DNA from: Deltaproteobacteria bacterium
GTDB lineage: Bacteria; UBA10199; DSSB01; JACPFA01
Assembly (NCBI GenBank): GCA_016183235.1
Contig: JACPFA010000031.1
Location: 1-59,078, forward strand
Reading direction: 5' to 3'
DNA length: 59,078 nucleotides
This document shows, piece after piece, positions 1 through 59,078 of this stretch; positions within the stretch are counted from its first letter, which is position 1; each line of letters starts with the position of its first letter. The notes below the pieces were generated by a model, which did not search any database, was not told the origin of the DNA, and saw nothing but the letters and a program-made list of their open reading frames with translations. The position numbers and the translations under genes were made by a program.

Positions 1-51
1 CCTCTCGTCCATGACTGCCTCAATTACCTCAATTTTATTTTTATCTCTCAT
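1..51 (-). CDS. Transposase, N-terminal fragment cut by the window edge
   Basis: Reading leftwards from an ATG at 51-49, 17 codons are open to the edge (MRDKNKIEVIEAVMDER). This resembles the first residues of transposases of the ISNCY type, where a lysine-rich start is followed by a helix leading into the DNA-binding domain. An AAGGA lies about 11 bases before the ATG. The two direct repeats at 89-134 next to it support an IS end. Family placement from 17 residues is weak; what is visible is a short open frame in a typical IS-end setting. Confidence 0.45.
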   Translation of the reverse strand, partial: MRDKNKIEVIEAVMDER

Positions 52-88
52 TGTTAGTAGCATCCTTCTCCTCCTTTCGGAGGATAGC

Positions 89-134
89 TACTGACATTTT
101 CACTCGGCAGTTAGTACTGACACTTTCACTCGGC
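89..134. mobile_element. Insertion sequence end with two 20-bp direct repeats
   Basis: TACTGACATTTTCACTCGGC (89-108) recurs with one mismatch at 115-134. Paired subterminal repeats outside a transposase start are typical transposase-binding sites at an IS end. The IS would lie mostly left of the window, and its insertion may have cut ctaA from genes that used to precede it. No target duplication can be judged from one end. Confidence 0.5.
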
Positions 135-198
135 TACCACAGGTGCAGCAACTTGTGTTGACCAAGTTGAGTAGACTTGCTAGCTCGTGCCTTTCAAT

Positions 199-1062
199 AT
201 GCGCTCTATTTTACTAATTCTATTAGTCTTAACTTTTATTTTGATCTTAATGGGGGGATTAGTGCACGGAACGGGTTCGAGCCTCGCTTGCCCGGATTGG
301 CCATTATGTTACGGCGAATTTTTTCCCAAGATGCAAGGCGGTGTTGCCATTGAACATTCGCATCGCTTAGTTGCTTCTTTAGTTGGGCTACTCACCCTCA
401 TCTTTTTTCTAAAAACTTTGCATGATTCTAAAGTATCCTCGAAATTCAAAAAATTAAGCTTATTGGCTTTTCTATTGGTGGTGTTTCAGGGAATTTTGGG
501 AGGCATCACGGTTATTTATCGGTTACCGACCTTAGTATCCACAGCTCATCTGGGTGCCTCCATGCTTTTCCTGGCAACTTTGTTTTATTTATTTCTAATC
601 ATGAATCAAAATTCAACCGGTGAAAAACAAGTGTCTACTCAGTCTTGTGGCTATCATTTTTCGCTTCTACTATTGGTGCTACTTTACGTGCAAATTTTAT
701 TGGGGGCCTTGGTGAAACATACGGGGGCGAGCCTCGCTTGTTTAGAGATCCCTTTTTGCCAAGGCTCGCTTTGGCCCTCGGGTGGTTCGGGCTTACTTTA
801 TTTACATATGGCTCATCGTTTAATGGGGATGGGGCTTGGAATATTGCTGCTCGGTTTTCCAATTTATTTAAAAGTTAAAAATTTATCCCATCATCAACCT
901 ATCTTATTGCTGATGATATTAACGGCTGCCCAAATCACTTTGGGATTCCTATCCGTTTATACTTATCTTGATTTACCCGTCGCCCTTGGGCATTTAGGGG
1001 TGGGAGCGCTGCTTTTGCTCGCGTTAGTTTATATCAGTATTCGCGTGAAAGCCTCACCATGA
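199..1062 (+). CDS. ctaA: Heme A synthase (CtaA/COX15 family)
   Basis: Integral membrane enzyme that oxidises the C8 methyl of heme O to give heme A for aa3-type cytochrome oxidases. The protein is almost entirely hydrophobic, with about eight membrane segments and the two-fold internal symmetry of the family. The first half has a Cys pair (CPDWPLC) and EHSHR; the second repeats this as CLEIPFC and HMAHR. Two further helix histidines (TAHLG, LGHLG) complete the heme-ligand set. ATG 199 is chosen because it leads straight into the first helix; GTG 187 is in frame, and neither has a clear ribosome site. It overlaps ctaB by 4 bases. No oxidase subunit genes are visible; the IS end upstream may have separated them. 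Confidence 0.9.
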   Translation: MRSILLILLVLTFILILMGGLVHGTGSSLACPDWPLCYGEFFPKMQGGVAIEHSHRLVASLVGLLTLIFFLKTLHDSKVSSKFKKLSLLAFLLVVFQGILGGITVIYRLPTLVSTAHLGASMLFLATLFYLFLIMNQNSTGEKQVSTQSCGYHFSLLLLVLLYVQILLGALVKHTGASLACLEIPFCQGSLWPSGGSGLLYLHMAHRLMGMGLGILLLGFPIYLKVKNLSHHQPILLLMILTAAQITLGFLSVYTYLDLPVALGHLGVGALLLLALVYISIRVKASP

Positions 1063-1928
1063 TTTCTTATCAAAAATCTCTCGTGGCTATTTTTGAATTG
1101 TTCAAACCACGAATTATTCCCCTCGTGCTCATCACCACCTTTGGCGGCATGTGGCTAACCCCTATGCCCTTGGTACCCCTGCGCGTATTAACGATTCTTG
1201 GGTGGGTCTTTTTATTAGTGGCAGGGGCCAATGCGATTAATATGTACCTGGAAAGAGATTTAGACCGCCTCATGACTCGAACCGCTGACCGGCCTTTGCC
1301 TACCCAGCGTATCCCAAGTGCCCTAGCTTTATGGATTGGACTTATACTTTCCATCATTGCCGTGTTTGCGATGATGGAATGGGTGAACCCCATTACCGGT
1401 TTGCTCGCCGCCATTTCTCTTTTACTTTACACAACTGTTTACACACCTTTAAAACGCAAAACCCCTCTAGCTTTGTGGATTGGAGCAGTGCCAGGTGCCA
1501 TGCCTGCCTGGTTAGGTTGGACAGCGCTTACCCATCGCTTAGATTTACAAGGTTTGAGCCTCTTTGCCATCCTTTATATTTGGCAAATCCCTCATTTCTT
1601 AGCGATCAGCATTTTTCGTAAAGAAGAATATTTTAAAGCTGGGATTAAAGTGATGCCTTTAACGCAAGGGAATATGGCTACCTGTTATCAAATGATTCCC
1701 TATGCCTTTATCCAAATTCCCATTTCACTCATGCCTGCACCCTTGGGGCTTGTAGGTCGTTTTTATTTTATTGCAGCTTTAATATTAGGGATTATTTTTT
1801 TCGGCTACACTTGTTTAGGGATTAAAAACCAAGGTAACGCCGTTTGGGCACGGCGCTGCTTTTTTCTTTCGATTATCTATTTGCCGTTATTATACGCAGC
1901 TTTAGTTGTTGATCGATTTTTACAATGA
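1059..1928 (+). CDS. ctaB: Protoheme IX farnesyltransferase (heme O synthase)
   Basis: UbiA-family membrane prenyltransferase that adds a farnesyl group to protoheme IX, making heme O, the substrate of CtaA. The first Asp-rich motif is NAINMYLERDLDRLMTRT, and YTPLKRKTPLALWIGAVPGA is the conserved heme O synthase segment that follows. About nine hydrophobic helices are present; 289 residues is the usual length. The ATGA overlap with ctaA shows a translationally coupled two-gene operon for heme A. Its last 56 bases overlap the convergent MFS gene. Confidence 0.95.
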   Translation: MISYQKSLVAIFELFKPRIIPLVLITTFGGMWLTPMPLVPLRVLTILGWVFLLVAGANAINMYLERDLDRLMTRTADRPLPTQRIPSALALWIGLILSIIAVFAMMEWVNPITGLLAAISLLLYTTVYTPLKRKTPLALWIGAVPGAMPAWLGWTALTHRLDLQGLSLFAILYIWQIPHFLAISIFRKEEYFKAGIKVMPLTQGNMATCYQMIPYAFIQIPISLMPAPLGLVGRFYFIAALILGIIFFGYTCLGIKNQGNAVWARRCFFLSIIYLPLLYAALVVDRFLQ

Positions 1929-3048
1929 CAAACACTAGCAGCATCAGCGTGCCTGCCACATAAAATGGCACACTAGGCCGCAAATCAAAAAATGCCCCGG
2001 CTGAGAGTTGCCCCACAAAACGAGCCAAATTTGTGCTAGCTGTAAAAACCCCCATTACCGTTCCAATCCCGGTATCCATCACTTTGCTAGCCATGCTGGT
2101 TAAAGAAGGCTGTGCCACGCCACGCCCAATAGAAGCCGCGGCGAGCGGCAGCAGTAAAATCGAAACATAATGCACTTGTGGAAGTAATAAAAAACCCAAA
2201 CTTAAAATCCCAGCGCCCACCATTAATAAAGTCATATCTGAATAACGAGGGGAGAGCCGCCGAATCAAACCCCCTTGCACCAAGATCATGAGCAATGCCA
2301 TGAACGAAAAAATAAAATAAATTTGCGAATCAGGCGAAGAAAAAATACTTTTCATGTAAAATGCAAAAGTCGTTTCTAATTGGGTTAAAGAAAAAGTAAA
2401 AACAAAATTGATGATACAAATTTTTAAAAGTAGGGAATGGGTCAATACTTGTCTTAGTGGCAGGCTTTCGCGTTTGACCCCATGCAGGCCATGCCGATCT
2501 TCTTGCAAAACCGCATAGGCATAAATTGCATTAATAAAATTTAAACCACTGGTCACAAAAATGGGAACATGTTGCCCAAAGCCAACTAACATCCCCCCTA
2601 AAGTAGGTCCCAATAAAAACCCCACCCCAAAGGCAACGCCAATCAACCCCATGGCCTTGGTCCGATCATGGTTGGGGGTAATATCCGTAATATAAGCACT
2701 TGCCACCCCAATGTTGGCGGCAAACATTCCGCCTAAGAGTCGAGATAAAAAAATCATCCATAGATTAGTCGCAAACCCCAGCAGAATCATGCTAAACCCG
2801 GCACCTACGATTGAAATAATCAACACCCTTTTGCGGCCAATCTTATCTGAAAGCCGCCCCCACAACGGCGCAAACAAAAATTGCATAGCGGTGTAAGAGC
2901 TAACAATGACGCCCAAGATTGTACCACTCGCATGATAAGTCTTGGCCAAAAGCGGGATAGTGGGTACCAACAGGGCAAAACCAATCAGATCCAGTAAAAT
3001 AACACTAAATAAGGTTAACAAGGCACGCTTACGCTGGGCATCATTCAT
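1873..3048 (-). CDS. MFS transporter, drug:H+ antiporter (DHA1/TetA-like)
   Basis: A 12-helix major facilitator of 391 residues. Motif A between helices 2 and 3 is clear (GRLSDKIGRKR, residues 64-74), and an N-terminal helix carries LLVPTIPLLA as in tetracycline-efflux-type carriers. The likely role is proton-driven export of a small molecule; the substrate cannot be told. It is transcribed towards ctaB and shares 56 bases with it, so the two 3' ends are mutually antisense. Confidence 0.85.
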   Translation of the reverse strand: MNDAQRKRALLTLFSVILLDLIGFALLVPTIPLLAKTYHASGTILGVIVSSYTAMQFLFAPLWGRLSDKIGRKRVLIISIVGAGFSMILLGFATNLWMIFLSRLLGGMFAANIGVASAYITDITPNHDRTKAMGLIGVAFGVGFLLGPTLGGMLVGFGQHVPIFVTSGLNFINAIYAYAVLQEDRHGLHGVKRESLPLRQVLTHSLLLKICIINFVFTFSLTQLETTFAFYMKSIFSSPDSQIYFIFSFMALLMILVQGGLIRRLSPRYSDMTLLMVGAGILSLGFLLLPQVHYVSILLLPLAAASIGRGVAQPSLTSMASKVMDTGIGTVMGVFTASTNLARFVGQLSAGAFFDLRPSVPFYVAGTLMLLVFVIVKIDQQLKLRIITANR

Positions 3049-3087
3049 AGTGCAAAGCTCATACCGATGACGGTTGATAAATTCAAC

Positions 3088-3117
3088 TGTATAGTCTAGG
3101 AGTGTATAGTCTAGGAG
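3088..3117. repeat. Tandem repeat, 2 x 15 bp
   Basis: TGTATAGTCTAGGAG occurs twice in direct tandem (3088-3102 and 3103-3117). The AGGAG of the second copy lies 10 bases before the ATG of the phosphatidyltransferase and probably serves as its ribosome binding site, so the duplication placed a second site upstream. Confidence 0.8.
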
Positions 3118-3127
3118 TCATTTTATT

Positions 3128-3994
3128 ATGCTGAGCGCCCTTAAAAACTTGGACCCTTTTTGGATTAGCCTAGGGCCAGTGATTGCGATCAATAGTTTTT
3201 TCTTCATCATGCTTATTATCTTTGCAATAACTCACTGGAAATTGCCTCACGATGAAGAATTGGCCACCCGGCATCGCTCAAGATTATTAAATTTATGGTT
3301 TCGCGAATATTGGATTTGGTCAACCAACCCTATCCTAAAATTATTGATACGTTTAGGCATTAGCCCCAATGGTTTAACCACCGTGGGGTTTCTCTTCAGT
3401 TGTTTTGCCAGCATCGCCTTTGCTCAAGGCTTGGTGGGCGTTGCAGGGTGGATGATCATTGCCAGTGGCACCTGCGATATTTTTGATGGAAGGATTGCAA
3501 GGCTTTCAGGGAAAATGAGCGTGTCAGGTGGGTTTTATGACTCCGTCATGGATCGCTTGGGCGAAGCGGTAGTTTTTTTAGGGGCCGCTATTTATTTTCG
3601 TGAATCCTGGGTGTTGTATTTTGTCATCGCCGGCCTCATTGGTTCTTTCATGGTGAGTTACACCCGCGCCCGCGGTTTAAGTGAAGGGATTAAATGCGAT
3701 AGTGGCACCATGCAACGCCCCGAGCGCATCGTTTACCTTGGAGTAGGTTCGGTATTTAGCCCCCTGGTTAAACTTGCCGTTAGCGGGGGTAATATCAACG
3801 CCCCAGAATACATCACCATTGCTGCATTAGTCTTAATTGGCGTGATGACCAACTTAACCGCTCTGCATCGCATCATTTATATTTTTAAAAAATTAAACGA
3901 AAAAAACCCGCCCAATTTCACCTCCCAATCCAAACTCGCCAAGAGCCCCATCATCACCAAATTACGCGACACCATCGTTGACAGCTTGAGTTAG
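3128..3994 (+). CDS. CDP-alcohol phosphatidyltransferase family protein
   Basis: Membrane enzyme that transfers a phosphatidyl group from a CDP-linked lipid to an alcohol. The complete family signature is present: D117, D120-G121, A124-R125, G134, D138 and D142. About six hydrophobic segments surround it. The acceptor (glycerol phosphate, inositol phosphate or other) cannot be read from the motif. A polar N-terminal stretch after the first helix and a basic tail make it longer than a minimal PgsA. It is transcribed away from the MFS gene, with AGGAG 10 bases before the ATG. Confidence 0.85.
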   Translation: MLSALKNLDPFWISLGPVIAINSFFFIMLIIFAITHWKLPHDEELATRHRSRLLNLWFREYWIWSTNPILKLLIRLGISPNGLTTVGFLFSCFASIAFAQGLVGVAGWMIIASGTCDIFDGRIARLSGKMSVSGGFYDSVMDRLGEAVVFLGAAIYFRESWVLYFVIAGLIGSFMVSYTRARGLSEGIKCDSGTMQRPERIVYLGVGSVFSPLVKLAVSGGNINAPEYITIAALVLIGVMTNLTALHRIIYIFKKLNEKNPPNFTSQSKLAKSPIITKLRDTIVDSLS

Positions 3995-4013
3995 ATAATG
4001 ATGGGAAAAGCAT

Positions 4014-4063
4014 CATCCCGGGCTAGCCTGCCCCGGACCCCGATCCGGGGACCCGGGATCCAT
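4014..4063 (+). repeat. Family B repeat, left copy of a perfect 50-bp inverted pair
   Basis: Starts CATCCCGGGCTAGCCTGCCC and ends GGACCCGGGATCCAT. It is itself nearly palindromic and is repeated exactly, inverted, at 4376-4425. The pair brackets the broken GIY-YIG gene. Confidence 0.95.
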
Positions 4064-4074
4064 AGTGGAAATCT

Positions 4075-4371
4075 ATGAGAAATTGGTTTGTATATATTAT
4101 GACCAATAAACGCAACGGCACCCTTTACATTGGTATTACTTCGAATCTACCCAAAAGAGTATGGGAACATAAAAATAAGGTTAATCCGAATTCTTTTACT
4201 ACCAAATAGGGTTTGGATAATCTGGTTTATTTTGAACCTTATGAAACTTACGAGCAGGCTATTCCACGAGAAAAACAATTAAAAAATTGGAAAAGAAGAT
4301 GGAAGATAGAGTTGATTAAAAAAACAAACCCTCATTGGAACGATTTATACCCTGACATTTGTGAATTGTAA
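4075..4371 (+). pseudogene. GIY-YIG nuclease domain protein, interrupted by one TAG
   Basis: The frame from ATG 4075 encodes a compact GIY-YIG domain: [18 protein letters not shown] (GIY as VYI, YIG as LYIG), then RVWEHK with the usual Arg and His, and farther on LVYFEPYETYEQAIPREK with the metal-binding Glu. TAG at 4207-4209 (codon 45) stops it; the frame then stays open to TAA 4369-4371. At this position single-domain relatives usually have Tyr (K-Y-G-L), so a single TAT/TAC to TAG change explains the stop, implying recent loss. Length, about 98 codons, matches the UPF0213/YhbQ-like class. It lies exactly between inverted family B repeats. Confidence 0.85.
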
Positions 4372-4375
4372 CTTC

Positions 4376-4425
4376 ATGGATCCCGGGTCCCCGGATCGGG
4401 GTCCGGGGCAGGCTAGCCCGGGATG
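4376..4425 (-). repeat. Family B repeat, right copy of the inverted pair
   Basis: Exact reverse complement of 4014-4063. Further B fragments follow to 4505 (a degenerate GTCATGCCGGACATTGATCC piece near 4437 and a short ATCCCGGG...CCCGGGATGACG copy at 4479-4503), so this spot has taken several B elements. Confidence 0.9.
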
Positions 4426-4552
4426 ACGTAATGCCGTCATGCCGGACATTGATCCGACATCCATGTATGAGAAGAATAGATCCCGGGTCTAGCCCGGGAT
4501 GACGGAAAAAGATTCTTTGGTTAAGAACCTCAATTTGTATTACAATTAAACA

Positions 4553-5827
4553 GTGAAGAATCGCAATGAACGCTTGGCGTTGGTGATGAGTGGGGGAGGG
4601 GCTCGTGGGGCCTACGAAGCGGGTGTGCTGCATTTTATTCGCACGGGGCTGCCTAAACCTTTTCGTGAACTCAATTTCCCCATCCAATGTGGCTCGAGTG
4701 TGGGGGCAATTAATATTTCTTTTATGGCCTCCACCGCTGATCACCCTGAACTTCAAGGCGAACAATTGTGCCGGCTATGGGCTGAGGTCAAACAAGAAGA
4801 AATTTATTATCGTAATTTTAAAGCCCTAGGGAATTTTTTAAGCAATACCTTCTTGGGCCTTACCCGCAATTTAACTCGGCTCAATCCCTTTGCCAGTCAC
4901 AAAAAAAGCCAACACCATTTTCACTCGGTTTTTAACACCGCACCTTTTGTAGAATTTTTAAAAAAACATGTGTCTTGGAACAAAATTTCTCAAAACGTCA
5001 ACAGCGGTCGTCTTAAAGTTGTGTCGCTCGTCACCACCCGTATGAAAACCGGGAAAACGGAATTATTCGTTCAAAAGAAGCCGGCCATAGAATATGTCGG
5101 CCCGTATCAAGTGCATGAAGTAGATTTAAATTATTCACATGCCATGGCCAGTGCTGCCATCCCTTTTATTTTCCCAAGTATTGCCATTGATGGTCACCAT
5201 TATGTTGATGGCGGGGTGCGACTTAACACGCCTCTGTCACCCGCGGTGCAATTTGGGGCGAATAAATTATTTATTGTGAGTTTGCATTCGGAGGCTCGCG
5301 ACTTAGCTCAACGTCAGGTTGATGAAAAAGATGTTAAAGACCAAGGGCCGCCTTCGGTGGGTGAATACTTGGGTAAAATGCTCAATGGCATTTTTCTAGA
5401 CCGGCTCGAATACGATATGGAGCAAATGCTGCGCATCAATCAAATCATTGAACGTAGCGTTGAAGTATATGGCGATGACTATTTAGACAAAATCAATGCC
5501 GGGCTTAAGAAAGTCTTGCGTTCGGGGCAACAAGCCAAGCGTCGATTTCGCAGCATCGAATACATCAAGATCAATCCCAGCACTCCCATCAGCGACGTGT
5601 TTTATAATTGGTACAATAGCCACCATCATCACCCCCATTTTACCACCCTAGAAAATTTTATTTTACGCGCCCTCGACATTAACCAAGACGCCAGCCTTGA
5701 CCTCTTGAGTTATCTCACCTTTGCCTCGGACTATCTCAAAATGTTATTGCAGTTGGGCTACCAAGACGCCGCCGCCAAAAAAGACGAAATCATCGCCTTC
5801 TTCGAGAAAAAACCGTGCAATCATTGA
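4553..5827 (+). CDS. Patatin-like phospholipase
   Basis: Serine lipid acyl hydrolase with a Ser-Asp dyad. The oxyanion loop is SGGGARGAYEAG (from residue 13), the nucleophile is Ser49 in GSSVG, and the partner Asp219 is in YVDGGVR. The remaining 200 residues form a helical tail with an unusual His-rich patch (NSHHHHPHF). No signal peptide is seen, so it is probably cytoplasmic or peripheral to the membrane. GTG 4553 is used because no in-frame ATG precedes the conserved core; there is no strong ribosome site. The promoter-proximal DNA is made of family B repeats. Confidence 0.88.
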   Translation: MKNRNERLALVMSGGGARGAYEAGVLHFIRTGLPKPFRELNFPIQCGSSVGAINISFMASTADHPELQGEQLCRLWAEVKQEEIYYRNFKALGNFLSNTFLGLTRNLTRLNPFASHKKSQHHFHSVFNTAPFVEFLKKHVSWNKISQNVNSGRLKVVSLVTTRMKTGKTELFVQKKPAIEYVGPYQVHEVDLNYSHAMASAAIPFIFPSIAIDGHHYVDGGVRLNTPLSPAVQFGANKLFIVSLHSEARDLAQRQVDEKDVKDQGPPSVGEYLGKMLNGIFLDRLEYDMEQMLRINQIIERSVEVYGDDYLDKINAGLKKVLRSGQQAKRRFRSIEYIKINPSTPISDVFYNWYNSHHHHPHFTTLENFILRALDINQDASLDLLSYLTFASDYLKMLLQLGYQDAAAKKDEIIAFFEKKPCNH

Positions 5828-5842
5828 AATTAACTGTCATTC

Positions 5843-5991
5843 CGAGCCTAGCATATGCACTTGACGCCACTCACTTTTTTCTTGTCATCCCTGCGAAGGC
5901 AGGGATCCAGTCTTTTCAAACACTTCTAGATTCCCGCTTTCGCGGGAATGACAACGGTGGCGTCAAGTGCATATGCAGGTGGCGAGCCTAG
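5843..5991. repeat. Composite palindrome with unique arms and family C repeats in the loop
   Basis: Arms GCATATGCACTTGACGCCAC (5851-5870) and its exact reverse complement (5957-5976). The loop holds two inverted family C hairpins (near 5884-5912 and 5929-5952). CGAGCCTAG occurs directly repeated just outside (5843-5851, 5983-5991), possibly a target duplication. Confidence 0.85.
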
Positions 5992-6043
5992 TCCTTCGCT
6001 TAATTTTTATCTTACAATTGTCGAAGCACTAGCAGGGCTTCTA

Positions 6044-6086
6044 TGTCATTGCGAGCGAGCCCCAAAGGCGAGCGTGGCAATCTTCC
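6044..6086. repeat. Family A repeat, half copy
   Basis: Begins GTCATTGCGAGCGAGCCCC and ends GTGGCAATCTTCC; the other half of the palindrome is absent. It ends at the vapBC promoter region. Confidence 0.8.
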
Positions 6087-6093
6087 TTGATTT

Positions 6094-6126
6094 ATACGAT
6101 TGAGTATCGTATGATTCATCGTATGA
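6094..6126. promoter_or_regulatory. Probable vapB operator
   Basis: ATCGTATGA is directly repeated (6106-6114, 6118-6126), and an inverted ATACGAT lies at 6094-6100, overlapping the vapB start. Antitoxins of this kind usually autoregulate through such sites. Inference from position and repetition only. Confidence 0.35.
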
Positions 6127-6341
6127 AAGTCACGGCTTTAATTACTGATCAGTTAGTTTATGAAGTCAAAAAAAAGGCTAAAGGCAAAAATTTAACGGAT
6201 TGCATCGTTATTGCCTTAAAAGAATGGCTGGCTATGCAAAAATTACGCGAGTTGAACAGCTCCCTTCAGAAAAACCCCTTAAAATTCAGTGCTTCTTTTT
6301 CGGCCCAAAAAGCGCGGGCCCTCAATAGAAAACTAACATGA
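6123..6341 (+). CDS. vapB: VapB-type antitoxin (ribbon-helix-helix, DUF2191-like)
   Basis: 72-residue antitoxin whose N-terminus (MKVTALITDQLVYEVKK) and second block (ALKEWLAMQKLRELN) match the short VapB family in which a DNA-binding ribbon-helix-helix precedes a toxin-binding tail. ATG 6123 is preferred over TTG 6087 and ATG 6111 because family members start right at this strand. It overlaps vapC by 4 bases (ATGA). It should neutralise VapC and repress the operon. Confidence 0.8.
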   Translation: MKVTALITDQLVYEVKKKAKGKNLTDCIVIALKEWLAMQKLRELNSSLQKNPLKFSASFSAQKARALNRKLT

Positions 6342-6715
6342 TTATTGTCGACACTTCTGTGTGGATTGAATTTTTTAAAAATAACCTTACGGTAAGCGCT
6401 GCCCTTCGCCAAGAAATTGAACTATTCCATGTCTTAGCCATAGAGTGCGTATTTTCCGAATTACTGCAAGGCGTTCGTCATCGTAGCGAAGCAGAAATAA
6501 TTACAAAATATTGGGAGCTCTTACCAAAAATAGAAGAAAGAGGGCTATGGATCCAAGCTGGGCTCCTCTCCTCTAAAAATCATTGGGGCAGCAAAGGCAT
6601 CGGGCTTATCGATGCCTGCCTTATTACCGCTGCAAGAAATTCCAAATCGCAAGTGTGGAGCCTCGATAAAAAGCTCAATGCTGTCTTGAAGCCTTTGGAA
6701 CGTTTCCTTCCTTAA
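6338..6715 (+). CDS. vapC: VapC-type PIN-domain ribonuclease toxin
   Basis: 125-residue PIN domain. Metal-binding acids are in place: Asp5 in MIIVDTSVWIEFF, a Glu in FSELLQG, Asp in GLIDACLI and a late Asp in SLDKKL. Family members are Mg-dependent RNases cutting tRNA or rRNA. Translationally coupled to vapB. Complete, with no sign of decay. Confidence 0.88.
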   Translation: MIIVDTSVWIEFFKNNLTVSAALRQEIELFHVLAIECVFSELLQGVRHRSEAEIITKYWELLPKIEERGLWIQAGLLSSKNHWGSKGIGLIDACLITAARNSKSQVWSLDKKLNAVLKPLERFLP

Positions 6716-8153
6716 CCTAGCAGTAGAAGCTGTGGAATTGTGGGAAAGTCGACGAGCTTATAAAATCTTGACCCCACGCGCATCAAGCAACCTTTATTAT
6801 TTTATAACGAGAACATGAATAACAAATCCGGGGGGAACATGGTCAGGGTAGACCCGTCTTTCAGTTGTAATTCCAAGATTGCAAGTTGTGTCACAACAGA
6901 CCCGTTATGTGTAAACGGGGACTTGGTATCTCCTCCATCTTTAGATGGCTATTGCGCAGCCATTGAACCTGACACAAGCAAGCAAGTTTCCGGGGTTGAA
7001 ACGCCACTACCGCCATCTCCAGAAGAAATCCAAGCTCAAACCCTGACCATGATTGAAACCATTTACACCTTAGATCCCAGCGATGCCAACCTACAACTGT
7101 TACTTGTCACCTATGCAAAAATCGGTGTTAATCTACCCGATTTAAAAAAGCGCCTCCAAGCGGCCGAAGCCACTTTAAGCACTTCTTTACTCGATCAGCC
7201 CCGACCTCCCAACCCTGGAGTAGTTTCTGATTATTTATTAACAGCAAGTTTGAAGCAAATCGATGCCGAGCAAAAACACCACGCAACTTCAACTTTAGAA
7301 AAAGCACGGCCTGTCTACGAGGCCTGGAGCAAGCGCGTCTATGATTTGATCGAAACTGCACACCCTGACGTAGGTGGCCCCGAAGGCCTTGAAAATAATT
7401 ACATTAAGCTTGTCCAATGGGGACTGGCAGCACAATGGATGCAAGACAGGCCCAAGGCCCATCATTACTTTGCCCAAGCCCAGGAATGTTTTGACACGGC
7501 TAAGATCCCTCACAAACCAGAATACGTGGCCAAGGAACTCCAAGTGCTCTATGCCCTTTTGAAAGATTCAGAAAGTTTTCCTGAACAAGAGGTTTTATTA
7601 TACGACGCTAAAAAGTTACTGAATGAACTTGCACAATGCCCCTTTTTAGAAGATTGGGTGGCCCTTCGAACGCAGTATGAAGAACTCGAGGCTGACTTTC
7701 ACATTCGCCGCGTTGAATATTATTTACAACAGGAATGGATAAACCTTGAAGATTATTTTTTTAGTATCATGGTAATCCTAAAAAGTTTGTGCCGCAGCTA
7801 CGAAGAATTAATGGGGTTTACCCTTGACCCTCTCATGAAGAACCGCTTAGCTCAAAGCTATGTTGAAAAACGCCTGGCTCTTTACGAACATAGCTTAGAC
7901 GAGATCTTAAGTCGTTATTCTCAAGACCCCCACAAGGCCTATGACGAAGCAGTCGTGGCAGCCCAATTCCTCCATATCGACGTAGCACACTATGCAAAAG
8001 AGGTTGGTGATGAGAAGGTACAAGAGGCCTGGGCCAGGGAAGAATTTGCCGCAGCTCATTATGAATTCAGGATTGGAAAAGTTAAAGTAGCTATTGAACA
8101 TTTAAAAGACCTTCAAAAAAACTACCCACAAAGCATGAGGGTCTTTGTCAGAA

Positions 8154-11587
<3,434 letters not shown>

Positions 11588-11637
11588 GTCTAACTAAGTT
11601 CTAAGTTTGCAGCTCGCGTACGCGTAGCTTTGTCGAC

Positions 11638-11776
11638 CCGGCGCGTAAGCTTAGACCCTCATATGGGGCTAGCCGGCACGGGCTTCCTGTCATTGCGAGC
11701 GAGCCCCGTTGGCGAGCGTGGCAATCCCACCGCTTAAACAGAAGAGATTGCTTCACCCTGCTGGGTTCGCAATGAC
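11638..11776. repeat. Family A repeat pair with a GCCGGCACGG-type flank
   Basis: 11689-11776 is a near complete family A palindrome (GTCATTGCGAGC...TTCGCAATGAC). The DNA before it (ATGGGGCTAGCCGGCACGGG, 11662-11681) belongs to a GC-rich motif also seen in the loops near 20990 and 29405. Confidence 0.8.
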
Positions 11777-11797
11777 AGAGGAGCCCCGCCGCAGAAT

Positions 11798-11820
11798 TTG
11801 GGGTCAAGTCTTGACCCCAA
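11798..11820. promoter_or_regulatory. 23-bp palindrome before engB
   Basis: TTGGGGTCAAG and CTTGACCCCAA are exact reverse complements around a central T, ending 12 bases before the engB ATG. Possible operator, or an mRNA hairpin close to the ribosome site. No known box recognised. Confidence 0.4.
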
Positions 11821-11832
11821 GAGAGATTTTTT

Positions 11833-12405
11833 ATGCCCTTTATTCCTAAAGCTAAAATTACCCAAATTCTTACGGCGTTTCTTCTAGAGCAATTGCCCAA
11901 ACCGCCGCCACCCTTGAAACATGTATTGTTGGCGGGGAGGTCTAATGTTGGAAAGTCGAGTTTGATCAATGCGTTGTTTCAGCAGAAGAAATTGGCCAAG
12001 GTGTCCAAGACCCCTGGCAAAACGGTATCGATCAATTATTATTTTACCGATCAGCAAACGGTTTTGATTGATCTTCCTGGCTATGGCTATGCCCAACGCA
12101 GCAAAAAAGAAGTGGGGCAGTGGCAATACTTTTTAGAAGGTTTTTTGCGTCAAGTACCCCCTGATTCTGAATTGTTGCTGTTAGTCGATAGCCGGCGAGG
12201 TATCCAAAAAGAAGACCTGGAGGCCTTAGAGTACTTTCAATTTTTTGGAATTAAAGTTACCATCCTCTTGACCAAGGCTGATAAATTGAATAACCAAGCA
12301 CGCAGTAAACTTCAATCAACGACTAAAGTCGCTGCGTTGTTGTTTTCGATCCATATGCCAGAGTTGATTCAGGAGGTCTATGACACTATCTTTACGCCCC
12401 ATTAA
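11833..12405 (+). CDS. engB: Ribosome biogenesis GTPase (EngB/YsxC)
   Basis: TRAFAC-class GTPase needed for large-subunit assembly. G1 is LLAGRSNVGKSSL, G3 is DLPGYGYA, G4 is LTKADK; G2 is the SKTPGKT loop. 190 residues, normal for the family. It overlaps the acetyltransferase gene by 26 bases, giving a coupled pair. Confidence 0.95.
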   Translation: MPFIPKAKITQILTAFLLEQLPKPPPPLKHVLLAGRSNVGKSSLINALFQQKKLAKVSKTPGKTVSINYYFTDQQTVLIDLPGYGYAQRSKKEVGQWQYFLEGFLRQVPPDSELLLLVDSRRGIQKEDLEALEYFQFFGIKVTILLTKADKLNNQARSKLQSTTKVAALLFSIHMPELIQEVYDTIFTPH

Positions 12406-12820
12406 AAAAGAAGACATCCCGGCCATTTTAGAAATTGAGAAACAAAGTTTTCCAGAACCTTACTCCGAGGCTGTTTTTCAAGATGAATTAAAAATTACCT
12501 GTTCTAATCTTTGGGTAGCTGAAATCAACTCACAGTTAGCTGGTTATATCGATTTTTGGATTATCCACGACGAGGTCGAACTGATTAGCATTGCCGTTCA
12601 CCCCAACTTTCGTCGCCAACATATCGCCGAAACTTTAATGAACCAAATGATTCAAATGGCCCAAACCAAAAATATTCATATTATTTATTTAGATGTGCGA
12701 GAGAGTAATTTGGCTGCTAAAAGTTTATATGAGCGTTTTGGCTTTAAGCAAGTAGGGGTAAGAAAGCGTTATTATAAAAACAACCATGAAAATGCACTAA
12801 TCATGGTAAAGGAGTTGTAA
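12380..12820 (+). CDS. rimI: GNAT acetyltransferase, RimI-like
   Basis: 146-residue GNAT fold. N-terminal LRPIKKEDIPAILEIEKQSF and PYSEAVFQDEL match RimI, which acetylates the N-terminal alanine of ribosomal protein S18. Acetyl-CoA site: IAVHPNFRRQHIAETLM (the usual Q/RxxGxG/A is partly changed, Gly replaced by His); the C-terminal LYERFGFKQVGVRKRYY is typical. AGGAGG at 12371-12376 inside engB fixes the start. The neighbouring ribosome GTPase fits the assignment, but other N-acetyltransferases are possible. Confidence 0.8.
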   Translation: MTLSLRPIKKEDIPAILEIEKQSFPEPYSEAVFQDELKITCSNLWVAEINSQLAGYIDFWIIHDEVELISIAVHPNFRRQHIAETLMNQMIQMAQTKNIHIIYLDVRESNLAAKSLYERFGFKQVGVRKRYYKNNHENALIMVKEL

Positions 12821-12828
12821 TGTCATAT

Positions 12829-12916
12829 ATGGATGCCGGATCAATGTCCGGCATGACGGCATTACGTCATCCCGGGCAAGCCTGCCCCGGACTTGATCCG
12901 GGGATCCGGGATCCAC
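12829..12916. repeat. Family B double repeat
   Basis: An inverted pair of B units: ATGGATGCCGGATC...GGCATGACG followed by CGTCATCCCGGGCAAGCCTG...GGGATCCGGGATCCA. It fills the whole gap between the acetyltransferase and pyrD genes. Confidence 0.85.
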
Positions 12917-12929
12917 GTATAATATCACT

Positions 12930-14012
12930 ATGTACCGCTTGATCAAACCTCTCTTATTTTCTCTCAACCCTGAAACCGCTCATCATCAAGCGCTGCTGTG
13001 GGGGAAATTTGTTGGTAAAACTTTTTTAGCAAAACCTTTCACATGGTGCTTTAACTACGAACATGCCAGTTTAAAACAAAGCCTATGGGGCCAAACCTTT
13101 GCCAACCCAGTGGGTTTAGCCGCAGGGTTTGATAAAAATGCAGACCTCCTTGATTTTTTACCAAGCCTTGGTTTTGGGTTTTTAGAGATTGGTTCGGTCA
13201 CGGCTAAGCCCTCCGCAGGAAATCCTTTACCAAGAGTATTTCGACTGCCTCAAGATCGTGCCCTCATCAATCGGTTGGGCCTACCCAATATAGGGGCTCA
13301 AAGAGTGGCTGAAAAATTAATCAAACACCCAAGCGCTGTTCCACTGGGGATCAATATCGCCAAAACTCCTGATCCTCGGTGTTTAGGCAGCCTCGGGGTG
13401 AAAGACTTTGCTGAAAGTTTTGCTAAACTTGGCCCCCTGGCCGATTATGTTGTGCTTAATATCAGTTGCCCGAACACCAATGATGGCAAAACCTTTGAAG
13501 AAACAGAATATTTAGAAGAGCTGCTAAACAAAATTAGCGATGAAGCCAAAAGTCAAAAAATTAAAAAACCTATTTTGCTAAAATTATCACCGGACCTTAC
13601 TTTCCAAAAATTAGAATCGCTCTTTGCAGTCAGTGAAAAATATAATATCGGTGGTTTTGTGGTGGCCAACACCACCCAAGAACGCACTCATTTAAAAACA
13701 AGTTCGAATTTACTTAGAAAGATAGGTGCAGGGGGCTTAAGCGGTGCACCCCTACATTCTATCTCCGTTAAAATGATTCAATTTGTTAAACGAAACTTGC
13801 CTAAAAAAATAATTATCGGAGTAGGGGGGATTTTTTCTAGCCTTGAGGCCTATGAAAAAATCAAAGCCGGGGCCTCGTTGGTGCAAATCTACACTGGGCT
13901 TATTTACCAAGGCCCTGGGCTTGTTAAGTCGATTAATCAAGGTTTAGTTAAACTTCTCAAACAAGAGGGTTATGGATCCATCACCGAAGCCATCGGTTCA
14001 ACTCATCGTTGA
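12930..14012 (+). CDS. pyrD: Dihydroorotate dehydrogenase (quinone), class 2
   Basis: Membrane-associated flavoprotein oxidising dihydroorotate to orotate in pyrimidine synthesis. The N-terminal helical extension (MYRLIKPLLFSLNPETAHH) and NPVGLAAGFDKNADLL mark class 2. IGSVTAKPSAGNPLPRVFRL and the C-terminal GVGGIFSSLEAYEKIKAGAS bind substrate and FMN. Oddity: the catalytic loop reads NISCPNT (Cys180), whereas the class 2 base is normally Ser and Cys is typical of class 1. 360 residues. It overlaps the next gene by 41 bases. Confidence 0.93.
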   Translation: MYRLIKPLLFSLNPETAHHQALLWGKFVGKTFLAKPFTWCFNYEHASLKQSLWGQTFANPVGLAAGFDKNADLLDFLPSLGFGFLEIGSVTAKPSAGNPLPRVFRLPQDRALINRLGLPNIGAQRVAEKLIKHPSAVPLGINIAKTPDPRCLGSLGVKDFAESFAKLGPLADYVVLNISCPNTNDGKTFEETEYLEELLNKISDEAKSQKIKKPILLKLSPDLTFQKLESLFAVSEKYNIGGFVVANTTQERTHLKTSSNLLRKIGAGGLSGAPLHSISVKMIQFVKRNLPKKIIIGVGGIFSSLEAYEKIKAGASLVQIYTGLIYQGPGLVKSINQGLVKLLKQEGYGSITEAIGSTHR

Positions 14013-14913
14013 TGCAAGCGGTGAGGGGAAACGGGCCGACCAATTTATCAGCGAACGCTTTCGTATCACTCGTTCTAAAATTAAGCGGGGGATCGAAGCT
14101 CATACTATTTTACTCAACGACAAACCCCTTAAACCCGCCACCCATTTAAGAAAAAAAGATCAAGTAACGATTAATTGGCCATACGCGTCATCCCCCGGCG
14201 TGACCGGGGGATCCAGAATGTTACCGGAGGATATCCCATTAGAAATTATTTATGAAGACGACGATCTATTTGCAGTAAACAAAGAAGCAAAATTTGTCAC
14301 TCACCCCGCACCTGGCCACCCCAATCAAACCATGATGAACGCCATTTTGCACTATCACCCTGGCGCCTGCATTACCCATCGCCTTGATAAAGGAACTTCA
14401 GGGGTGTTGTTGGTGGCCAAAAACGAATGGACTTTAGAAAAAATCCAAACTCAATTTAAAAACCGCCAAATTAAAAAGACCTATCAAGCCTTGGTATGGG
14501 GCAAATTCAAGCTCTTACATGGTTCTTTCAAAACGGTGATTGGCCGCAGCCTTCATGATCGCAAAAAAATGTCTTCGCAAACTCAAAAGGGCCGCGAAGC
14601 CCATACCGATTACCGAGTGCTCGAAGAATTAGGGCCCATCACTTTTGTCGAGGCTTATCCTAAAACCGGGCGCACCCATCAAATCCGAGTGCATTTTAAA
14701 GAAAGCCATCACCCCTTGGTAGGTGATCCGGTTTATGGCCCCCGCGGTGATTTGCCCTATGTGATTGAAGATTTTCCCCATCAAGCCTTACACGCCTATC
14801 AACTTGAGTTGACTCACCCCCGCACAAAAGAAAGATTGATCATTGTTGCCCCCTTGCGGCAAGATATGAGGGAGTTGCTTAACAAACTTAGACTGTCATT
14901 GCGAGGGCTATAA
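13972..14913 (+). CDS. RluD-family 23S rRNA pseudouridine synthase with a repeat insert
   Basis: N-terminal S4 RNA-binding domain (residues about 17-70: KRADQFISERF, RSKIKRGIEAHTILLN) and pseudouridine synthase domain with catalytic Asp139 in HRLDKGTSGVLLVAKN; KTGRTHQIRVHF is the family C-terminal motif. Residues about 71-83 (YASSPGVTGGSRM) come from a family B repeat placed exactly in the S4-catalytic linker. Whether it is RluD or RluC cannot be decided. Starts inside pyrD. Confidence 0.9.
   Translation: MDPSPKPSVQLIVDASGEGKRADQFISERFRITRSKIKRGIEAHTILLNDKPLKPATHLRKKDQVTINWPYASSPGVTGGSRMLPEDIPLEIIYEDDDLFAVNKEAKFVTHPAPGHPNQTMMNAILHYHPGACITHRLDKGTSGVLLVAKNEWTLEKIQTQFKNRQIKKTYQALVWGKFKLLHGSFKTVIGRSLHDRKKMSSQTQKGREAHTDYRVLEELGPITFVEAYPKTGRTHQIRVHFKESHHPLVGDPVYGPRGDLPYVIEDFPHQALHAYQLELTHPRTKERLIIVAPLRQDMRELLNKLRLSLRGL
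14187..14218. repeat. Family B repeat inserted in frame in the pseudouridine synthase gene
   Basis: GTCATCCCCCGGCGTGACCG followed by GGGGATCCAG, a short B palindrome, translated as part of the interdomain linker without a frame change. Confidence 0.85.
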
Positions 14914-15010
14914 ATAGTGTCATTCTGAGCCCAGCAGGGCGAAAGAATCTTCCATTTTATTAAGCAACCCGAAATGGAAGATTCTTCACCCTGCTGGGTT
15001 CAGAATGACA
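14893..15010. repeat. Family D palindrome, with a family A half copy
   Basis: GTCATTCTGAGCCCAGCAGG at 14919 pairs with CCTGCTGGGTTCAGAATGAC ending at 15009; the inner parts (AGAATCTTCCATTT / AAATGGAAGATTCTT) also pair. A short CTGTCATTGCGAGGGC (14893-14908) just before it overlaps the 3' end of the synthase gene. Confidence 0.88.
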
Positions 15011-15021
15011 GATATCATCAT

Positions 15022-15723
15022 ATGCTAACTAAATCCTTTACCTTCGACACACATCAGATCAACGTCCTTTTTACGGGCAAAGGATTTAATTTAAATTCAT
15101 TCCGTGGTTTGGGATTTGATCAACCGTTATTGTTAAACCAAATCCATTCTGATCAAATTATTGAAATTGAAAATAATTCTATTATGGATCCCGGGTCTGG
15201 GCCCGGGATGACGGAGAACTGTTACGGCAAGGAAGGCGACGGCCTAGTCACTTCTTTACCCAATGTTTGTTTAGGCATCAAAACGGCTGATTGCGTGCCT
15301 ATTTTGCTGTTTGACCCAAGCGGCACCCTAGCCGCAGTTCATGCGGGTTGGCGAGGGAGCGCCCAGCAAATTGTTAAACAATGTGTTGAAGAATATTTTA
15401 CGGCTGATTCGCGTGATAAAATCAAGGCCCTGATTGGGCCGGCGATTTGCGCTAAACATTATGAAGTAGGGGAAGAAGTGGCCGATCTTTTCAAACAATA
15501 CCCCGACGCCCTTCATTCAGGAAAAGAAAATAAATTTTACTTAAATTTGGGGAGGGTCAATGAGCTGCAGCTTTTACAAGCCGGCTTGACCCTCCCCAAT
15601 ATTGAAACCATCCCTCATTGCACCTTCGAATTAACCGAACTTTACCACTCTTTTCGAAGAGACGGCGCTTCTAACGAACGCAATTATGCAATCGTCATGA
15701 AGAAAACTTTAACTAAAGCGTAA
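15022..15723 (+). CDS. pgeF: PgeF/YfiH-family (LACC1-like) purine nucleoside phosphorylase with a repeat insert
   Basis: Family once called polyphenol oxidase, now known for nucleoside phosphorylase/deaminase activity or editing of peptidoglycan precursors. The Zn-site residues are visible: His42 (NQIHSD), Cys91 (KTADCVPIL) and His107 (AVHAGWRG). GPAICAKHYEVGEEV is also diagnostic. ATG 15022 is preferred; the in-frame ATG at 14974 lies inside the family D repeat. Residues about 54-66 (IMDPGSGPGMTEN) derive from a family B repeat. The 3' end overlaps the convergent VWA gene by 11 bases. Confidence 0.88.
   Translation: MLTKSFTFDTHQINVLFTGKGFNLNSFRGLGFDQPLLLNQIHSDQIIEIENNSIMDPGSGPGMTENCYGKEGDGLVTSLPNVCLGIKTADCVPILLFDPSGTLAAVHAGWRGSAQQIVKQCVEEYFTADSRDKIKALIGPAICAKHYEVGEEVADLFKQYPDALHSGKENKFYLNLGRVNELQLLQAGLTLPNIETIPHCTFELTELYHSFRRDGASNERNYAIVMKKTLTKA
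15184..15216. repeat. Family B repeat inserted in frame in pgeF
   Basis: ATGGATCCCGGGTCTGGGCC followed by CGGGATGACGGAG, a minimal B palindrome, read in frame between the N-terminal strand region and the GDGLVT segment of the enzyme. Confidence 0.88.
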
Positions 15724-16846
15724 TTGTTACCGTATCGGTGGCGCTCGTACCATCGATTGAAATAGTAATGGTAATTTCAACCCCAGTAACCGTAGAATCA
15801 TGCACAGAAAGTGTTACGGTTGCGTTGTTGTAACCTCCATTAACCGCAGTCGCAAAGGCAGCAAAAACTTCTGCTAGTTCGCTTGCTGCACTCACCGGTC
15901 TATATAATCCACCATTAGCATCAGCAATACTTTGTAAGACGCTATCAATGGCACCTGATCCCAAACCAATGACATAAGCTGTAATATCGTTGGTACTCAA
16001 ACAAGAGTTCAGATCAGCTAAGCTGCTACTACCACCACCGCTATCGTCACCATCCGAAAGCAAAAGGATATATTTACTATTACCCGAAGTGATCGAGGAG
16101 TTCGTAGCCATATCGGTACATACCTCAGTCATCGAATCATAAAGCGGTGTGCCTGCGCCATCTCCTACCGTGGCAACTGCCGAGGAAAAGGCTGCATTGT
16201 TAGCCGACGTGGTTGCAGACCAATCAAGCAACTCACTCGTATCTGTGAAACCTGTCGTTGCTGCCCAAGTTGCTCGAGCACCCGTACAGCCAGTCGCATC
16301 GAGAGAACTATCTGTCGTAAAATCATAAGCCGCAACTTGATTGCTGGCTGAATCTGCCTCTAATTCATCATAAAAAGAATTTGATGCTGTAACCCTTAAA
16401 CAAGAAGGGTCGCTACCCGACATACTTCCGCTACTATCGATATCCAAGGCCCATGAACCTGTCCCTGTGGTGGCACTCACCGTAGCAATGGAAGCAAAGG
16501 TGCAGGTAATGGTGGTACTAAAGGCAGAGCTGATACTGCAGGTAATATCACCATCTGCCGCATTGGCCGAACGAACCACAATATTGTCAATGGCCACTCG
16601 AAGTGGAGTACCCGATGTGTTTTGTGCCAAGATAGCGTTGCCACTTGAATCGGTAGCCACAAAACCAATATTCACATTCCCACTGGTTGAAAAATCATCG
16701 GCCTTGGTCGCATTTACAATGGTCATCCCGGTTGCATTCGCCAGATTATCATTGCCAGTTCCGGCTGAACTTCCACAAGAGAGTGCGCCCCCACTCACAA
16801 TACTCACCATCAGTGCTATGAAAGCACGACTTTGTTTTAGTTTCAT
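15713..16846 (-). CDS. Secreted protein with von Willebrand factor A domain
   Basis: 377 residues. An N-terminal export signal (MKLKQSRAFIALMVSIVSGG) ends in ALSCGSS, a weak lipobox, so it may be a lipoprotein. A Thr/Ala/Ser-rich region leads to a VWA domain with the metal-ion adhesion site DIDSSGSMSG, TPLYDSM and the late ILLLSDGDDSGGG. The end is a Thr/Val-rich beta segment. Likely role: metal-dependent protein binding at the cell surface. AAAGGG lies about 7 bases before the ATG. Monocistronic. Confidence 0.8.
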   Translation of the reverse strand: MKLKQSRAFIALMVSIVSGGALSCGSSAGTGNDNLANATGMTIVNATKADDFSTSGNVNIGFVATDSSGNAILAQNTSGTPLRVAIDNIVVRSANAADGDITCSISSAFSTTITCTFASIATVSATTGTGSWALDIDSSGSMSGSDPSCLRVTASNSFYDELEADSASNQVAAYDFTTDSSLDATGCTGARATWAATTGFTDTSELLDWSATTSANNAAFSSAVATVGDGAGTPLYDSMTEVCTDMATNSSITSGNSKYILLLSDGDDSGGGSSSLADLNSCLSTNDITAYVIGLGSGAIDSVLQSIADANGGLYRPVSAASELAEVFAAFATAVNGGYNNATVTLSVHDSTVTGVEITITISIDGTSATDTVTITL

Positions 16847-16967
16847 AAAAAACCCTTTCTATAAAATTAGGTTGCGGGCTATGGTACTTGTGAAAGCAAT
16901 TGTTGTAAAGAAATTACTTGCTTTGAAAGACAAACTTTTTGATAGGATGGCAACGGAGGCAATGATC

Positions 16968-17825
16968 ATGATCGGTATTATCGGTGGTTCGGGTCTTTAT
17001 CAAATGCAAGAGCTCAAAAATACAGAAGAGCTCAAAGTTAACACCCCCTTTGGCGAACCTTCTGATGCCCTCATTCTAGGAGAGTTATCGGGCGTCAAAG
17101 TCGCTTTTCTAGCCCGTCATGGCCGAGGGCATCGGATATTACCCAGTGAATTAAATTTTCGGGCTAATATTGCCGCTTTAAAAATCATCGGCTGCCAATC
17201 GATTATTTCTATTTCAGCCGTGGGTTCTTTGAAAGTCGAAATTGAACCCGGGCATTTAGTCATCATTGACCAATTTATCGACCGCACCTTTGCCCGCCCT
17301 GCTACTTTTTTTGGCAATGGCATTGTGGCCCACGTGGGCTTTGCTCATCCCATTTGCGCGAACCTACAAAAGCAACTCGTGCAATCAGGGCATACGATTG
17401 GGGCAACGGTTCACGATGGCGGCACTTATCTATGTGTGGAAGGCCCGATGTTTTCTACTCAGGCTGAATCGCAGCTCTATCGCCAATGGGGTGCTGCTGT
17501 GATTGGCATGACTAATCTACAAGAGGCCAAACTCGCCCGCGAGGCCCAAATGTGTTATGCAACAGTGGCACTTTCGACCGATTATGATTGTTGGCATGAG
17601 GGCCACGACACCGTGACGATTGAAATGATTATTGATACTTTAAATAAAAATATCGCAACGGCTCAAAGCTTGTTAAAAACAGTCTTGCCAAAGATAAATC
17701 AAGGGGCACCATGCAAATGCCGTGAGTCTTTGAAAAATGCGATTATCACCGATAAAACAAAGATTCCCCCAGCAACGTTAGAACGGCTGCGGTTTATGCT
17801 ACCTAAGGAATTTCTTGAAGGATGA
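16968..17825 (+). CDS. mtnP: S-methyl-5'-thioadenosine phosphorylase
   Basis: Purine nucleoside phosphorylase of the MTAP class, splitting methylthioadenosine for methionine and adenine salvage. Motifs: IGIIGGSGLY at the start, RHGRGHRILPSELNFRANI (phosphate and substrate), MTNLQEAKLAREAQMCYA and STDYDCWHEGHD. Changes from the usual pattern: VEGPMFSTQAES instead of EGPRFS, and no MTxxPE. ATG 16968 lies 8 bases after GGAGG; the open frame extends back to 16467 but only antisense to the VWA gene. 285 residues, family-typical. Confidence 0.9.
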   Translation: MIGIIGGSGLYQMQELKNTEELKVNTPFGEPSDALILGELSGVKVAFLARHGRGHRILPSELNFRANIAALKIIGCQSIISISAVGSLKVEIEPGHLVIIDQFIDRTFARPATFFGNGIVAHVGFAHPICANLQKQLVQSGHTIGATVHDGGTYLCVEGPMFSTQAESQLYRQWGAAVIGMTNLQEAKLAREAQMCYATVALSTDYDCWHEGHDTVTIEMIIDTLNKNIATAQSLLKTVLPKINQGAPCKCRESLKNAIITDKTKIPPATLERLRFMLPKEFLEG

Positions 17826-17828
17826 GAG

Positions 17829-17897
17829 AGATTGCTTCGCGGACGCTCGCAATGACAGAGGGCTGTCATTGCGAGGCCAGCCGGCCGAAGCAATCTC
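17829..17897. repeat. Family A repeat, inside-out pair
   Basis: AGATTGCTTCGCGGACGCTC then GCAATGACAG...CTGTCATTGC then GAGG...GAAGCAATCTC: two A halves arranged tail to tail, filling the mtnP to HTH gene gap. Confidence 0.85.
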
Positions 17898-17909
17898 ATA
17901 TGTGATAAC

Positions 17910-18269
17910 ATGGAAAATCTAGGAAGTTATTTAAAAAGAGAACGTGAACTACGCCGCATCAGCTTAGAAGAGGTGGCTAAACTTACAAGAATTAATCTCC
18001 AATATTTAAGTGCCATTGAATCGGATCACTTTGAACGCCTCCCAGGCATAACCTATGCCCGCGGTTTTTTGCGAGCCTATGCCCAATGTATTGGGCTGAA
18101 CGATCATGACACTTTGTTGCGTTTCGATGCTTTAATGACTCAACTAGAATCTTACGGCCAGAAAAAATCGCCCCTGCAAGAAAAAAAATGGATTAAAAAT
18201 TCTCTCTTAGTCATTGCCATCTTAATCCCAGTGGGCCTTGCCATTTGGCTTTCTTATGGGCACCTCTAA
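17910..18269 (+). CDS. RodZ-like helix-turn-helix membrane protein
   Basis: 119 residues. The N-terminal 70 residues are an XRE-type HTH_25 domain as in RodZ (LGSYLKRERELRRISLEEVA, then YLSAIESDHFERLPG and YARGFLRAYAQCIGL). A single membrane helix lies at about 97-116. RodZ links MreB to the envelope, but its periplasmic domain is absent; this is a short, membrane-anchored version. ATG 17910 is 13 bases after a family A repeat. Confidence 0.8.
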   Translation: MENLGSYLKRERELRRISLEEVAKLTRINLQYLSAIESDHFERLPGITYARGFLRAYAQCIGLNDHDTLLRFDALMTQLESYGQKKSPLQEKKWIKNSLLVIAILIPVGLAIWLSYGHL

Positions 18270-18276
18270 TTGGGGG

Positions 18277-18369
18277 GACCTCTAAAAAGGGCCCAGATGC
18301 AAGGCGCCCGCAAAGACGCGACCGGAGCGTATATGGAAATACGTGAGGATCGCGGCTTTGCGGGCAACC
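18277..18369. repeat. 90-bp dispersed element (copy 1) at the recO start
   Basis: Starts GACCTCTAAAAAGGGCCCAG and contains inverted GCCCGCAAAG / CTTTGCGGGC plus GTAT / ATAC. A second, almost identical copy is at 44674-44820. This copy lacks the right outer arm and runs from the stop codon of the HTH gene to the recO ATG. It resembles a hairpin element seen in many proteobacteria; I cannot name it. Confidence 0.85.
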
Positions 18370-18374
18370 CCCTT

Positions 18375-18890
18375 ATGCAAACACTTGAAAAAGTTTTTTT
18401 ACTTAAAAAAGTTCATTACCAAGATGCCCATCTTATTCTAACTTTTTTAGGGGAAAACTTAGGGCGATTTTCGGCACTGGCTTACCAAGCTAAGGTAAGC
18501 CAAAAGCGGGGTGGGGGGCTTTTAGATTACACCAACCTTTTAGAGATTGAATTATCTGCCCAACCTAAAAGTCGTCTGCCCGTGGTACAAAACATTCAAC
18601 TACAAGCAAGTTTTGCCTACATTCGCCAAGACTACGAACGCCTAGAAAAAACGCTGCTTTGGTTTAATTTTTTAAATAAGGCCATCCAAGAATCGCAAGT
18701 CATCAGAGGATTGTTTGAAAATATTCAATCAGCTTTGGCACGCATGAACAGCCCTGAAGAACCCACCCATGTCGATCTTGATTTCAAAAAAAAGTTGCTC
18801 ACCCAATTAGGCTATCACTTTGAGTGGAAATATCCTGATAGCAAGGCCATCAACAAATTTGCCCAACACCACCTAGGCTTCGGATTTTAA
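18375..18890 (+). CDS. recO: DNA repair protein RecO, short form
   Basis: Recombination mediator of the RecFOR pathway. MQTLEKVFLLKKVHYQDAHL and ILTFLGENLGRFSALAYQAK are the RecO OB-fold start. An open frame from TTG 18270 exists, but its first 35 codons are the 90-bp repeat, so ATG 18375 is chosen despite lacking a clear ribosome site. At 171 residues it is about 70 short of typical RecO, and no Cys zinc cluster is seen. The helical part (LLWFNFLNKAIQ, LGYHFEWK) is still recognisable. Confidence 0.75.
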   Translation: MQTLEKVFLLKKVHYQDAHLILTFLGENLGRFSALAYQAKVSQKRGGGLLDYTNLLEIELSAQPKSRLPVVQNIQLQASFAYIRQDYERLEKTLLWFNFLNKAIQESQVIRGLFENIQSALARMNSPEEPTHVDLDFKKKLLTQLGYHFEWKYPDSKAINKFAQHHLGFGF

Positions 18891-18907
18891 TTTTTATGAT
18901 GACCTCT

Positions 18908-19023
18908 GTCATTGCGAGGCAAGCCAGCCGAAGCAATCTTCAGTTTTAAAATAATGTTGGAGACTGCCACGCTCGCTATCATGGGTCCCCGCCTTCGCGG
19001 GGATGACATCGCTCGCAATGACA
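18908..19023. repeat. Family A palindrome with a family C repeat nested inside
   Basis: GTCATTGCGAGGCAAGCC at 18908 and GCTCGCAATGAC ending 19022 form the A ends. TCATGGGTCCCCGCCTTCGC followed by GGGGATGAC is a C element inside the second half. Confidence 0.85.
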
Positions 19024-19072
19024 GAGTCCCTCACAGTAAATAATTTTTATACTGTTCAATTATAGCCTTTCA

Positions 19073-19412
19073 GAATTGCCCTTAATCAAGGCGAAAATAA
19101 AATTGCATCCGGAGGCGTACTCGCGTAACAGGCAAACTTCAGCCGGTGGCTGAAGGCAAACTATTTAAGCGTATAAGCTCTTGATCCAAGCTAGCTGTAC
19201 GTCGAGGATGCAATTTCATTTTCAACGCAGAGTAAGGGCAATTGTGAAAGGCGGTGAAGAAAGGAGGGCAACTACCCGGATTTCCTCCGGGTAGTTGGTA
19301 GGTCAAAATAGTGCGGTTTTTTTGACGTGAGGTCAAAACCCATTTTCTAAAGAGAGGTCATGCATAATGGGTTTGACCTTATATATGTGCAAGTTGAATG
19401 CCAAATTGGCAT
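19073..19412. other. Gene-free region before the kinase: imperfect palindrome and three hairpins
   Basis: An imperfect palindrome joins 19073-19110 (GAATTGCCCTTAATCAAGGC...) with 19205-19244. Then come a hairpin CAACTACCCGGA / TCCGGGTAGTTG (19268-19296, no T-run), a hairpin GGTCAAAACCCATTT / AATGGGTTTGACC (19331-19378) and a 15-bp palindrome ATGCCAAATTGGCAT (19398-19412). GGTCAAAA recurs three times, which could mark a regulator site. No gene is seen here. Confidence 0.55.
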
Positions 19413-19577
19413 GCCCAACCGATTAACAAGATAACTATTTGAAATTACTTAAATTAATATTTGTTTTTAGGCTGGATTCATGTTAGTTTTTTCTTACTAA
19501 AAAGGGGATTTTAGGCCCCATTCTAAAGATATTTGGGGAAATTTAACCCCATTACGTGATAATGGCAGTTTTCATTT

Positions 19578-20888
19578 ATGACAAAACCACGACCCTTCGG
19601 TCATTACTTCATTCTAGAAAAGATCGCGCAAGGCGGTATGGCGGAAATTTTTAAGGGCCTCACTTATGATTTTACAGGCCTGAAAAAATTTGTCGTTATC
19701 AAACGTATTTTGCCCCACATTGCCGCCAATAAAGAATTTATTCGCATGCTCATCGATGAGGCCAAGATTGCGGTTAGCTTAACTCATGGGTCCATCGCGC
19801 AAACCTACGATTTAGGAAAAGTAGGGCGCGATTATTTTATTGTCATGGAATATGTTGATGGCAAAACCATCAGCCAAATCATCAAACGATCCCAGAGCCT
19901 TCACGAACCCATTCCCATTCCCATCATCGCTTACATCTTAAGTGAATTGTGCAGCGGCCTCGATTATATTCATCGCCGCACCGATGAAGCGGGTGATCCC
20001 TTGCACATTGTGCATCGTGATATCTCACCGCAAAACATCATTGTCTCTTATTCAGGCAGCGTTAAGATTGTTGATTTTGGCGTAGCCAAGGCCGCCATGA
20101 AGGCCAGTGAAGCTGAACTAGGAGTTTTGAAGGGGAAATTTGCCTACATGTCACCCGAACAAACTGAGGGTACAGCAGTTGATCATCGCTCCGATATTTT
20201 TTCGGCGGGCATTGTTTTATGGGAAATGTTGGGGTTAAAACGACTCTTTAAGAAAAAAACCAATGCCGACACCGTTGCTGCCGTAAAATATCAAGAATTT
20301 ATTGCCCCCAGCGATCTACGCCCCGAAGTGCCTGCTGACCTCGATGTTATTGCTCAAAAGGCCTTGGCCAAAGATCCGAACGTTCGCTACACCAGCGCCC
20401 AAGAAATGTCGCTTGATTTAACCAAGTTTATTTTAAAATATTATCCTGATTTTAAACAAAGCCACATCGTAACCTATTTAGAAAAAATTTTTACAGGGCT
20501 TGGGGAAGACACCGTTGCTTATCAAGAAAAAACTATTTTAGAAGAAAAATCAAAGGCCACTTCTAAAGACTTAAATCAATCCACCGAAGAAACGGTTTTG
20601 GTTGATAGCCGTGCCCTCGACTTTCGTTCGATCTTCGATGACATCGATGTAGAAGACCCTAGCGAGCACACGAAATTTATTGATTTTTCCGAAATCGAAG
20701 CGACCATCGGTATTGAAGGCTTCCATGAACTTTCAAGCGAACGCCAAGAAAATTCCAAAACTGTTTTGTTATCTGACCTCTACCCCAAAAAAACCAACCA
20801 CTCCCACTTAAAAAGAAACCTAACCCTAGGCCTGATCGCCTTATTGCTATTAGCGGGTTTAGGGTTTTATATTTTTAAGATTGTTTAA
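19578..20888 (+). CDS. Ser/Thr protein kinase, membrane anchored
   Basis: 436 residues. Kinase domain about 8-290: glycine loop AQGGMAEIFKG, Lys42 (VVIKRIL), catalytic loop HRDISPQN with Asp148, Asp166 in DFGVAKA, and the activation segment GKFAYMSPEQ. The Ser-Pro-Gln loop is the myxobacterial/deltaproteobacterial style. After an acidic Ser/Thr-rich linker comes one membrane helix (TLGLIALLLLAGLGFYIF) at the very C-terminus, so the kinase faces the cytoplasm with no sensor domain outside. Its probable partners are FHA proteins; one is encoded next. Confidence 0.92.
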   Translation: MTKPRPFGHYFILEKIAQGGMAEIFKGLTYDFTGLKKFVVIKRILPHIAANKEFIRMLIDEAKIAVSLTHGSIAQTYDLGKVGRDYFIVMEYVDGKTISQIIKRSQSLHEPIPIPIIAYILSELCSGLDYIHRRTDEAGDPLHIVHRDISPQNIIVSYSGSVKIVDFGVAKAAMKASEAELGVLKGKFAYMSPEQTEGTAVDHRSDIFSAGIVLWEMLGLKRLFKKKTNADTVAAVKYQEFIAPSDLRPEVPADLDVIAQKALAKDPNVRYTSAQEMSLDLTKFILKYYPDFKQSHIVTYLEKIFTGLGEDTVAYQEKTILEEKSKATSKDLNQSTEETVLVDSRALDFRSIFDDIDVEDPSEHTKFIDFSEIEATIGIEGFHELSSERQENSKTVLLSDLYPKKTNHSHLKRNLTLGLIALLLLAGLGFYIFKIV

Positions 20889-20913
20889 GTTTATTTAAGT
20901 TTATTTAAGTTTA
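20884..20913. repeat. Tandem repeat, 3 x TTTAAGTTTA
   Basis: Three perfect 10-bp units run across the kinase stop codon (TAA 20886-20888). Confidence 0.85.
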
Positions 20914-20920
20914 TTGATAT

Positions 20921-21161
20921 AAAAAGAGAGAGCAGTGACTTTGAAGTTGAGATGGTTTTGCCGACCCATCGCAGAAGCGGCGGGGCCCCCATGCGGGCTA
21001 GCCGGCATGGAAAGCCGAGGCCCATGTCATCCCTGCGAAGGCAGGGACCCATGATGGGGGAACGCGGAAGGCTTCCGTGCCGGCGGGCCCCATGAGGGTC
21101 GCCGCTGGAGCGCCGGGTCGGCAAAACCATCTCAACTTCAAGGTCACTGCTCTCTCTTTTT
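20921..21161. repeat. Long palindrome, 47-bp arms, GC-rich loop with a family C repeat
   Basis: 20921-20967 pairs with 21115-21161 at 46 of 47 positions (starts AAAAAGAGAGAGCAGTGACT, ends TTGCCGACCC). The loop holds GGCGGGGCCCCCATGCGGGC / GGCGGGCCCCATGAGGGTCG blocks and a family C unit (GTCATCCCTGCGAAGGCAGG, 21026). It is followed directly by the TTTTTAGGTGC...TTGCAGA motif (21157-21200) that also follows other palindromes. Confidence 0.9.
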
Positions 21162-21200
21162 AGGTGCAACGATTTGCAGATTAATTGAAGAATAAAATGG

Positions 21201-21257
21201 AAGATTCTTTTCCGCCGGAGGCGGACCAGCCTTTGGCTGGCGCGGGCTCAGAATGAC
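21201..21257. repeat. Family D repeat, half copy
   Basis: GAAGATTCTTTTCCGCCGGAG...GCTCAGAATGACAC; the inverted half is missing. It lies about 75 bases before the cyclase ATG. Confidence 0.75.
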
Positions 21258-21332
21258 ACGATTGCTAGGGCTACCGCACTTTTATATTTTCAAGATTGCC
21301 CTCCATTAGCTATTTCGTTATACTTTGCAAAT

Positions 21333-22241
21333 ATGAATGGTCAGTTTAAAGATGACACGATTATTCGCGCGATCAACAAAGACGATCCTCAAGCTGAAAA
21401 AATTCCCGCCCTGCATTTTTTAACCGGTCCCGCCATGGGCAAACTATTCCCTCTTTTAGAAGGGGAGTGGACCATTGGCCGCAACGAAAAATCTGATTTC
21501 CTTGTTAAAGACGAAGCGATTAGCCGATTCCATTGCAAATTTATCGTTAAAAACAACCAAGTTACGGTTGAAGATTTACAAAGTGCCAACGGAAGCTTTG
21601 TGAATGGTGAAAAGATTACCCGGCACAAACTTCAAACCGGCGATAAAATTCGCATTAGTTCAGAATCCCTCATTCGTTTTGATTATGTTGACCAATTTGA
21701 CACCGCATCTTTTCATCAACTCTATAATATGGCGGTGGTTGATATTGTCACCGGCGCTCACACCAAACGTTATTTTTTAGATCAACTAGCTTTAGAATTT
21801 TCTTATTCAAAACGTCGCAACACCCATTTATCTCTCATCTTATTTGATATCGATTTCTTTAAAAATATTAACGACACTTACGGGCATCTGGCCGGCGACA
21901 CACTATTAAAAAAATTATCCGAAATGACTCAGCTTATCATTCGTAAAGAAGATATTTTTGCACGTTATGGGGGAGAAGAATTTGCCATTCTGATGCGCGA
22001 TACTCAATTGCCAGATGCCATCCGGTTGGCTGAACGGCTTCGTTTAATTGTCAGTGAAGCCAATTTTGAATTTGAGGGGAAAATGATGCAAACGACGGTT
22101 AGCTTTGGAGTGGCCTGTCACATCGATCATAATTTTCAAGAACCCGAAGACCTGATCAAAGAGGCCGATTATTATCTTTATTTGGCCAAACAAAAAGGGC
22201 GCAACCGCGTCTTAGCCAAACCCTTACTTACCTCCACTTAA
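21333..22241 (+). CDS. FHA-GGDEF diguanylate cyclase
   Basis: 302 residues. FHA domain about 35-115 with all phosphothreonine-site residues: Arg50 (TIGRNEKSD), Ser64-Arg65-His67 (ISRFHCKF) and Asn86 (SANGSFVNG). GGDEF domain about 130-300: FDIDFFKNINDTYGHLAGD, active site GGEEF (213-217), and inhibitory site RxxD at 204-207, five residues before it. It should make c-di-GMP with product feedback. The upstream kinase is the obvious source of the FHA ligand, linking Ser/Thr phosphorylation to c-di-GMP. It overlaps the convergent regulator by 18 bases. Confidence 0.93.
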   Translation: MNGQFKDDTIIRAINKDDPQAEKIPALHFLTGPAMGKLFPLLEGEWTIGRNEKSDFLVKDEAISRFHCKFIVKNNQVTVEDLQSANGSFVNGEKITRHKLQTGDKIRISSESLIRFDYVDQFDTASFHQLYNMAVVDIVTGAHTKRYFLDQLALEFSYSKRRNTHLSLILFDIDFFKNINDTYGHLAGDTLLKKLSEMTQLIIRKEDIFARYGGEEFAILMRDTQLPDAIRLAERLRLIVSEANFEFEGKMMQTTVSFGVACHIDHNFQEPEDLIKEADYYLYLAKQKGRNRVLAKPLLTST

Positions 22242-22874
22242 AAACTTCCATACCATTTCTTTTAAGCCCATCATTTGTTCATAAACCTGATCTAAGCCAG
22301 CGCGATCTTTGGTGGGTTCGTTAGAATCTTTAGCATCTTTAGGGTCTTGGCCATTGAGTTTGACTAATTTCTTAAGATTATTTTGAATGGCATTTAATTT
22401 TTTCAACATGCTACGTGCACTCGCATCAATAAGACTTGGCCCCAAGGCTCCACTCGCTGCCAGGGTCTCTAAAGGATTTTGATGACGCCGTTCAAATTTT
22501 GTGATGATCCGTTCAATAATTTTGGGCATGGCTTCAAGCGAATCGCGAGTTTTGATAATATAATCTTCGGCCCCCGCTTTAATCGAACGCGCCACATTTT
22601 TTTCATCACCGTTGGCGGTTAACACTACCACCGGGCAATCGGGCGCCAGTTTGTGTGTCTCTTGAATATGCTGTTCACCTTGTTGGTCGGGAAGGGCCAA
22701 ATCAGTTAAAACCAGATTATACTTTTGATGTTTTAATTTCTTGTAACCCTTGCTGGCCATATCCACATGTTCAAACCGCAAGGGCTTAAAATGAAACTTC
22801 AATGCACTTTGGATCAGCTCGGCATGCTGAACGTTCGCATCCATCAACAAAATTTTAAAGGCCTTTGTGGACAT
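22224..22874 (-). CDS. Single-domain response regulator with helical tail
   Basis: 216 residues. Receiver domain 1-128: acidic pocket Asp12, phosphoacceptor Asp58 (LVLTDLALPD), Thr86 (VVLTANGDE) and Lys108 (DYIIKTRD). The tail (130-216) has no DNA-binding or enzymatic domain; it is charged and predicted helical (SMLKKLNAIQNNLKKLVKLN), so output is probably by protein contact. Convergent with the cyclase. No histidine kinase in the window. Confidence 0.85.
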   Translation of the reverse strand: MSTKAFKILLMDANVQHAELIQSALKFHFKPLRFEHVDMASKGYKKLKHQKYNLVLTDLALPDQQGEQHIQETHKLAPDCPVVVLTANGDEKNVARSIKAGAEDYIIKTRDSLEAMPKIIERIITKFERRHQNPLETLAASGALGPSLIDASARSMLKKLNAIQNNLKKLVKLNGQDPKDAKDSNEPTKDRAGLDQVYEQMMGLKEMVWKFLSGGK

Positions 22875-23092
22875 AGAATTACAAGACCCTCATTTTAAGG
22901 TTTAAAATAAAAAAAGGCAAAAACTAAAAATGACGCAACCCATTAAAATATAAGGTTTTGTAATACCAAGGCCTTGCCTCTCACAAATTCTGATTCTAAC
23001 AACTTTAACTTAAAAAAAATATGGTTAGTTTGTAATTTAGAGTGATAATTCATTGACATAGCTAAGTTACCTTGATTATTTTACTTATTATG

Positions 23093-23533
23093 ATGAGCAA
23101 ATCGAATCCCCACGAAATTCTTAATAATTATTTGTCGAATAAAGGGCTTAAACAAACTCACCAACGTGAAATTATTTTTAACGCCTTTTTAGAATCGAAG
23201 GGCCATGTCACCATTGAAGCCCTCCTCGACAAAGCACGTAAGACAGATACCAACATTGGTTACGCCACCGTTTATCGTACGCTCATGCTCCTACAAGAAT
23301 GTGGTTTGGCCGTGCAACGCCACTTTGGGGAAGGGCAGTCGCTTTTTGAACCGGCTGGCAAACACCACGATCATTTAATCTGCGTCAAGTGTGGGAAAAT
23401 TGTTGAATTTGAAAATGACCACATTGAAAAACTCCAAGATTCCGTGGCTAAAAAACATGGTTTTCACTTAAAATCCCATCGGCACGAACTCTACGGCCAC
23501 TGCAGCAAATGCCACGCCAAAAGCCATTCCTAA
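23093..23533 (+). CDS. Fur-family metal-responsive regulator
   Basis: 146 residues. Winged helix (LKQTHQREIIFNAFLESKGH, IGYATVYRTLMLLQECGL) followed by the dimerisation domain with HHDHLICVKCGKIVEF, HGFHLKSHRHELYGHC and a closing CSKCHAK, giving two CxxC pairs for structural zinc. The QREIIF and HHDHLIC pattern fits Fur rather than PerR or Zur, but the metal cannot be fixed. ATG 23093 chosen; ATG 23090 and TTG 23072 are alternatives. No target genes are obvious nearby. Confidence 0.85.
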   Translation: MSKSNPHEILNNYLSNKGLKQTHQREIIFNAFLESKGHVTIEALLDKARKTDTNIGYATVYRTLMLLQECGLAVQRHFGEGQSLFEPAGKHHDHLICVKCGKIVEFENDHIEKLQDSVAKKHGFHLKSHRHELYGHCSKCHAKSHS

Positions 23534-23562
23534 TCATTTTCATTTGCAAATCATCACACCTA

Positions 23563-23718
23563 AAAAGTTATTTTGAGTTGGGCTAAGGTGTCTATCGAGA
23601 ACCCGCACCCGTAAAGCCTACTCGGCCAAAAAAATCCTTTATTTTTATTGAATTAGAGTATTCCTCTGTCATCCTCTAATTCAAAAAAATAATAGGAGCC
23701 CAACTCAAAATAACTTTT
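23563..23718 (-). repeat. Structured palindromic element, family P, copy 1 (partly deleted)
   Basis: Outer arms AAAAGTTATTTTGAGTTGGG (from 23563, 22 bp, ending CT at 23584) and their exact reverse complement 23697-23718. Inside lie the block CCGCACCCGTAAAGCCTACTCGG and the apical hairpin TTGAATTAGAG / CTCTAATTCAA (23648-23683) with the conserved loop (one base changed). The counterpart of the CCTCC...GTGCTAAAAG block is missing on the right. Orientation minus relative to the copies at 23746 and 36502. An inverted TTTGCAAATC...CACACCTAAAAA motif precedes it (23544-23566). Confidence 0.85.
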
Positions 23719-23745
23719 CATATCTCTGCAAATATTTGAGAAGAA

Positions 23746-23949
23746 GTCTTTTCGAGGTAGGGAGAGGCCAAGGGAGAGCCTTTCAGCGCAGGAGGGCGGA
23801 CGTAGGAGGGTTAAAAAATTTTATTGTTTTTTTGAATTAGAGGATGACGAAGGAATACTCTAATTCAACCAAAAACAAAAAATTTTTTAGCCCTCCTTAA
23901 GCCGACCAGGCGCGGGCTCTCCATTGGCCTCTCCCTACCTCGAAAAGAC
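23746..23949 (+). repeat. Structured palindromic element, family P, copy 2
   Basis: Arms 23746-23780 and 23915-23949 pair at 34 of 35 positions. Inside, TTTCAGCGCAGGAGG opposes CCAGGCGCGGG (internal loop), a second stem follows, and GAATTAGAG / CTCTAATTC closes a loop reading GATGACGAAGGAATA. Its roughly 135-bp core is almost identical to copy 4 at 36502, but the outer arms differ in sequence while staying complementary. This pair fills the gene-free gap 23534-24055. Confidence 0.9.
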
Positions 23950-24055
23950 GTGGGCTAAGAATTTGCACTTGACAATGACCTGCCTGGCAGACTAATCCCT
24001 GTCATATATGAAAATGAAAGTTATTTTCAATATTGCCACAGAAAGGAAAGTAGCT

Positions 24056-24646
24056 ATGCAGAAGATTTTTTTAACCCTCGCTTGCTTGGTTAATTTTAGT
24101 ATTGCCCATGCCACACCACCCGTGCCCTCCATTCCATTAGAAGTGGGCATTATGCCCGTTTTGACCCAAGTTGCAGACCCTCATTACAAGGCCACTACGC
24201 TCATTGAATGGTTCAAAGATTATCGAAAAAACAAATGGTCTAAAGACGGCCCCATTAAAGATATGGTGCGTGAACATGTGGCCTATGGAATGGATGACAA
24301 GGGGTACCGAGTGGTTAAAGATTCGGTGGTGGATCCTTTAGTTGCCCAATACGAAGACAAAGAACTCAAACCCAACAATCCCTTTTTTCAGGTGGGTATT
24401 AAGGCGCTCGTCTTTCCAAAAATTTTAAAAATGGATGCGGCTCAAATGACGCAAACTGGAGAAGTCACGATTGAACTGCAAATTGATGTCGTTTCAACTG
24501 AAACTGGGCAGTTGCTTTGGTCAGGCATTAATAAAAACAAACGCATCTGGGATAAACGTAACATTATTGCCCCTGACATGAAGAACTATCTTACTCGAGC
24601 CGTGCGCGATTCCCTTAAACAATTACCTAAGGCGAACCATTCTTAA
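24056..24646 (+). CDS. Exported protein of unknown function
   Basis: 196 residues with a clear Sec signal (MQKIFLTLACLVNFSIAHA, cleavage after AHA). The mature part starts with a beta strand (LEVGIMPVLTQV), then alternates helices and strands (YRVVKDSVVDPL; GEVTIELQIDVVSTETGQLL). This layout resembles periplasmic or lipoprotein families of the GNA1162/DUF799 kind, but I cannot assign it. ATG 24056 follows GAAAGGAAAG; the earlier in-frame ATG 24008 would spoil the signal. It is 25 bases before the porin and probably in one operon. Confidence 0.7.
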   Translation: MQKIFLTLACLVNFSIAHATPPVPSIPLEVGIMPVLTQVADPHYKATTLIEWFKDYRKNKWSKDGPIKDMVREHVAYGMDDKGYRVVKDSVVDPLVAQYEDKELKPNNPFFQVGIKALVFPKILKMDAAQMTQTGEVTIELQIDVVSTETGQLLWSGINKNKRIWDKRNIIAPDMKNYLTRAVRDSLKQLPKANHS

Positions 24647-24671
24647 AATTTTTATTAAAAAAGGAGAAATC

Positions 24672-25937
24672 ATGAAAGTTAAATTGTTCCACAGTATCAT
24701 GCTTGCTTGCCTGGTATCGTGGGTTGGTCAAAACTCACAAGCTGAACCGCAACTTCCCAAAAGCGTGGGTGAATCCTCAACCGCCTCTGAAAATCAAGAT
24801 GCAAGCGAGGGCCCGGTTTACTATGAAATCAAAAAAGAAGGGCATAACGAAACCGCCGTTCCTGAAGGCGTTTCGGGATTTAAAAAGTTTTTAGGCCGCA
24901 CCACAGTCGGTGGTTATTTTGATGTGGAATTTGACAATGATGGGGGCGTAAATAATGCCTCTAGCTTTGATGCTCACCGTTTTGTTTTAGGGGTGTCTTC
25001 ACAACTTAATAATTGGTTGTCGATCAATAGTGAAATTGAATTGGAACATGGTGGTGATGGCACCATCACCAACGGTGACCATGTAGCCCTTGAACAAGCC
25101 TTCTTTGATGCCACGGTGCGCGATTGGTTGACCTTCCGCGGTGGGGTTATTCTCATCCCCATGGGACGAGTCAATATTCTCCACGACGCCAATTTGTTAG
25201 ATTTTACCACTCGCCCGCTCCCTGATTTGTTGATCATTCCTTCGACTTGGTCAGAAACAGGCGTTGGCGCTCATGGTTTTCATAACTTTGCCAACAACAT
25301 GGCCTTTAATTATGAACTCTATGTAACCAATGGTTTGGCCAGCCCCAATGGCGATGGCAACGTGTTGGGCAATGGCGGTAACCGCGGGCTACGCAATGGG
25401 TTCCGAAATGATAACAATAATGACAAGGCCATCAGCGGTCGTTTAGGTTTTTCACCCATGACGGGTTTAGAAGTAGGGGCGTCAGCCTATACTACAGACT
25501 TGGCTAGCAATGGAGCTGGCGATGAACGCATGACCATCTTGGGTGGGGATTTGCGCTATCAATCGCCATCTTGGGAATTTGGCAATACCATCGTAGGCCC
25601 GGTGGAATTAGAAGGTGAAGTTTACAAAACCTTTGTGGACACCAATGGAGTCACGGGACAGTTTGGTTATTATGCTCAACTTAACTTTCACTGGTTCCCT
25701 GGCCCTTTTCGAAAAGTGATCCCTGATGGGACCTTCACCAACATGGTTCGATTCAACTATGTTGATACAAATACTGCTGGGGCAAGCACCGATGAACGTA
25801 AACGTTTAGAAATTGGTATGAACTTTAGGCCTATTGAGCCTTTTGTGATTAAAGCCGAATATCAAATGAATTTTGGCTCAGATACAGCAGCCAATAATAA
25901 CGATCGTATTATTGCTTCAGCCGCCATTGCTTTCTAA
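24672..25937 (+). CDS. Outer-membrane porin-like beta-barrel
   Basis: 421 residues: signal peptide (cleavage near SQA), a short disordered linker, then amphipathic strands to the C-terminus, which ends in Phe (AAIAF) as BAM substrates do. Segments such as GGYFDVEFDNDGG, INSEIELEHGGDG and FVIKAEYQMNFGSDT look like phosphate-porin or OprP/DUF3373-style barrels. AAGGAG stands 5 bases before the ATG. A strong terminator follows. Substrate unknown; neighbouring flavin genes suggest a redox-related role only by proximity. Confidence 0.8.
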   Translation: MKVKLFHSIMLACLVSWVGQNSQAEPQLPKSVGESSTASENQDASEGPVYYEIKKEGHNETAVPEGVSGFKKFLGRTTVGGYFDVEFDNDGGVNNASSFDAHRFVLGVSSQLNNWLSINSEIELEHGGDGTITNGDHVALEQAFFDATVRDWLTFRGGVILIPMGRVNILHDANLLDFTTRPLPDLLIIPSTWSETGVGAHGFHNFANNMAFNYELYVTNGLASPNGDGNVLGNGGNRGLRNGFRNDNNNDKAISGRLGFSPMTGLEVGASAYTTDLASNGAGDERMTILGGDLRYQSPSWEFGNTIVGPVELEGEVYKTFVDTNGVTGQFGYYAQLNFHWFPGPFRKVIPDGTFTNMVRFNYVDTNTAGASTDERKRLEIGMNFRPIEPFVIKAEYQMNFGSDTAANNNDRIIASAAIAF

Positions 25938-25957
25938 CATTTTATTCTGGGTACATG

Positions 25958-26004
25958 AGCTGGCAAACCCTTTCTCTCCATTTGTGGTTTGCCAGCTTTT
26001 TTTT
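25958..26004 (+). terminator. Rho-independent terminator after the porin gene
   Basis: Stem AGCTGGCAAACC (25958-25969) / GGTTTGCCAGCT (25986-25997), followed by a run of eight T. Confidence 0.92.
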
Positions 26005-26032
26005 ATGTGTTAAAGCTTTATAGGTGTCATAT

Positions 26033-26119
26033 ATGGATCCCGGGTCAAGCCCGGGATGACGTAATGCCGTCATGCCGGACGAGCCTGCCCCGGACTTGAT
26101 CCGGGGATCCGGCATCCAT
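26033..26119. repeat. Family B double repeat
   Basis: ATGGATCCCGGGTCAAGCCC...GATGACG then CGTCATGCCGGACGAGCCTG...GGGATCCGGCATCCAT, an inverted pair of B units 12 bases before the FMN-binding protein ATG. Confidence 0.88.
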
Positions 26120-26131
26120 TCATTTTTAACT

Positions 26132-26677
26132 ATGAATGAAAACGTCGCTACTTTTATTGTCATGTTTGCTGTAGTCTGCTTTGGCTCAATAGCATGGGCA
26201 CAAAAGATTTATTTAACGCCTGTAGATGCACTTAAATTGATGTTTAAAAAATCAAGCACGGTAAGTGAAGAGAAACATGCCGTGAGTCTTGAACTTCGCC
26301 AAAAATTAGAAAAAGAAAATCGAATTCCTTTTCCAAAAAACACTTATACGTTTTATGTGGGAAAGAGTGGGGAAAAGATTGATGGCTATGCCCTGATCGA
26401 TGAAGAAATTGGCAAGGTTGAGCCCATCACCTTTGTGACTTTGATTTCTCCCGAAGGGATTATCCAACAGGTAGAAATTATGGTGTATCGCGAAAGTCAT
26501 GGGGGAGAGGTGGCACAGCTGCGGTTTTTAAATCAATTTAGAGGAAAGACTTTAGTGGGGGACTTGCGGCTTAATCAAGGGATTCGTAGCATTACGGGGG
26601 CTACGCTTTCGGCAAAGGCTTTGGTGACAGGCACGAGACGGGCTTTAATTCTTTGGCAAAATTTTTATGGAAAATAA
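26132..26677 (+). CDS. Exported FMN-binding domain protein
   Basis: 181 residues from ATG 26132 (20 earlier in-frame codons are family B repeat). Signal peptide or membrane anchor MNENVATFIVMFAVVCFGSI ending AWA. FMN_bind domain about 75-175 ends in IRSITGATLSAKAL; Thr158 of TGAT is the residue ApbE normally flavinylates, although the Asp usually found four residues before the GAT is Arg here. Related to NqrC/RnfG-type electron carriers. It overlaps the 4-TM gene by 11 bases, and apbE follows that, so covalent FMN is likely. Confidence 0.88.
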   Translation: MNENVATFIVMFAVVCFGSIAWAQKIYLTPVDALKLMFKKSSTVSEEKHAVSLELRQKLEKENRIPFPKNTYTFYVGKSGEKIDGYALIDEEIGKVEPITFVTLISPEGIIQQVEIMVYRESHGGEVAQLRFLNQFRGKTLVGDLRLNQGIRSITGATLSAKALVTGTRRALILWQNFYGK

Positions 26678-27152
26678 ATGGCTTCATCAATGGTCGATAA
26701 ATTTCAAAATAGCTATTGTTAGCTATTTAATATTACTCACCGTGGGTTTTAGTTTTGCCTTGTTACAGGGCTACGACAAAACCCAATTGAATCATGCAAA
26801 AACAATTACCTATTATCAAGGTGGGGATAGCGCAGACAGTTTAGATTTGCCAAAGCCCTACAGTCACATCTTAGCGGTTATGCATGTGCATGCATTTACC
26901 ATCCCTTTGGTATTTTTTTCTTTATGGATCTTACTTGGATTTGTGCCGACAGCAAATCGCTTTAAAGGGATGTTGATCGTCATTAATGGTTTGGGCATCT
27001 TGATTTATAATTTTTCTCCTTGGCTGGTGCGTTATGGGGGGAATCAATATGTTTATGGTTTTACCATTGGCGGGGGAGGGATGTTTTTGTGCTTTGGGAT
27101 CATCGCCGCCACCATTTTTTATGAAATATTTTGGGGTATTAAAAAGGTATAA
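26667..27152 (+). CDS. Four-helix membrane protein of unknown function
   Basis: 161 residues with membrane segments at about 15-35, 62-87, 98-118 and 128-155. Between helices 1 and 2 is an outside loop of about 30 residues. Helix 2 contains SHILAVMHVHAF, three histidines spaced so that two or more could face one side and bind heme or another redox cofactor. Coupled to the FMN-binding gene, it is probably the membrane partner of that electron carrier. No family recognised. Confidence 0.65.
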   Translation: MENKWLHQWSINFKIAIVSYLILLTVGFSFALLQGYDKTQLNHAKTITYYQGGDSADSLDLPKPYSHILAVMHVHAFTIPLVFFSLWILLGFVPTANRFKGMLIVINGLGILIYNFSPWLVRYGGNQYVYGFTIGGGGMFLCFGIIAATIFYEIFWGIKKV

Positions 27153-27436
27153 GCAAACAGGATGAGAAAGTTTTTTTTGAGGGAGGGATAGGTCAATTGA
27201 GAGCCCGTGCCCGGTCGGCTTAAGGAGGGCTTCTGTCATTGCGAGCAAGCCCCGTTGGCGAGCGTGGCAATCTCACCGGTTAAACCAAGGAGATTGCTTC
27301 GCCCGTTGGGCTCGCAATGACAGATGCCCTCTGGAGCCTGTCCTGAGGCGCATGCGTTGGAGCCGACCTCCTGCACTAAAAGGCTCTCAATTGACCCATC
27401 CCTCCCTCAAAAAAAACCTTCTCATTCCATTTGCTT
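27151..27436 (-). repeat. Structured palindromic element, family P, copy 3, apical part replaced by a family A repeat
   Basis: 55-bp arms 27151-27205 and 27382-27436 match at 50 positions. Inside are CCGTGCCCGGTCGGCTTAAGG and GGAGCCGACCTCCTGCACTA, the same internal-loop blocks as the other copies in minus orientation. In place of the GAATTAGAG hairpin the loop holds a full family A palindrome (27235-27321). It lies between the 4-TM gene, whose stop it touches, and apbE, 8 bases before its ATG. Confidence 0.88.
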
Positions 27437-27444
27437 GACTATTT

Positions 27445-28317
27445 ATGAGTTTCTACAAATTAATCCCATTAAAAATATTTTTATTGCTCACAAGTTGTGC
27501 ATCGACAACGGTTTATACTCGGTCGCAGTTGTTGATGGGGCATGTGCCGGTTACGATATCGGTCAAAATTGCTTCGCATGAAAAGGCCCTTGCTGATCAA
27601 GCGATGGATCAAGCTTATGGTGTGGCTAGAAATTTAGAAAGGCAGTTAAGTGAATGGCAAGCAACTTCACAAATCAGTTGTCTTAATCAAAATGCCGGGC
27701 GGAAAAGTTGCAAGTTTTTTCCTGATACTTTACGGGTATTAAAACAAGCCAAAGAACTTGCTGAAAAACTAGACGGTTATTTTGATATTCGCTTTGCGTC
27801 TAAAACAAAGGCGGGGATAGTAGGGGAAATTATTCTTGATGAAAAGAATAAGAGTGGAAAACTGACAGACCCTGAAACTCAAATTGGTTTAGGGGCTATT
27901 GCTAAAGGTTATATTGTTGACCAAATGTTACAGCAATCGGAATTAAAAAAATTTACGGATGTATTGATCAGTGCCGGCGGAGACACTGCTAGCCGCGGAG
28001 GGCCTTGGCCCGTTGCCATTCAAATTCCCCAGCAATTGCCGGGTAAATATACGGCTCCTATGTTCTTAAAAGACCAAGCTATTGCCACTTCAGGCAATGA
28101 TGAACAACCGGGGCATATCCTATCTCCTAAAACGATGCTGAGAGTAGAAAGAAATCAAAGCGTATCGGTGATAACCAATTCACTTACCTTGGCCGATGCC
28201 ATGGCTACAGGGTTTTACGTCGCAGGTGAACTAACAAGCGTTGAGCTATTGAAAAGATTCCCAGGAACCATTATGGTTTGGACAGATCCAACAGGAAAGA
28301 CGCGTCACTATCCATGA
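27445..28317 (+). CDS. apbE: FAD:protein FMN transferase (lipoprotein)
   Basis: Transfers FMN from FAD to a Thr of FMN-binding domains. 290 residues with a lipobox LTSC (Cys18), so anchored in the envelope. Family motifs: the N-terminal MGHVPVTISV, NLERQLSEWQATSQIS, GLGAIAKGYIVDQ (metal/FAD region) and ISAGGDTASRGG; the C-terminal NSLTLADAMATGFYVAG is diagnostic. The obvious substrate is the exported FMN-binding protein two genes upstream. Overlaps tilS by 4 bases (ATGA). Confidence 0.92.
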   Translation: MSFYKLIPLKIFLLLTSCASTTVYTRSQLLMGHVPVTISVKIASHEKALADQAMDQAYGVARNLERQLSEWQATSQISCLNQNAGRKSCKFFPDTLRVLKQAKELAEKLDGYFDIRFASKTKAGIVGEIILDEKNKSGKLTDPETQIGLGAIAKGYIVDQMLQQSELKKFTDVLISAGGDTASRGGPWPVAIQIPQQLPGKYTAPMFLKDQAIATSGNDEQPGHILSPKTMLRVERNQSVSVITNSLTLADAMATGFYVAGELTSVELLKRFPGTIMVWTDPTGKTRHYP

Positions 28318-29279
28318 AACAATTACTTAAAGCTATTAAAGATTCGCATGCCTCTTTGCCGCAAGAGGCGCGCGGCTTACCCATCATTATAGCTGCCTCC
28401 GGGGGCTTAGATTCTACGGTTTTGTTGCATGGGCTTTATCAATTGCGGCAAGCATTGCCAGTGCTCGTTGTGGCGCATGTTAATTATGGGTTGCGCGGTA
28501 AAGAATCGGATGAAGATCAAGCTTTTACGGAACAGCTTTGTCAGCTGTTTAGCTTGCGTTGTTTTGTTTTGCAAAAAAAAATAGGTACCAAAGCCAATGA
28601 TTTACAAAATAAGGCGCGTAAAATTCGCTACGATTTTTTTACCAAGATCGCATCGGAATTAAAAGGCGCCATTATTGCTACGGCTCATCAACGCGATGAT
28701 CAGGTAGAAACTTTCTTGTTGCGTTTAGTGCAAGGGGCCTCAAGTCATGGGTTGGGGGGGATGGAAGAATTTTCTGCTGGCCTCTGGCGGCCGCTTTTAA
28801 AATGCCCTCGCCAGGCTTTGGAGAAAATTGCCCAAGAAAATAAAATTGAATTTAGAACCGATTCTTCTAACCAAACCGACAAATATTTGCGCAATAAAAT
28901 CCGCCAACAATTATTGCCCCTACTTAAAACACTCAACCCCCGCATCGAAGAACACATTGCCAAAACCGCCACGCATCTGCGCAGCCAGGCACAATGGGTC
29001 ATGCTGATGGCAGAAAAATTTTTAACTACTCACCGTGAAAAAACAGGCAAGGGATTTTCACTCCCCATCATTCCTTTAAAAGAAGCACCTCGCGCCTTAA
29101 GGTGCCAGGTGTTGCAACAGGCCTGGAAAGAACTTTCAAACAACTTGCCCCTCAATTCCAAAAAATTAGCTCAACTGGAACAGGCCGTGCTATTCCCACA
29201 AAAAAAACGCCAATTCATTTTTAAAGACCCCATTTTAATCGAGCAAACCCGTTATCGAATTAGTTTTAAAAATATTTAA
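28314..29279 (+). CDS. tilS: tRNA(Ile) lysidine synthase
   Basis: PP-loop ATPase that changes C34 of the CAU-anticodon tRNA-Ile to lysidine. PP-loop IIAASGGLDSTVLL (residues 25-38), then HVNYGLRGKESDEDQAF, TAHQRDDQVETFLLRLV (HxxDDxxET type) and DSSNQTDKYLRNKIR. ATG 28314 overlaps the apbE stop. 321 residues: the N-terminal catalytic part and linker are present, but the C-terminal tRNA-binding domain of longer homologues appears absent or reduced. Confidence 0.93.
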   Translation: MKQLLKAIKDSHASLPQEARGLPIIIAASGGLDSTVLLHGLYQLRQALPVLVVAHVNYGLRGKESDEDQAFTEQLCQLFSLRCFVLQKKIGTKANDLQNKARKIRYDFFTKIASELKGAIIATAHQRDDQVETFLLRLVQGASSHGLGGMEEFSAGLWRPLLKCPRQALEKIAQENKIEFRTDSSNQTDKYLRNKIRQQLLPLLKTLNPRIEEHIAKTATHLRSQAQWVMLMAEKFLTTHREKTGKGFSLPIIPLKEAPRALRCQVLQQAWKELSNNLPLNSKKLAQLEQAVLFPQKKRQFIFKDPILIEQTRYRISFKNI

Positions 29280-29283
29280 AGGT

Positions 29284-29612
29284 GAAGATATTTTAGGCCG
29301 GGGCCCCTCTGTCATTGCGAACCCAGCAGGGTGAAGCAATCCCTTCTGTCTAACCGGTGAGATTGCCACGCCCGTTGGGCTCGCAATGACAGAAAGTCCA
29401 TAACGGCTAGCTCGCATGGGGGCCCCGGCGCTTCCGCGATGGGTTGCTAAAGACAGCTTCGGGCTCCAAAATCTAAAATACCTTTGTATTATAGTTTTAC
29501 TTTAAGTTATTGTTTTATCTATTTAAATTTAAATATAGATTGCTTCGCCATGCTTGGCTCGCAATGACAGGGTAATGTCATTGCGAGGAGGCAAAACCGA
29601 CGAAGCAATCTC
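29284..29612. repeat. Nested palindromes in the tilS-ftsH gap (families A and GC-rich)
   Basis: GCCGGGGCCCC (29297-29307) pairs with GGGGCCCCGGC (29419-29429) around a family A palindrome (29311-29391). A second family A pair, arranged tail to tail, occupies 29537-29612. Between them (29440-29536) is AT-rich DNA with no gene seen. Confidence 0.8.
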
Positions 29613-29683
29613 ACAATAGTGGCCAGTAATAGATTGATTTTATTAGCAGAAACGTTTACCGTTAAGGACTGGAAGGACCTGCT

Positions 29684-31585
29684 ATGAAACCCACTTATAA
29701 GACAATTTTGCTATGGGGCATTATCATCTTGTGTTCCATTTCAATTTTACAACTCATTAGTTTCCCACCCAATAGCGAACAAAGCATTTCTTACAGTGAG
29801 TTTGTAAAAGATATCAAAGAAAATCGCATTGAAAACGTGGTAGTGAAAGGCAATGTCTACACGGGTAAATATAAGCCTAGCAATTCTGGTAAAAAGTTTT
29901 TTAAAGCGATTGGCCCCTCTAATAGCGATAAGATTAATGAGCTGTTGGCCAATTCGCAGGCCCGCGTCGAATTTTTAGAACATCGCGACTCCTCGATGCT
30001 GTATCAGTTTTTGATCTATTGGCTGCCCATGATTGTTTTGGTGGGGCTTATCATTTTTATCATGCGGCAATTACAGGCCGGGGGCGGCAAGGCCATGAGT
30101 TTTGGCAAAAGTAAGGCCCGCCTCATGACTGACAAATCTCGCCGGGTTACTTTTGCCGATGTAGCGGGGGTTGATGAAGCCAAAGAAGAACTACAAGAAA
30201 TTATCGAGTTTTTAAAAAATCCTAAAAAGTTTACCAAGCTGGGGGGAAGGCTTGCCAAAGGGGTTTTGCTGATGGGCCCTCCCGGGACGGGCAAAACTTT
30301 ATTGGCACGGGCCATTGCTGGCGAAGCCGGGGCACCGTTTTTCTCGATTAGTGGTTCTGACTTTGTAGAAATGTTTGTAGGGGTGGGGGCCAGCCGAGTG
30401 CGTGATCTTTTTGAACAAGGCAAAAAACACGCCCCTTGTATTGTGTTTATTGACGAAATCGATGCGGTGGGTCGCCATCGTGGGGCAGGGCTAGGCGGCG
30501 GCCATGACGAGAGGGAACAAACCCTTAATCAATTACTCGTTGAAATGGATGGCTTTGAAAGTAACGAGGGGGTTATTTTGGTCGCGGCTACAAACCGCCC
30601 CGATGTTTTAGACCCCGCCTTATTGCGCCCGGGCCGCTTTGATCGGCGGGTCGTAGTGGCCAAACCCGACCTACGAGGTCGCGAATTAATTTTGCGGATT
30701 CATATGCGCAAAGTACCGATGGCAGGTGATGTTAATCTTTCGATTATTGCCCGTGGTACTCCCGGGTTTAGTGGTGCCGATTTACAGAACTTAGTTAATG
30801 AAGCAGCTCTCGTCGCGGCCCGCACTGAAAAGAAAGCTGTCGAAATGGTAGATTTAGAATTTGCCAAAGATAAAGTATTGATGGGCTCCGAGCGGCGCAG
30901 CATGTTGATTAGCGAAGAAGAGAAAAAAAATACAGCCTATCATGAAGCCGGCCACACCTTGGTGGCCAAACTTATTTTGGGGACTGACCCCATCCACAAG
31001 GTTACGATTATTCCCCGAGGAATGGCATTGGGGTTAACCCAGCAGCTACCGGAAGAAGACAAGCATTCTTATTCTAAAGAATACACTGAAAATCGCATCG
31101 CTATTTTAATGGGTGGGCGGATTGCTGAAGAACTTATTTTTGCTGCTCAAACCACCGGCGCTGGTAATGACTTTCAGCATGCCACCGACCTGGCGCGTAA
31201 GATGGTTTGTGAATGGGGGATGAGCGAAAAATTGGGCCCGATTCATTATGCTAATCGTGATGAAGAAATCTTTTTAGGTCGCGAATTAGCTAAAAACCCC
31301 AACTATAGCCCCTCAACCAGTGACCTTATCGATGAAGAAATTAAAGCACTTATCTTACGCAATTATGAGCGGGCTAAAAAATTATTGAGCGAACATATTG
31401 ACCAACTGCATCGTTTGGCCAAGGCCTTGCTTGAAATGGAGACTTTGTCGGGGGATCAAATTGATTTGATTATGAGTGGGGGGACGCCGGCGGTGGTGAC
31501 GCCTAGCGCTGAAGTCGCCGAAGTTAAAACTCGCAAACGGTCAAAGCCAAAGCCCATCATTTCACCCCAACCTACCAAGGCTTGA
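29684..31585 (+). CDS. ftsH: ATP-dependent zinc metalloprotease FtsH
   Basis: Membrane-bound AAA+ protease for quality control and turnover of regulators such as RpoH. Two helices (about 8-26 and 108-127) flank the small periplasmic domain. Walker A GPPGTGKT (198-205), Walker [12 protein letters not shown], second region of homology [11 protein letters not shown], and zinc site HEAGH (420-424). 633 residues, full length. Nucleotide start shows GGAAGGACCTGCT before the ATG. Heads a tilS-ftsH-folP-glmM-pdxJ-nnr-tsaE order common in bacteria. Confidence 0.97.
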
Positions 31586-31594
31586 CAATTTTCT

Positions 31595-31747
31595 GTCATT
31601 GCGAACCCCCTTCAGGGGTGAAGCAATCCGATGCAGAGCATCGTCCTGAGCGGTAGCGAAGGATCTCCTCGTTTGCAAGAGATCCTTCGGCTAAAGCCTC
31701 AGGACGACCTTCGGTCGGATTGCCACGCCCGTTGGGCTCGCAATGAC
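31595..31747. repeat. Family A palindrome with a nested GGATC-type hairpin
   Basis: Ends GTCATTGCGAACCCCCTTCA / GGGCTCGCAATGAC; in the loop CGTCCTGAGCGGTAGCGAAG pairs with a CTTCGGCTAAAGCCTCAGGACG block around GAGATCC units. The same nested combination occurs at 52132-52330. Confidence 0.85.
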
Positions 31748-31760
31748 AACATTTTAAATT

Positions 31761-32600
31761 ATGTCGGTTTGGAAATTTGCAAATATTGAATGGGACTTGG
31801 AAATACAGCCAAGAATCTTGGGAATCTTGAATGTTACTCCGGATTCGTTTTCGGATGGGGGGCTTTTTGTTGAACCGCAACGGGCCTTGGAGCATGCGCT
31901 TAGAATGGAAGCGCAAGGGGCTGATGCGATTGATGTTGGGGCTGAGTCGACTCGGCCTGGGGCGTGTGAAATTACCATTGCAGTAGAATGGCAACGCTTA
32001 GAGTCGGTGTTAAAATTATTAAGTGCATCGCTGAAAATACCTATTTCACTGGATACTCGCAAAAGTGAAATTGCACGCAGGGGGATTGCAACCGGGGTTC
32101 AGATTATCAACGATGTATCAGGGGGGCGATTTGATGCTAAAATGTTTGATGTCGTTCGGCAAACTAAAGCAGGTTATATTCTCATGCATTCGCGTGGAAC
32201 TCCTGATCACATGATGGAACATTGTCATTACCAAAATCTCTTCGAAGAAATTAAACAAGAACTTAAAAACCAAGTTGGGCTTGCACAAAAGCAAGGGGTT
32301 AGGCCTAAACAAATCGTACTCGACCCGGGTTTTGGTTTTGCCAAAAATGTTGAACAAAATGATGATTTATTAGATAACCTTGAAAAAGTGATCTTAGAAT
32401 CTTATCCTTGCGCCATTGGCATTTCACGCAAACGATTTTTAAGGGAAAAAGCGGGTGGTGAGCAGGAAAAGCTGATGAAACTTGGCATTGCTGGGTGTCA
32501 AAAGGCTTATAAAAAAGGAGTACGCCTTTTTAGGGTGCATGAGGTAGAATTGACTGTTAAGAGATTAAAAGGAATGGATCCCGGGTCAAGCCCGGGATGA
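31761..32600 (+). CDS. folP: Dihydropteroate synthase
   Basis: Folate enzyme joining pterin pyrophosphate and p-aminobenzoate; the sulfonamide target. Motifs: ILGILNVTPDSFSDGGLF, IDVGAESTRPGA, INDVSGG, and KRFLREK near the end (the usual SRK pocket is GISRKRFL). 279 residues. The last seven codons (DPGSSPG) and the TGA stop are inside a family B repeat, so the natural C-terminus has been replaced or extended. Confidence 0.95.
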   Translation: MSVWKFANIEWDLEIQPRILGILNVTPDSFSDGGLFVEPQRALEHALRMEAQGADAIDVGAESTRPGACEITIAVEWQRLESVLKLLSASLKIPISLDTRKSEIARRGIATGVQIINDVSGGRFDAKMFDVVRQTKAGYILMHSRGTPDHMMEHCHYQNLFEEIKQELKNQVGLAQKQGVRPKQIVLDPGFGFAKNVEQNDDLLDNLEKVILESYPCAIGISRKRFLREKAGGEQEKLMKLGIAGCQKAYKKGVRLFRVHEVELTVKRLKGMDPGSSPG

Positions 32601-32672
32601 CGTCACTGTTGTCATCCCGAACTTGATCCGGGATGACAGGGGCAACGTCATCCCGGGCTTGATCCGGGATCC
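32576..32672. repeat. Triple family B repeat, supplies the folP stop codon
   Basis: GGATCCCGGGTCAAGCCCGG, then CATCCCGAACTTGATCCGGG, then CATCCCGGGCTTGATCCGGG: three B units in alternating orientation, from the folP tail to 11 bases before glmM. Confidence 0.88.
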
Positions 32673-32683
32673 ATACATTTTCT

Positions 32684-34027
32684 ATGCAAAACTTATTTGG
32701 TACGGATGGGATTCGTGGGGTTGCAAATAGTTTTCCGATTACAGCCGAAGTGGCCTTGGCCTTGGGCAAGGCGGTGGCGGTGTTATTTCGAGAAAAACAA
32801 TCTAAAAAAATTGTCATTGGCAAAGATACTCGCAAATCTAATTACATGATTGAAAATGCGATTGCGGCAGGCATTTGTTCGATGGGGGTGCAGGCCATTT
32901 ATTTGGGGCCCATTCCAACCCCCGGGATTGCCTTTATCACCCAATCAATGCGGGCTGATGCGGGGATTGTCATTAGTGCCAGCCATAACCCTTACTTTGA
33001 TAATGGGATTAAAATTTTTGACCACGATGGCTACAAACTCCCTGATGAGCTCGAAGAAAAAATTAGCAACATGATTCTTAAGCAATCCTTTCCACCGGGC
33101 CCCACCAAAGAACACATCGGAACTGCTTTTAGGGTGGATGATGCAGGGGGGCGTTACATCACTTACTTAAAATCGACCTTTCCCAAAGATGTGACCCTTG
33201 AGGGAATCAAGGTGGTAATTGATTGCGCCCATGGTGCGGCTTACAAAATTTCACCTACTTTATTTGAAGAGTTAGGGGCCACAGTGATCGCTATGGGGGT
33301 AAAACCCAATGGGCTTAATATCAACGAACGCTGTGGGGCCCTACACCCTGAACATTTGGCTAAAAAAGTTTTAGAAGAAAAGGCTCAACTGGGGATTGCC
33401 TTAGATGGGGATGGGGATCGGGTGATTTTAATCGATGAGAAGGGTAATATTGTCGATGGCGATTTTATTTTAGGAATTTGTGGCGAAAATTTAAAAGAAA
33501 AGGGCCTGCTCCATCATAACACCCTGGTGGGAACCGTAATGACCAACATGGGGCTAGAAAGTTGGCTTAAAACTAAAAAAATCCAATTATTAAGAACTCA
33601 AGTAGGGGATCGTTATGTGGTAGAAGCCATGCGCCATAATGGCTATTGTTTAGGTGGCGAACAATCGGGCCATATTATTTTTTCAGAATATAGCACCACG
33701 GGTGATGGCACCTTAACCGCCTTACGAATCTTAGAAATTCTTAAACTTACCGGAAAAAGTTTATCGGAGTTAGCCGCCAATATTCCGCGCTTTCCTCAGC
33801 TCCTTATCAAAATCAAAGTAAAAGAAAAAAAGGAATGGGAGCAAATCCCCGCTTGCAATCATTTGATACGGGAAATTCAAAAACAATTGGGGGGAGAGGG
33901 CAGGTTATTGTTGCGCTATTCTGGCACCGAACCCGTCTTTCGCATTATGATTGAAGGGCGTGACGAAACCAAAATTAAAAATTACTTAGTGAAAATTGAA
34001 GAAGAATTTACTAAACAACTCACGTGA
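32684..34027 (+). CDS. glmM: Phosphoglucosamine mutase
   Basis: Converts glucosamine-6-phosphate to glucosamine-1-phosphate for UDP-GlcNAc, hence peptidoglycan and LPS. N-terminal GTDGIRGVANSFPIT, phosphoserine Ser100 in SASHNPYFDNGIK, metal loop DGDGDRVIL, sugar loop GGEQSGHIIF and phosphate loop RYSGTEPVFRIMIEG. 447 residues, full length. GTGA overlap with pdxJ. Confidence 0.96.
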   Translation: MQNLFGTDGIRGVANSFPITAEVALALGKAVAVLFREKQSKKIVIGKDTRKSNYMIENAIAAGICSMGVQAIYLGPIPTPGIAFITQSMRADAGIVISASHNPYFDNGIKIFDHDGYKLPDELEEKISNMILKQSFPPGPTKEHIGTAFRVDDAGGRYITYLKSTFPKDVTLEGIKVVIDCAHGAAYKISPTLFEELGATVIAMGVKPNGLNINERCGALHPEHLAKKVLEEKAQLGIALDGDGDRVILIDEKGNIVDGDFILGICGENLKEKGLLHHNTLVGTVMTNMGLESWLKTKKIQLLRTQVGDRYVVEAMRHNGYCLGGEQSGHIIFSEYSTTGDGTLTALRILEILKLTGKSLSELAANIPRFPQLLIKIKVKEKKEWEQIPACNHLIREIQKQLGGEGRLLLRYSGTEPVFRIMIEGRDETKIKNYLVKIEEEFTKQLT

Positions 34028-34746
34028 AACTTGGCGTTAATATTGATCATGTCGCAACGATCAGGCAGGCTCGAGGGACTGCCTATCCTGAACCCGTGGT
34101 AGCGGCCAAAATTGCTGAAGCCCATGGGGCTGATCAAATCACTTTTCATTTGCGGGAAGATCGTCGGCATATTCAAGATCGTGACTTGCCACAATTAAAA
34201 GCCGCAGTTCGTATTCCTTTAAATATGGAGATGGCTGCAACCCCTGAAATGGTCAAGATTGCCTCACGCTTAAACCCTTACAGTGTAACGTTTGTCCCTG
34301 AAAAACGTAGGGAATTAACCACCGAAGGTGGGCTTAACTTAGCCAGACATAAAAATCGTTTAGGAGAATATTCTCGAAAATTACAACAATACGGTATTAA
34401 GGTGAGTTTATTTATTGATCCTACGTTGCAAGACACCGATTTAGCTCATGCCTTGAAAGTCGACCATGTGGAATTTCACACGGGCACTTATTGTGATGCC
34501 AAGACCCATCGACAAAGGCAACAGCAATGGCAACGCCTTTTACAATGTTGCCAATATGCAAAAGAGTGCGGGCTTTATGTGGCCGCTGGTCATGGGCTTA
34601 ATTATGAAAATATCCAAGAAGTCTTAAAAATTAAAGAGATTGAAGAATATAATATTGGTCACTCTATTGTGGCAGAAAGTATCTACTCCGGCTTTGGTGA
34701 AGCCGTGGCCAAAATGAAACAACTCCTGACGGGATCTACTGATTGA
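34024..34746 (+). CDS. pdxJ: Pyridoxine 5'-phosphate synthase
   Basis: Closes the ring of vitamin B6 in the DXP-dependent pathway. The signature start KLGVNIDHVATIRQARGTAYP is complete; further motifs are ITFHLREDRRHIQDRD, NMEMAATPEM, EFHTGTYCD and AGHGLNYEN. 240 residues, standard. GTG start overlapping glmM. In many relatives acpS follows; here nnr follows directly. Confidence 0.96.
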   Translation: MKLGVNIDHVATIRQARGTAYPEPVVAAKIAEAHGADQITFHLREDRRHIQDRDLPQLKAAVRIPLNMEMAATPEMVKIASRLNPYSVTFVPEKRRELTTEGGLNLARHKNRLGEYSRKLQQYGIKVSLFIDPTLQDTDLAHALKVDHVEFHTGTYCDAKTHRQRQQQWQRLLQCCQYAKECGLYVAAGHGLNYENIQEVLKIKEIEEYNIGHSIVAESIYSGFGEAVAKMKQLLTGSTD

Positions 34747-36275
34747 AAATTGTAACCGCAAAACAAATGCAAAGGTTGGATTGGCTAACCATTCATCGTT
34801 ACAAAGTACCGGGAATTGTGTTGATGAAGCGGGCAGGGATGGGGGCCTTTCAATGGCTACAAACTAAATTTGGCCATCGTAAAAAAGTTTGGACGGTGTT
34901 GGGAGGGACTGGCAATAATGGGGGTGACGCCTGGGTGGTGGCGGCACAGGCTATGGCACGGGGTTACCAGGTACAATGTTTTTTGATGGGGGAACCCAGC
35001 CGTTTGAATACCGATGCTAACTATTATTATCAAAAAATAAAGGCTCATGTTCAAACTATTCAATCGATAAAAGACCTGACCCCTCTAAGCCAGGCCTTAA
35101 AAAATTCTGATTTAATTATTGATGGGCTTTTTGGGACAGGTTTGTCTAGGCCCTTACGCGGTTTGCAACAACGAGTTGTTAAGCTAGCCAATACTGCAAC
35201 AAGTGTGCGAGTTGCTTTAGATATACCGTCAGGGATTGCTTCAGATTCAGGTGAAAGTATGGGTGAAGCCATCCGGGCTGATTACACGGTTACTTTTCAA
35301 TTACCTAAGTGGGGGCATTTTTTAAAAGACGGGGCTAATGCCACTGGTTCATTAGTCGTTATTCCGATTGGAATAAAAAAATCACTTATTCAAAAAATAA
35401 AAACTAAGGCCCAGATGATTTCGGGCGCACAAATTAAAGGCTATTTGCCCCAAAGGCGCCCTAATATCCATAAAGCAAGTTTTGGCCGAGCCTTGATCAT
35501 TGCAGGCTCTAAAAAAATGCCGGGGGCTGGAATTTTGGCTAGTACCGCGGTATTGCGATCGGGATGTGGCTTATCCACATTGTTTTTTCCAGCGGGGGCA
35601 ATTCATCCAAGTTTGTTTAAACATCCAGAAAATATTTTAACTCCCATTACAAATTCTTCAGGGGTTTTTGATAAAATATCTTTAAAAGAAGTATTACCTG
35701 AACTCTCAAAATTTAAAGCCTCAGGCCTTGGTTGTGGAATAGGGCTTGCCCCAATAACAACCCCATTTGTTAGAACGATCGTCAAAAATTTTAAAGACCC
35801 TATCGTGGTTGATGCCGATGGGCTCTTTCATCTTCAGGGCAAACAACGAAAACCCATGATTGTCACGCCCCATCCTGGCGAAATGGCACGCTTACTTGGA
35901 ACGAGCGTCGCATTTGTTGAAGCTAATCGCATGAAAGTAGCGATGCAATTAGCCAAAAAATGGAATGTATATGTATTGCTCAAAGGCCACCGTAGCCTCG
36001 TTGCCACTCCAAGGGGTCAGGTCTATATCAACCCAACAGGCTCAGTAACTTTAGCAACAGCCGGGTCAGGGGATGTATTAACCGGTTTGATCACAGGGTT
36101 CTTGGCCCAAGGCTTAAATCCATTGCGGGCCTGCCTTACCGCCGTTTATATCCACGGCCAGGCAGGGGATTATATTTATGAAAAGGTTGGAGACCGAGGT
36201 ACTACGGCAAGTGATATATTAAAATTTGTCCCCATGGCTATCAGGCAAATTACCGTACCTAAAAAGTTTTATTGA
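34743..36275 (+). CDS. nnr: Bifunctional NAD(P)HX epimerase / dehydratase
   Basis: Repairs hydrated NAD(P)H. N-terminal YjeF_N epimerase about 1-215 (GGTGNNGGDAWVVAAQAMARG, DLIIDGLFGTGLSRPL, ALDIPSGIASDSGE). C-terminal ADP-dependent dehydratase of the ribokinase fold about 230-505 (RALIIAGSKKMPGAG, VTPHPGEMARLLG, TATAGSGDVLTGLITG in slightly changed form). TTG start overlaps the pdxJ stop (TTGA). The last 15 bases are also the beginning of the palindrome arm at 36261. Confidence 0.95.
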   Translation: MKIVTAKQMQRLDWLTIHRYKVPGIVLMKRAGMGAFQWLQTKFGHRKKVWTVLGGTGNNGGDAWVVAAQAMARGYQVQCFLMGEPSRLNTDANYYYQKIKAHVQTIQSIKDLTPLSQALKNSDLIIDGLFGTGLSRPLRGLQQRVVKLANTATSVRVALDIPSGIASDSGESMGEAIRADYTVTFQLPKWGHFLKDGANATGSLVVIPIGIKKSLIQKIKTKAQMISGAQIKGYLPQRRPNIHKASFGRALIIAGSKKMPGAGILASTAVLRSGCGLSTLFFPAGAIHPSLFKHPENILTPITNSSGVFDKISLKEVLPELSKFKASGLGCGIGLAPITTPFVRTIVKNFKDPIVVDADGLFHLQGKQRKPMIVTPHPGEMARLLGTSVAFVEANRMKVAMQLAKKWNVYVLLKGHRSLVATPRGQVYINPTGSVTLATAGSGDVLTGLITGFLAQGLNPLRACLTAVYIHGQAGDYIYEKVGDRGTTASDILKFVPMAIRQITVPKKFY

Positions 36276-36476
36276 AGGGGGCTAGAGGGTAATTTGAGAA
36301 CTCGCACCCGTGAAGCCTACTCGGCTCAAAAAATCCTTTATTTTTAATTGAATTAGAGTATTCCTTCGTCATCCTCTAATTCAAAAAAATAATAGGATTT
36401 TTTGAACCTCCTACGGCTTCACTCCTGTGCTAAAAGTTCTCAAATTACCCTCTAGCCCCCTTCAATAAAACTTTTT
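36261..36476 (-). repeat. Structured palindromic element, family P, copy 5; arm includes the end of nnr
   Basis: 42-bp arms 36261-36302 and 36435-36476 are perfect complements. The first 15 bases of the left arm are the last codons and stop of nnr (AAAAAGTTTTATTGA). Inside: CGCACCCGTGAAGCC / GGCTTCACTCCTGTGCTAAA, a TCAAAAAATCC / GGATTTTTTGA stem, and the apical GAATTAGAG hairpin (36349-36384). Reverse-complemented, it aligns along its length with copies 2 and 4. Confidence 0.92.
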
Positions 36477-36501
36477 ATATCTCTCAAATATTTGCAGAGA
36501 A

Positions 36502-36704
36502 GTCTTTTCGAAGCGGGGATAGGCAAATAGAGAGCCTTTTAGCGCAGGAGGGCGGACGTAGGAGGGTTAAAAAATTTTATTGTTTTTTTGAATTAGAGGA
36601 TGACGAAGGAATACTCTAATTCAACCAAAAACAAAAAATTTTTTAGCCCGACTAGGCCGACCGGGCGCGGGCTCTCAATTTGCCTATCCCCGCTTCGAAA
36701 AGAC
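36502..36704 (+). repeat. Structured palindromic element, family P, copy 4
   Basis: Arms 36502-36536 and 36670-36704 pair at 34 of 35 positions. The inner 135 bases are almost those of copy 2 (23746). The spacer to the preceding copy is also shared between the two loci, so copies 1+2 and 5+4 are the same two-element unit at two places. Nothing else is seen in 36276-36741. Confidence 0.9.
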
Positions 36705-36712
36705 GTGGAGAG

Positions 36713-36823
36713 AATTGCAGATGAATTGAAGAATAAAATTGAAGATTGCCACGGCATCATGGATCCCTGCCGGAGTTTACCCCTGCGCAGGCAGGGGCAG
36801 GGATGACATTGCTCGCAATGACA
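36713..36823. repeat. TTGCAGATGAATTGAAGAAT motif plus family A half with family C inside
   Basis: TTGCAGATGAATTGAAGAAT followed by AAAA (36716-36739) is the motif that follows several palindromes here. It runs into GAAGATTGCCACGGCATC...GCTCGCAATGACA (36741-36823), which contains a C unit (ATCCCTGC...GGGATGACA). Confidence 0.8.
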
Positions 36824-36841
36824 TATCGAGCTGGACTCTGA

Positions 36842-37357
36842 ATGACATTAGAGGTAAATTCTCACCCCCCTATGGCACCTTTAAATGATCAATTATGCCC
36901 TGATGCCAATGCTATGATTGAGCTGGGGCGGGCGTGGGCTAAAAAGATGTGGGGAGGGGAGAGGATTGGGTTGGTGGGGGCGTTGGGGGCTGGGAAAACG
37001 ACTTTTGCGAAGGGGTTTATTGCGGAGTTGACTGGGTTGCACCCGGATGAAATTCAGTCACCGACTTTTACGTTGGTGCAGAGTTATGCAACGAGGAGAG
37101 ATTGCTTCACCATCATGGGTCCCTGCCTCCGCAGGGATGACACGGGGCGCAATGACATCTATCACTTAGATTTGTATCGTTTAAATTCGTTGGTTGAATT
37201 TGAAAATTTGGGGCTCGATGAGTTTTTTACCCCATCCAATATTATACTTATTGAATGGGCCGATAAATTTTTGGAAGTGCAAAAACTATGCACCCAAATT
37301 TTTAAATTTAAAAGGGGGCTTGGCTCAACAGTTCACTTTGCCACGTCTCACGAATGA
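36842..37357 (+). CDS. tsaE: tRNA t6A synthesis ATPase TsaE with a repeat insert
   Basis: P-loop ATPase of the complex making t6A37 in ANN-decoding tRNAs. Walker A GALGAGKTTFAKG (47-59), SPTFTLVQSY (73-82), IYHLDLYRL (106-114) and IILIEWADKF. Residues about 84-105 (TRRDCFTIMGPCLRRDDTGR) are foreign to the family and are encoded by a family A repeat carrying a C unit. ATG 36842 lies in a repeat-like GAATGACA; the next in-frame ATG is 36872. The last 50 bases overlap a convergent gene. Confidence 0.9.
   Translation: MTLEVNSHPPMAPLNDQLCPDANAMIELGRAWAKKMWGGERIGLVGALGAGKTTFAKGFIAELTGLHPDEIQSPTFTLVQSYATRRDCFTIMGPCLRRDDTGRNDIYHLDLYRLNSLVEFENLGLDEFFTPSNIILIEWADKFLEVQKLCTQIFKFKRGLGSTVHFATSHE
37097..37156. 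repeat. Family A repeat with nested C, inserted in frame in tsaE
   Basis: AGAGATTGCTTCACCATCAT, then GGGTCCCTGCCTCCGCAGGG (C unit), then ATGACACGGGGCGCAATGAC. 60 bases, a multiple of three, in the loop between two core motifs. Confidence 0.92.
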
Positions 37358-37955
37358 TGCCCAATTGATTATATATGGATAAAAAGGTAGCACCGCTTGG
37401 AATATCCTTATATAAAGCATCGACCAAAGCGGTATTGAGCCCTAAATTGGTTTTTCTCACTTCATCTTTTATCCAACCTACATTGCGAGTGATCAGATCA
37501 AGGCTGCCTGGTTTTTCTTCGCGCCTAAATGACTGCACTTCGGAGGCTATACATTCTGCACCTTCCAAATGAATCCCTAATACAAATAAACTGGAAGCTT
37601 GAGTGCTCATGCTGGCCCAGGCCGCTTGTTCAGCCACAATAATATCCATCAAGCGTTGCCGAATTTCTTTAAAAGTTAATCGACCAAGGTCGGATTTAAG
37701 CTGGGCAAGCCCATTGGCCGGGTTACCCATGGCCCTAGCGGTATCAAGACTCCAGGTAACATTGCGTTTGATTAAATCAAAAGCCCCTGGTTTGTCTTTG
37801 ATAGGAAAATTTTCAAATAAAGTGGCAATGCATTCGGCCCCACCAATCTGCACTCCTAACACAAAAAGATTTCTTTTGAGTTCATCGGCTTGACTCAACT
37901 TTGGCAAAAATAAAATAAGTGAATAACACAGGAGGGTGAAAAACTTTGTTTTCAT
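37308..37955 (-). CDS. Exported protein with two internal repeats
   Basis: 215 residues with signal peptide (MKTKFFTLLCYSLILFLPKL, cleavage near SQA). The mature protein is an internal duplication: residues 29-71 (LFVLGVQIGGAECIA...LIKRNVTWSLD) and 122-164 (LFVLGIHLEGAECIA...LITRNVGWIKD). Each unit has one Cys in GAECIA, so a disulfide or cofactor across the repeats is possible. No family recognised. It overlaps tsaE tail to tail by 50 bases. AAGGAG lies shortly before the ATG. Confidence 0.75.
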   Translation of the reverse strand: MKTKFFTLLCYSLILFLPKLSQADELKRNLFVLGVQIGGAECIATLFENFPIKDKPGAFDLIKRNVTWSLDTARAMGNPANGLAQLKSDLGRLTFKEIRQRLMDIIVAEQAAWASMSTQASSLFVLGIHLEGAECIASEVQSFRREEKPGSLDLITRNVGWIKDEVRKTNLGLNTALVDALYKDIPSGATFLSIYNQLGIIRETWQSELLSQAPF

Positions 37956-38069
37956 GATTATACTCCTTCGTTACCTTGAAAAGTAATTATAAAGACCCGT
38001 AAACACCTTGTAAAGGAAAGGATTTTTCTATTGTTTAATCAAGGGGCATCGATTAGTGAAGCTGGCAGA

Positions 38070-38159
38070 GAGATTGCCACGCTTGCTATCATGGATCCCG
38101 GGTCCCCGGATCGGGGTCCGGGGCAGGCAAGCCCGGGATGACGTAATTTGCAATGACAG
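38070..38159. repeat. Family B repeat nested in family A, supplies the rpoH ribosome site
   Basis: AGATTGCCACGCTTGCTATC, then a complete long-form B unit (ATGGATCCCGGGTCCCCGGA...GGGATGACG), then TAATTTGCAATGACA. The AGAGG immediately after the repeat end stands 3 bases before the rpoH ATG. Confidence 0.9.
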
Positions 38160-38165
38160 AGGAAT

Positions 38166-39047
38166 ATGACTAAAGCGAAAAAAAATAGTTTGGTTAAATT
38201 TAGGCCTACGGTTTTGGTACCGGAGGACCCGCTTAGAAAATATATTCAAGAGGTGAATAAATACCCTATCTTGAGTCGGGAAGAGGAGTGTGAATTGGCA
38301 CAGCGTTTTCAAGAAAAGCAAGATAAAGAGGCTGTCAAACGCTTAGTGACGGCCCATTTGCGCTTGGTGGTGAAAATTGCCATGGAGTATCGCACGGCCT
38401 ATGGCAATGTGCTCGATCTTATTCAAGAAGGTAATATTGGGTTATTGCGTTCGATTAAGACCTTTGATTTAGCCAAGGGCACTAGGCTTGCATCGTATGC
38501 CAGTTGGTGGATCCGTTCTTATATTTTAAAATATATTTTGGATAATTTCCGACTCATCAAGATTGGCACCACCCAAGCCCAGCGCAATCTTTTTTTTAAT
38601 TTGATGAAAGAAAAGAAACGTATTGAGGCCATGGGCTTTAAAGCCGATTCTGGATTGATTGCCAAAAGGCTCAATGTAAAAAAGAGTGAAGTAGAGGAAA
38701 TGGATCAGCGCTTGACGGAAGGAGAGGTGTCTTTAGATACCCCGCTGGGGGACAGTAACCAATCTTATGCGGATCTCTTACAAGACCCGGCACTTCCCAT
38801 TGACGAGAAGCTCGATCAAGTCAACTTGCATGACTTTTTACTAGAAAAAATGTCGGACTTTGCTAAAACTTTACCACCGCGGGAATTAAAAATTTTTCAA
38901 GAACGCTTAGTCTCTGAAGTGCCCTTAACCTTACAACAGATAGCTGATGAATACGGCATTAGCCGAGAGCGAGCCCGGCAAATTGAAGAAAAGATTAAAA
39001 TGCGCCTCAAACAATTCTTTGAAGAAGCAGGGCTTAAACACCCATGA
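38166..39047 (+). CDS. rpoH: RNA polymerase heat-shock-type sigma factor (RpoH)
   Basis: Group 3 sigma-70 protein of 293 residues. Region 1.2 DPLRKYIQEVNKYPILSREE, region 2 HLRLVVKIAMEYR, DLIQEGNIGLLRSIKTFDL and YASWWIRSYILKYI, region 3 and region 4 LTLQQIADEYGISRERARQI. The absence of region 1.1 and of the nonconserved insert plus the overall match points to RpoH rather than RpoS or RpoD. FtsH, which degrades RpoH in enterobacteria, is encoded 7 kb upstream. Overlaps the MMPL gene by 4 bases. Confidence 0.9.
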   Translation: MTKAKKNSLVKFRPTVLVPEDPLRKYIQEVNKYPILSREEECELAQRFQEKQDKEAVKRLVTAHLRLVVKIAMEYRTAYGNVLDLIQEGNIGLLRSIKTFDLAKGTRLASYASWWIRSYILKYILDNFRLIKIGTTQAQRNLFFNLMKEKKRIEAMGFKADSGLIAKRLNVKKSEVEEMDQRLTEGEVSLDTPLGDSNQSYADLLQDPALPIDEKLDQVNLHDFLLEKMSDFAKTLPPRELKIFQERLVSEVPLTLQQIADEYGISRERARQIEEKIKMRLKQFFEEAGLKHP

Positions 39048-41488
39048 TTAAAAAATGGGCCCATTTATCTTACCGCTACGCTTGGTTGATCGCCTTACTT
39101 TCGATTATTTCGTTAGGGTTTTCGATCCGGCTAGCCTCACACTTGAAACTGCGCAGTGACTTTGCCGAATTGCTGCCCGACCATTATCGCAGTGTTAAAG
39201 ATCTAAACATAACTCAAGAAAGGGTAGGGGGCTTATCGAATCTACTCATTGGGATTGAAAGCCCTGATTTTGCGGCGGGCAAACAATTTGTCGAAGACTT
39301 GGTTAAAAAATTAGAGACGGATCTTCCACCCCAAACCTTGCAAAGTATTGATTATAACGTTGCCGACATCAAAGCTTTTTTTGAAAAAAACAAATTTTTA
39401 TATATTGAAACCCCCGACTTAGAAGAAATTTACCAACGTTTAGATCGCTCTATTAAACATGAAAAATTAAAAAAAACCGGGTTATTGATTGATTTTGCAG
39501 ATGAAGATCCCAAATTTAATACCAAAGATATTGAAGAAAAATATAAAAGTGAATCGGCCTATGGCCATTATCAAGAAGGCTATTTTACCACCGAAGATGG
39601 CAAATTATTTGCGATTGTCTTACGGCCCTATGCCAGCTCGACCAGCGTTAGTGATGCCCGCAAACTCATTGCAGACACTGAAAAAATTATTCAGTCGTTA
39701 AATCCATCTCATTACCATCCCCAACTCAAAGTGGGTCTGGCCGGTAAACTTAAAAACTTTGTGCGGGAATATGATGCTTTAGTGAACGATATTTTCTCGA
39801 CCTTGTTTTTAGTTTTGGCCGGTGTTGCTCTGGCAGTTTATTTTTATTTTCGTAAATTACGTTCGGTGGGATTGATGACCTTGCCGGTGGTGATTGGTTG
39901 TAGCTGGACTTTTGCCCTCACTTATTATCAAATTGGTTATCTCACCAGCCAAACGGCCTTTTTAGGTTCGATCATCATTGGTAATGGCATTAACTATGGG
40001 TTAATTGTACTGGCCCGTTATTTTGAAGAACGCAAAGCAGGGCAAGGGGTAGAATTAAGTCTAACCAAAACCCTCGAAACCACCTGGATTGCAACGCTCG
40101 CTTCGGCCATTACGACTTCAGTCGGCTTTGGCACGCTGATCTTAACTAAAGTAAAGGGGTTTTCACATTTTGGTTTTATTGGCGGGGTAGGCCTATTCTT
40201 TTGTTGGGTTGCAACCTATTTCTCATTACCTGCCTATATTGCGATAAGCGAAAAAATTTGGCCCTTGAGTCAAAAAGCCCTGAAAGGTTATCGGCAAGGG
40301 CTTTTTACAAAATATCTTGCCCAATGGACAAGTAGACGACCTGGCACCTTGCTTAAAATAGCGGGAGCGACTGGCTTATTAAGTGTGCTGGCATTATTTT
40401 TGTATATTCCAAATTCTTTAGAGTATGATTTTAATAAACTCAAATTTGCCCCCCCTAAGGTTACCGACCCCTGGGAGCGAGGGCTGCATGATCGCCTCAC
40501 CGCTATCTTCCCGGTTTCATTATCCCCGGTAGTTATTTTGGTAAATATCACCGACCAGGCCAAAGAAGTGTGTGAAGTTATTTTAAATAGAAAAAAGATT
40601 CTGCGGGATCAATCTAAAGTTGATACTTGCAAATCTCTGTATTCTTACATTCCTGAACAACAAACTGAAAAATTAGAGATCTTGGCCAAAATTCGCGGGC
40701 TGCTTTCGGGTAGCACCTGGGAATTTATGAACGATTCAGAAAAAGAAAAGGCCCAAGAATTTTTAGAAACTAAAGATTTAAAAACTGTTGATTTAAATGA
40801 TTTACCAGGCCGAGTAGTGGATCGCTTTAAAGAAAAAGATGGGGCCCAAGGCAAGATTGTGTTTGTTTATTCTAAAAAAGATGCCGAGCTATGGAATGGG
40901 CGAAACTTGATTCAGTTTGCCAATGAAATTCGTAAAAACGAACTCAAAGATGGAACTGTGATTTATGGCAGCGGACAGGCGGTAATTTTTTCTGATTTAT
41001 TGGGCGCCGTGGCCCATGATGGCCCCTTGGCGGTTGTGATTAGCTTTGTGGCCATTATGCTCGTAGTGTTAGTCTCGTTTTGGAATATCCGCCAATCTTG
41101 GCTGGTGCTCATTGCCTTTACCCTAGGAATTTTTTGGCAAGTTTTATGGATTTATTTGTTCAACATTAAACTTAATTTTTTAAATTTCATCGCTCTACCA
41201 ACAACCTACGGCATTGGGGTAGATTACGCCGTTAACATTGTGGGGCGCTATAAGCATGAGGGTAGGGGGGGCATTCAAAAAACGGTGACGACCACGGGAG
41301 GTGCGGTTATTCTTTGTTCGATCACCACCATTATTGGTTATCTTTCACTCATCATCTCCAATAGCCAAGCCCTGGTTTCTTTTGGCCACATCGCACTTAT
41401 CGGAGAATTCACCTGCCTAATCAGCGCGCTGATCATCCTCCCCGCCTACATCCTACGCAGAGAAACCCAAGGCAAGAGACTTTATTAA
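39044..41488 (+). CDS. MMPL/RND-family lipid exporter-like protein
   Basis: 814 residues with two six-helix halves (first helix about 13-33, then about 250-410; second half from about 435 and 665-805) and two large periplasmic loops. This is the MMPL branch of RND transporters, which includes the hopanoid transporter HpnN. Squalene-hopene cyclase lies 6 kb downstream, so hopanoid transport is possible but not shown. ATGA overlap with rpoH suggests co-expression. Confidence 0.82.
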   Translation: MIKKWAHLSYRYAWLIALLSIISLGFSIRLASHLKLRSDFAELLPDHYRSVKDLNITQERVGGLSNLLIGIESPDFAAGKQFVEDLVKKLETDLPPQTLQSIDYNVADIKAFFEKNKFLYIETPDLEEIYQRLDRSIKHEKLKKTGLLIDFADEDPKFNTKDIEEKYKSESAYGHYQEGYFTTEDGKLFAIVLRPYASSTSVSDARKLIADTEKIIQSLNPSHYHPQLKVGLAGKLKNFVREYDALVNDIFSTLFLVLAGVALAVYFYFRKLRSVGLMTLPVVIGCSWTFALTYYQIGYLTSQTAFLGSIIIGNGINYGLIVLARYFEERKAGQGVELSLTKTLETTWIATLASAITTSVGFGTLILTKVKGFSHFGFIGGVGLFFCWVATYFSLPAYIAISEKIWPLSQKALKGYRQGLFTKYLAQWTSRRPGTLLKIAGATGLLSVLALFLYIPNSLEYDFNKLKFAPPKVTDPWERGLHDRLTAIFPVSLSPVVILVNITDQAKEVCEVILNRKKILRDQSKVDTCKSLYSYIPEQQTEKLEILAKIRGLLSGSTWEFMNDSEKEKAQEFLETKDLKTVDLNDLPGRVVDRFKEKDGAQGKIVFVYSKKDAELWNGRNLIQFANEIRKNELKDGTVIYGSGQAVIFSDLLGAVAHDGPLAVVISFVAIMLVVLVSFWNIRQSWLVLIAFTLGIFWQVLWIYLFNIKLNFLNFIALPTTYGIGVDYAVNIVGRYKHEGRGGIQKTVTTTGGAVILCSITTIIGYLSLIISNSQALVSFGHIALIGEFTCLISALIILPAYILRRETQGKRLY

Positions 41489-41582
41489 CCCATTCATTTG
41501 CAAATCGAGTCACATCTTTTTAGGTGCGGGGATTTGCAGATGAATTGGAAGATTCTTCACCCTGCTGGGTTCAGAATGACAT
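41489..41582. repeat. Small palindrome with TTTTTAGGTGC motif and family D half
   Basis: CCCATTCATTTGCAAATC (41489-41506) pairs imperfectly with GATTTGCAGATGAATTGG (41531-41548), with TTTTTAGGTGCGGG in between; then GAAGATTCTTCACCCTGCTG...CAGAATGACA (family D half). Confidence 0.8.
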
Positions 41583-44500
41583 TTGTAGGTTTTTCAAATC
41601 TTGCTAGTACCATGTAGAAGCAGGGGATGACGAAGAGGGTGAGTAGGGTTGAGACTAACATTCCACCGATGATCACGATCGACATGGGTACCCGCACTTC
41701 TGAGCCTGGCCCAAGGCCTAGGGCAGTGGGGATGGCTGCGGCGATGATGGTTAAGCTGGTCATTAAGATGGGGCGCAAGCGAGTGGGGCAGGCTGCAAGT
41801 AAGGCTGGTTTTAAGGCAACGCCGGTTCTTCGTTTTTGATTGGTGAAATCGACTAATAAAATAGAATTTTTCTTGGCGATGCCCATGAGCAAGAGCAAAC
41901 CAATAAAACTATAAATGTTAATCGATTGTTGAAAGACCCACAAAAATAATAAGGCCCCCGTAACGCTAAAGGGCAAGGCCAACAAAACCGTAACGGGATG
42001 AATGTAACTATTATATTGGCTGGCCAAAATCATGTAAGCTACTATGATACCCAAAATCATGGCTAAACCTAAACCGCTAAAGGCTTCTTTAAAAGTCTCG
42101 GAGGCCCCACCCAAAACGATGCGATAACCAGCGGGTAATAAAGTTTGTGCCATTTGAGTTACATGATTCACCGCATCTTGTTGTGCATAGCCTTTGCCAA
42201 TGCCAGAAGAAATATTGATGGCCCGTTCACGATTCACCCGGGTAATCACTTGGAGGGTTTGCCGTTCTTCGATCATCACCAGTTGGGCCAGGGGAACCAA
42301 CTCGCCTTGGTTATTACGCACCAGGAGTTTTTTAATGTCGCCCACTTGGCTACGATATTCGCGAGTAAGCCGAAGGCGAATATCATCTCGTTTGCCAGCT
42401 TCGGTCATTTTACCTTCGCGCCGCCCCCCAATCATGGCGTTGATAACAATCGCAATATCTTCGATGCTCACGCCACGGTTCAAGGCCTCTTGCCTAAGCG
42501 GGGTAATTAAAATTTCTTTTTGACCAAAGCGATAGTCGCTATCAACATCTTTAAAATAAGGGTCTTGCTTCATTTGCTCCATGAGTTTTTCAGCATGGAG
42601 AACGAGTTCTTTGTGATCAGGGCCACGCAATGAAAACTCGATGGGTTGGCCACGTTTGCTCGTAAAACCACGTAGCGACATATCCATGGGAAAGGCCCTT
42701 ACGTCTTTGAGGTTAAAAAGTTGGTTCCGTAATTTATCCATGATTTGGTCTTGGCGCAGGGCCCGGCCAAGACTGGCATCAATAGGGCGCTCTTTCGGTG
42801 TTTTGAGGGTTACAAAAACCATGGCCTTATCGACCTCGCCGCCGCCAAAGCCACCTACGGCTAAAAAAAAGCGTTGCACATTAGGATTTTGAGCCAAAAG
42901 AGTTTCGATTTCTCGCATTTTTTGATCGCTAAATTCAAGGGATGACCCAACCGGCATTTGGGCTTGAATCAAAAAACCGTTTTGATCTTGAGCGGGCACT
43001 AATTCTTTTTTAATTTTGGGAAGGATACCAAGCGAGCTAACAAAAATTAAAAGGCTTAACGTAATCACCCGCCAACGGTAGTTTAAACAAAATTCTAAGG
43101 CTGAGGCATAAAATTGTTTTAAACCCGCAAAGGCACGATCCACCAATCTTGCCCACGCATTGGGTTGGGTGTGAATATAAAGCAGGCGCGAACTACGCAT
43201 GGGGGTAAAACTCAAAGCTTCGATTAAAGACAAAACAACGGTGATGCTCATCACCATACCAAATTGATAAAAAAACTCTCCAATCACACCTTTGATAAAA
43301 ACCACGGGGATAAAAATAGCGATGACGGCAAAGGTGGTGGCCATTGCAGCACCCGTAATTTCTTTGGCGCCAATACTGGCAGCCACCATGGGGGGCTGCT
43401 TTAATTCTTGGTGGCGCACAATATTTTCTAACACCATGATGGCATCATCCACCACAATCCCTATGGCCAGGGTTAAACCCAGAAAAGTAAAATTGTTAAA
43501 GGTGAACCCAAAGCGGTCCATGAAGAAAAAGGCGCCAATAATTGAAGTAGGGATGGCCAATAAAATATTAAAGGTACTTTTAAAAGAGGCTAGGAATAGC
43601 AAACAAACAATGGCAGTGAGAATGGCCGATAAGGTTAGTTCAAAACGCATCTCGCCAATGGAATCGCGAATAAATTGGGTGCTATCGAAATTGACTCGCA
43701 AAACATATTCAGAGGGAAGAGTTTTTTGAATTTCTTCAACCCGTTTTTTAACCCCATCGCCCACCGCCACCGTATTATAGCCACGCTGTTTTTTTATACC
43801 TAAACCCACCGCGGTTTTGCCACTGGCCCTGCTGATGCGACGAAGCTCGTCGAGGCCTAACTCGATGGTGGCCACTTCTTTTAAGGGAATGGGTTTAAAA
43901 ATAGGCTTGCCCCCGCGTTTGGTAATCAGGATATTGCCAAATTCTTCGGGGGTGGCCTCACCCATAAAACGCAAATTATATTCGTATTGCGGGGTTTCAA
44001 TGCGGCCTAAAGGTATTTCAACATGTTCGCGGGCAATGGCATCGAGCACATCTTGGGCGGTTAATTCATACTGTTGTAATTTGTCGGGGTGGAGCCAAAG
44101 CCGCAAATTAGGGTCAACATAGCCACTCACCATCACTTCGCCCACGCCATCGACGGTTTGCAAACGATCTTTAATTTGATTGCGTGCAAAAGTGATGATT
44201 TCGCGCAAAGGTTTATCGGCAGAAAGAGAGATCCACAAAATAGGATTATCTTCGGGGTTGGTTTTGCGCACCACCAAGGGTTCTAAATCATTGGGCAGGC
44301 GGGATTGAATTTGGGCAATTTTATTTTGCACATCTTGCATGGCCTGATTGATGTCGCGTTCTAAATTGAAATCGATGGTAATGCTGGCGCCTTCTTGACG
44401 CACCGACGAGGCGATTTGACGAATGCCTTCAACCGTCATGAGGGCATCTTCGATCACATCGACCACATCACTTTCCATAACCTCAGGGGCTGCCCCGCGG

Positions 44501-44652
44501 TAAGTGGCTGAAACCGTAACCACGGGGAAATCCACATCGGGCATTTCGCCAATACCTAAATCTTTTAGTGAAAGCACACCAAAGAGAATGATCGCCGCAA
44601 TAAGCATCCACGCCATGACCGGTTTTTTGATGAAGATATCAGAAATATTCAT
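41557..44652 (-). CDS. RND multidrug efflux transporter, HAE1 (AcrB-like) type
   Basis: Inner-membrane proton antiporter, 1031 residues. N-terminal FIKKPVMAWMLIAAIILFGV, proton relay Asp402-Asp403 in GIVVDDAIMVLEN, and C-terminal LLMGIAKKNSILLVDF. Two 12-helix halves and two porter loops of normal size. It is the second gene of an operon led by the TolC-like gene. No periplasmic adaptor is encoded between or beside them; the gap holds a 90-bp repeat instead. Confidence 0.93.
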   Translation of the reverse strand: MNISDIFIKKPVMAWMLIAAIILFGVLSLKDLGIGEMPDVDFPVVTVSATYRGAAPEVMESDVVDVIEDALMTVEGIRQIASSVRQEGASITIDFNLERDINQAMQDVQNKIAQIQSRLPNDLEPLVVRKTNPEDNPILWISLSADKPLREIITFARNQIKDRLQTVDGVGEVMVSGYVDPNLRLWLHPDKLQQYELTAQDVLDAIAREHVEIPLGRIETPQYEYNLRFMGEATPEEFGNILITKRGGKPIFKPIPLKEVATIELGLDELRRISRASGKTAVGLGIKKQRGYNTVAVGDGVKKRVEEIQKTLPSEYVLRVNFDSTQFIRDSIGEMRFELTLSAILTAIVCLLFLASFKSTFNILLAIPTSIIGAFFFMDRFGFTFNNFTFLGLTLAIGIVVDDAIMVLENIVRHQELKQPPMVAASIGAKEITGAAMATTFAVIAIFIPVVFIKGVIGEFFYQFGMVMSITVVLSLIEALSFTPMRSSRLLYIHTQPNAWARLVDRAFAGLKQFYASALEFCLNYRWRVITLSLLIFVSSLGILPKIKKELVPAQDQNGFLIQAQMPVGSSLEFSDQKMREIETLLAQNPNVQRFFLAVGGFGGGEVDKAMVFVTLKTPKERPIDASLGRALRQDQIMDKLRNQLFNLKDVRAFPMDMSLRGFTSKRGQPIEFSLRGPDHKELVLHAEKLMEQMKQDPYFKDVDSDYRFGQKEILITPLRQEALNRGVSIEDIAIVINAMIGGRREGKMTEAGKRDDIRLRLTREYRSQVGDIKKLLVRNNQGELVPLAQLVMIEERQTLQVITRVNRERAINISSGIGKGYAQQDAVNHVTQMAQTLLPAGYRIVLGGASETFKEAFSGLGLAMILGIIVAYMILASQYNSYIHPVTVLLALPFSVTGALLFLWVFQQSINIYSFIGLLLLMGIAKKNSILLVDFTNQKRRTGVALKPALLAACPTRLRPILMTSLTIIAAAIPTALGLGPGSEVRVPMSIVIIGGMLVSTLLTLFVIPCFYMVLARFEKPTNVILNPAG

Positions 44653-44671
44653 GGGAAAACCTCAAATAGTC

Positions 44672-44820
44672 TGAGACCTCTAAAAAGGGCCCAGATGCAA
44701 GGCGCCCGCAAAGACGCGACCGGAGCGTATATGGAAATATGTGAGGATCGCGGCTTTGTGGGTGATCCTTCGCTTGCGCTCTGGACAGGCTCCGCAGATG
44801 GGTCGTTTTTAGAGGTCTCA
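44672..44820. repeat. 90-bp dispersed element (copy 2), complete with outer arms
   Basis: TGAGACCTCTAAAAA (44672-44686) and TTTTTAGAGGTCTCA (44806-44820) are perfect ends. The first 85-90 bases after the left end equal 18277-18363 with a few changes; the right part contains a GGCTCCGCAGATGGGTCG segment complementary to the left CCCAGATG. It occupies nearly all of the gap where an adaptor gene would be expected and includes the stop of the TolC-like gene. Confidence 0.9.
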
Positions 44821-46077
44821 TTCAAAAACTCCCACGTGAAGTTTGAGTAGGGTATACGCCTGCCAGGCTTGAATTTCAGCCTGATCCCGCTGCCAACTGG
44901 CATCGAGCCACTGTTTTTGGGCCTGTAAAATCTCAAGCTGCGTGGCTTGCCCTAAACGAACATCGGCCTTAAGCAAATCGTAGGTTTTTTTGGCCAGATA
45001 AACCGCCTGTTGATATTTCTTAAGCTGGTTAAGGGTTCCCATTAATTGAGTGTAAGCTTGCCTAATATCATTTTGCGCTGAACGCTCTTGTTGTTGTTTG
45101 CGTAACTGTTCTTGCAAATTTTTAGATTTGGCCTCTTTGAGTTTGCCAAAATTGTCTAACTTTAAAAGGGGAATTTTGGCATTGAGGGTAACATCCCAAT
45201 CAATGTTACTTAAAAAACCTACGCGATAAGGATAATAGTTGGCCTCTAAATCAACTTTGGGAAAAAATTCGCCCTTAGCCATCTTTACAGCGCTTTCAGC
45301 CATTTTGGCGCGAAGGGCAGCGGCTTGAACATCGCTGCGATTGGCAGATAAATGTAGATATTCTGCTAAAGGTTTTATTTTTTCTTGGAGCGGGCTTTGA
45401 ATTAAAATTTTGGGTTGAGGATTAAGCCCTGTTAAATAGCCCAAGACTTCGTAAGCAACATTCCGTTCACTTTTCAGTTTGCTAAGATCTGCCTCCAGCA
45501 GGGCAACGGTTGCTTGTTGGCGGACCATTTCAGCATCGCGAACCTTACCTAAATTTTTCCATTCAATAAGTTCAGCTAATTGCTCACGCAACACCGACAA
45601 TATGTGGCCGGTGGTGGTGATATTACGTTCTAAAAAAACTACCCGGTAATAACTTTCGGCCACATTGATAAACAAGGCCCGTTCGGCCTCTTTTTTAAGC
45701 CAAGTTTTTTCTCGCTTCTCGTATTTTAATTTTTTGATGGCATAAAATTCAATAAGCCCATGAAAGATGGGTTGGGTGAGGGTGAGACTTAATTCGGGCC
45801 GAAATTGCCGGGTAAAAGTTTCTAACTCGCCACTATGCGAGGCCTTTTCTTGAATTGTTTCCGTAAATTTAAAACTTATTTGGGGAGTAATGGCCCCCAC
45901 GGTTTGGGTTAAACGGGCCTGAACTTGTTTAATATCTTCGACGGCAAGGGGAATGGATTCATGAAAATTTTTGGCAAGTTCAAAGCATTCGGCCAAATTT
46001 AAAGGCCTGTTTTCGGCCCACAGGGGGCTGCTTATGAGAAGCAAAAACAGGGCTATTAAATAATTAATCCGTTCCAA
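44818..46077 (-). CDS. TolC-family outer membrane efflux protein
   Basis: 419 residues. Signal peptide (MERINYLIALFLLLISSPLW, cleavage after WAE-like site) then the duplicated helix-strand TolC fold: LNLAECFELAKNFHESIPLA, LSLTLTQPIFHGLIEFYAIK, and in the second half NAKIPLLKLDNFGKLKEAK and ARLGQATQLEIL-like RLGQATQLEILQAQKQW. It forms the outer channel for the RND pump encoded next. TTG start at 46077, no ATG available. Confidence 0.88.
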   Translation of the reverse strand: MERINYLIALFLLLISSPLWAENRPLNLAECFELAKNFHESIPLAVEDIKQVQARLTQTVGAITPQISFKFTETIQEKASHSGELETFTRQFRPELSLTLTQPIFHGLIEFYAIKKLKYEKREKTWLKKEAERALFINVAESYYRVVFLERNITTTGHILSVLREQLAELIEWKNLGKVRDAEMVRQQATVALLEADLSKLKSERNVAYEVLGYLTGLNPQPKILIQSPLQEKIKPLAEYLHLSANRSDVQAAALRAKMAESAVKMAKGEFFPKVDLEANYYPYRVGFLSNIDWDVTLNAKIPLLKLDNFGKLKEAKSKNLQEQLRKQQQERSAQNDIRQAYTQLMGTLNQLKKYQQAVYLAKKTYDLLKADVRLGQATQLEILQAQKQWLDASWQRDQAEIQAWQAYTLLKLHVGVFE

Positions 46078-46166
46078 GCTCAGAACCCCAATTTAAAGAA
46101 AGCGATTTGCCATGTTATAAAGATTTTTTTAAGTAAGTAAACAGTTATGGGAATTTTAACTATCAC

Positions 46167-46357
46167 AAAAATAGTTTAAGAAGTCGGCTTAAGGCTGGAA
46201 GGGGTTTGTCCCCTCGCTATTGCTCGGGATAAACTCCAGCTTTCACCTCTATGGCTATATAGCCGTGAAAGCTGAGACTTTGAGTGCGTCCGGCGGCCGT
46301 AACCGCCGGACGACACGGACCCCTGGAAGCCTTAAGCCGACTTCTTAAACTATTTTT
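46167..46357. repeat. Palindrome with perfect 29-bp arms; loop with two further hairpins
   Basis: 46167-46195 (AAAAATAGTTTAAGAAGTCG...) pairs exactly with 46329-46357; pairing continues imperfectly through GGAAGGGGT / ACCCCTGGA. The loop holds GCTTTCAC / GTGAAAGC (46239-46272) and CGGCGG / CCGCCG hairpins. TTTTTAGGTGCGGCAATGTG follows the right arm. No gene is seen in 46078-46530. Confidence 0.9.
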
Positions 46358-46395
46358 AGGTGCGGCAATGTGCAGATGAATTGAAGAATAAAAAG

Positions 46396-46437
46396 GAAGA
46401 TTGCCACGCTCGCAAACGGTGCTCGCTCGCAATGACA
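46396..46437. repeat. Family A repeat, half copy
   Basis: GAAGATTGCCACGCTCGCAA then CGGTGCTCGCTCGCAATGACAT, the 3' half of a family A unit, directly after the TTGAAGAATAAAA motif. Confidence 0.8.
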
Positions 46438-46530
46438 TTTATTCTAAAACTGTCTTGCCAAGCTTGACAAAATTTGACATACGGGCCATTCCAACAACCA
46501 AAAACCATATTAATAGGGGTGTATTCAGCT

Positions 46531-46902
46531 ATGCCTAAGGAAATTGATGAATTAACCGAGTTAGAACTCATTAAGGACCTTAAAAAGACTCTTCGTCAAG
46601 AGGGGGATATTAATATTGATCGCCTGGAATTCATTTATGAGGGGGATGAATTGGTCATTTCAGGGGCGGTTAATAGCGAAGAAGATTTAGACAACCTTAA
46701 TCAAATTCTAGCCGATTACTTTGGTGAGAATGAGGGGTATCACATTGAGGCTAATGTGGTGGATCCTGATGATGTGGAATATTTGACTAAAAAGAAGGCA
46801 TGGGAAGACGATGAATATAAAGAGGATGAAGAAGAAGAGCTAGAAGAATTGGAAGAAACGTCTGAAGACGATTATTTTGAAGATGATGATGATAAGTACT
46901 AA
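46531..46902 (+). CDS. Small acidic protein, BON-like fold with poly-acidic tail
   Basis: 123 residues. Residues 1-85 alternate helix and strand like a BON or similar alpha/beta domain (LIKDLKKTLRQEGDINIDRL, DELVISGAVNSEEDLDNLNQ). The tail from about 88 is almost only Glu/Asp (over 25 acids). No signal peptide. Proteins of this layout bind basic partners or act as chaperones, but no function can be given. ATG 46531 follows AGGGG by about 12 bases; TTG 46474 is a less likely start. Confidence 0.7.
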   Translation: MPKEIDELTELELIKDLKKTLRQEGDINIDRLEFIYEGDELVISGAVNSEEDLDNLNQILADYFGENEGYHIEANVVDPDDVEYLTKKKAWEDDEYKEDEEEELEELEETSEDDYFEDDDDKY

Positions 46903-46917
46903 GCGGGAGGTAAACCA

Positions 46918-46948
46918 TCATGGATCCCGGATCAAGTCCGGGATGACA
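46918..46948. repeat. Family B repeat, short copy
   Basis: ATCATGGATCCCGGATCAAG then TCCGGGATGAC, 15 bases after the stop of the acidic protein gene. Confidence 0.85.
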
Positions 46949-46977
46949 AGGAGGGTACTTCCTCAAAAAATAGCCAC

Positions 46978-47044
46978 GTATATTATGTTAAATTAAATCA
47001 GGAATCCATTCTGATGGTTCCTGATTTAATTTAACATAATATAC
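46978..47044. repeat. AT-rich perfect hairpin, 27-bp arms
   Basis: GTATATTATGTTAAATTAAA...CAGGAA (46978-47004) and its exact reverse complement (47018-47044); the 13-base loop contains CCAT / ATGG, so pairing can extend further. Could act as a bidirectional terminator or a hairpin element. A C unit (GGGTCCTCCGCCTACGCGGA then GGATGACA) follows at 47050-47078. Confidence 0.92.
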
Positions 47045-47105
47045 ATTATGGGTCCTCCGCCTACGCGGAGGATGACACGCGTTGATGCGTGAGGATGACT
47101 AGCTT

Positions 47106-49091
47106 ATGCCTACCGGTGTTACGAGACTTCCCGGCACTAAACCCGCTGTTGCTACTGAACCATCGTCTTTAAATGAGGCCTTGCAAAGGGCCCAACGTCT
47201 GCTTTTAAAACATCAATTTAATGCGGGTTATTGGTGGTACACCCTAGAGGCCAACGAAACCATTGGTGCCGAATATGTCATGCTCACCCACCTCTTGGGT
47301 AAAGTCGATGCCACGATTCAATCGGGTTTGTGCCAACGCATGTTACGGGAGCAACGCAGTGACGGTTCTTGGGGCATTTATTACCTAGCCCCGGGCGACC
47401 TAAGCACCACGGTTGAATGTTACATGGCATTACGGCTGGCGGGCCTTAAGCCTGAACACGACGCCTTAAAACGGGCCCGTAAATTTATTCTTAAACACGG
47501 CGGCCTTACCAAGGTAAGGGTTTTTACCCGCATTCATTTGGCCCTATTTGATATTATCCCTTGGCAGGCCTGCCCAGCCATGCCGCCTTTTTTAATGTTG
47601 CTACCCCCTTGGTTGCCCATCAACATTTATGAATTTTCAAGCTGGGCCCGCGCCACTATTGTGCCACTTTTGGTGGTGCTTCATTATAAACCCACGAAAC
47701 GCGGCGTTTTAAATATTGATGAACTTTTTGTGGAATTGCCTAGCGAACGAGATTTTCGTTTTAAAACCAAGCGAGGGCTGTTTTCTTTTGAAAATTTTAC
47801 CATTCAATTAGACAAAGTTTTTAAATGGCTCGACCCCTTGGCGAAGTTTAATCCCATCAATTTTTTGGCCTTAAAAAAATGCCAAAAATATATTGAATCG
47901 CATATTGCCAAAACCGAAGATATTTTCCCTGCCCTTAATTATGCAGCGCTGTCTTTTCACGCCATGGGCTATGGCGCTGATCACCCAGTGATTCGTAAAA
48001 GTTTGAATGCGCTTAAAACCTTTCAACAAGTTTGTAAAAAAGATTTGGCCTCGGTTCCCAAGAGCCTCATCCATCACGAAGTAACGGCGCTTGCTGAATT
48101 AGAATTTATTCACCAACAATGTTGCATTAGCCCGGTGTGGGACACGCCCTGGGCGGCGCTTGCCCTGCTCGATAGCGGCGTGGCCAGCGATGCCCCGGAG
48201 ATATTAAAGACAGGGCGTTATTTGCTCACCAAACAAATCACGCAGACCCGTGGCGATTGGGCCAAGAAAAACCGTTTTGCTAAACCGGGTGGCTGGGCCT
48301 TTGAATTTGAAAACGATTATTTTCCCGATGTGGATGATACGATTGCGGTGCTCACGTTATTATTTAAATGCGATTTACCCAACCGTGAATTGATGGACGG
48401 CTTTCAATGGGGGCTTAACTGGCTTAAATCGATGCAATCGGCCAATGGCGGCTGGGCGGCCTTTGATGTTAATAATTCGAAAGAATGGGTCAATCGCATC
48501 CCCTTTTCAGACCATGGTGCCTGCCTCGACCCCCCTACCCCCGACATCACCGGCAGGGCGCTGGAGCTGTTTGGCCTGTTGGGCGAAGATAAAAACACCC
48601 CATTTATTAAAAAGGCCGTGCAATTTATTTTTAACACCCAAGATAAAACCGGGGCTTGGTGGGGGCGCTGGGGCATTAACTATGTTTATGGCACATGGTG
48701 CGTGTTAACGGGATTGGCAGCTATTGGCTTCGACATGAAAGACATGCGCATTCAACAAGCGGTGCGCTGGTTAAAATCGACCCAACACGGGGATGGCGGC
48801 TGGGGCGAATCGCCGGAGGGTTATAAAAAACATCGTTACATTCCCTGGCATCGCTCCGTGCCCTCGCAAACCGCATGGGCCTTAATGGGGTTGATGGCGG
48901 CGGGCGAAGGTGATTCGAGCGAAGTTAAAGCCGGGATTGAATTTTTATTGAGGAATCAAACCGCTAGTGGCGAATGGCCCGAGCCTGAATTTACCGGCAC
49001 AGGGTTCCCCGGGCATTTTTATATCCGCTACCATGGCTACCGCCATTTCTTTCCTTTAATGGCGTTGGGGAAATATCGTAAAAATACTTGA
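47106..49091 (+). CDS. shc: Squalene-hopene cyclase
   Basis: Cyclises squalene to hopene/hopanol for hopanoid membrane lipids. 661 residues with the catalytic DVDD motif at Asp408-Asp411 (FPDVDDTIAVL) and QW-type repeats: RSDGSWGIYY, GGWAFEFEND, ANGGWAAFDVNN, KTGAWWGRWGINYVYG, GDGGWGESPEGY and ASGEWPEP. No other hpn genes are adjacent. TGAGGA about 10 bases before the ATG, part of which belongs to a degenerate repeat, is the likely ribosome site. Confidence 0.96.
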   Translation: MPTGVTRLPGTKPAVATEPSSLNEALQRAQRLLLKHQFNAGYWWYTLEANETIGAEYVMLTHLLGKVDATIQSGLCQRMLREQRSDGSWGIYYLAPGDLSTTVECYMALRLAGLKPEHDALKRARKFILKHGGLTKVRVFTRIHLALFDIIPWQACPAMPPFLMLLPPWLPINIYEFSSWARATIVPLLVVLHYKPTKRGVLNIDELFVELPSERDFRFKTKRGLFSFENFTIQLDKVFKWLDPLAKFNPINFLALKKCQKYIESHIAKTEDIFPALNYAALSFHAMGYGADHPVIRKSLNALKTFQQVCKKDLASVPKSLIHHEVTALAELEFIHQQCCISPVWDTPWAALALLDSGVASDAPEILKTGRYLLTKQITQTRGDWAKKNRFAKPGGWAFEFENDYFPDVDDTIAVLTLLFKCDLPNRELMDGFQWGLNWLKSMQSANGGWAAFDVNNSKEWVNRIPFSDHGACLDPPTPDITGRALELFGLLGEDKNTPFIKKAVQFIFNTQDKTGAWWGRWGINYVYGTWCVLTGLAAIGFDMKDMRIQQAVRWLKSTQHGDGGWGESPEGYKKHRYIPWHRSVPSQTAWALMGLMAAGEGDSSEVKAGIEFLLRNQTASGEWPEPEFTGTGFPGHFYIRYHGYRHFFPLMALGKYRKNT

Positions 49092-49093
49092 CT

Positions 49094-49196
49094 TATATAA
49101 TATATAGATATATTATATATAAAGAGGTAGAATGGATGCCGGATCAGGTCCGGCATGACGATATTGCGTCATCCCGGGCTAGGACCTGAGGATCCA
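49094..49196. repeat. AT-rich inverted repeat and family B pair upstream of vapB2
   Basis: TATATAATATA / TATATTATATA (49094-49119) may be a terminator-like hairpin or the vapBC promoter/operator. The B pair (ATGGATGCCGGATCAGGTCC..., CATCCCGGGCTAGGACCTGA...) spans 49133-49196. Confidence 0.7.
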
Positions 49197-49217
49197 TATA
49201 TAACAAGGTCTCAGCAT

Positions 49218-49439
49218 ATGAAAACGTTGGTCGATATTCCCCATCCTATTATTGAACAGTTGACGGAAATTTCGAGGCAAGAAAAAAAGTCGCGCTCAGA
49301 AATTATTCGGCAGGCCTTGGCTCTCTTTCTTAAAAGTACCAAGGCAAAGCAAAAACGCCCCAATCTATTTGGCATTTGGAAAAATCGCAAAACTGACAGC
49401 CTAGCCTATGAGGACAAACTGAGAAATGAATGGCGTTAA
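49218..49439 (+). CDS. vapB: Ribbon-helix-helix antitoxin (CopG/VapB type)
   Basis: 73 residues. MKTLVDIPHPIIEQLTEIS and KKSRSEIIRQALALFLK form a textbook ribbon-helix-helix; the tail is basic then acidic and should bind the toxin. ATG 49218 chosen because earlier in-frame codons from 49155 are family B repeat. Overlaps the PIN gene by 14 bases. Confidence 0.85.
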   Translation: MKTLVDIPHPIIEQLTEISRQEKKSRSEIIRQALALFLKSTKAKQKRPNLFGIWKNRKTDSLAYEDKLRNEWR

Positions 49440-49809
49440 GGGATTAAAGGCTGTCTTTGATACCAATATTTTAGTGGACTACCTAAGGGGCATCTCCCCT
49501 GCCGAACAAGAACTTCAGACTCACACCGAACCTAGCATTAGCATCATCACTTGGATGGAGGTGTTGGTAGGTGCAAAAAACGAAGCAGAGACGGGTTTGT
49601 TGAAAAAGTTTTTATCGAGTTTTGAGTTATTGCCTTTGAGCCATGAAATTGCTGAAGAAGCAGTTTTGCTGCGGCGCAAATACCAAATTCGCATTCCTGA
49701 TGCCATCATTTGGGCAACGGCTCGCTGTTATGGCAGCCTGTTGGTAACTCGCAATACACGAGATTTCCCTCACGACTCCCCTGAAATTCGCGTGCCATAT
49801 TACTTATAA
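49426..49809 (+). CDS. vapC: VapC-type PIN-domain toxin
   Basis: 127 residues, PIN fold. Asp12 in VFDTNILVDYL, Glu in TWMEVLVGA, Asp in RIPDAIIWATA and Asp in NTRDFP supply the metal site. Coupled to the RHH antitoxin. Unlike the VapC at 6338, the sequence motifs are of the FitB/VapC (DTNILVDYL) branch, so the two are not recent copies of each other. Confidence 0.88.
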   Translation: MNGVKGLKAVFDTNILVDYLRGISPAEQELQTHTEPSISIITWMEVLVGAKNEAETGLLKKFLSSFELLPLSHEIAEEAVLLRRKYQIRIPDAIIWATARCYGSLLVTRNTRDFPHDSPEIRVPYYL

Positions 49810-49817
49810 GGCGGGGC

Positions 49818-49889
49818 TTATTCCCCCCTACCCTCGCCGCCGGGTGTGAGTTCGGTGCGTTCGAGGAGGCCGCGGTTTTCGGCTAGTAA
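49818..49889 (-). pseudogene. Duplicated C-terminal fragment of the 548-residue protein gene
   Basis: Read on the minus strand: LLAENRGLLERTE then LTPGGEGRGE and TAA. It matches the last residues of the gene at 50469-52115 (SLAESRGLLEHTDRLPGGE...). Only 24 codons remain. It lies on the other side of the HicBA pair in the same orientation as the intact gene. Confidence 0.85.
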
Positions 49890-49955
49890 GCCCATAGAAA
49901 CAAGCCCATAGAAACGACTTGTCTTTTCATGACAAACTCTTTATGATCAAAAGTG

Positions 49956-50189
49956 ATGAAAAAACATACTGTTAAAGCTTATTTATATAAGGGCGAGGCA
50001 CAATATGTTGCCGAATGTGTAGAGATTCCCGTTGTAACCCAAGGAAAAACCTTGGATGAAACCCTTAAAAACCTGCAGGAGGCTGTTTCTCTACACCTAG
50101 ACGGAGAGGATTTAAAAGCCCTTGGTTTTATCGAAGATCCTAACATCCTTATTACAATGGAAATTGAAACCTCCCGTTATGCCGCCTAA
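49956..50189 (+). CDS. hicB: HicB-like antitoxin
   Basis: 77 residues, UPF0150 fold: KKHTVKAYLYKGEAQYVAEC, EIPVVTQGKTLDETLKNLQE and AVSLHLDGED, the partial RNase-H-like half of HicB. The usual DNA-binding domain is absent, as in short HicB forms. GTG 49953 directly precedes the ATG. Here hicB comes before hicA, the reverse of the common order. Confidence 0.85.
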   Translation: MKKHTVKAYLYKGEAQYVAECVEIPVVTQGKTLDETLKNLQEAVSLHLDGEDLKALGFIEDPNILITMEIETSRYAA

Positions 50190-50427
50190 GTTGAAGCTTC
50201 TTTCTGGTTCTGATGTTGTTGCGGTATTATCAAAATTTGGTTTTTGCCTGCATTCGCAACGCGGAAGTCACATGAAGTTGAGGCGGATAACACGGGAGAA
50301 ATTAGTCCAGACATTAACCATACCTAATCATAAAGAAATCGATCGCGGTACTTTACGAGCCATCATCCGACAAGCTTCTAAGTTCGTTCTTGAGTCTGAA
50401 CTACGTCCTTGCTTTTATACAGAATAG
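50179..50427 (+). CDS. hicA: HicA-like mRNA interferase toxin
   Basis: 82 residues, YcfA/HicA double-stranded RNA-binding-like fold: KLLSGSDVVAVLSKFGF, then RGSHMKLRRI with the catalytic His, TLTIPNHKEIDRGTLRAIIR. ATG 50179 overlaps hicB by 11 bases. Intact. Confidence 0.87.
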   Translation: MPPKLKLLSGSDVVAVLSKFGFCLHSQRGSHMKLRRITREKLVQTLTIPNHKEIDRGTLRAIIRQASKFVLESELRPCFYTE

Positions 50428-50468
50428 GCTTAAGCTTGCCTCAGTAAAAAAATATTATAACCTTTTAA

Positions 50469-52115
50469 CTATTTCCCCCTACCCTCGCCACCGGGAAGGC
50501 GATCGGTGTGTTCGAGAAGGCCGCGGCTTTCGGCTAGGCTACGCAGGCTATCGAGGGTGGTGCTGGGAACACTGTGCTCACGCAGCAGCGTATCCATTCT
50601 ATTAAAAAGTTCGGGGCTGGCGAAGGGATTTTCGCCAATGTGGGCGTAGACGGCTGGCCAAAGGCGCTCTGGGATACCTGCCTCTGTAAGGGCAGCAACG
50701 ACTTGAGGGGGGAATGCGGCTTGGTCTGCTCGCAAAGGGGGCATGGCTCCTGGGACGAGCGTTGAAGCTGGCGCAGCACGGGCGATTGCGGGCTGGCCGG
50801 GGTCGAAGCCCCGCTCTGGGGCAGTCATTGGAAGGGGATCTTCACCAAACTCATCCATCATAGGATGTGGCGCTCTTGAGTCTACTGGGGGGCCTTGCAA
50901 TTCTTGTTGCAAATATTGCAAGGCGCTTAAGCCTTCTTCGGTTGCAAAGAATGCGATAAGGTCATCGTCTTGGGCCATCGCACTTAACGTTGCTTGCCAA
51001 ACTTTATCAACATTTTCAGCCCGGGTTAAATTTGGGTAGGGCAAGCCCACTTTATATTCCCAGATATCGTCTATTATATCAAATAACTCCACAAATTGGG
51101 GCAAGGCTTCTGTAGGTAAACGACGCAGCACTCCCCAATACAAAGCAGGTGGGTTGGCCGAGTATCTTTGATAATAAGCGCTGAAGCTCAATTTGCTCAA
51201 AGCCTCTAATAAAAATATAGCTCGAGCAACTTCGACTTCATGATCTGTGGCTGCATAAATCCCGTGGGTGCTGGCGATTTTGGCTAAAGCTTCTAAGGCA
51301 AGAATGTGGTCGGGATGAGCGAACAACATTTGGAAAACTTGGAGAGGCACTTGGCCATCTTCAAGTGCTAAGAGGGGCTGGCCAGCTAAATAGCCATCAC
51401 CTTGAGTTATAACAATATTCAATCGGAGGGAAAGACTAAGTAACCAAGCTCGCATTGGATTAGAAAGTTCATAACCCTCTTTTAAAATATCATCGATAGC
51501 ATCTTTGATCTGGCCATAAGATTCAACAGCGGCTGGGTGGTTAAGGGCTTGGTAAGCATTCTCGATTCTTTCGGTGGAGTTGGCTCTTAACACATCTAGA
51601 GGGATGGGAGATAAACCGGTTATCAAACCCACTTCAACAGCCAATGGCTGCATACCTAGTAAGGTCGCTAAGCCTTGGTAAAGGGGCTCCAACACACCAT
51701 TGATTCTACCACTGGTGGGCAAGTAAATTTGGCCCGTAAAGGCAAGGCTTGCCCCTGAAGCCATGGGGGCTAAGGCATAACCCGTAAAAGAGGGATCGGC
51801 CTGGTTAGAAAATAGTACTAATTGATAACCCTCTCGCCATGGGTTACCCCCCAAACGCGCAGTTACTTGGCGGGCTAAGGCTTGGTCTTGGAAAACTAGG
51901 GCACGAATGGGTGGGGCATCGCCGACTTTAAGGTACTGAGGTCGGAAGGGATAAAGGTTTTCTTGCCCCCCTACTTCGGCAAAACTACTTTGGCCTGGGA
52001 CTGCCCAGGCTAATTGAGAGACTTGAGCAAAGGGCTCGGTGCGAATGGCACCGTTAGAATCGACATAAAATTCGGGGTGATTAAAATCGGGGGAAATGGT
52101 TACTGAGGGTGGCAT
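50469..52115 (-). CDS. Unrecognised 548-residue protein
   Basis: No family recognised. No signal peptide or membrane helix. N-terminal 170 residues are mixed alpha/beta with an open, Gly/Pro-rich style (VTISPDFNHPEFYVDSNGAI); 170-380 are helical (AVEVGLITGLSPIPLDVLRA; LALEALAKIASTHGIYAATD); a Pro-rich linker (about 425-470) leads to a helical end (PERLWPAVYAHIGENPFASP). AAGGAG about 5 bases before the ATG. Divergent from the 2084-residue gene, so a common role is possible. A second copy of its 3' end is at 49818. Confidence 0.65.
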   Translation of the reverse strand: MPPSVTISPDFNHPEFYVDSNGAIRTEPFAQVSQLAWAVPGQSSFAEVGGQENLYPFRPQYLKVGDAPPIRALVFQDQALARQVTARLGGNPWREGYQLVLFSNQADPSFTGYALAPMASGASLAFTGQIYLPTSGRINGVLEPLYQGLATLLGMQPLAVEVGLITGLSPIPLDVLRANSTERIENAYQALNHPAAVESYGQIKDAIDDILKEGYELSNPMRAWLLSLSLRLNIVITQGDGYLAGQPLLALEDGQVPLQVFQMLFAHPDHILALEALAKIASTHGIYAATDHEVEVARAIFLLEALSKLSFSAYYQRYSANPPALYWGVLRRLPTEALPQFVELFDIIDDIWEYKVGLPYPNLTRAENVDKVWQATLSAMAQDDDLIAFFATEEGLSALQYLQQELQGPPVDSRAPHPMMDEFGEDPLPMTAPERGFDPGQPAIARAAPASTLVPGAMPPLRADQAAFPPQVVAALTEAGIPERLWPAVYAHIGENPFASPELFNRMDTLLREHSVPSTTLDSLRSLAESRGLLEHTDRLPGGEGRGK

Positions 52116-52131
52116 ATGGGCTCCTTTTGTT

Positions 52132-52577
52132 TGTCATTGCGAGCCTCCTTCGCAAAGCCTCAGGACAGGCGCTGGGCGTGGCAATCCGACCGAAGGTCGT
52201 CCTGAGGCTTTAGCCGAAGGATCTCTTGCAAACGAGGAGATCCCTCGCAAGGTCTCGGGACGATGCTCTGCATCGGATTGCGGAGTTTATCCTGAGGCTT
52301 GCCGAAGGAGCCGGCTGGCCTCGCAATGACAGAAAACCATCGATATTGTGTGTATTTAGTTGCTAAATTTTATTAATATACGAGTAGAATTGATTATTAA
52401 ATGGAATAAGATGGAAGATTGCTTCGCTATGCTCGCAATGACATTTTCTTAAAAATCTCACAACAATTGGTGGGGGTTGTCGAAAGAAACACTTAGATTA
52501 AGCGCGGCAGGGGTAATTAAACGACAAAATAAACGGAAGATTGCCACGCTCGCCCACGGGGCTCGCTCGCAATGACA
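52132..52577. repeat. Family A repeats between the two divergent genes
   Basis: A long A palindrome (52132-52330) with the same CCTGAGGCTTTAGCCGAAGG / GGATCTC nested hairpin as at 31595; short A units at 52413-52443 and 52534-52577. No gene is seen in 52116-52584, and any promoters for the divergent genes must lie between repeats. Confidence 0.85.
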
Positions 52578-52584
52578 GCTATAA

Positions 52585-55500
52585 ATGGTAGAACCACCGA
52601 ACAATTTAGGCAATGATGGTGCTGCAGGGGTTGGAGTTGTTGGCCCCGTATCGGCGCCCGAAAATACTCAACCTTACGTGCGCTTTCCGGTCGCACAAAA
52701 AACGTTGTATACCCTTGTGGCATTAGGACTATTTAAACCTGGTGAAGGGGTGCAGCTTTATCCTGCAACCGAAAGTGGCGAAGGGCTTTATTATTATGGA
52801 TTTCCTGAATCTCAAGCACGATTACAGGCGGTCATTGCCCGGCTGCAAGAATTAAAAAAACCTGAATTTTACCATGTAGGTTCACTTCCCTCGGCAGAAC
52901 CCGAAGTCGAACTCGATTATACACCATCAACCCCAGAAAAAAAACCTGAACCGCCCAAGGTTCATTTTATTCAATTGGCTGCAGGCACTCCGCCTATCAT
53001 CATCGGCCCTAAATTTTTTGACAATAGCCTCGCCTATCTACAAGAACACCTCAAAGATTTATCCGTAGCGGAATGTGCGCCGCTCGCTAATGATCGCTTT
53101 GCTTACAAGCCTTTTTACATGCAGGCCAGCGCCCTTGGGCAAGCTGAAGTTCAGAATCCACCTCCTCTTAAGGCTAGAAGTTTTTGGGGTTACAATTTTC
53201 CCGTGGGGGCTATTCCTTTGCGCCACGACTCTGCCCAAGAACATTTGCAATTGGAATTAACTCAAAACCCTGAATTGACCCTCTGCCGCCGTGCGCTCAC
53301 GGTAACCCTCGATGATTTTAAAAACCTCAATGGGTTTTTGCAACCCCCAGCGGGCCAACTCTATTGGGGGGCCTATGGTTATTTTGAACAGATCGATCGC
53401 TTGCACAGCAAGTGCGAAACTGTCTTTCAGAAATTTGAAAAGCTTGAACTTAGTTTGCCACGGGAGACAGCTGAACATTTGGTAACTATCGGATTACTAA
53501 CCCCAGGCGATCAGATCTGTAATCATGGGCCCGACAATATTCGGGCAGGTAACAATATTTATTTGATTCGAAAAAACATTCTACCCGTGGCTCATAAACA
53601 GAAAATTTTAGAAAACTTAAAGCTTTGGATTGAGGATGGGCAGTTTCAGGATAATCAAGGCAAGCTTGTACCTGCACCCAAGCTTGACCTCCCTCCCGAG
53701 CTATTGCAGAGCATTAGAGATAAACTAGAAGATGAACTTTTAGACCCCGACGAGGCCAAGAGCCTGATGGATGAAATCAGTAAATGGATCAAAAACAACC
53801 CTTTGTCGATGGCAGGGATCTCGCTGTTGGTGATCATTATTGGGTTTTACGGCTTTCCTTGGGGATGGGAGGCCATTCGCCATCGCTTTGACCTGGATGC
53901 CCATCGACAGTTGGTGTCAGACTTGACCACTTGGAACGGCCGGGATGCTATGAACTTGGCAGATAGGGCGCGGGATGATTTAACCAAGCCGTTAGGAAAA
54001 GATCGCCCGATATTACCGGCTGTGGAGTGGCAAAATCAAACCTTGGTGCTTAAGGGTAGTGATGCCGTGCTCGACGAAACTCGCACGGCCGAAATGAGTG
54101 TAGAACAAGGGCCCTTGCGGGGGCTGGCTAGCGTGACCAAACCTGAAGGGGGTAAAGTTGTAGGCGAAATCGATGCTACACGAAGCGGCGTGGCTAAGCT
54201 GCGTGCACCGCGAGAACGGGAACGCAAGGTCACGGTGCGGCCTTTACAAGTGCGCACCATCGCCTGGGACCTAGGCGACGGCCGACGTATACAATTGGCG
54301 CTTTACACGGGGGAACAATTTCCGTCGCAGGTGTACTTGATTGATCCGAGCGGACAAGCTCGGGCATTACAGTATGATGGTGTCATTGCGAGCAATGTCA
54401 TCCCCGCGAAGGCGGGGACCCATGATAAAGCGTGGCAATCTCGATCGGGGCAGTCGTCACTTGCTCAATATTCCGACGGGCGTGGGCTTCGAATTTTAAT
54501 TAGCCCATCGGTGCTAGGTGGGGCCCCTACCCTTTACATCCCACCAGCCTCAGAGACCCTTGCGGTGACCAAACCCAAAGAACAAAGTTTTAAAGTAAAA
54601 ACCGAAGCCGGTGGCCGTTATGAAATTCGCTTTAGCCGTGGCCCCAATGAGCATCCCACCGAATTTGAATTGTTCACCCGCACCCAAGCGCCCCAGACCT
54701 TTCGCTTAGTGGGTTTTTTGCATGGCGCCCAAGAAAGGCATTTTTGGGGGAATGTGGGCATTTATGAAAACCCGGCCGAACCCCATTCGCCACCCTTGTA
54801 TTTAGCCTTTTCAAGACATGGCACCTTTGGCTTGCGCCGCGGAGCGCGCGTTTTGTTAACCGCCGATACGAAAACTTTTGATCGCGGGCGACGGTTTTTT
54901 TGGGGCCAAGCCAAGGCGCCTGATGACATGCAAGTGGGCATGGAAAATATGGTGGCATGGGAAGAAACTCGCAAGGACGGCCTGCGAGCCGCCATTGCTG
55001 CAGAACGAGACAAGCGTGAAGCTAGCCGCGATGCGCTTAGGGAAAGGGCGGCTTCTGTCATGGTGAACTCCGGGCCCCCTGTCATTGCGAGCCCAACGGG
55101 CGAAGCAATCTCACCGGTTAAACCGAGGGGATTGCCACGCCCTGGTGGGCTCGCAATGACAGAGGATGTTGGGCTCGCAATGACAGAAGCCAGTGTAGCC
55201 GACTTAGAAGCAAGACTGGCGGCGGAACAGCGGGCCACTGAAGAATTTCAAAACCAATTACGTGATCGGGTGGTAACGACACTCGAACCCATTGCCGCAA
55301 GCCTGAACACCGATGTCAACCGTTTGCGGTTGAGCCTCGAGATTGCCAATGTGCACGAAGTGACCACTCACTTGCTTTTTAGAGCCTATGCCGACCGCTT
55401 TGGGGTGGCCGAAGGGCAATCATCGGTGGTACCTGAATTAGATCAGGTGAGGCTGAGTGGAGATTTTACCGAAGACATGCTGCGAGAAATCTTGGTCGAA

Positions 55501-58500
55501 CGACGGGCATTTTTTGAAGGGTTGATGGGGATGGATTCTCCCCTCCTCGAACGTTGTTTGGCTCAAATGCGCATTGCAGGGCTACAAGGCCAAGCCGTCA
55601 ATCCTCATCAATTATTTGCCCTCGACCCAAACCCCGTCGTACGCGAAGGAGCCCCCACTTCAGGCCCGCTGGTGGTTGACGCACAAACCCGCTTTGTTGA
55701 AAGATGGGTACCCGCACATGCAAGCGCCTTGGGTACGGTTTATCGCAATCTTGCACAGCAAGAGTTAGAGCAAGCTCGTGACAGATTAACAGAAGCTGAA
55801 CGACAATTAGCTGAAGCTGTAACCAAACAGGACGAACTGGATCAAACTCACAAGCAAGCACGTGCAGCCTGGGTTCGAGCCAGGAGTGCATTGGGCCATT
55901 TAGGACAAAGAAAGAAACGTGCCGGAGCAGACACAACAGAACTACCCCCTGCAGCCGTTCCCTCAGGAGGTCTAGGATTAAATGACGAAAGGGCTCGACT
56001 GCTTGGGGTCTTTGGCGCCAAACCACAAGCCGATTATCAAAAGGCTCATACAGCCTACACCCAAGCTCGCCTGGCCTATCGAGAACAAGGGCTAGTTGTA
56101 AGACAAGCCCGAACGGCACAAAAAGAGGCTGCTCTACAATTGGAAGCCGCTGAAAGAAAAGCGGCTGCCGTTCAAGCCACTGAGGCCAAGGCCGTTGCAA
56201 AATCTGCTCGTGAAATACAACTAGAGCAACTGCGCACCTTAGAGGCTACTCGCATTACTCTAGAAACCAGCACCCATGCGGCCGCTGGAAGCAGTGAACC
56301 GATTCGCCCTGAACTGTTGGTCGATGCCAGCGAACGATTGGCAACAACTGAAAGTACCGCCGATGCCGAAGAAAGACGATTTTTAGAAGGCCTCCCCTTA
56401 GGCGATGGCTTGGTGGCCTTGAGTGTGCGCAGCAAACCCGTTAATCCCAAGTATCGAGAACGTTTAGACCCAGTCAAATATCCTATGCTCACCCGCTTTG
56501 GCTACGACATGACTTATGCGGCAGCGGCAGGTGAGCTGAATGTAATCATTGGCCGTCAAGCCGAACTGGATAAAATGGATGAAGAATTGATCGACCCCGA
56601 AAAAGGCAACGTGGCACCCACCGGTGGGCAAGGGGTTGGAAAAACGGGCGTGGTAGAAGGCAAGGCAATTCAATTGGTGCACAACGATGTGCCGATACAA
56701 TTGCGCGGCAAACGCCTTATACGCCTTGATATTGCTGCCATGGTGGCAGGCACCAAATACCGTGGAGAATTTGAAGAACGTTTGAAAGGGGCTATTAAAG
56801 AAGTTTTGGCTAGTGAAGGTGAAGTGGTCATCTTTATCGATGAATTGCACGTGATCGTAAAAGCGGGTGCAGCCGAGGGTGCAAGCGGTGCGGGCGATAT
56901 CCTCAAAGAAGCCTTGGCACGCAGGGGTTTCCAAATGGTCGGCGCCACCACCGATGAAGAATGGGAGCGCATCATTGAAGGCACCGGTTGGCTTAGCCCC
57001 GGCGACAAGGCCTTGGGCAGGCGTTTCTTGCGAATACCTGTAAAAGAACCTAGCTTCCGTGAATCACTTGCCATGCTGCTGGGCCGCCGGCGATTTTTAG
57101 AACAACATTATAATGTTGCTATTTCGGCCGAGGCCTTAGAGGCCGCTATTTTGGGAAGCTCGGCTTATATTAAAGATCGCTTCTTGCCCGACAAGGCCTT
57201 TGACTTAGTCAAAGAAGCCAGTGCCGCAGCGGCCATTGGGGCTGACCTTAGGCCGCAAGCCATTCGAGATATCGAAGCCCGTTTTGAGATTGCCGATGCC
57301 AGCGAGCGGTCTGCCTTAGAGGCCCAACACCGAAAATTAATGGCGGAGTGGCAGCGCATGCAAAGCTTGGTGCAAAAAATTCGCTCAAGTTATGAGGCGT
57401 TGAAGCAGGCTGAAGCGGCTATGTATGATGCATTAGGCAAAGGCGATCATGCAGAAGCTGGGCAACGCGGCACGGCGGTATTGAAGGCTCGAGAAAATTT
57501 ACGAACGTTACAAACAAGACTTGCTGCTATGGAAAAGACCACAGACGTGCGTTGGCCCACGGGTCGAGTGGAGGCGGCTGACGTGATTGCGGTGCTAGCA
57601 AAAAAGACGGGCAAACCGGTAAGTGAAATTGCTGATCGGATTGACTTTGAACGTGCGCCCGAATGTTCTCCGGAACGTCTGCGGGTAGAGGTGGCGCGGG
57701 TGATTAAGGAGCGAGAGAGAATTGAAGCCGAGTTGGCTAAACCTCTGTCATTGCGAGCCCAGCAGGGCGAAGCAATCCCAAGTAACCCAAGCGAGATTGC
57801 TTCGCGGACGCTCGCAATGACAGAGGGGCGCCATGACACCCTTGAGCTTGCTCAGGGTGAAACTTGGGAAAGCCGATTAGAGGCTGAACAAGAAAAATTA
57901 AAACTCGCCCAACAGCGCTTGGAATGGGAACCAAAAATTAAAAAATCTCGGATTGTGCACGCGCAATGGCAACATGGCTACTATCAATCTATGCGTCACC
58001 CCAGCGACCGAGTCCCTTGGGATAAGGCATTCGAATTGGCGATTTGGGCCGAGGCCGTTGATACGAGTGGCCTAAGTTATGAAGAATACCAACGCGGTTT
58101 CGAACAAGCCTTGGCCGCCGATCGTCAACAGGCCGAGGGTAATCGCATAGAACTCAATAAACAAATTCGAGAAGCCATGGGGGGCTTGCAACGGGCCGGC
58201 ACCACTCCCCTGCCCCCGCATCAAATGACCGATCATTTGATTGTGCCTCCCCAAGGCATGAACCTTCAACAATATCGCGATGCCCTACTTGCACAACTCC
58301 AGGGGCACACCCAAAAAGTTTCGGCACTCCCCATTCGGGCGCCACTCAATGCTGCAAACTTGTTGGCCACCTTGCGGGGCTTAGCCACCGCTGGCAATGG
58401 CGAAGCGGTTTTTTGGAGCCATGTTGAGGCCATGTTGCGCGACAAACCTTTTACCACCGTAGAAGAACTTTTTACCGTGCTCCGCAACCAAGTTGGGGAA

Positions 58501-58839
58501 CACATGGATCCGGCTTGGTTGCGGAGAGTGATCGCTGCAGTGCCAGCAGATAGCACGCCCGAAGAATTGGCCTTGGCGGGCATACGGGGGGCCATTATCA
58601 TAATGCGATCAGCGGATGCCTTGCCTGATACCCAAACGTTCTTAAGCGAGCGCCGTAGCGCGGCAACTGCACCTGCGGAAGCGGCTGCGGGCAATGGTGG
58701 CAAAGGGGGGCGCACACGCAGGGTTCGCGGGGCCAGAGAGGCAACCACGGCTGCGGGTGCTGGGGCGGAGAGAATTGAAGGGGAAACACCGGGAGAGAAG
58801 GGAAAGGCCGGCGGACCTAAGATTAAGAAACTAAAATAA
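52585..58839 (+). CDS. Giant protein: membrane helix, coiled coils and one ClpB-D1-like AAA+ module
   Basis: 2084 residues. The first 400 contain two related segments (about 30-90 and 295-360: ALGLFKPGEGVQLYP; TIGLLTPGDQICNHG). One membrane helix at about 405-427. A beta-rich part follows, then coiled coil about 1054-1215. AAA+ module about 1300-1555 matches ClpB/ClpA D1: FGYDMTYAAAAGELNVIIGR, Walker A GGQGVGKT (1347-1354), Walker B FIDELH (Asp1419, Glu1420), GATTDEE at 1453, arginines 1479-1480. A ClpB-like middle coil and the VLAKKTGKPVSEI linker follow, but no D2. Basic low-complexity tail. Three dispersed repeats are translated in frame. ATG 52585; ribosome site poor. Function unknown. 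Confidence 0.75.
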   Translation: MVEPPNNLGNDGAAGVGVVGPVSAPENTQPYVRFPVAQKTLYTLVALGLFKPGEGVQLYPATESGEGLYYYGFPESQARLQAVIARLQELKKPEFYHVGSLPSAEPEVELDYTPSTPEKKPEPPKVHFIQLAAGTPPIIIGPKFFDNSLAYLQEHLKDLSVAECAPLANDRFAYKPFYMQASALGQAEVQNPPPLKARSFWGYNFPVGAIPLRHDSAQEHLQLELTQNPELTLCRRALTVTLDDFKNLNGFLQPPAGQLYWGAYGYFEQIDRLHSKCETVFQKFEKLELSLPRETAEHLVTIGLLTPGDQICNHGPDNIRAGNNIYLIRKNILPVAHKQKILENLKLWIEDGQFQDNQGKLVPAPKLDLPPELLQSIRDKLEDELLDPDEAKSLMDEISKWIKNNPLSMAGISLLVIIIGFYGFPWGWEAIRHRFDLDAHRQLVSDLTTWNGRDAMNLADRARDDLTKPLGKDRPILPAVEWQNQTLVLKGSDAVLDETRTAEMSVEQGPLRGLASVTKPEGGKVVGEIDATRSGVAKLRAPRERERKVTVRPLQVRTIAWDLGDGRRIQLALYTGEQFPSQVYLIDPSGQARALQYDGVIASNVIPAKAGTHDKAWQSRSGQSSLAQYSDGRGLRILISPSVLGGAPTLYIPPASETLAVTKPKEQSFKVKTEAGGRYEIRFSRGPNEHPTEFELFTRTQAPQTFRLVGFLHGAQERHFWGNVGIYENPAEPHSPPLYLAFSRHGTFGLRRGARVLLTADTKTFDRGRRFFWGQAKAPDDMQVGMENMVAWEETRKDGLRAAIAAERDKREASRDALRERAASVMVNSGPPVIASPTGEAISPVKPRGLPRPGGLAMTEDVGLAMTEASVADLEARLAAEQRATEEFQNQLRDRVVTTLEPIAASLNTDVNRLRLSLEIANVHEVTTHLLFRAYADRFGVAEGQSSVVPELDQVRLSGDFTEDMLREILVERRAFFEGLMGMDSPLLERCLAQMRIAGLQGQAVNPHQLFALDPNPVVREGAPTSGPLVVDAQTRFVERWVPAHASALGTVYRNLAQQELEQARDRLTEAERQLAEAVTKQDELDQTHKQARAAWVRARSALGHLGQRKKRAGADTTELPPAAVPSGGLGLNDERARLLGVFGAKPQADYQKAHTAYTQARLAYREQGLVVRQARTAQKEAALQLEAAERKAAAVQATEAKAVAKSAREIQLEQLRTLEATRITLETSTHAAAGSSEPIRPELLVDASERLATTESTADAEERRFLEGLPLGDGLVALSVRSKPVNPKYRERLDPVKYPMLTRFGYDMTYAAAAGELNVIIGRQAELDKMDEELIDPEKGNVAPTGGQGVGKTGVVEGKAIQLVHNDVPIQLRGKRLIRLDIAAMVAGTKYRGEFEERLKGAIKEVLASEGEVVIFIDELHVIVKAGAAEGASGAGDILKEALARRGFQMVGATTDEEWERIIEGTGWLSPGDKALGRRFLRIPVKEPSFRESLAMLLGRRRFLEQHYNVAISAEALEAAILGSSAYIKDRFLPDKAFDLVKEASAAAAIGADLRPQAIRDIEARFEIADASERSALEAQHRKLMAEWQRMQSLVQKIRSSYEALKQAEAAMYDALGKGDHAEAGQRGTAVLKARENLRTLQTRLAAMEKTTDVRWPTGRVEAADVIAVLAKKTGKPVSEIADRIDFERAPECSPERLRVEVARVIKERERIEAELAKPLSLRAQQGEAIPSNPSEIASRTLAMTEGRHDTLELAQGETWESRLEAEQEKLKLAQQRLEWEPKIKKSRIVHAQWQHGYYQSMRHPSDRVPWDKAFELAIWAEAVDTSGLSYEEYQRGFEQALAADRQQAEGNRIELNKQIREAMGGLQRAGTTPLPPHQMTDHLIVPPQGMNLQQYRDALLAQLQGHTQKVSALPIRAPLNAANLLATLRGLATAGNGEAVFWSHVEAMLRDKPFTTVEELFTVLRNQVGEHMDPAWLRRVIAAVPADSTPEELALAGIRGAIIIMRSADALPDTQTFLSERRSAATAPAEAAAGNGGKGGRTRRVRGAREATTAAGAGAERIEGETPGEKGKAGGPKIKKLK
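54381..54442. repeat. Family A repeat with nested C, in frame in the giant gene
   Basis: GTCATTGCGAGCAATGTCAT, then CCCCGCGAAGGCGGGGACCC, then GCGTGGCAATCTC. It adds VIASNVIPAKAGTHDKAWQS at about residues 600-620. Confidence 0.92.
55081..55185. repeat. Family A palindrome, in frame in the giant gene
   Basis: GTCATTGCGAGCCCAACGGG to GGGCTCGCAATGACAGA, with the last 18 bases partly duplicated (GTTGGGCTCGCAATGACAGA). Encodes VIASPTGEAISPVKPRGLP and then two copies of GLAMTE, about residues 833-868. Confidence 0.93.
57747..57822. repeat. Family A palindrome, in frame in the giant gene
   Basis: TGTCATTGCGAGCCCAGCAG to GGACGCTCGCAATGACAGAG; encodes SLRAQQGEAIPSNPSEIASR followed by TLAMTEG at about residues 1720-1748, in the coil after the AAA+ module. 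It is read in another frame than the repeat at 55081. Confidence 0.93.
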
Positions 58840-58841
58840 AA

Positions 58842-58877
58842 TGGAAGATTCTTCGGCCTGCTGGCCTCAGAATGACA
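58842..58877. repeat. Family D repeat, half copy
   Basis: GAAGATTCTTCGGCCTGCTG then GCCTCAGAATGACAT, just after the stop of the giant gene. Confidence 0.8.
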
Positions 58878-58923
58878 TGTTATTTAGCTGAGCTCGCAAG
58901 ACATGTATTTGTGGATACCACGC

Positions 58924-58962
58924 TTGACAACGTGCTATAAAACAATTATAAGTTAACTTATA
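58924..58962 (+). promoter_or_regulatory. Sigma-70-type promoter with palindromic operator
   Basis: TTGACA (58924-58929), 17 bases, then TATAAG (58947-58952). TATAAGTTAACTTATA (58947-58962) is a perfect 16-bp palindrome on the -10 box, the layout expected for autorepression by a ribbon-helix-helix protein. AGGAG and an ATG at 58975 follow. Confidence 0.7.
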
Positions 58963-58974
58963 TTAGGAGTTTTT

Positions 58975-59078
58975 ATGGGACAAGTCACCATTTACCTTGA
59001 CGAAAACACTGAACAGGCAATGAGAACCGCGGCTCAATCTGCTAAGGTTTCCCAAAGCAAATGGATTGCTCAGCTTAT
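58975..59078 (+). CDS. Ribbon-helix-helix protein, antitoxin-like, cut by the window edge
   Basis: 34 codons: starts MGQVTIYLDENTEQAMRTAA and continues with KVSQSKWIAQL, a CopG-type strand plus two helices. TTAGGAG is 5 bases before the ATG. A toxin gene is expected beyond the edge. It would repress the promoter at 58924. Confidence 0.8.
   Translation, partial: MGQVTIYLDENTEQAMRTAAQSAKVSQSKWIAQL

Follow-up and report, generated by a model that had tools for sequence, protein, structure and literature searches.

The locus and its open frame

The window, by which we mean the whole stretch of DNA analysed (59,078 nucleotides, contig JACPFA010000031.1 of the Deltaproteobacteria bacterium assembly GCA_016183235.1), carries near its 3′ end one intact open frame of 2084 codons on the forward strand (52585–58839), exactly as the preliminary description had given it. 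The frame appears in the list of open reading frames, and in 13 of its 14 blocks of 150 codons it is closer in codon use to the genes of the window than are the alternative frames tested. After the stop, another 239 bases follow before the contig ends at 59078, and hence no part of the encoded protein has been lost; an assembly truncation that removed a D2 domain is rejected on this ground. The gene product, here referred to as the giant protein, is a 2084-residue chain in which a ClpB-type D1 AAA+ domain is placed late, behind a hydrophobic helix.

Three copies of a mobile repeat with the ends TGTCATTGCGAG and CTCGCAATGACA interrupt the gene in frame, two of them full and one partial. The partial interspersed copy (VIASNVIPAKAGTH; 54381–54425, forward strand) lies at residue ~600. 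A palindromic copy, TGTCATTGCGAG...CTCGCAATGACA, with a duplicated end encodes residues 831–868 (55080–55185, forward strand), while the third copy, also palindromic and with both ends present, encodes residues 1722–1747 (57746–57825, forward strand). Elsewhere in the genome, the full palindromic form was scored at about 40 further sites; within the window, the remaining copies occupy gene ends or the spaces between genes. In the giant gene, the repeats are inserted between predicted segments, suggesting that these points are permissive linkers.

Searches of the organism's own genome and the phylum for a full-length match to the giant protein returned only itself. No orthologue of either the N-terminal or the C-terminal part was found in 45 other genomes of the phylum, nor did scans of plasmids, viral contigs and GTDB contigs reveal an orthologue within their limits of sensitivity, and the matches in phage records are confined to D1. 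A divergent neighbour of 548 residues likewise has no orthologue in 59 genomes.

A complete D1 domain

The D1 domain spans residues 1299–1589 (56479–57351, forward strand), and its motifs are intact. Its assignment is based on Pfam, NCBIfam and PDB matches of both sequence and fold to D1 of ClpB and ClpC. Pfam recognizes only AAA (1347–1432) and AAA_lid_9 (1492–1589) in the giant protein. The NCBIfam ClpB model aligns its positions 152–549, which comprise D1, the middle coil and the D1–D2 linker, with residues 1298–1683 (1.8e-76), and residues 1297–1671 are matched (2.5e-84) by a D1 profile that, like the D2 profile used below, was made from Clp proteins in the genomes searched. Walker A (GGQGVGKT, 1347–1354), the pore-loop segment (KYRGEFEER, 1391–1399, with the pore loop KYRG), the FIDELH motif containing Walker B (1417–1422), GATT (1453–1456) and GRRF (1478–1481) can all be located, and the double-Arg finger is present. 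The full ClpB-type core proposed at the outset, with Walker A, Walker B and arginine fingers, is thus borne out by motifs and profiles alike. The replacement of GEPGVGKT by GGQGVGKT, to which attention had been drawn, is correct to the letter; however, the sequence still fits the Walker A consensus GxxGxGK[TS], and the change from GEP to GGQ is therefore minor.

Given residues 1285–2084 and 31 aligned rows of Clp D1 segments, AlphaFold models residues 1304–1684 (D1 and the middle coil) with a pLDDT of ~90. The best PDB match of the modelled D1 according to Foldseek is ClpB NBD1 (4hse, E 3e-24), with ClpC and Hsp104 ranking next, while the best PDB matches by sequence are ClpC/MecB (6em8). The identity to D1 of the genome's own ClpB is 43%. 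An M-domain-like pair of helices covers residues 1572–1652 (57298–57540, forward strand), with helices at 1572–1618 and 1622–1652, mostly at a pLDDT of ~90. The ClpB-like middle coil that had been claimed is accordingly found at the place of the M-domain, but it is shorter than in ClpB. It is followed by a ClpB-like D1–D2 linker, VEAADVIAVLAKKTGKPVSEI, at residues 1662–1682 (57568–57630, forward strand), which was recognized by profiles and sequence, lies within the region covered by the NCBIfam ClpB model, and has no D2 after it.

The C-terminal tail and the missing D2

Residues 1748–2084 (57826–58836, forward strand) form a helical tail for which searches gave no homologue and which, as judged by profiles and AlphaFold, is not an AAA domain. 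The D2 profile, with which the genome's own ClpB scores 5.8e-165, gives no match in the tail. Moreover, the modelled tail is all-alpha, with no strand and no alpha/beta fold (pLDDT ~30–80). Neither structure prediction nor profiles revealed a second complete AAA+ domain. Together with a stop that precedes the contig end, these data confirm that the giant protein carries a lone D1 and that D2 is absent, as had been proposed.

Membrane helix and predicted topology

A single hydrophobic helix, PLSMAGISLLVIIIGFYGFPWG, is present at residues 406–427 (53800–53865, forward strand). Its mean Kyte-Doolittle hydropathy is 1.96 over 19 residues and, on the basis of hydropathy only, it is the sole outstanding segment of the chain, in agreement with the membrane helix that had been placed ahead of D1. 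The flanking charges, three basic residues per 20 on each side, leave the orientation undecided. The preceding N-terminal domain (residues 1–405; 52585–53799, forward strand) is predicted to be exported; sequence searches established no homologue of it. A repeated ectodomain module that was seen in it by eye was rejected in a profile test in which shuffled sequences outscored it. Between the helix and D1 lie a beta-rich segment (residues about 470–780; 53992–54924, forward strand), which has a weak secondary-structure signal and a pLDDT <50, and a coiled-coil-like segment that was read from the sequence (residues about 1055–1220; 55747–56244, forward strand). The long coiled coil noted earlier is thus real, but it is peculiar to the giant protein, and the other members of the phylum discussed below are without it. 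AlphaFold of residues 1–880, run without an alignment, gave a mean pLDDT of 36.8, a value too low for interpretation.

The cysteines provide the main support for a topology. Four of the six cysteines in the giant protein (164, 234, 277 and 312) are in the N-terminal domain and two follow the helix. Among 17 members of the phylum set with a complete N-terminal domain, cysteine accounts for 0.99% of the residues before the helix vs 0.21% after it, that is, 4.6 times more. The bias toward the N-terminal side holds for 15 of the 17 individually (Wilcoxon 5e-5; Fisher 4e-13 for the bias across the helix, a value that ignores kinship). Given that the outside is oxidising and the inside reducing, a cysteine-rich segment is expected outside. 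We infer that the N-terminal domain would be exported and disulphide-bearing and that the AAA domain would reside in the cytoplasm (N-out/C-in).

Lone-D1 membrane-anchored proteins in the phylum

Starting from two other genomes with long frames bearing D1-like segments, and extending the set by profile, we identified among 46 genomes of the phylum 18 further proteins, encoded in 15 other genomes, in which a hydrophobic helix is followed by a lone ClpB-D1-like AAA domain (G013, G016, G019, G020, G023, G025, G028, G030, G033, G034, G035, G038 with two, G041 with three, G042 and G044). One of these is encoded on JACQMB010000019.1 (Deltaproteobacteria bacterium NC_groundwater_1218). Four are remnants or are truncated by a stop or the end of a contig (G023, G035, G041b and G038b), and G041a has four unread residues in the P-loop. 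The full-length members comprise 780–3418 residues. None of the 18 has a D2 according to the D2 profile, and in those scanned with Pfam the matches are to the Clp-type lid and otherwise to generic AAA models only. The members are fast-changing. The giant protein shares this layout, in which a hydrophobic helix precedes a single ClpB-D1-like AAA domain and D2 is lacking, and its D1 profile score is the highest in the set, making it the most ClpB-like. The distance from helix to Walker A is 51 to about 128 residues in the other members vs 922 in the giant protein, where the beta-rich segment and the coiled coil intervene. The giant protein is not the single odd case that it had seemed to be, and it is the recurrence of this layout across the phylum that makes it of interest.

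When its ectodomain was compared with those of the members using hhalign, none of 150 shuffles scored as well with a subfamily profile and 11 of 150 did with a broad profile. Beyond the phylum (385 genomes in all), the ectodomain search gave weak matches only, nearly all at the start of ordinary Clp proteins. Neither Pfam nor NCBIfam gave a described family for the giant protein, the other members are likewise undescribed in the databases consulted, and no description of such a protein was found in the open-access literature.

The catalytic residues vary within the group. Both the Walker A Thr/Ser and the Walker B Asp are kept in 8 of 17 scored proteins, including the giant protein; of the other nine, seven are without either residue, one is without the Walker B Asp alone and one without the Walker A Thr/Ser alone. 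The two losses coincide (Fisher 0.003, not corrected for kinship). Since about half of the members are without these residues, hydrolysis is probably dispensable in several lineages and would not be essential to the group. For the giant protein, the conservation of the pore-loop tyrosine and of the catalytic residues speaks for a working motor, while for the degenerate relatives a scaffold role is favoured.

In five genomes (G013, G023, G033, G038 and G041), the AAA gene is adjoined by a gene for a companion protein of 287–356 residues, which contains cysteines and mostly has a hydrophobic helix. With the exception of a single marginal match, in G028, its profile finds nothing in the phylum away from AAA genes, and no companion is recognizable with it in the genome of the giant protein. 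The position beside the AAA gene suggests that the two act as a functional pair in those five lineages. An N-terminal motif, M-x-x-[AG]-G-[EQDK], is present in 7 of 192 ORFs in the member loci vs 4 of 554 in control loci; all seven are AAA or neighbouring proteins, and several companions and AAA proteins carry it. The neighbours of the AAA genes in other genomes are large, fast-evolving and helix-bearing. Pfam detected no secretion or sheath domain in the 10 neighbours scanned, and there are no secretion or sheath genes near the giant protein.

Origin of D1

The D1 tree unites the 18 ClpB proteins of the phylum in a single clade (87/95), outside which the giant protein falls. Its D1 is thus no recent ClpB duplicate and represents an old, separate lineage; a duplication of the genome's own ClpB as the source of D1 is unsupported by the tree. 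With an AU p of 0.136, the tree, in which long branches are abundant, does not reject a single origin of the 17 lone-D1 rows. BLAST with D1 of the giant protein finds the members in G035, G041 and G016 at E values of 4e-15 to 3e-7, while ClpB proteins match better. The data are compatible both with one family and with parallel derivations from ClpB-like ancestors.

Relationship to known AAA+ systems

With respect to ClpB/Hsp104 (HSP100 class I), the giant protein has all D1 motifs, the lid, the M-coil and the linker, but it is without the ClpB N-domain and D2, and has instead a membrane helix and about 1290 residues before D1. There is no Pfam match to the Clp N-terminal repeat domain, and the score with the NCBIfam ClpB equivalog, 258 bits, does not reach the cut-off of 1232. 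ClpC/MecB provides the best PDB sequence matches to its D1 (6em8), as noted above, and differs in having D2, a ClpP-binding loop and an N-domain and in having no membrane helix. The equivalog for ClpV/TssH of type VI secretion is not reached either (240 bits vs 885), and D2 is missing; in ClpV there are two AAA domains, and a membrane helix is absent. Human CLPB/SKD3 keeps the D2-type ring and carries ankyrin repeats, and it is a mirror image in that D1 was lost there whereas D2 was lost in the giant protein. The two are alike in having a ClpB-type single AAA ring and a replaced N-terminal part (PMC9934407). FtsH resembles the giant protein in the way it works only, with a non-cytoplasmic domain, a membrane helix and a single cytoplasmic AAA ring (PMC7949044); in contrast to the giant protein, it has an AAA domain of another subfamily, two helices and an M41 protease domain. 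Pfam finds no M41 peptidase domain in the giant protein, and a true FtsH is encoded elsewhere in the window (29684–31585). By the criteria tested, the giant protein falls outside ClpB, ClpV and FtsH, and it is a variant of the HSP100 kind.

Models for the function of the giant protein

The reading that we prefer, held tentatively and with a little less than even confidence, is that of a membrane-tethered single-ring remodelling ATPase whose ectodomain is coupled to cytoplasmic threading. According to this model, a ClpB/ClpC-like ancestor would have lost D2 and had its N-domain replaced, giving a bitopic inner-membrane AAA+ protein. Residues 1–405 would be outside the membrane, one helix would cross it, and the remainder including D1 would be cytoplasmic. 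D1 retains all the residues required to bind and hydrolyse ATP and to grip with the pore loop, as well as the M-coil, and its ring, controlled by the ectodomain, would act on a cytoplasmic or membrane-proximal partner by threading or remodelling it. FtsH offers a precedent, as a membrane-adjacent AAA ring with a periplasmic domain can act on membrane-proximal substrates (PMC7949044). In ClpB, the main motor is the D2 ring, while D1 plays a regulatory role and is surrounded by the M-domains (PMC6593972), and a D1-only ring may therefore be weak. Without D2, other oligomerising elements would be needed; the membrane anchor and the coiled coil could serve and supply the ring stability that D2 helps to give ClpB. 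Speaking against this reading are the lack of an orthologue of the giant protein, the loss of Walker residues in about half of the related proteins, the lack of a signal peptide (export of a 405-residue N-tail without one would be unusual), the lack of a companion gene in its own genome, and an N-terminal domain without firm homology to those of the members. The earlier proposal of a new type of envelope-linked remodelling or scaffold ATPase gains from the 18 D2-less anchored proteins and the cysteine bias, while topology, ring assembly or oligomeric state, threading activity and an envelope role are presumed from these data.

The coinciding Walker losses (8 of 17 members without the Walker A Thr/Ser and 8 of 17 without the Walker B Asp), together with the long coiled coil and the large extra domains, would suit a D1 that acts mainly as a membrane-bound oligomerisation platform, with ATP binding used for assembly as in a scaffold or nucleotide switch and threading irrelevant. 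We regard this as rather unlikely for the giant protein, which keeps all the catalytic and pore-loop residues, needless for a pure scaffold. The three in-frame repeat insertions, where other copies in the window avoid gene interiors, and the absence of orthologues of the N- and C-terminal parts in the 45 other genomes could instead mark a fusion relic, in which a piece of ClpB without D2 has become fused to unrelated sequence and drifts with little function of its own. Such a relic is improbable in view of 2084 codons without a stop and coding-like bias in 13 of the 14 blocks; moreover, it would be expected to lose its D1 motifs, all of which are kept on a long branch.

The location itself can be argued. 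As a signal peptide is lacking and the charges on the two sides of the helix are balanced, the hydrophobic segment might be buried or form a hairpin helix in a soluble, peripheral, ClpB-like cytoplasmic chaperone, but the hydropathy of 1.96 over 19 residues, the presence of a comparably spaced helix ahead of the AAA domain in the other members, and the cysteine bias make this quite improbable. Finally, the large, fast-evolving, helix-bearing neighbours in other genomes raise the idea of a ClpV-like motor for a contractile or secretion apparatus built of these proteins. This is very unlikely, given the different architecture of ClpV and the absence of secretion or sheath domains and genes described above.

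For the phylum as a whole, it is possible, if doubtful, that these proteins represent an undescribed envelope machine, in which a ClpB-derived single ring is tethered to a cysteine-bearing ectodomain, a dedicated partner gene is present in some lineages, the AAA domain has repeatedly become a pseudo-ATPase, and the giant protein is a very large form that has stayed catalytically intact. In HSP100 proteins, D1 and D2 are normally paired, and a natural membrane-tethered D1-only protein with intact motifs would provide a direct test of D1 alone. Moreover, the active- and inactive-looking versions within one phylum would constitute a natural series on when a ring needs hydrolysis.

Repeat insertions and the neighbor of the giant AAA gene

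The giant AAA gene is interrupted in frame three times by a palindromic interspersed repeat (window positions 54381-54425, 55080-55185, and 57746-57825), with one of the copies being partial. Four ends of the same repeat lie in the intergenic region directly upstream of the gene (52132-52577). The repeat occurs at approximately 40 other places in this genome, and its ends are also present in other genomes of the phylum (loci L103, L100, and L098). Beside the giant gene, a divergently transcribed gene on the reverse strand (50469-52115) encodes a 548-aa protein with no family match and no relative among the 59 other genomes searched; it is an orphan adjoining another orphan, the giant AAA protein.

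Variation among the AAA proteins and their companions

The largest member of the D2-less AAA group has 3418 aa (L131, 1009-11265), carries hydrophobic helices also C-terminal of the AAA domain and contains 11 cysteines. The AAA proteins of four genomes (L101, L102, L103, and L104) share a fused C-terminal domain with a motif like NPYTPxHLxxxxPxFE. At L096 (286-1662), a remnant joins the start of a neighboring protein (as at L032 7093) to the helix, a partial AAA domain and the AAA-protein tail; this remnant apparently arose by duplication followed by deletion.

The cysteine-containing companion proteins constitute an undescribed family, and their genes were found only beside membrane-anchored AAA genes (L032, 5977-7011; L095, 10935-11963; L097, 2020-2967; L099, 239-1309; L108, 1882-2745). 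Several AAA proteins and neighboring proteins have in common an N-terminal motif of the form M-x-[SG]-[AG]-G-[EKD] (L032, 2647 and 5977; L095, 7895 and 10935; L097, 2020; L098, 5299; L102, 4701). This motif might act as a targeting signal in place of a signal peptide.
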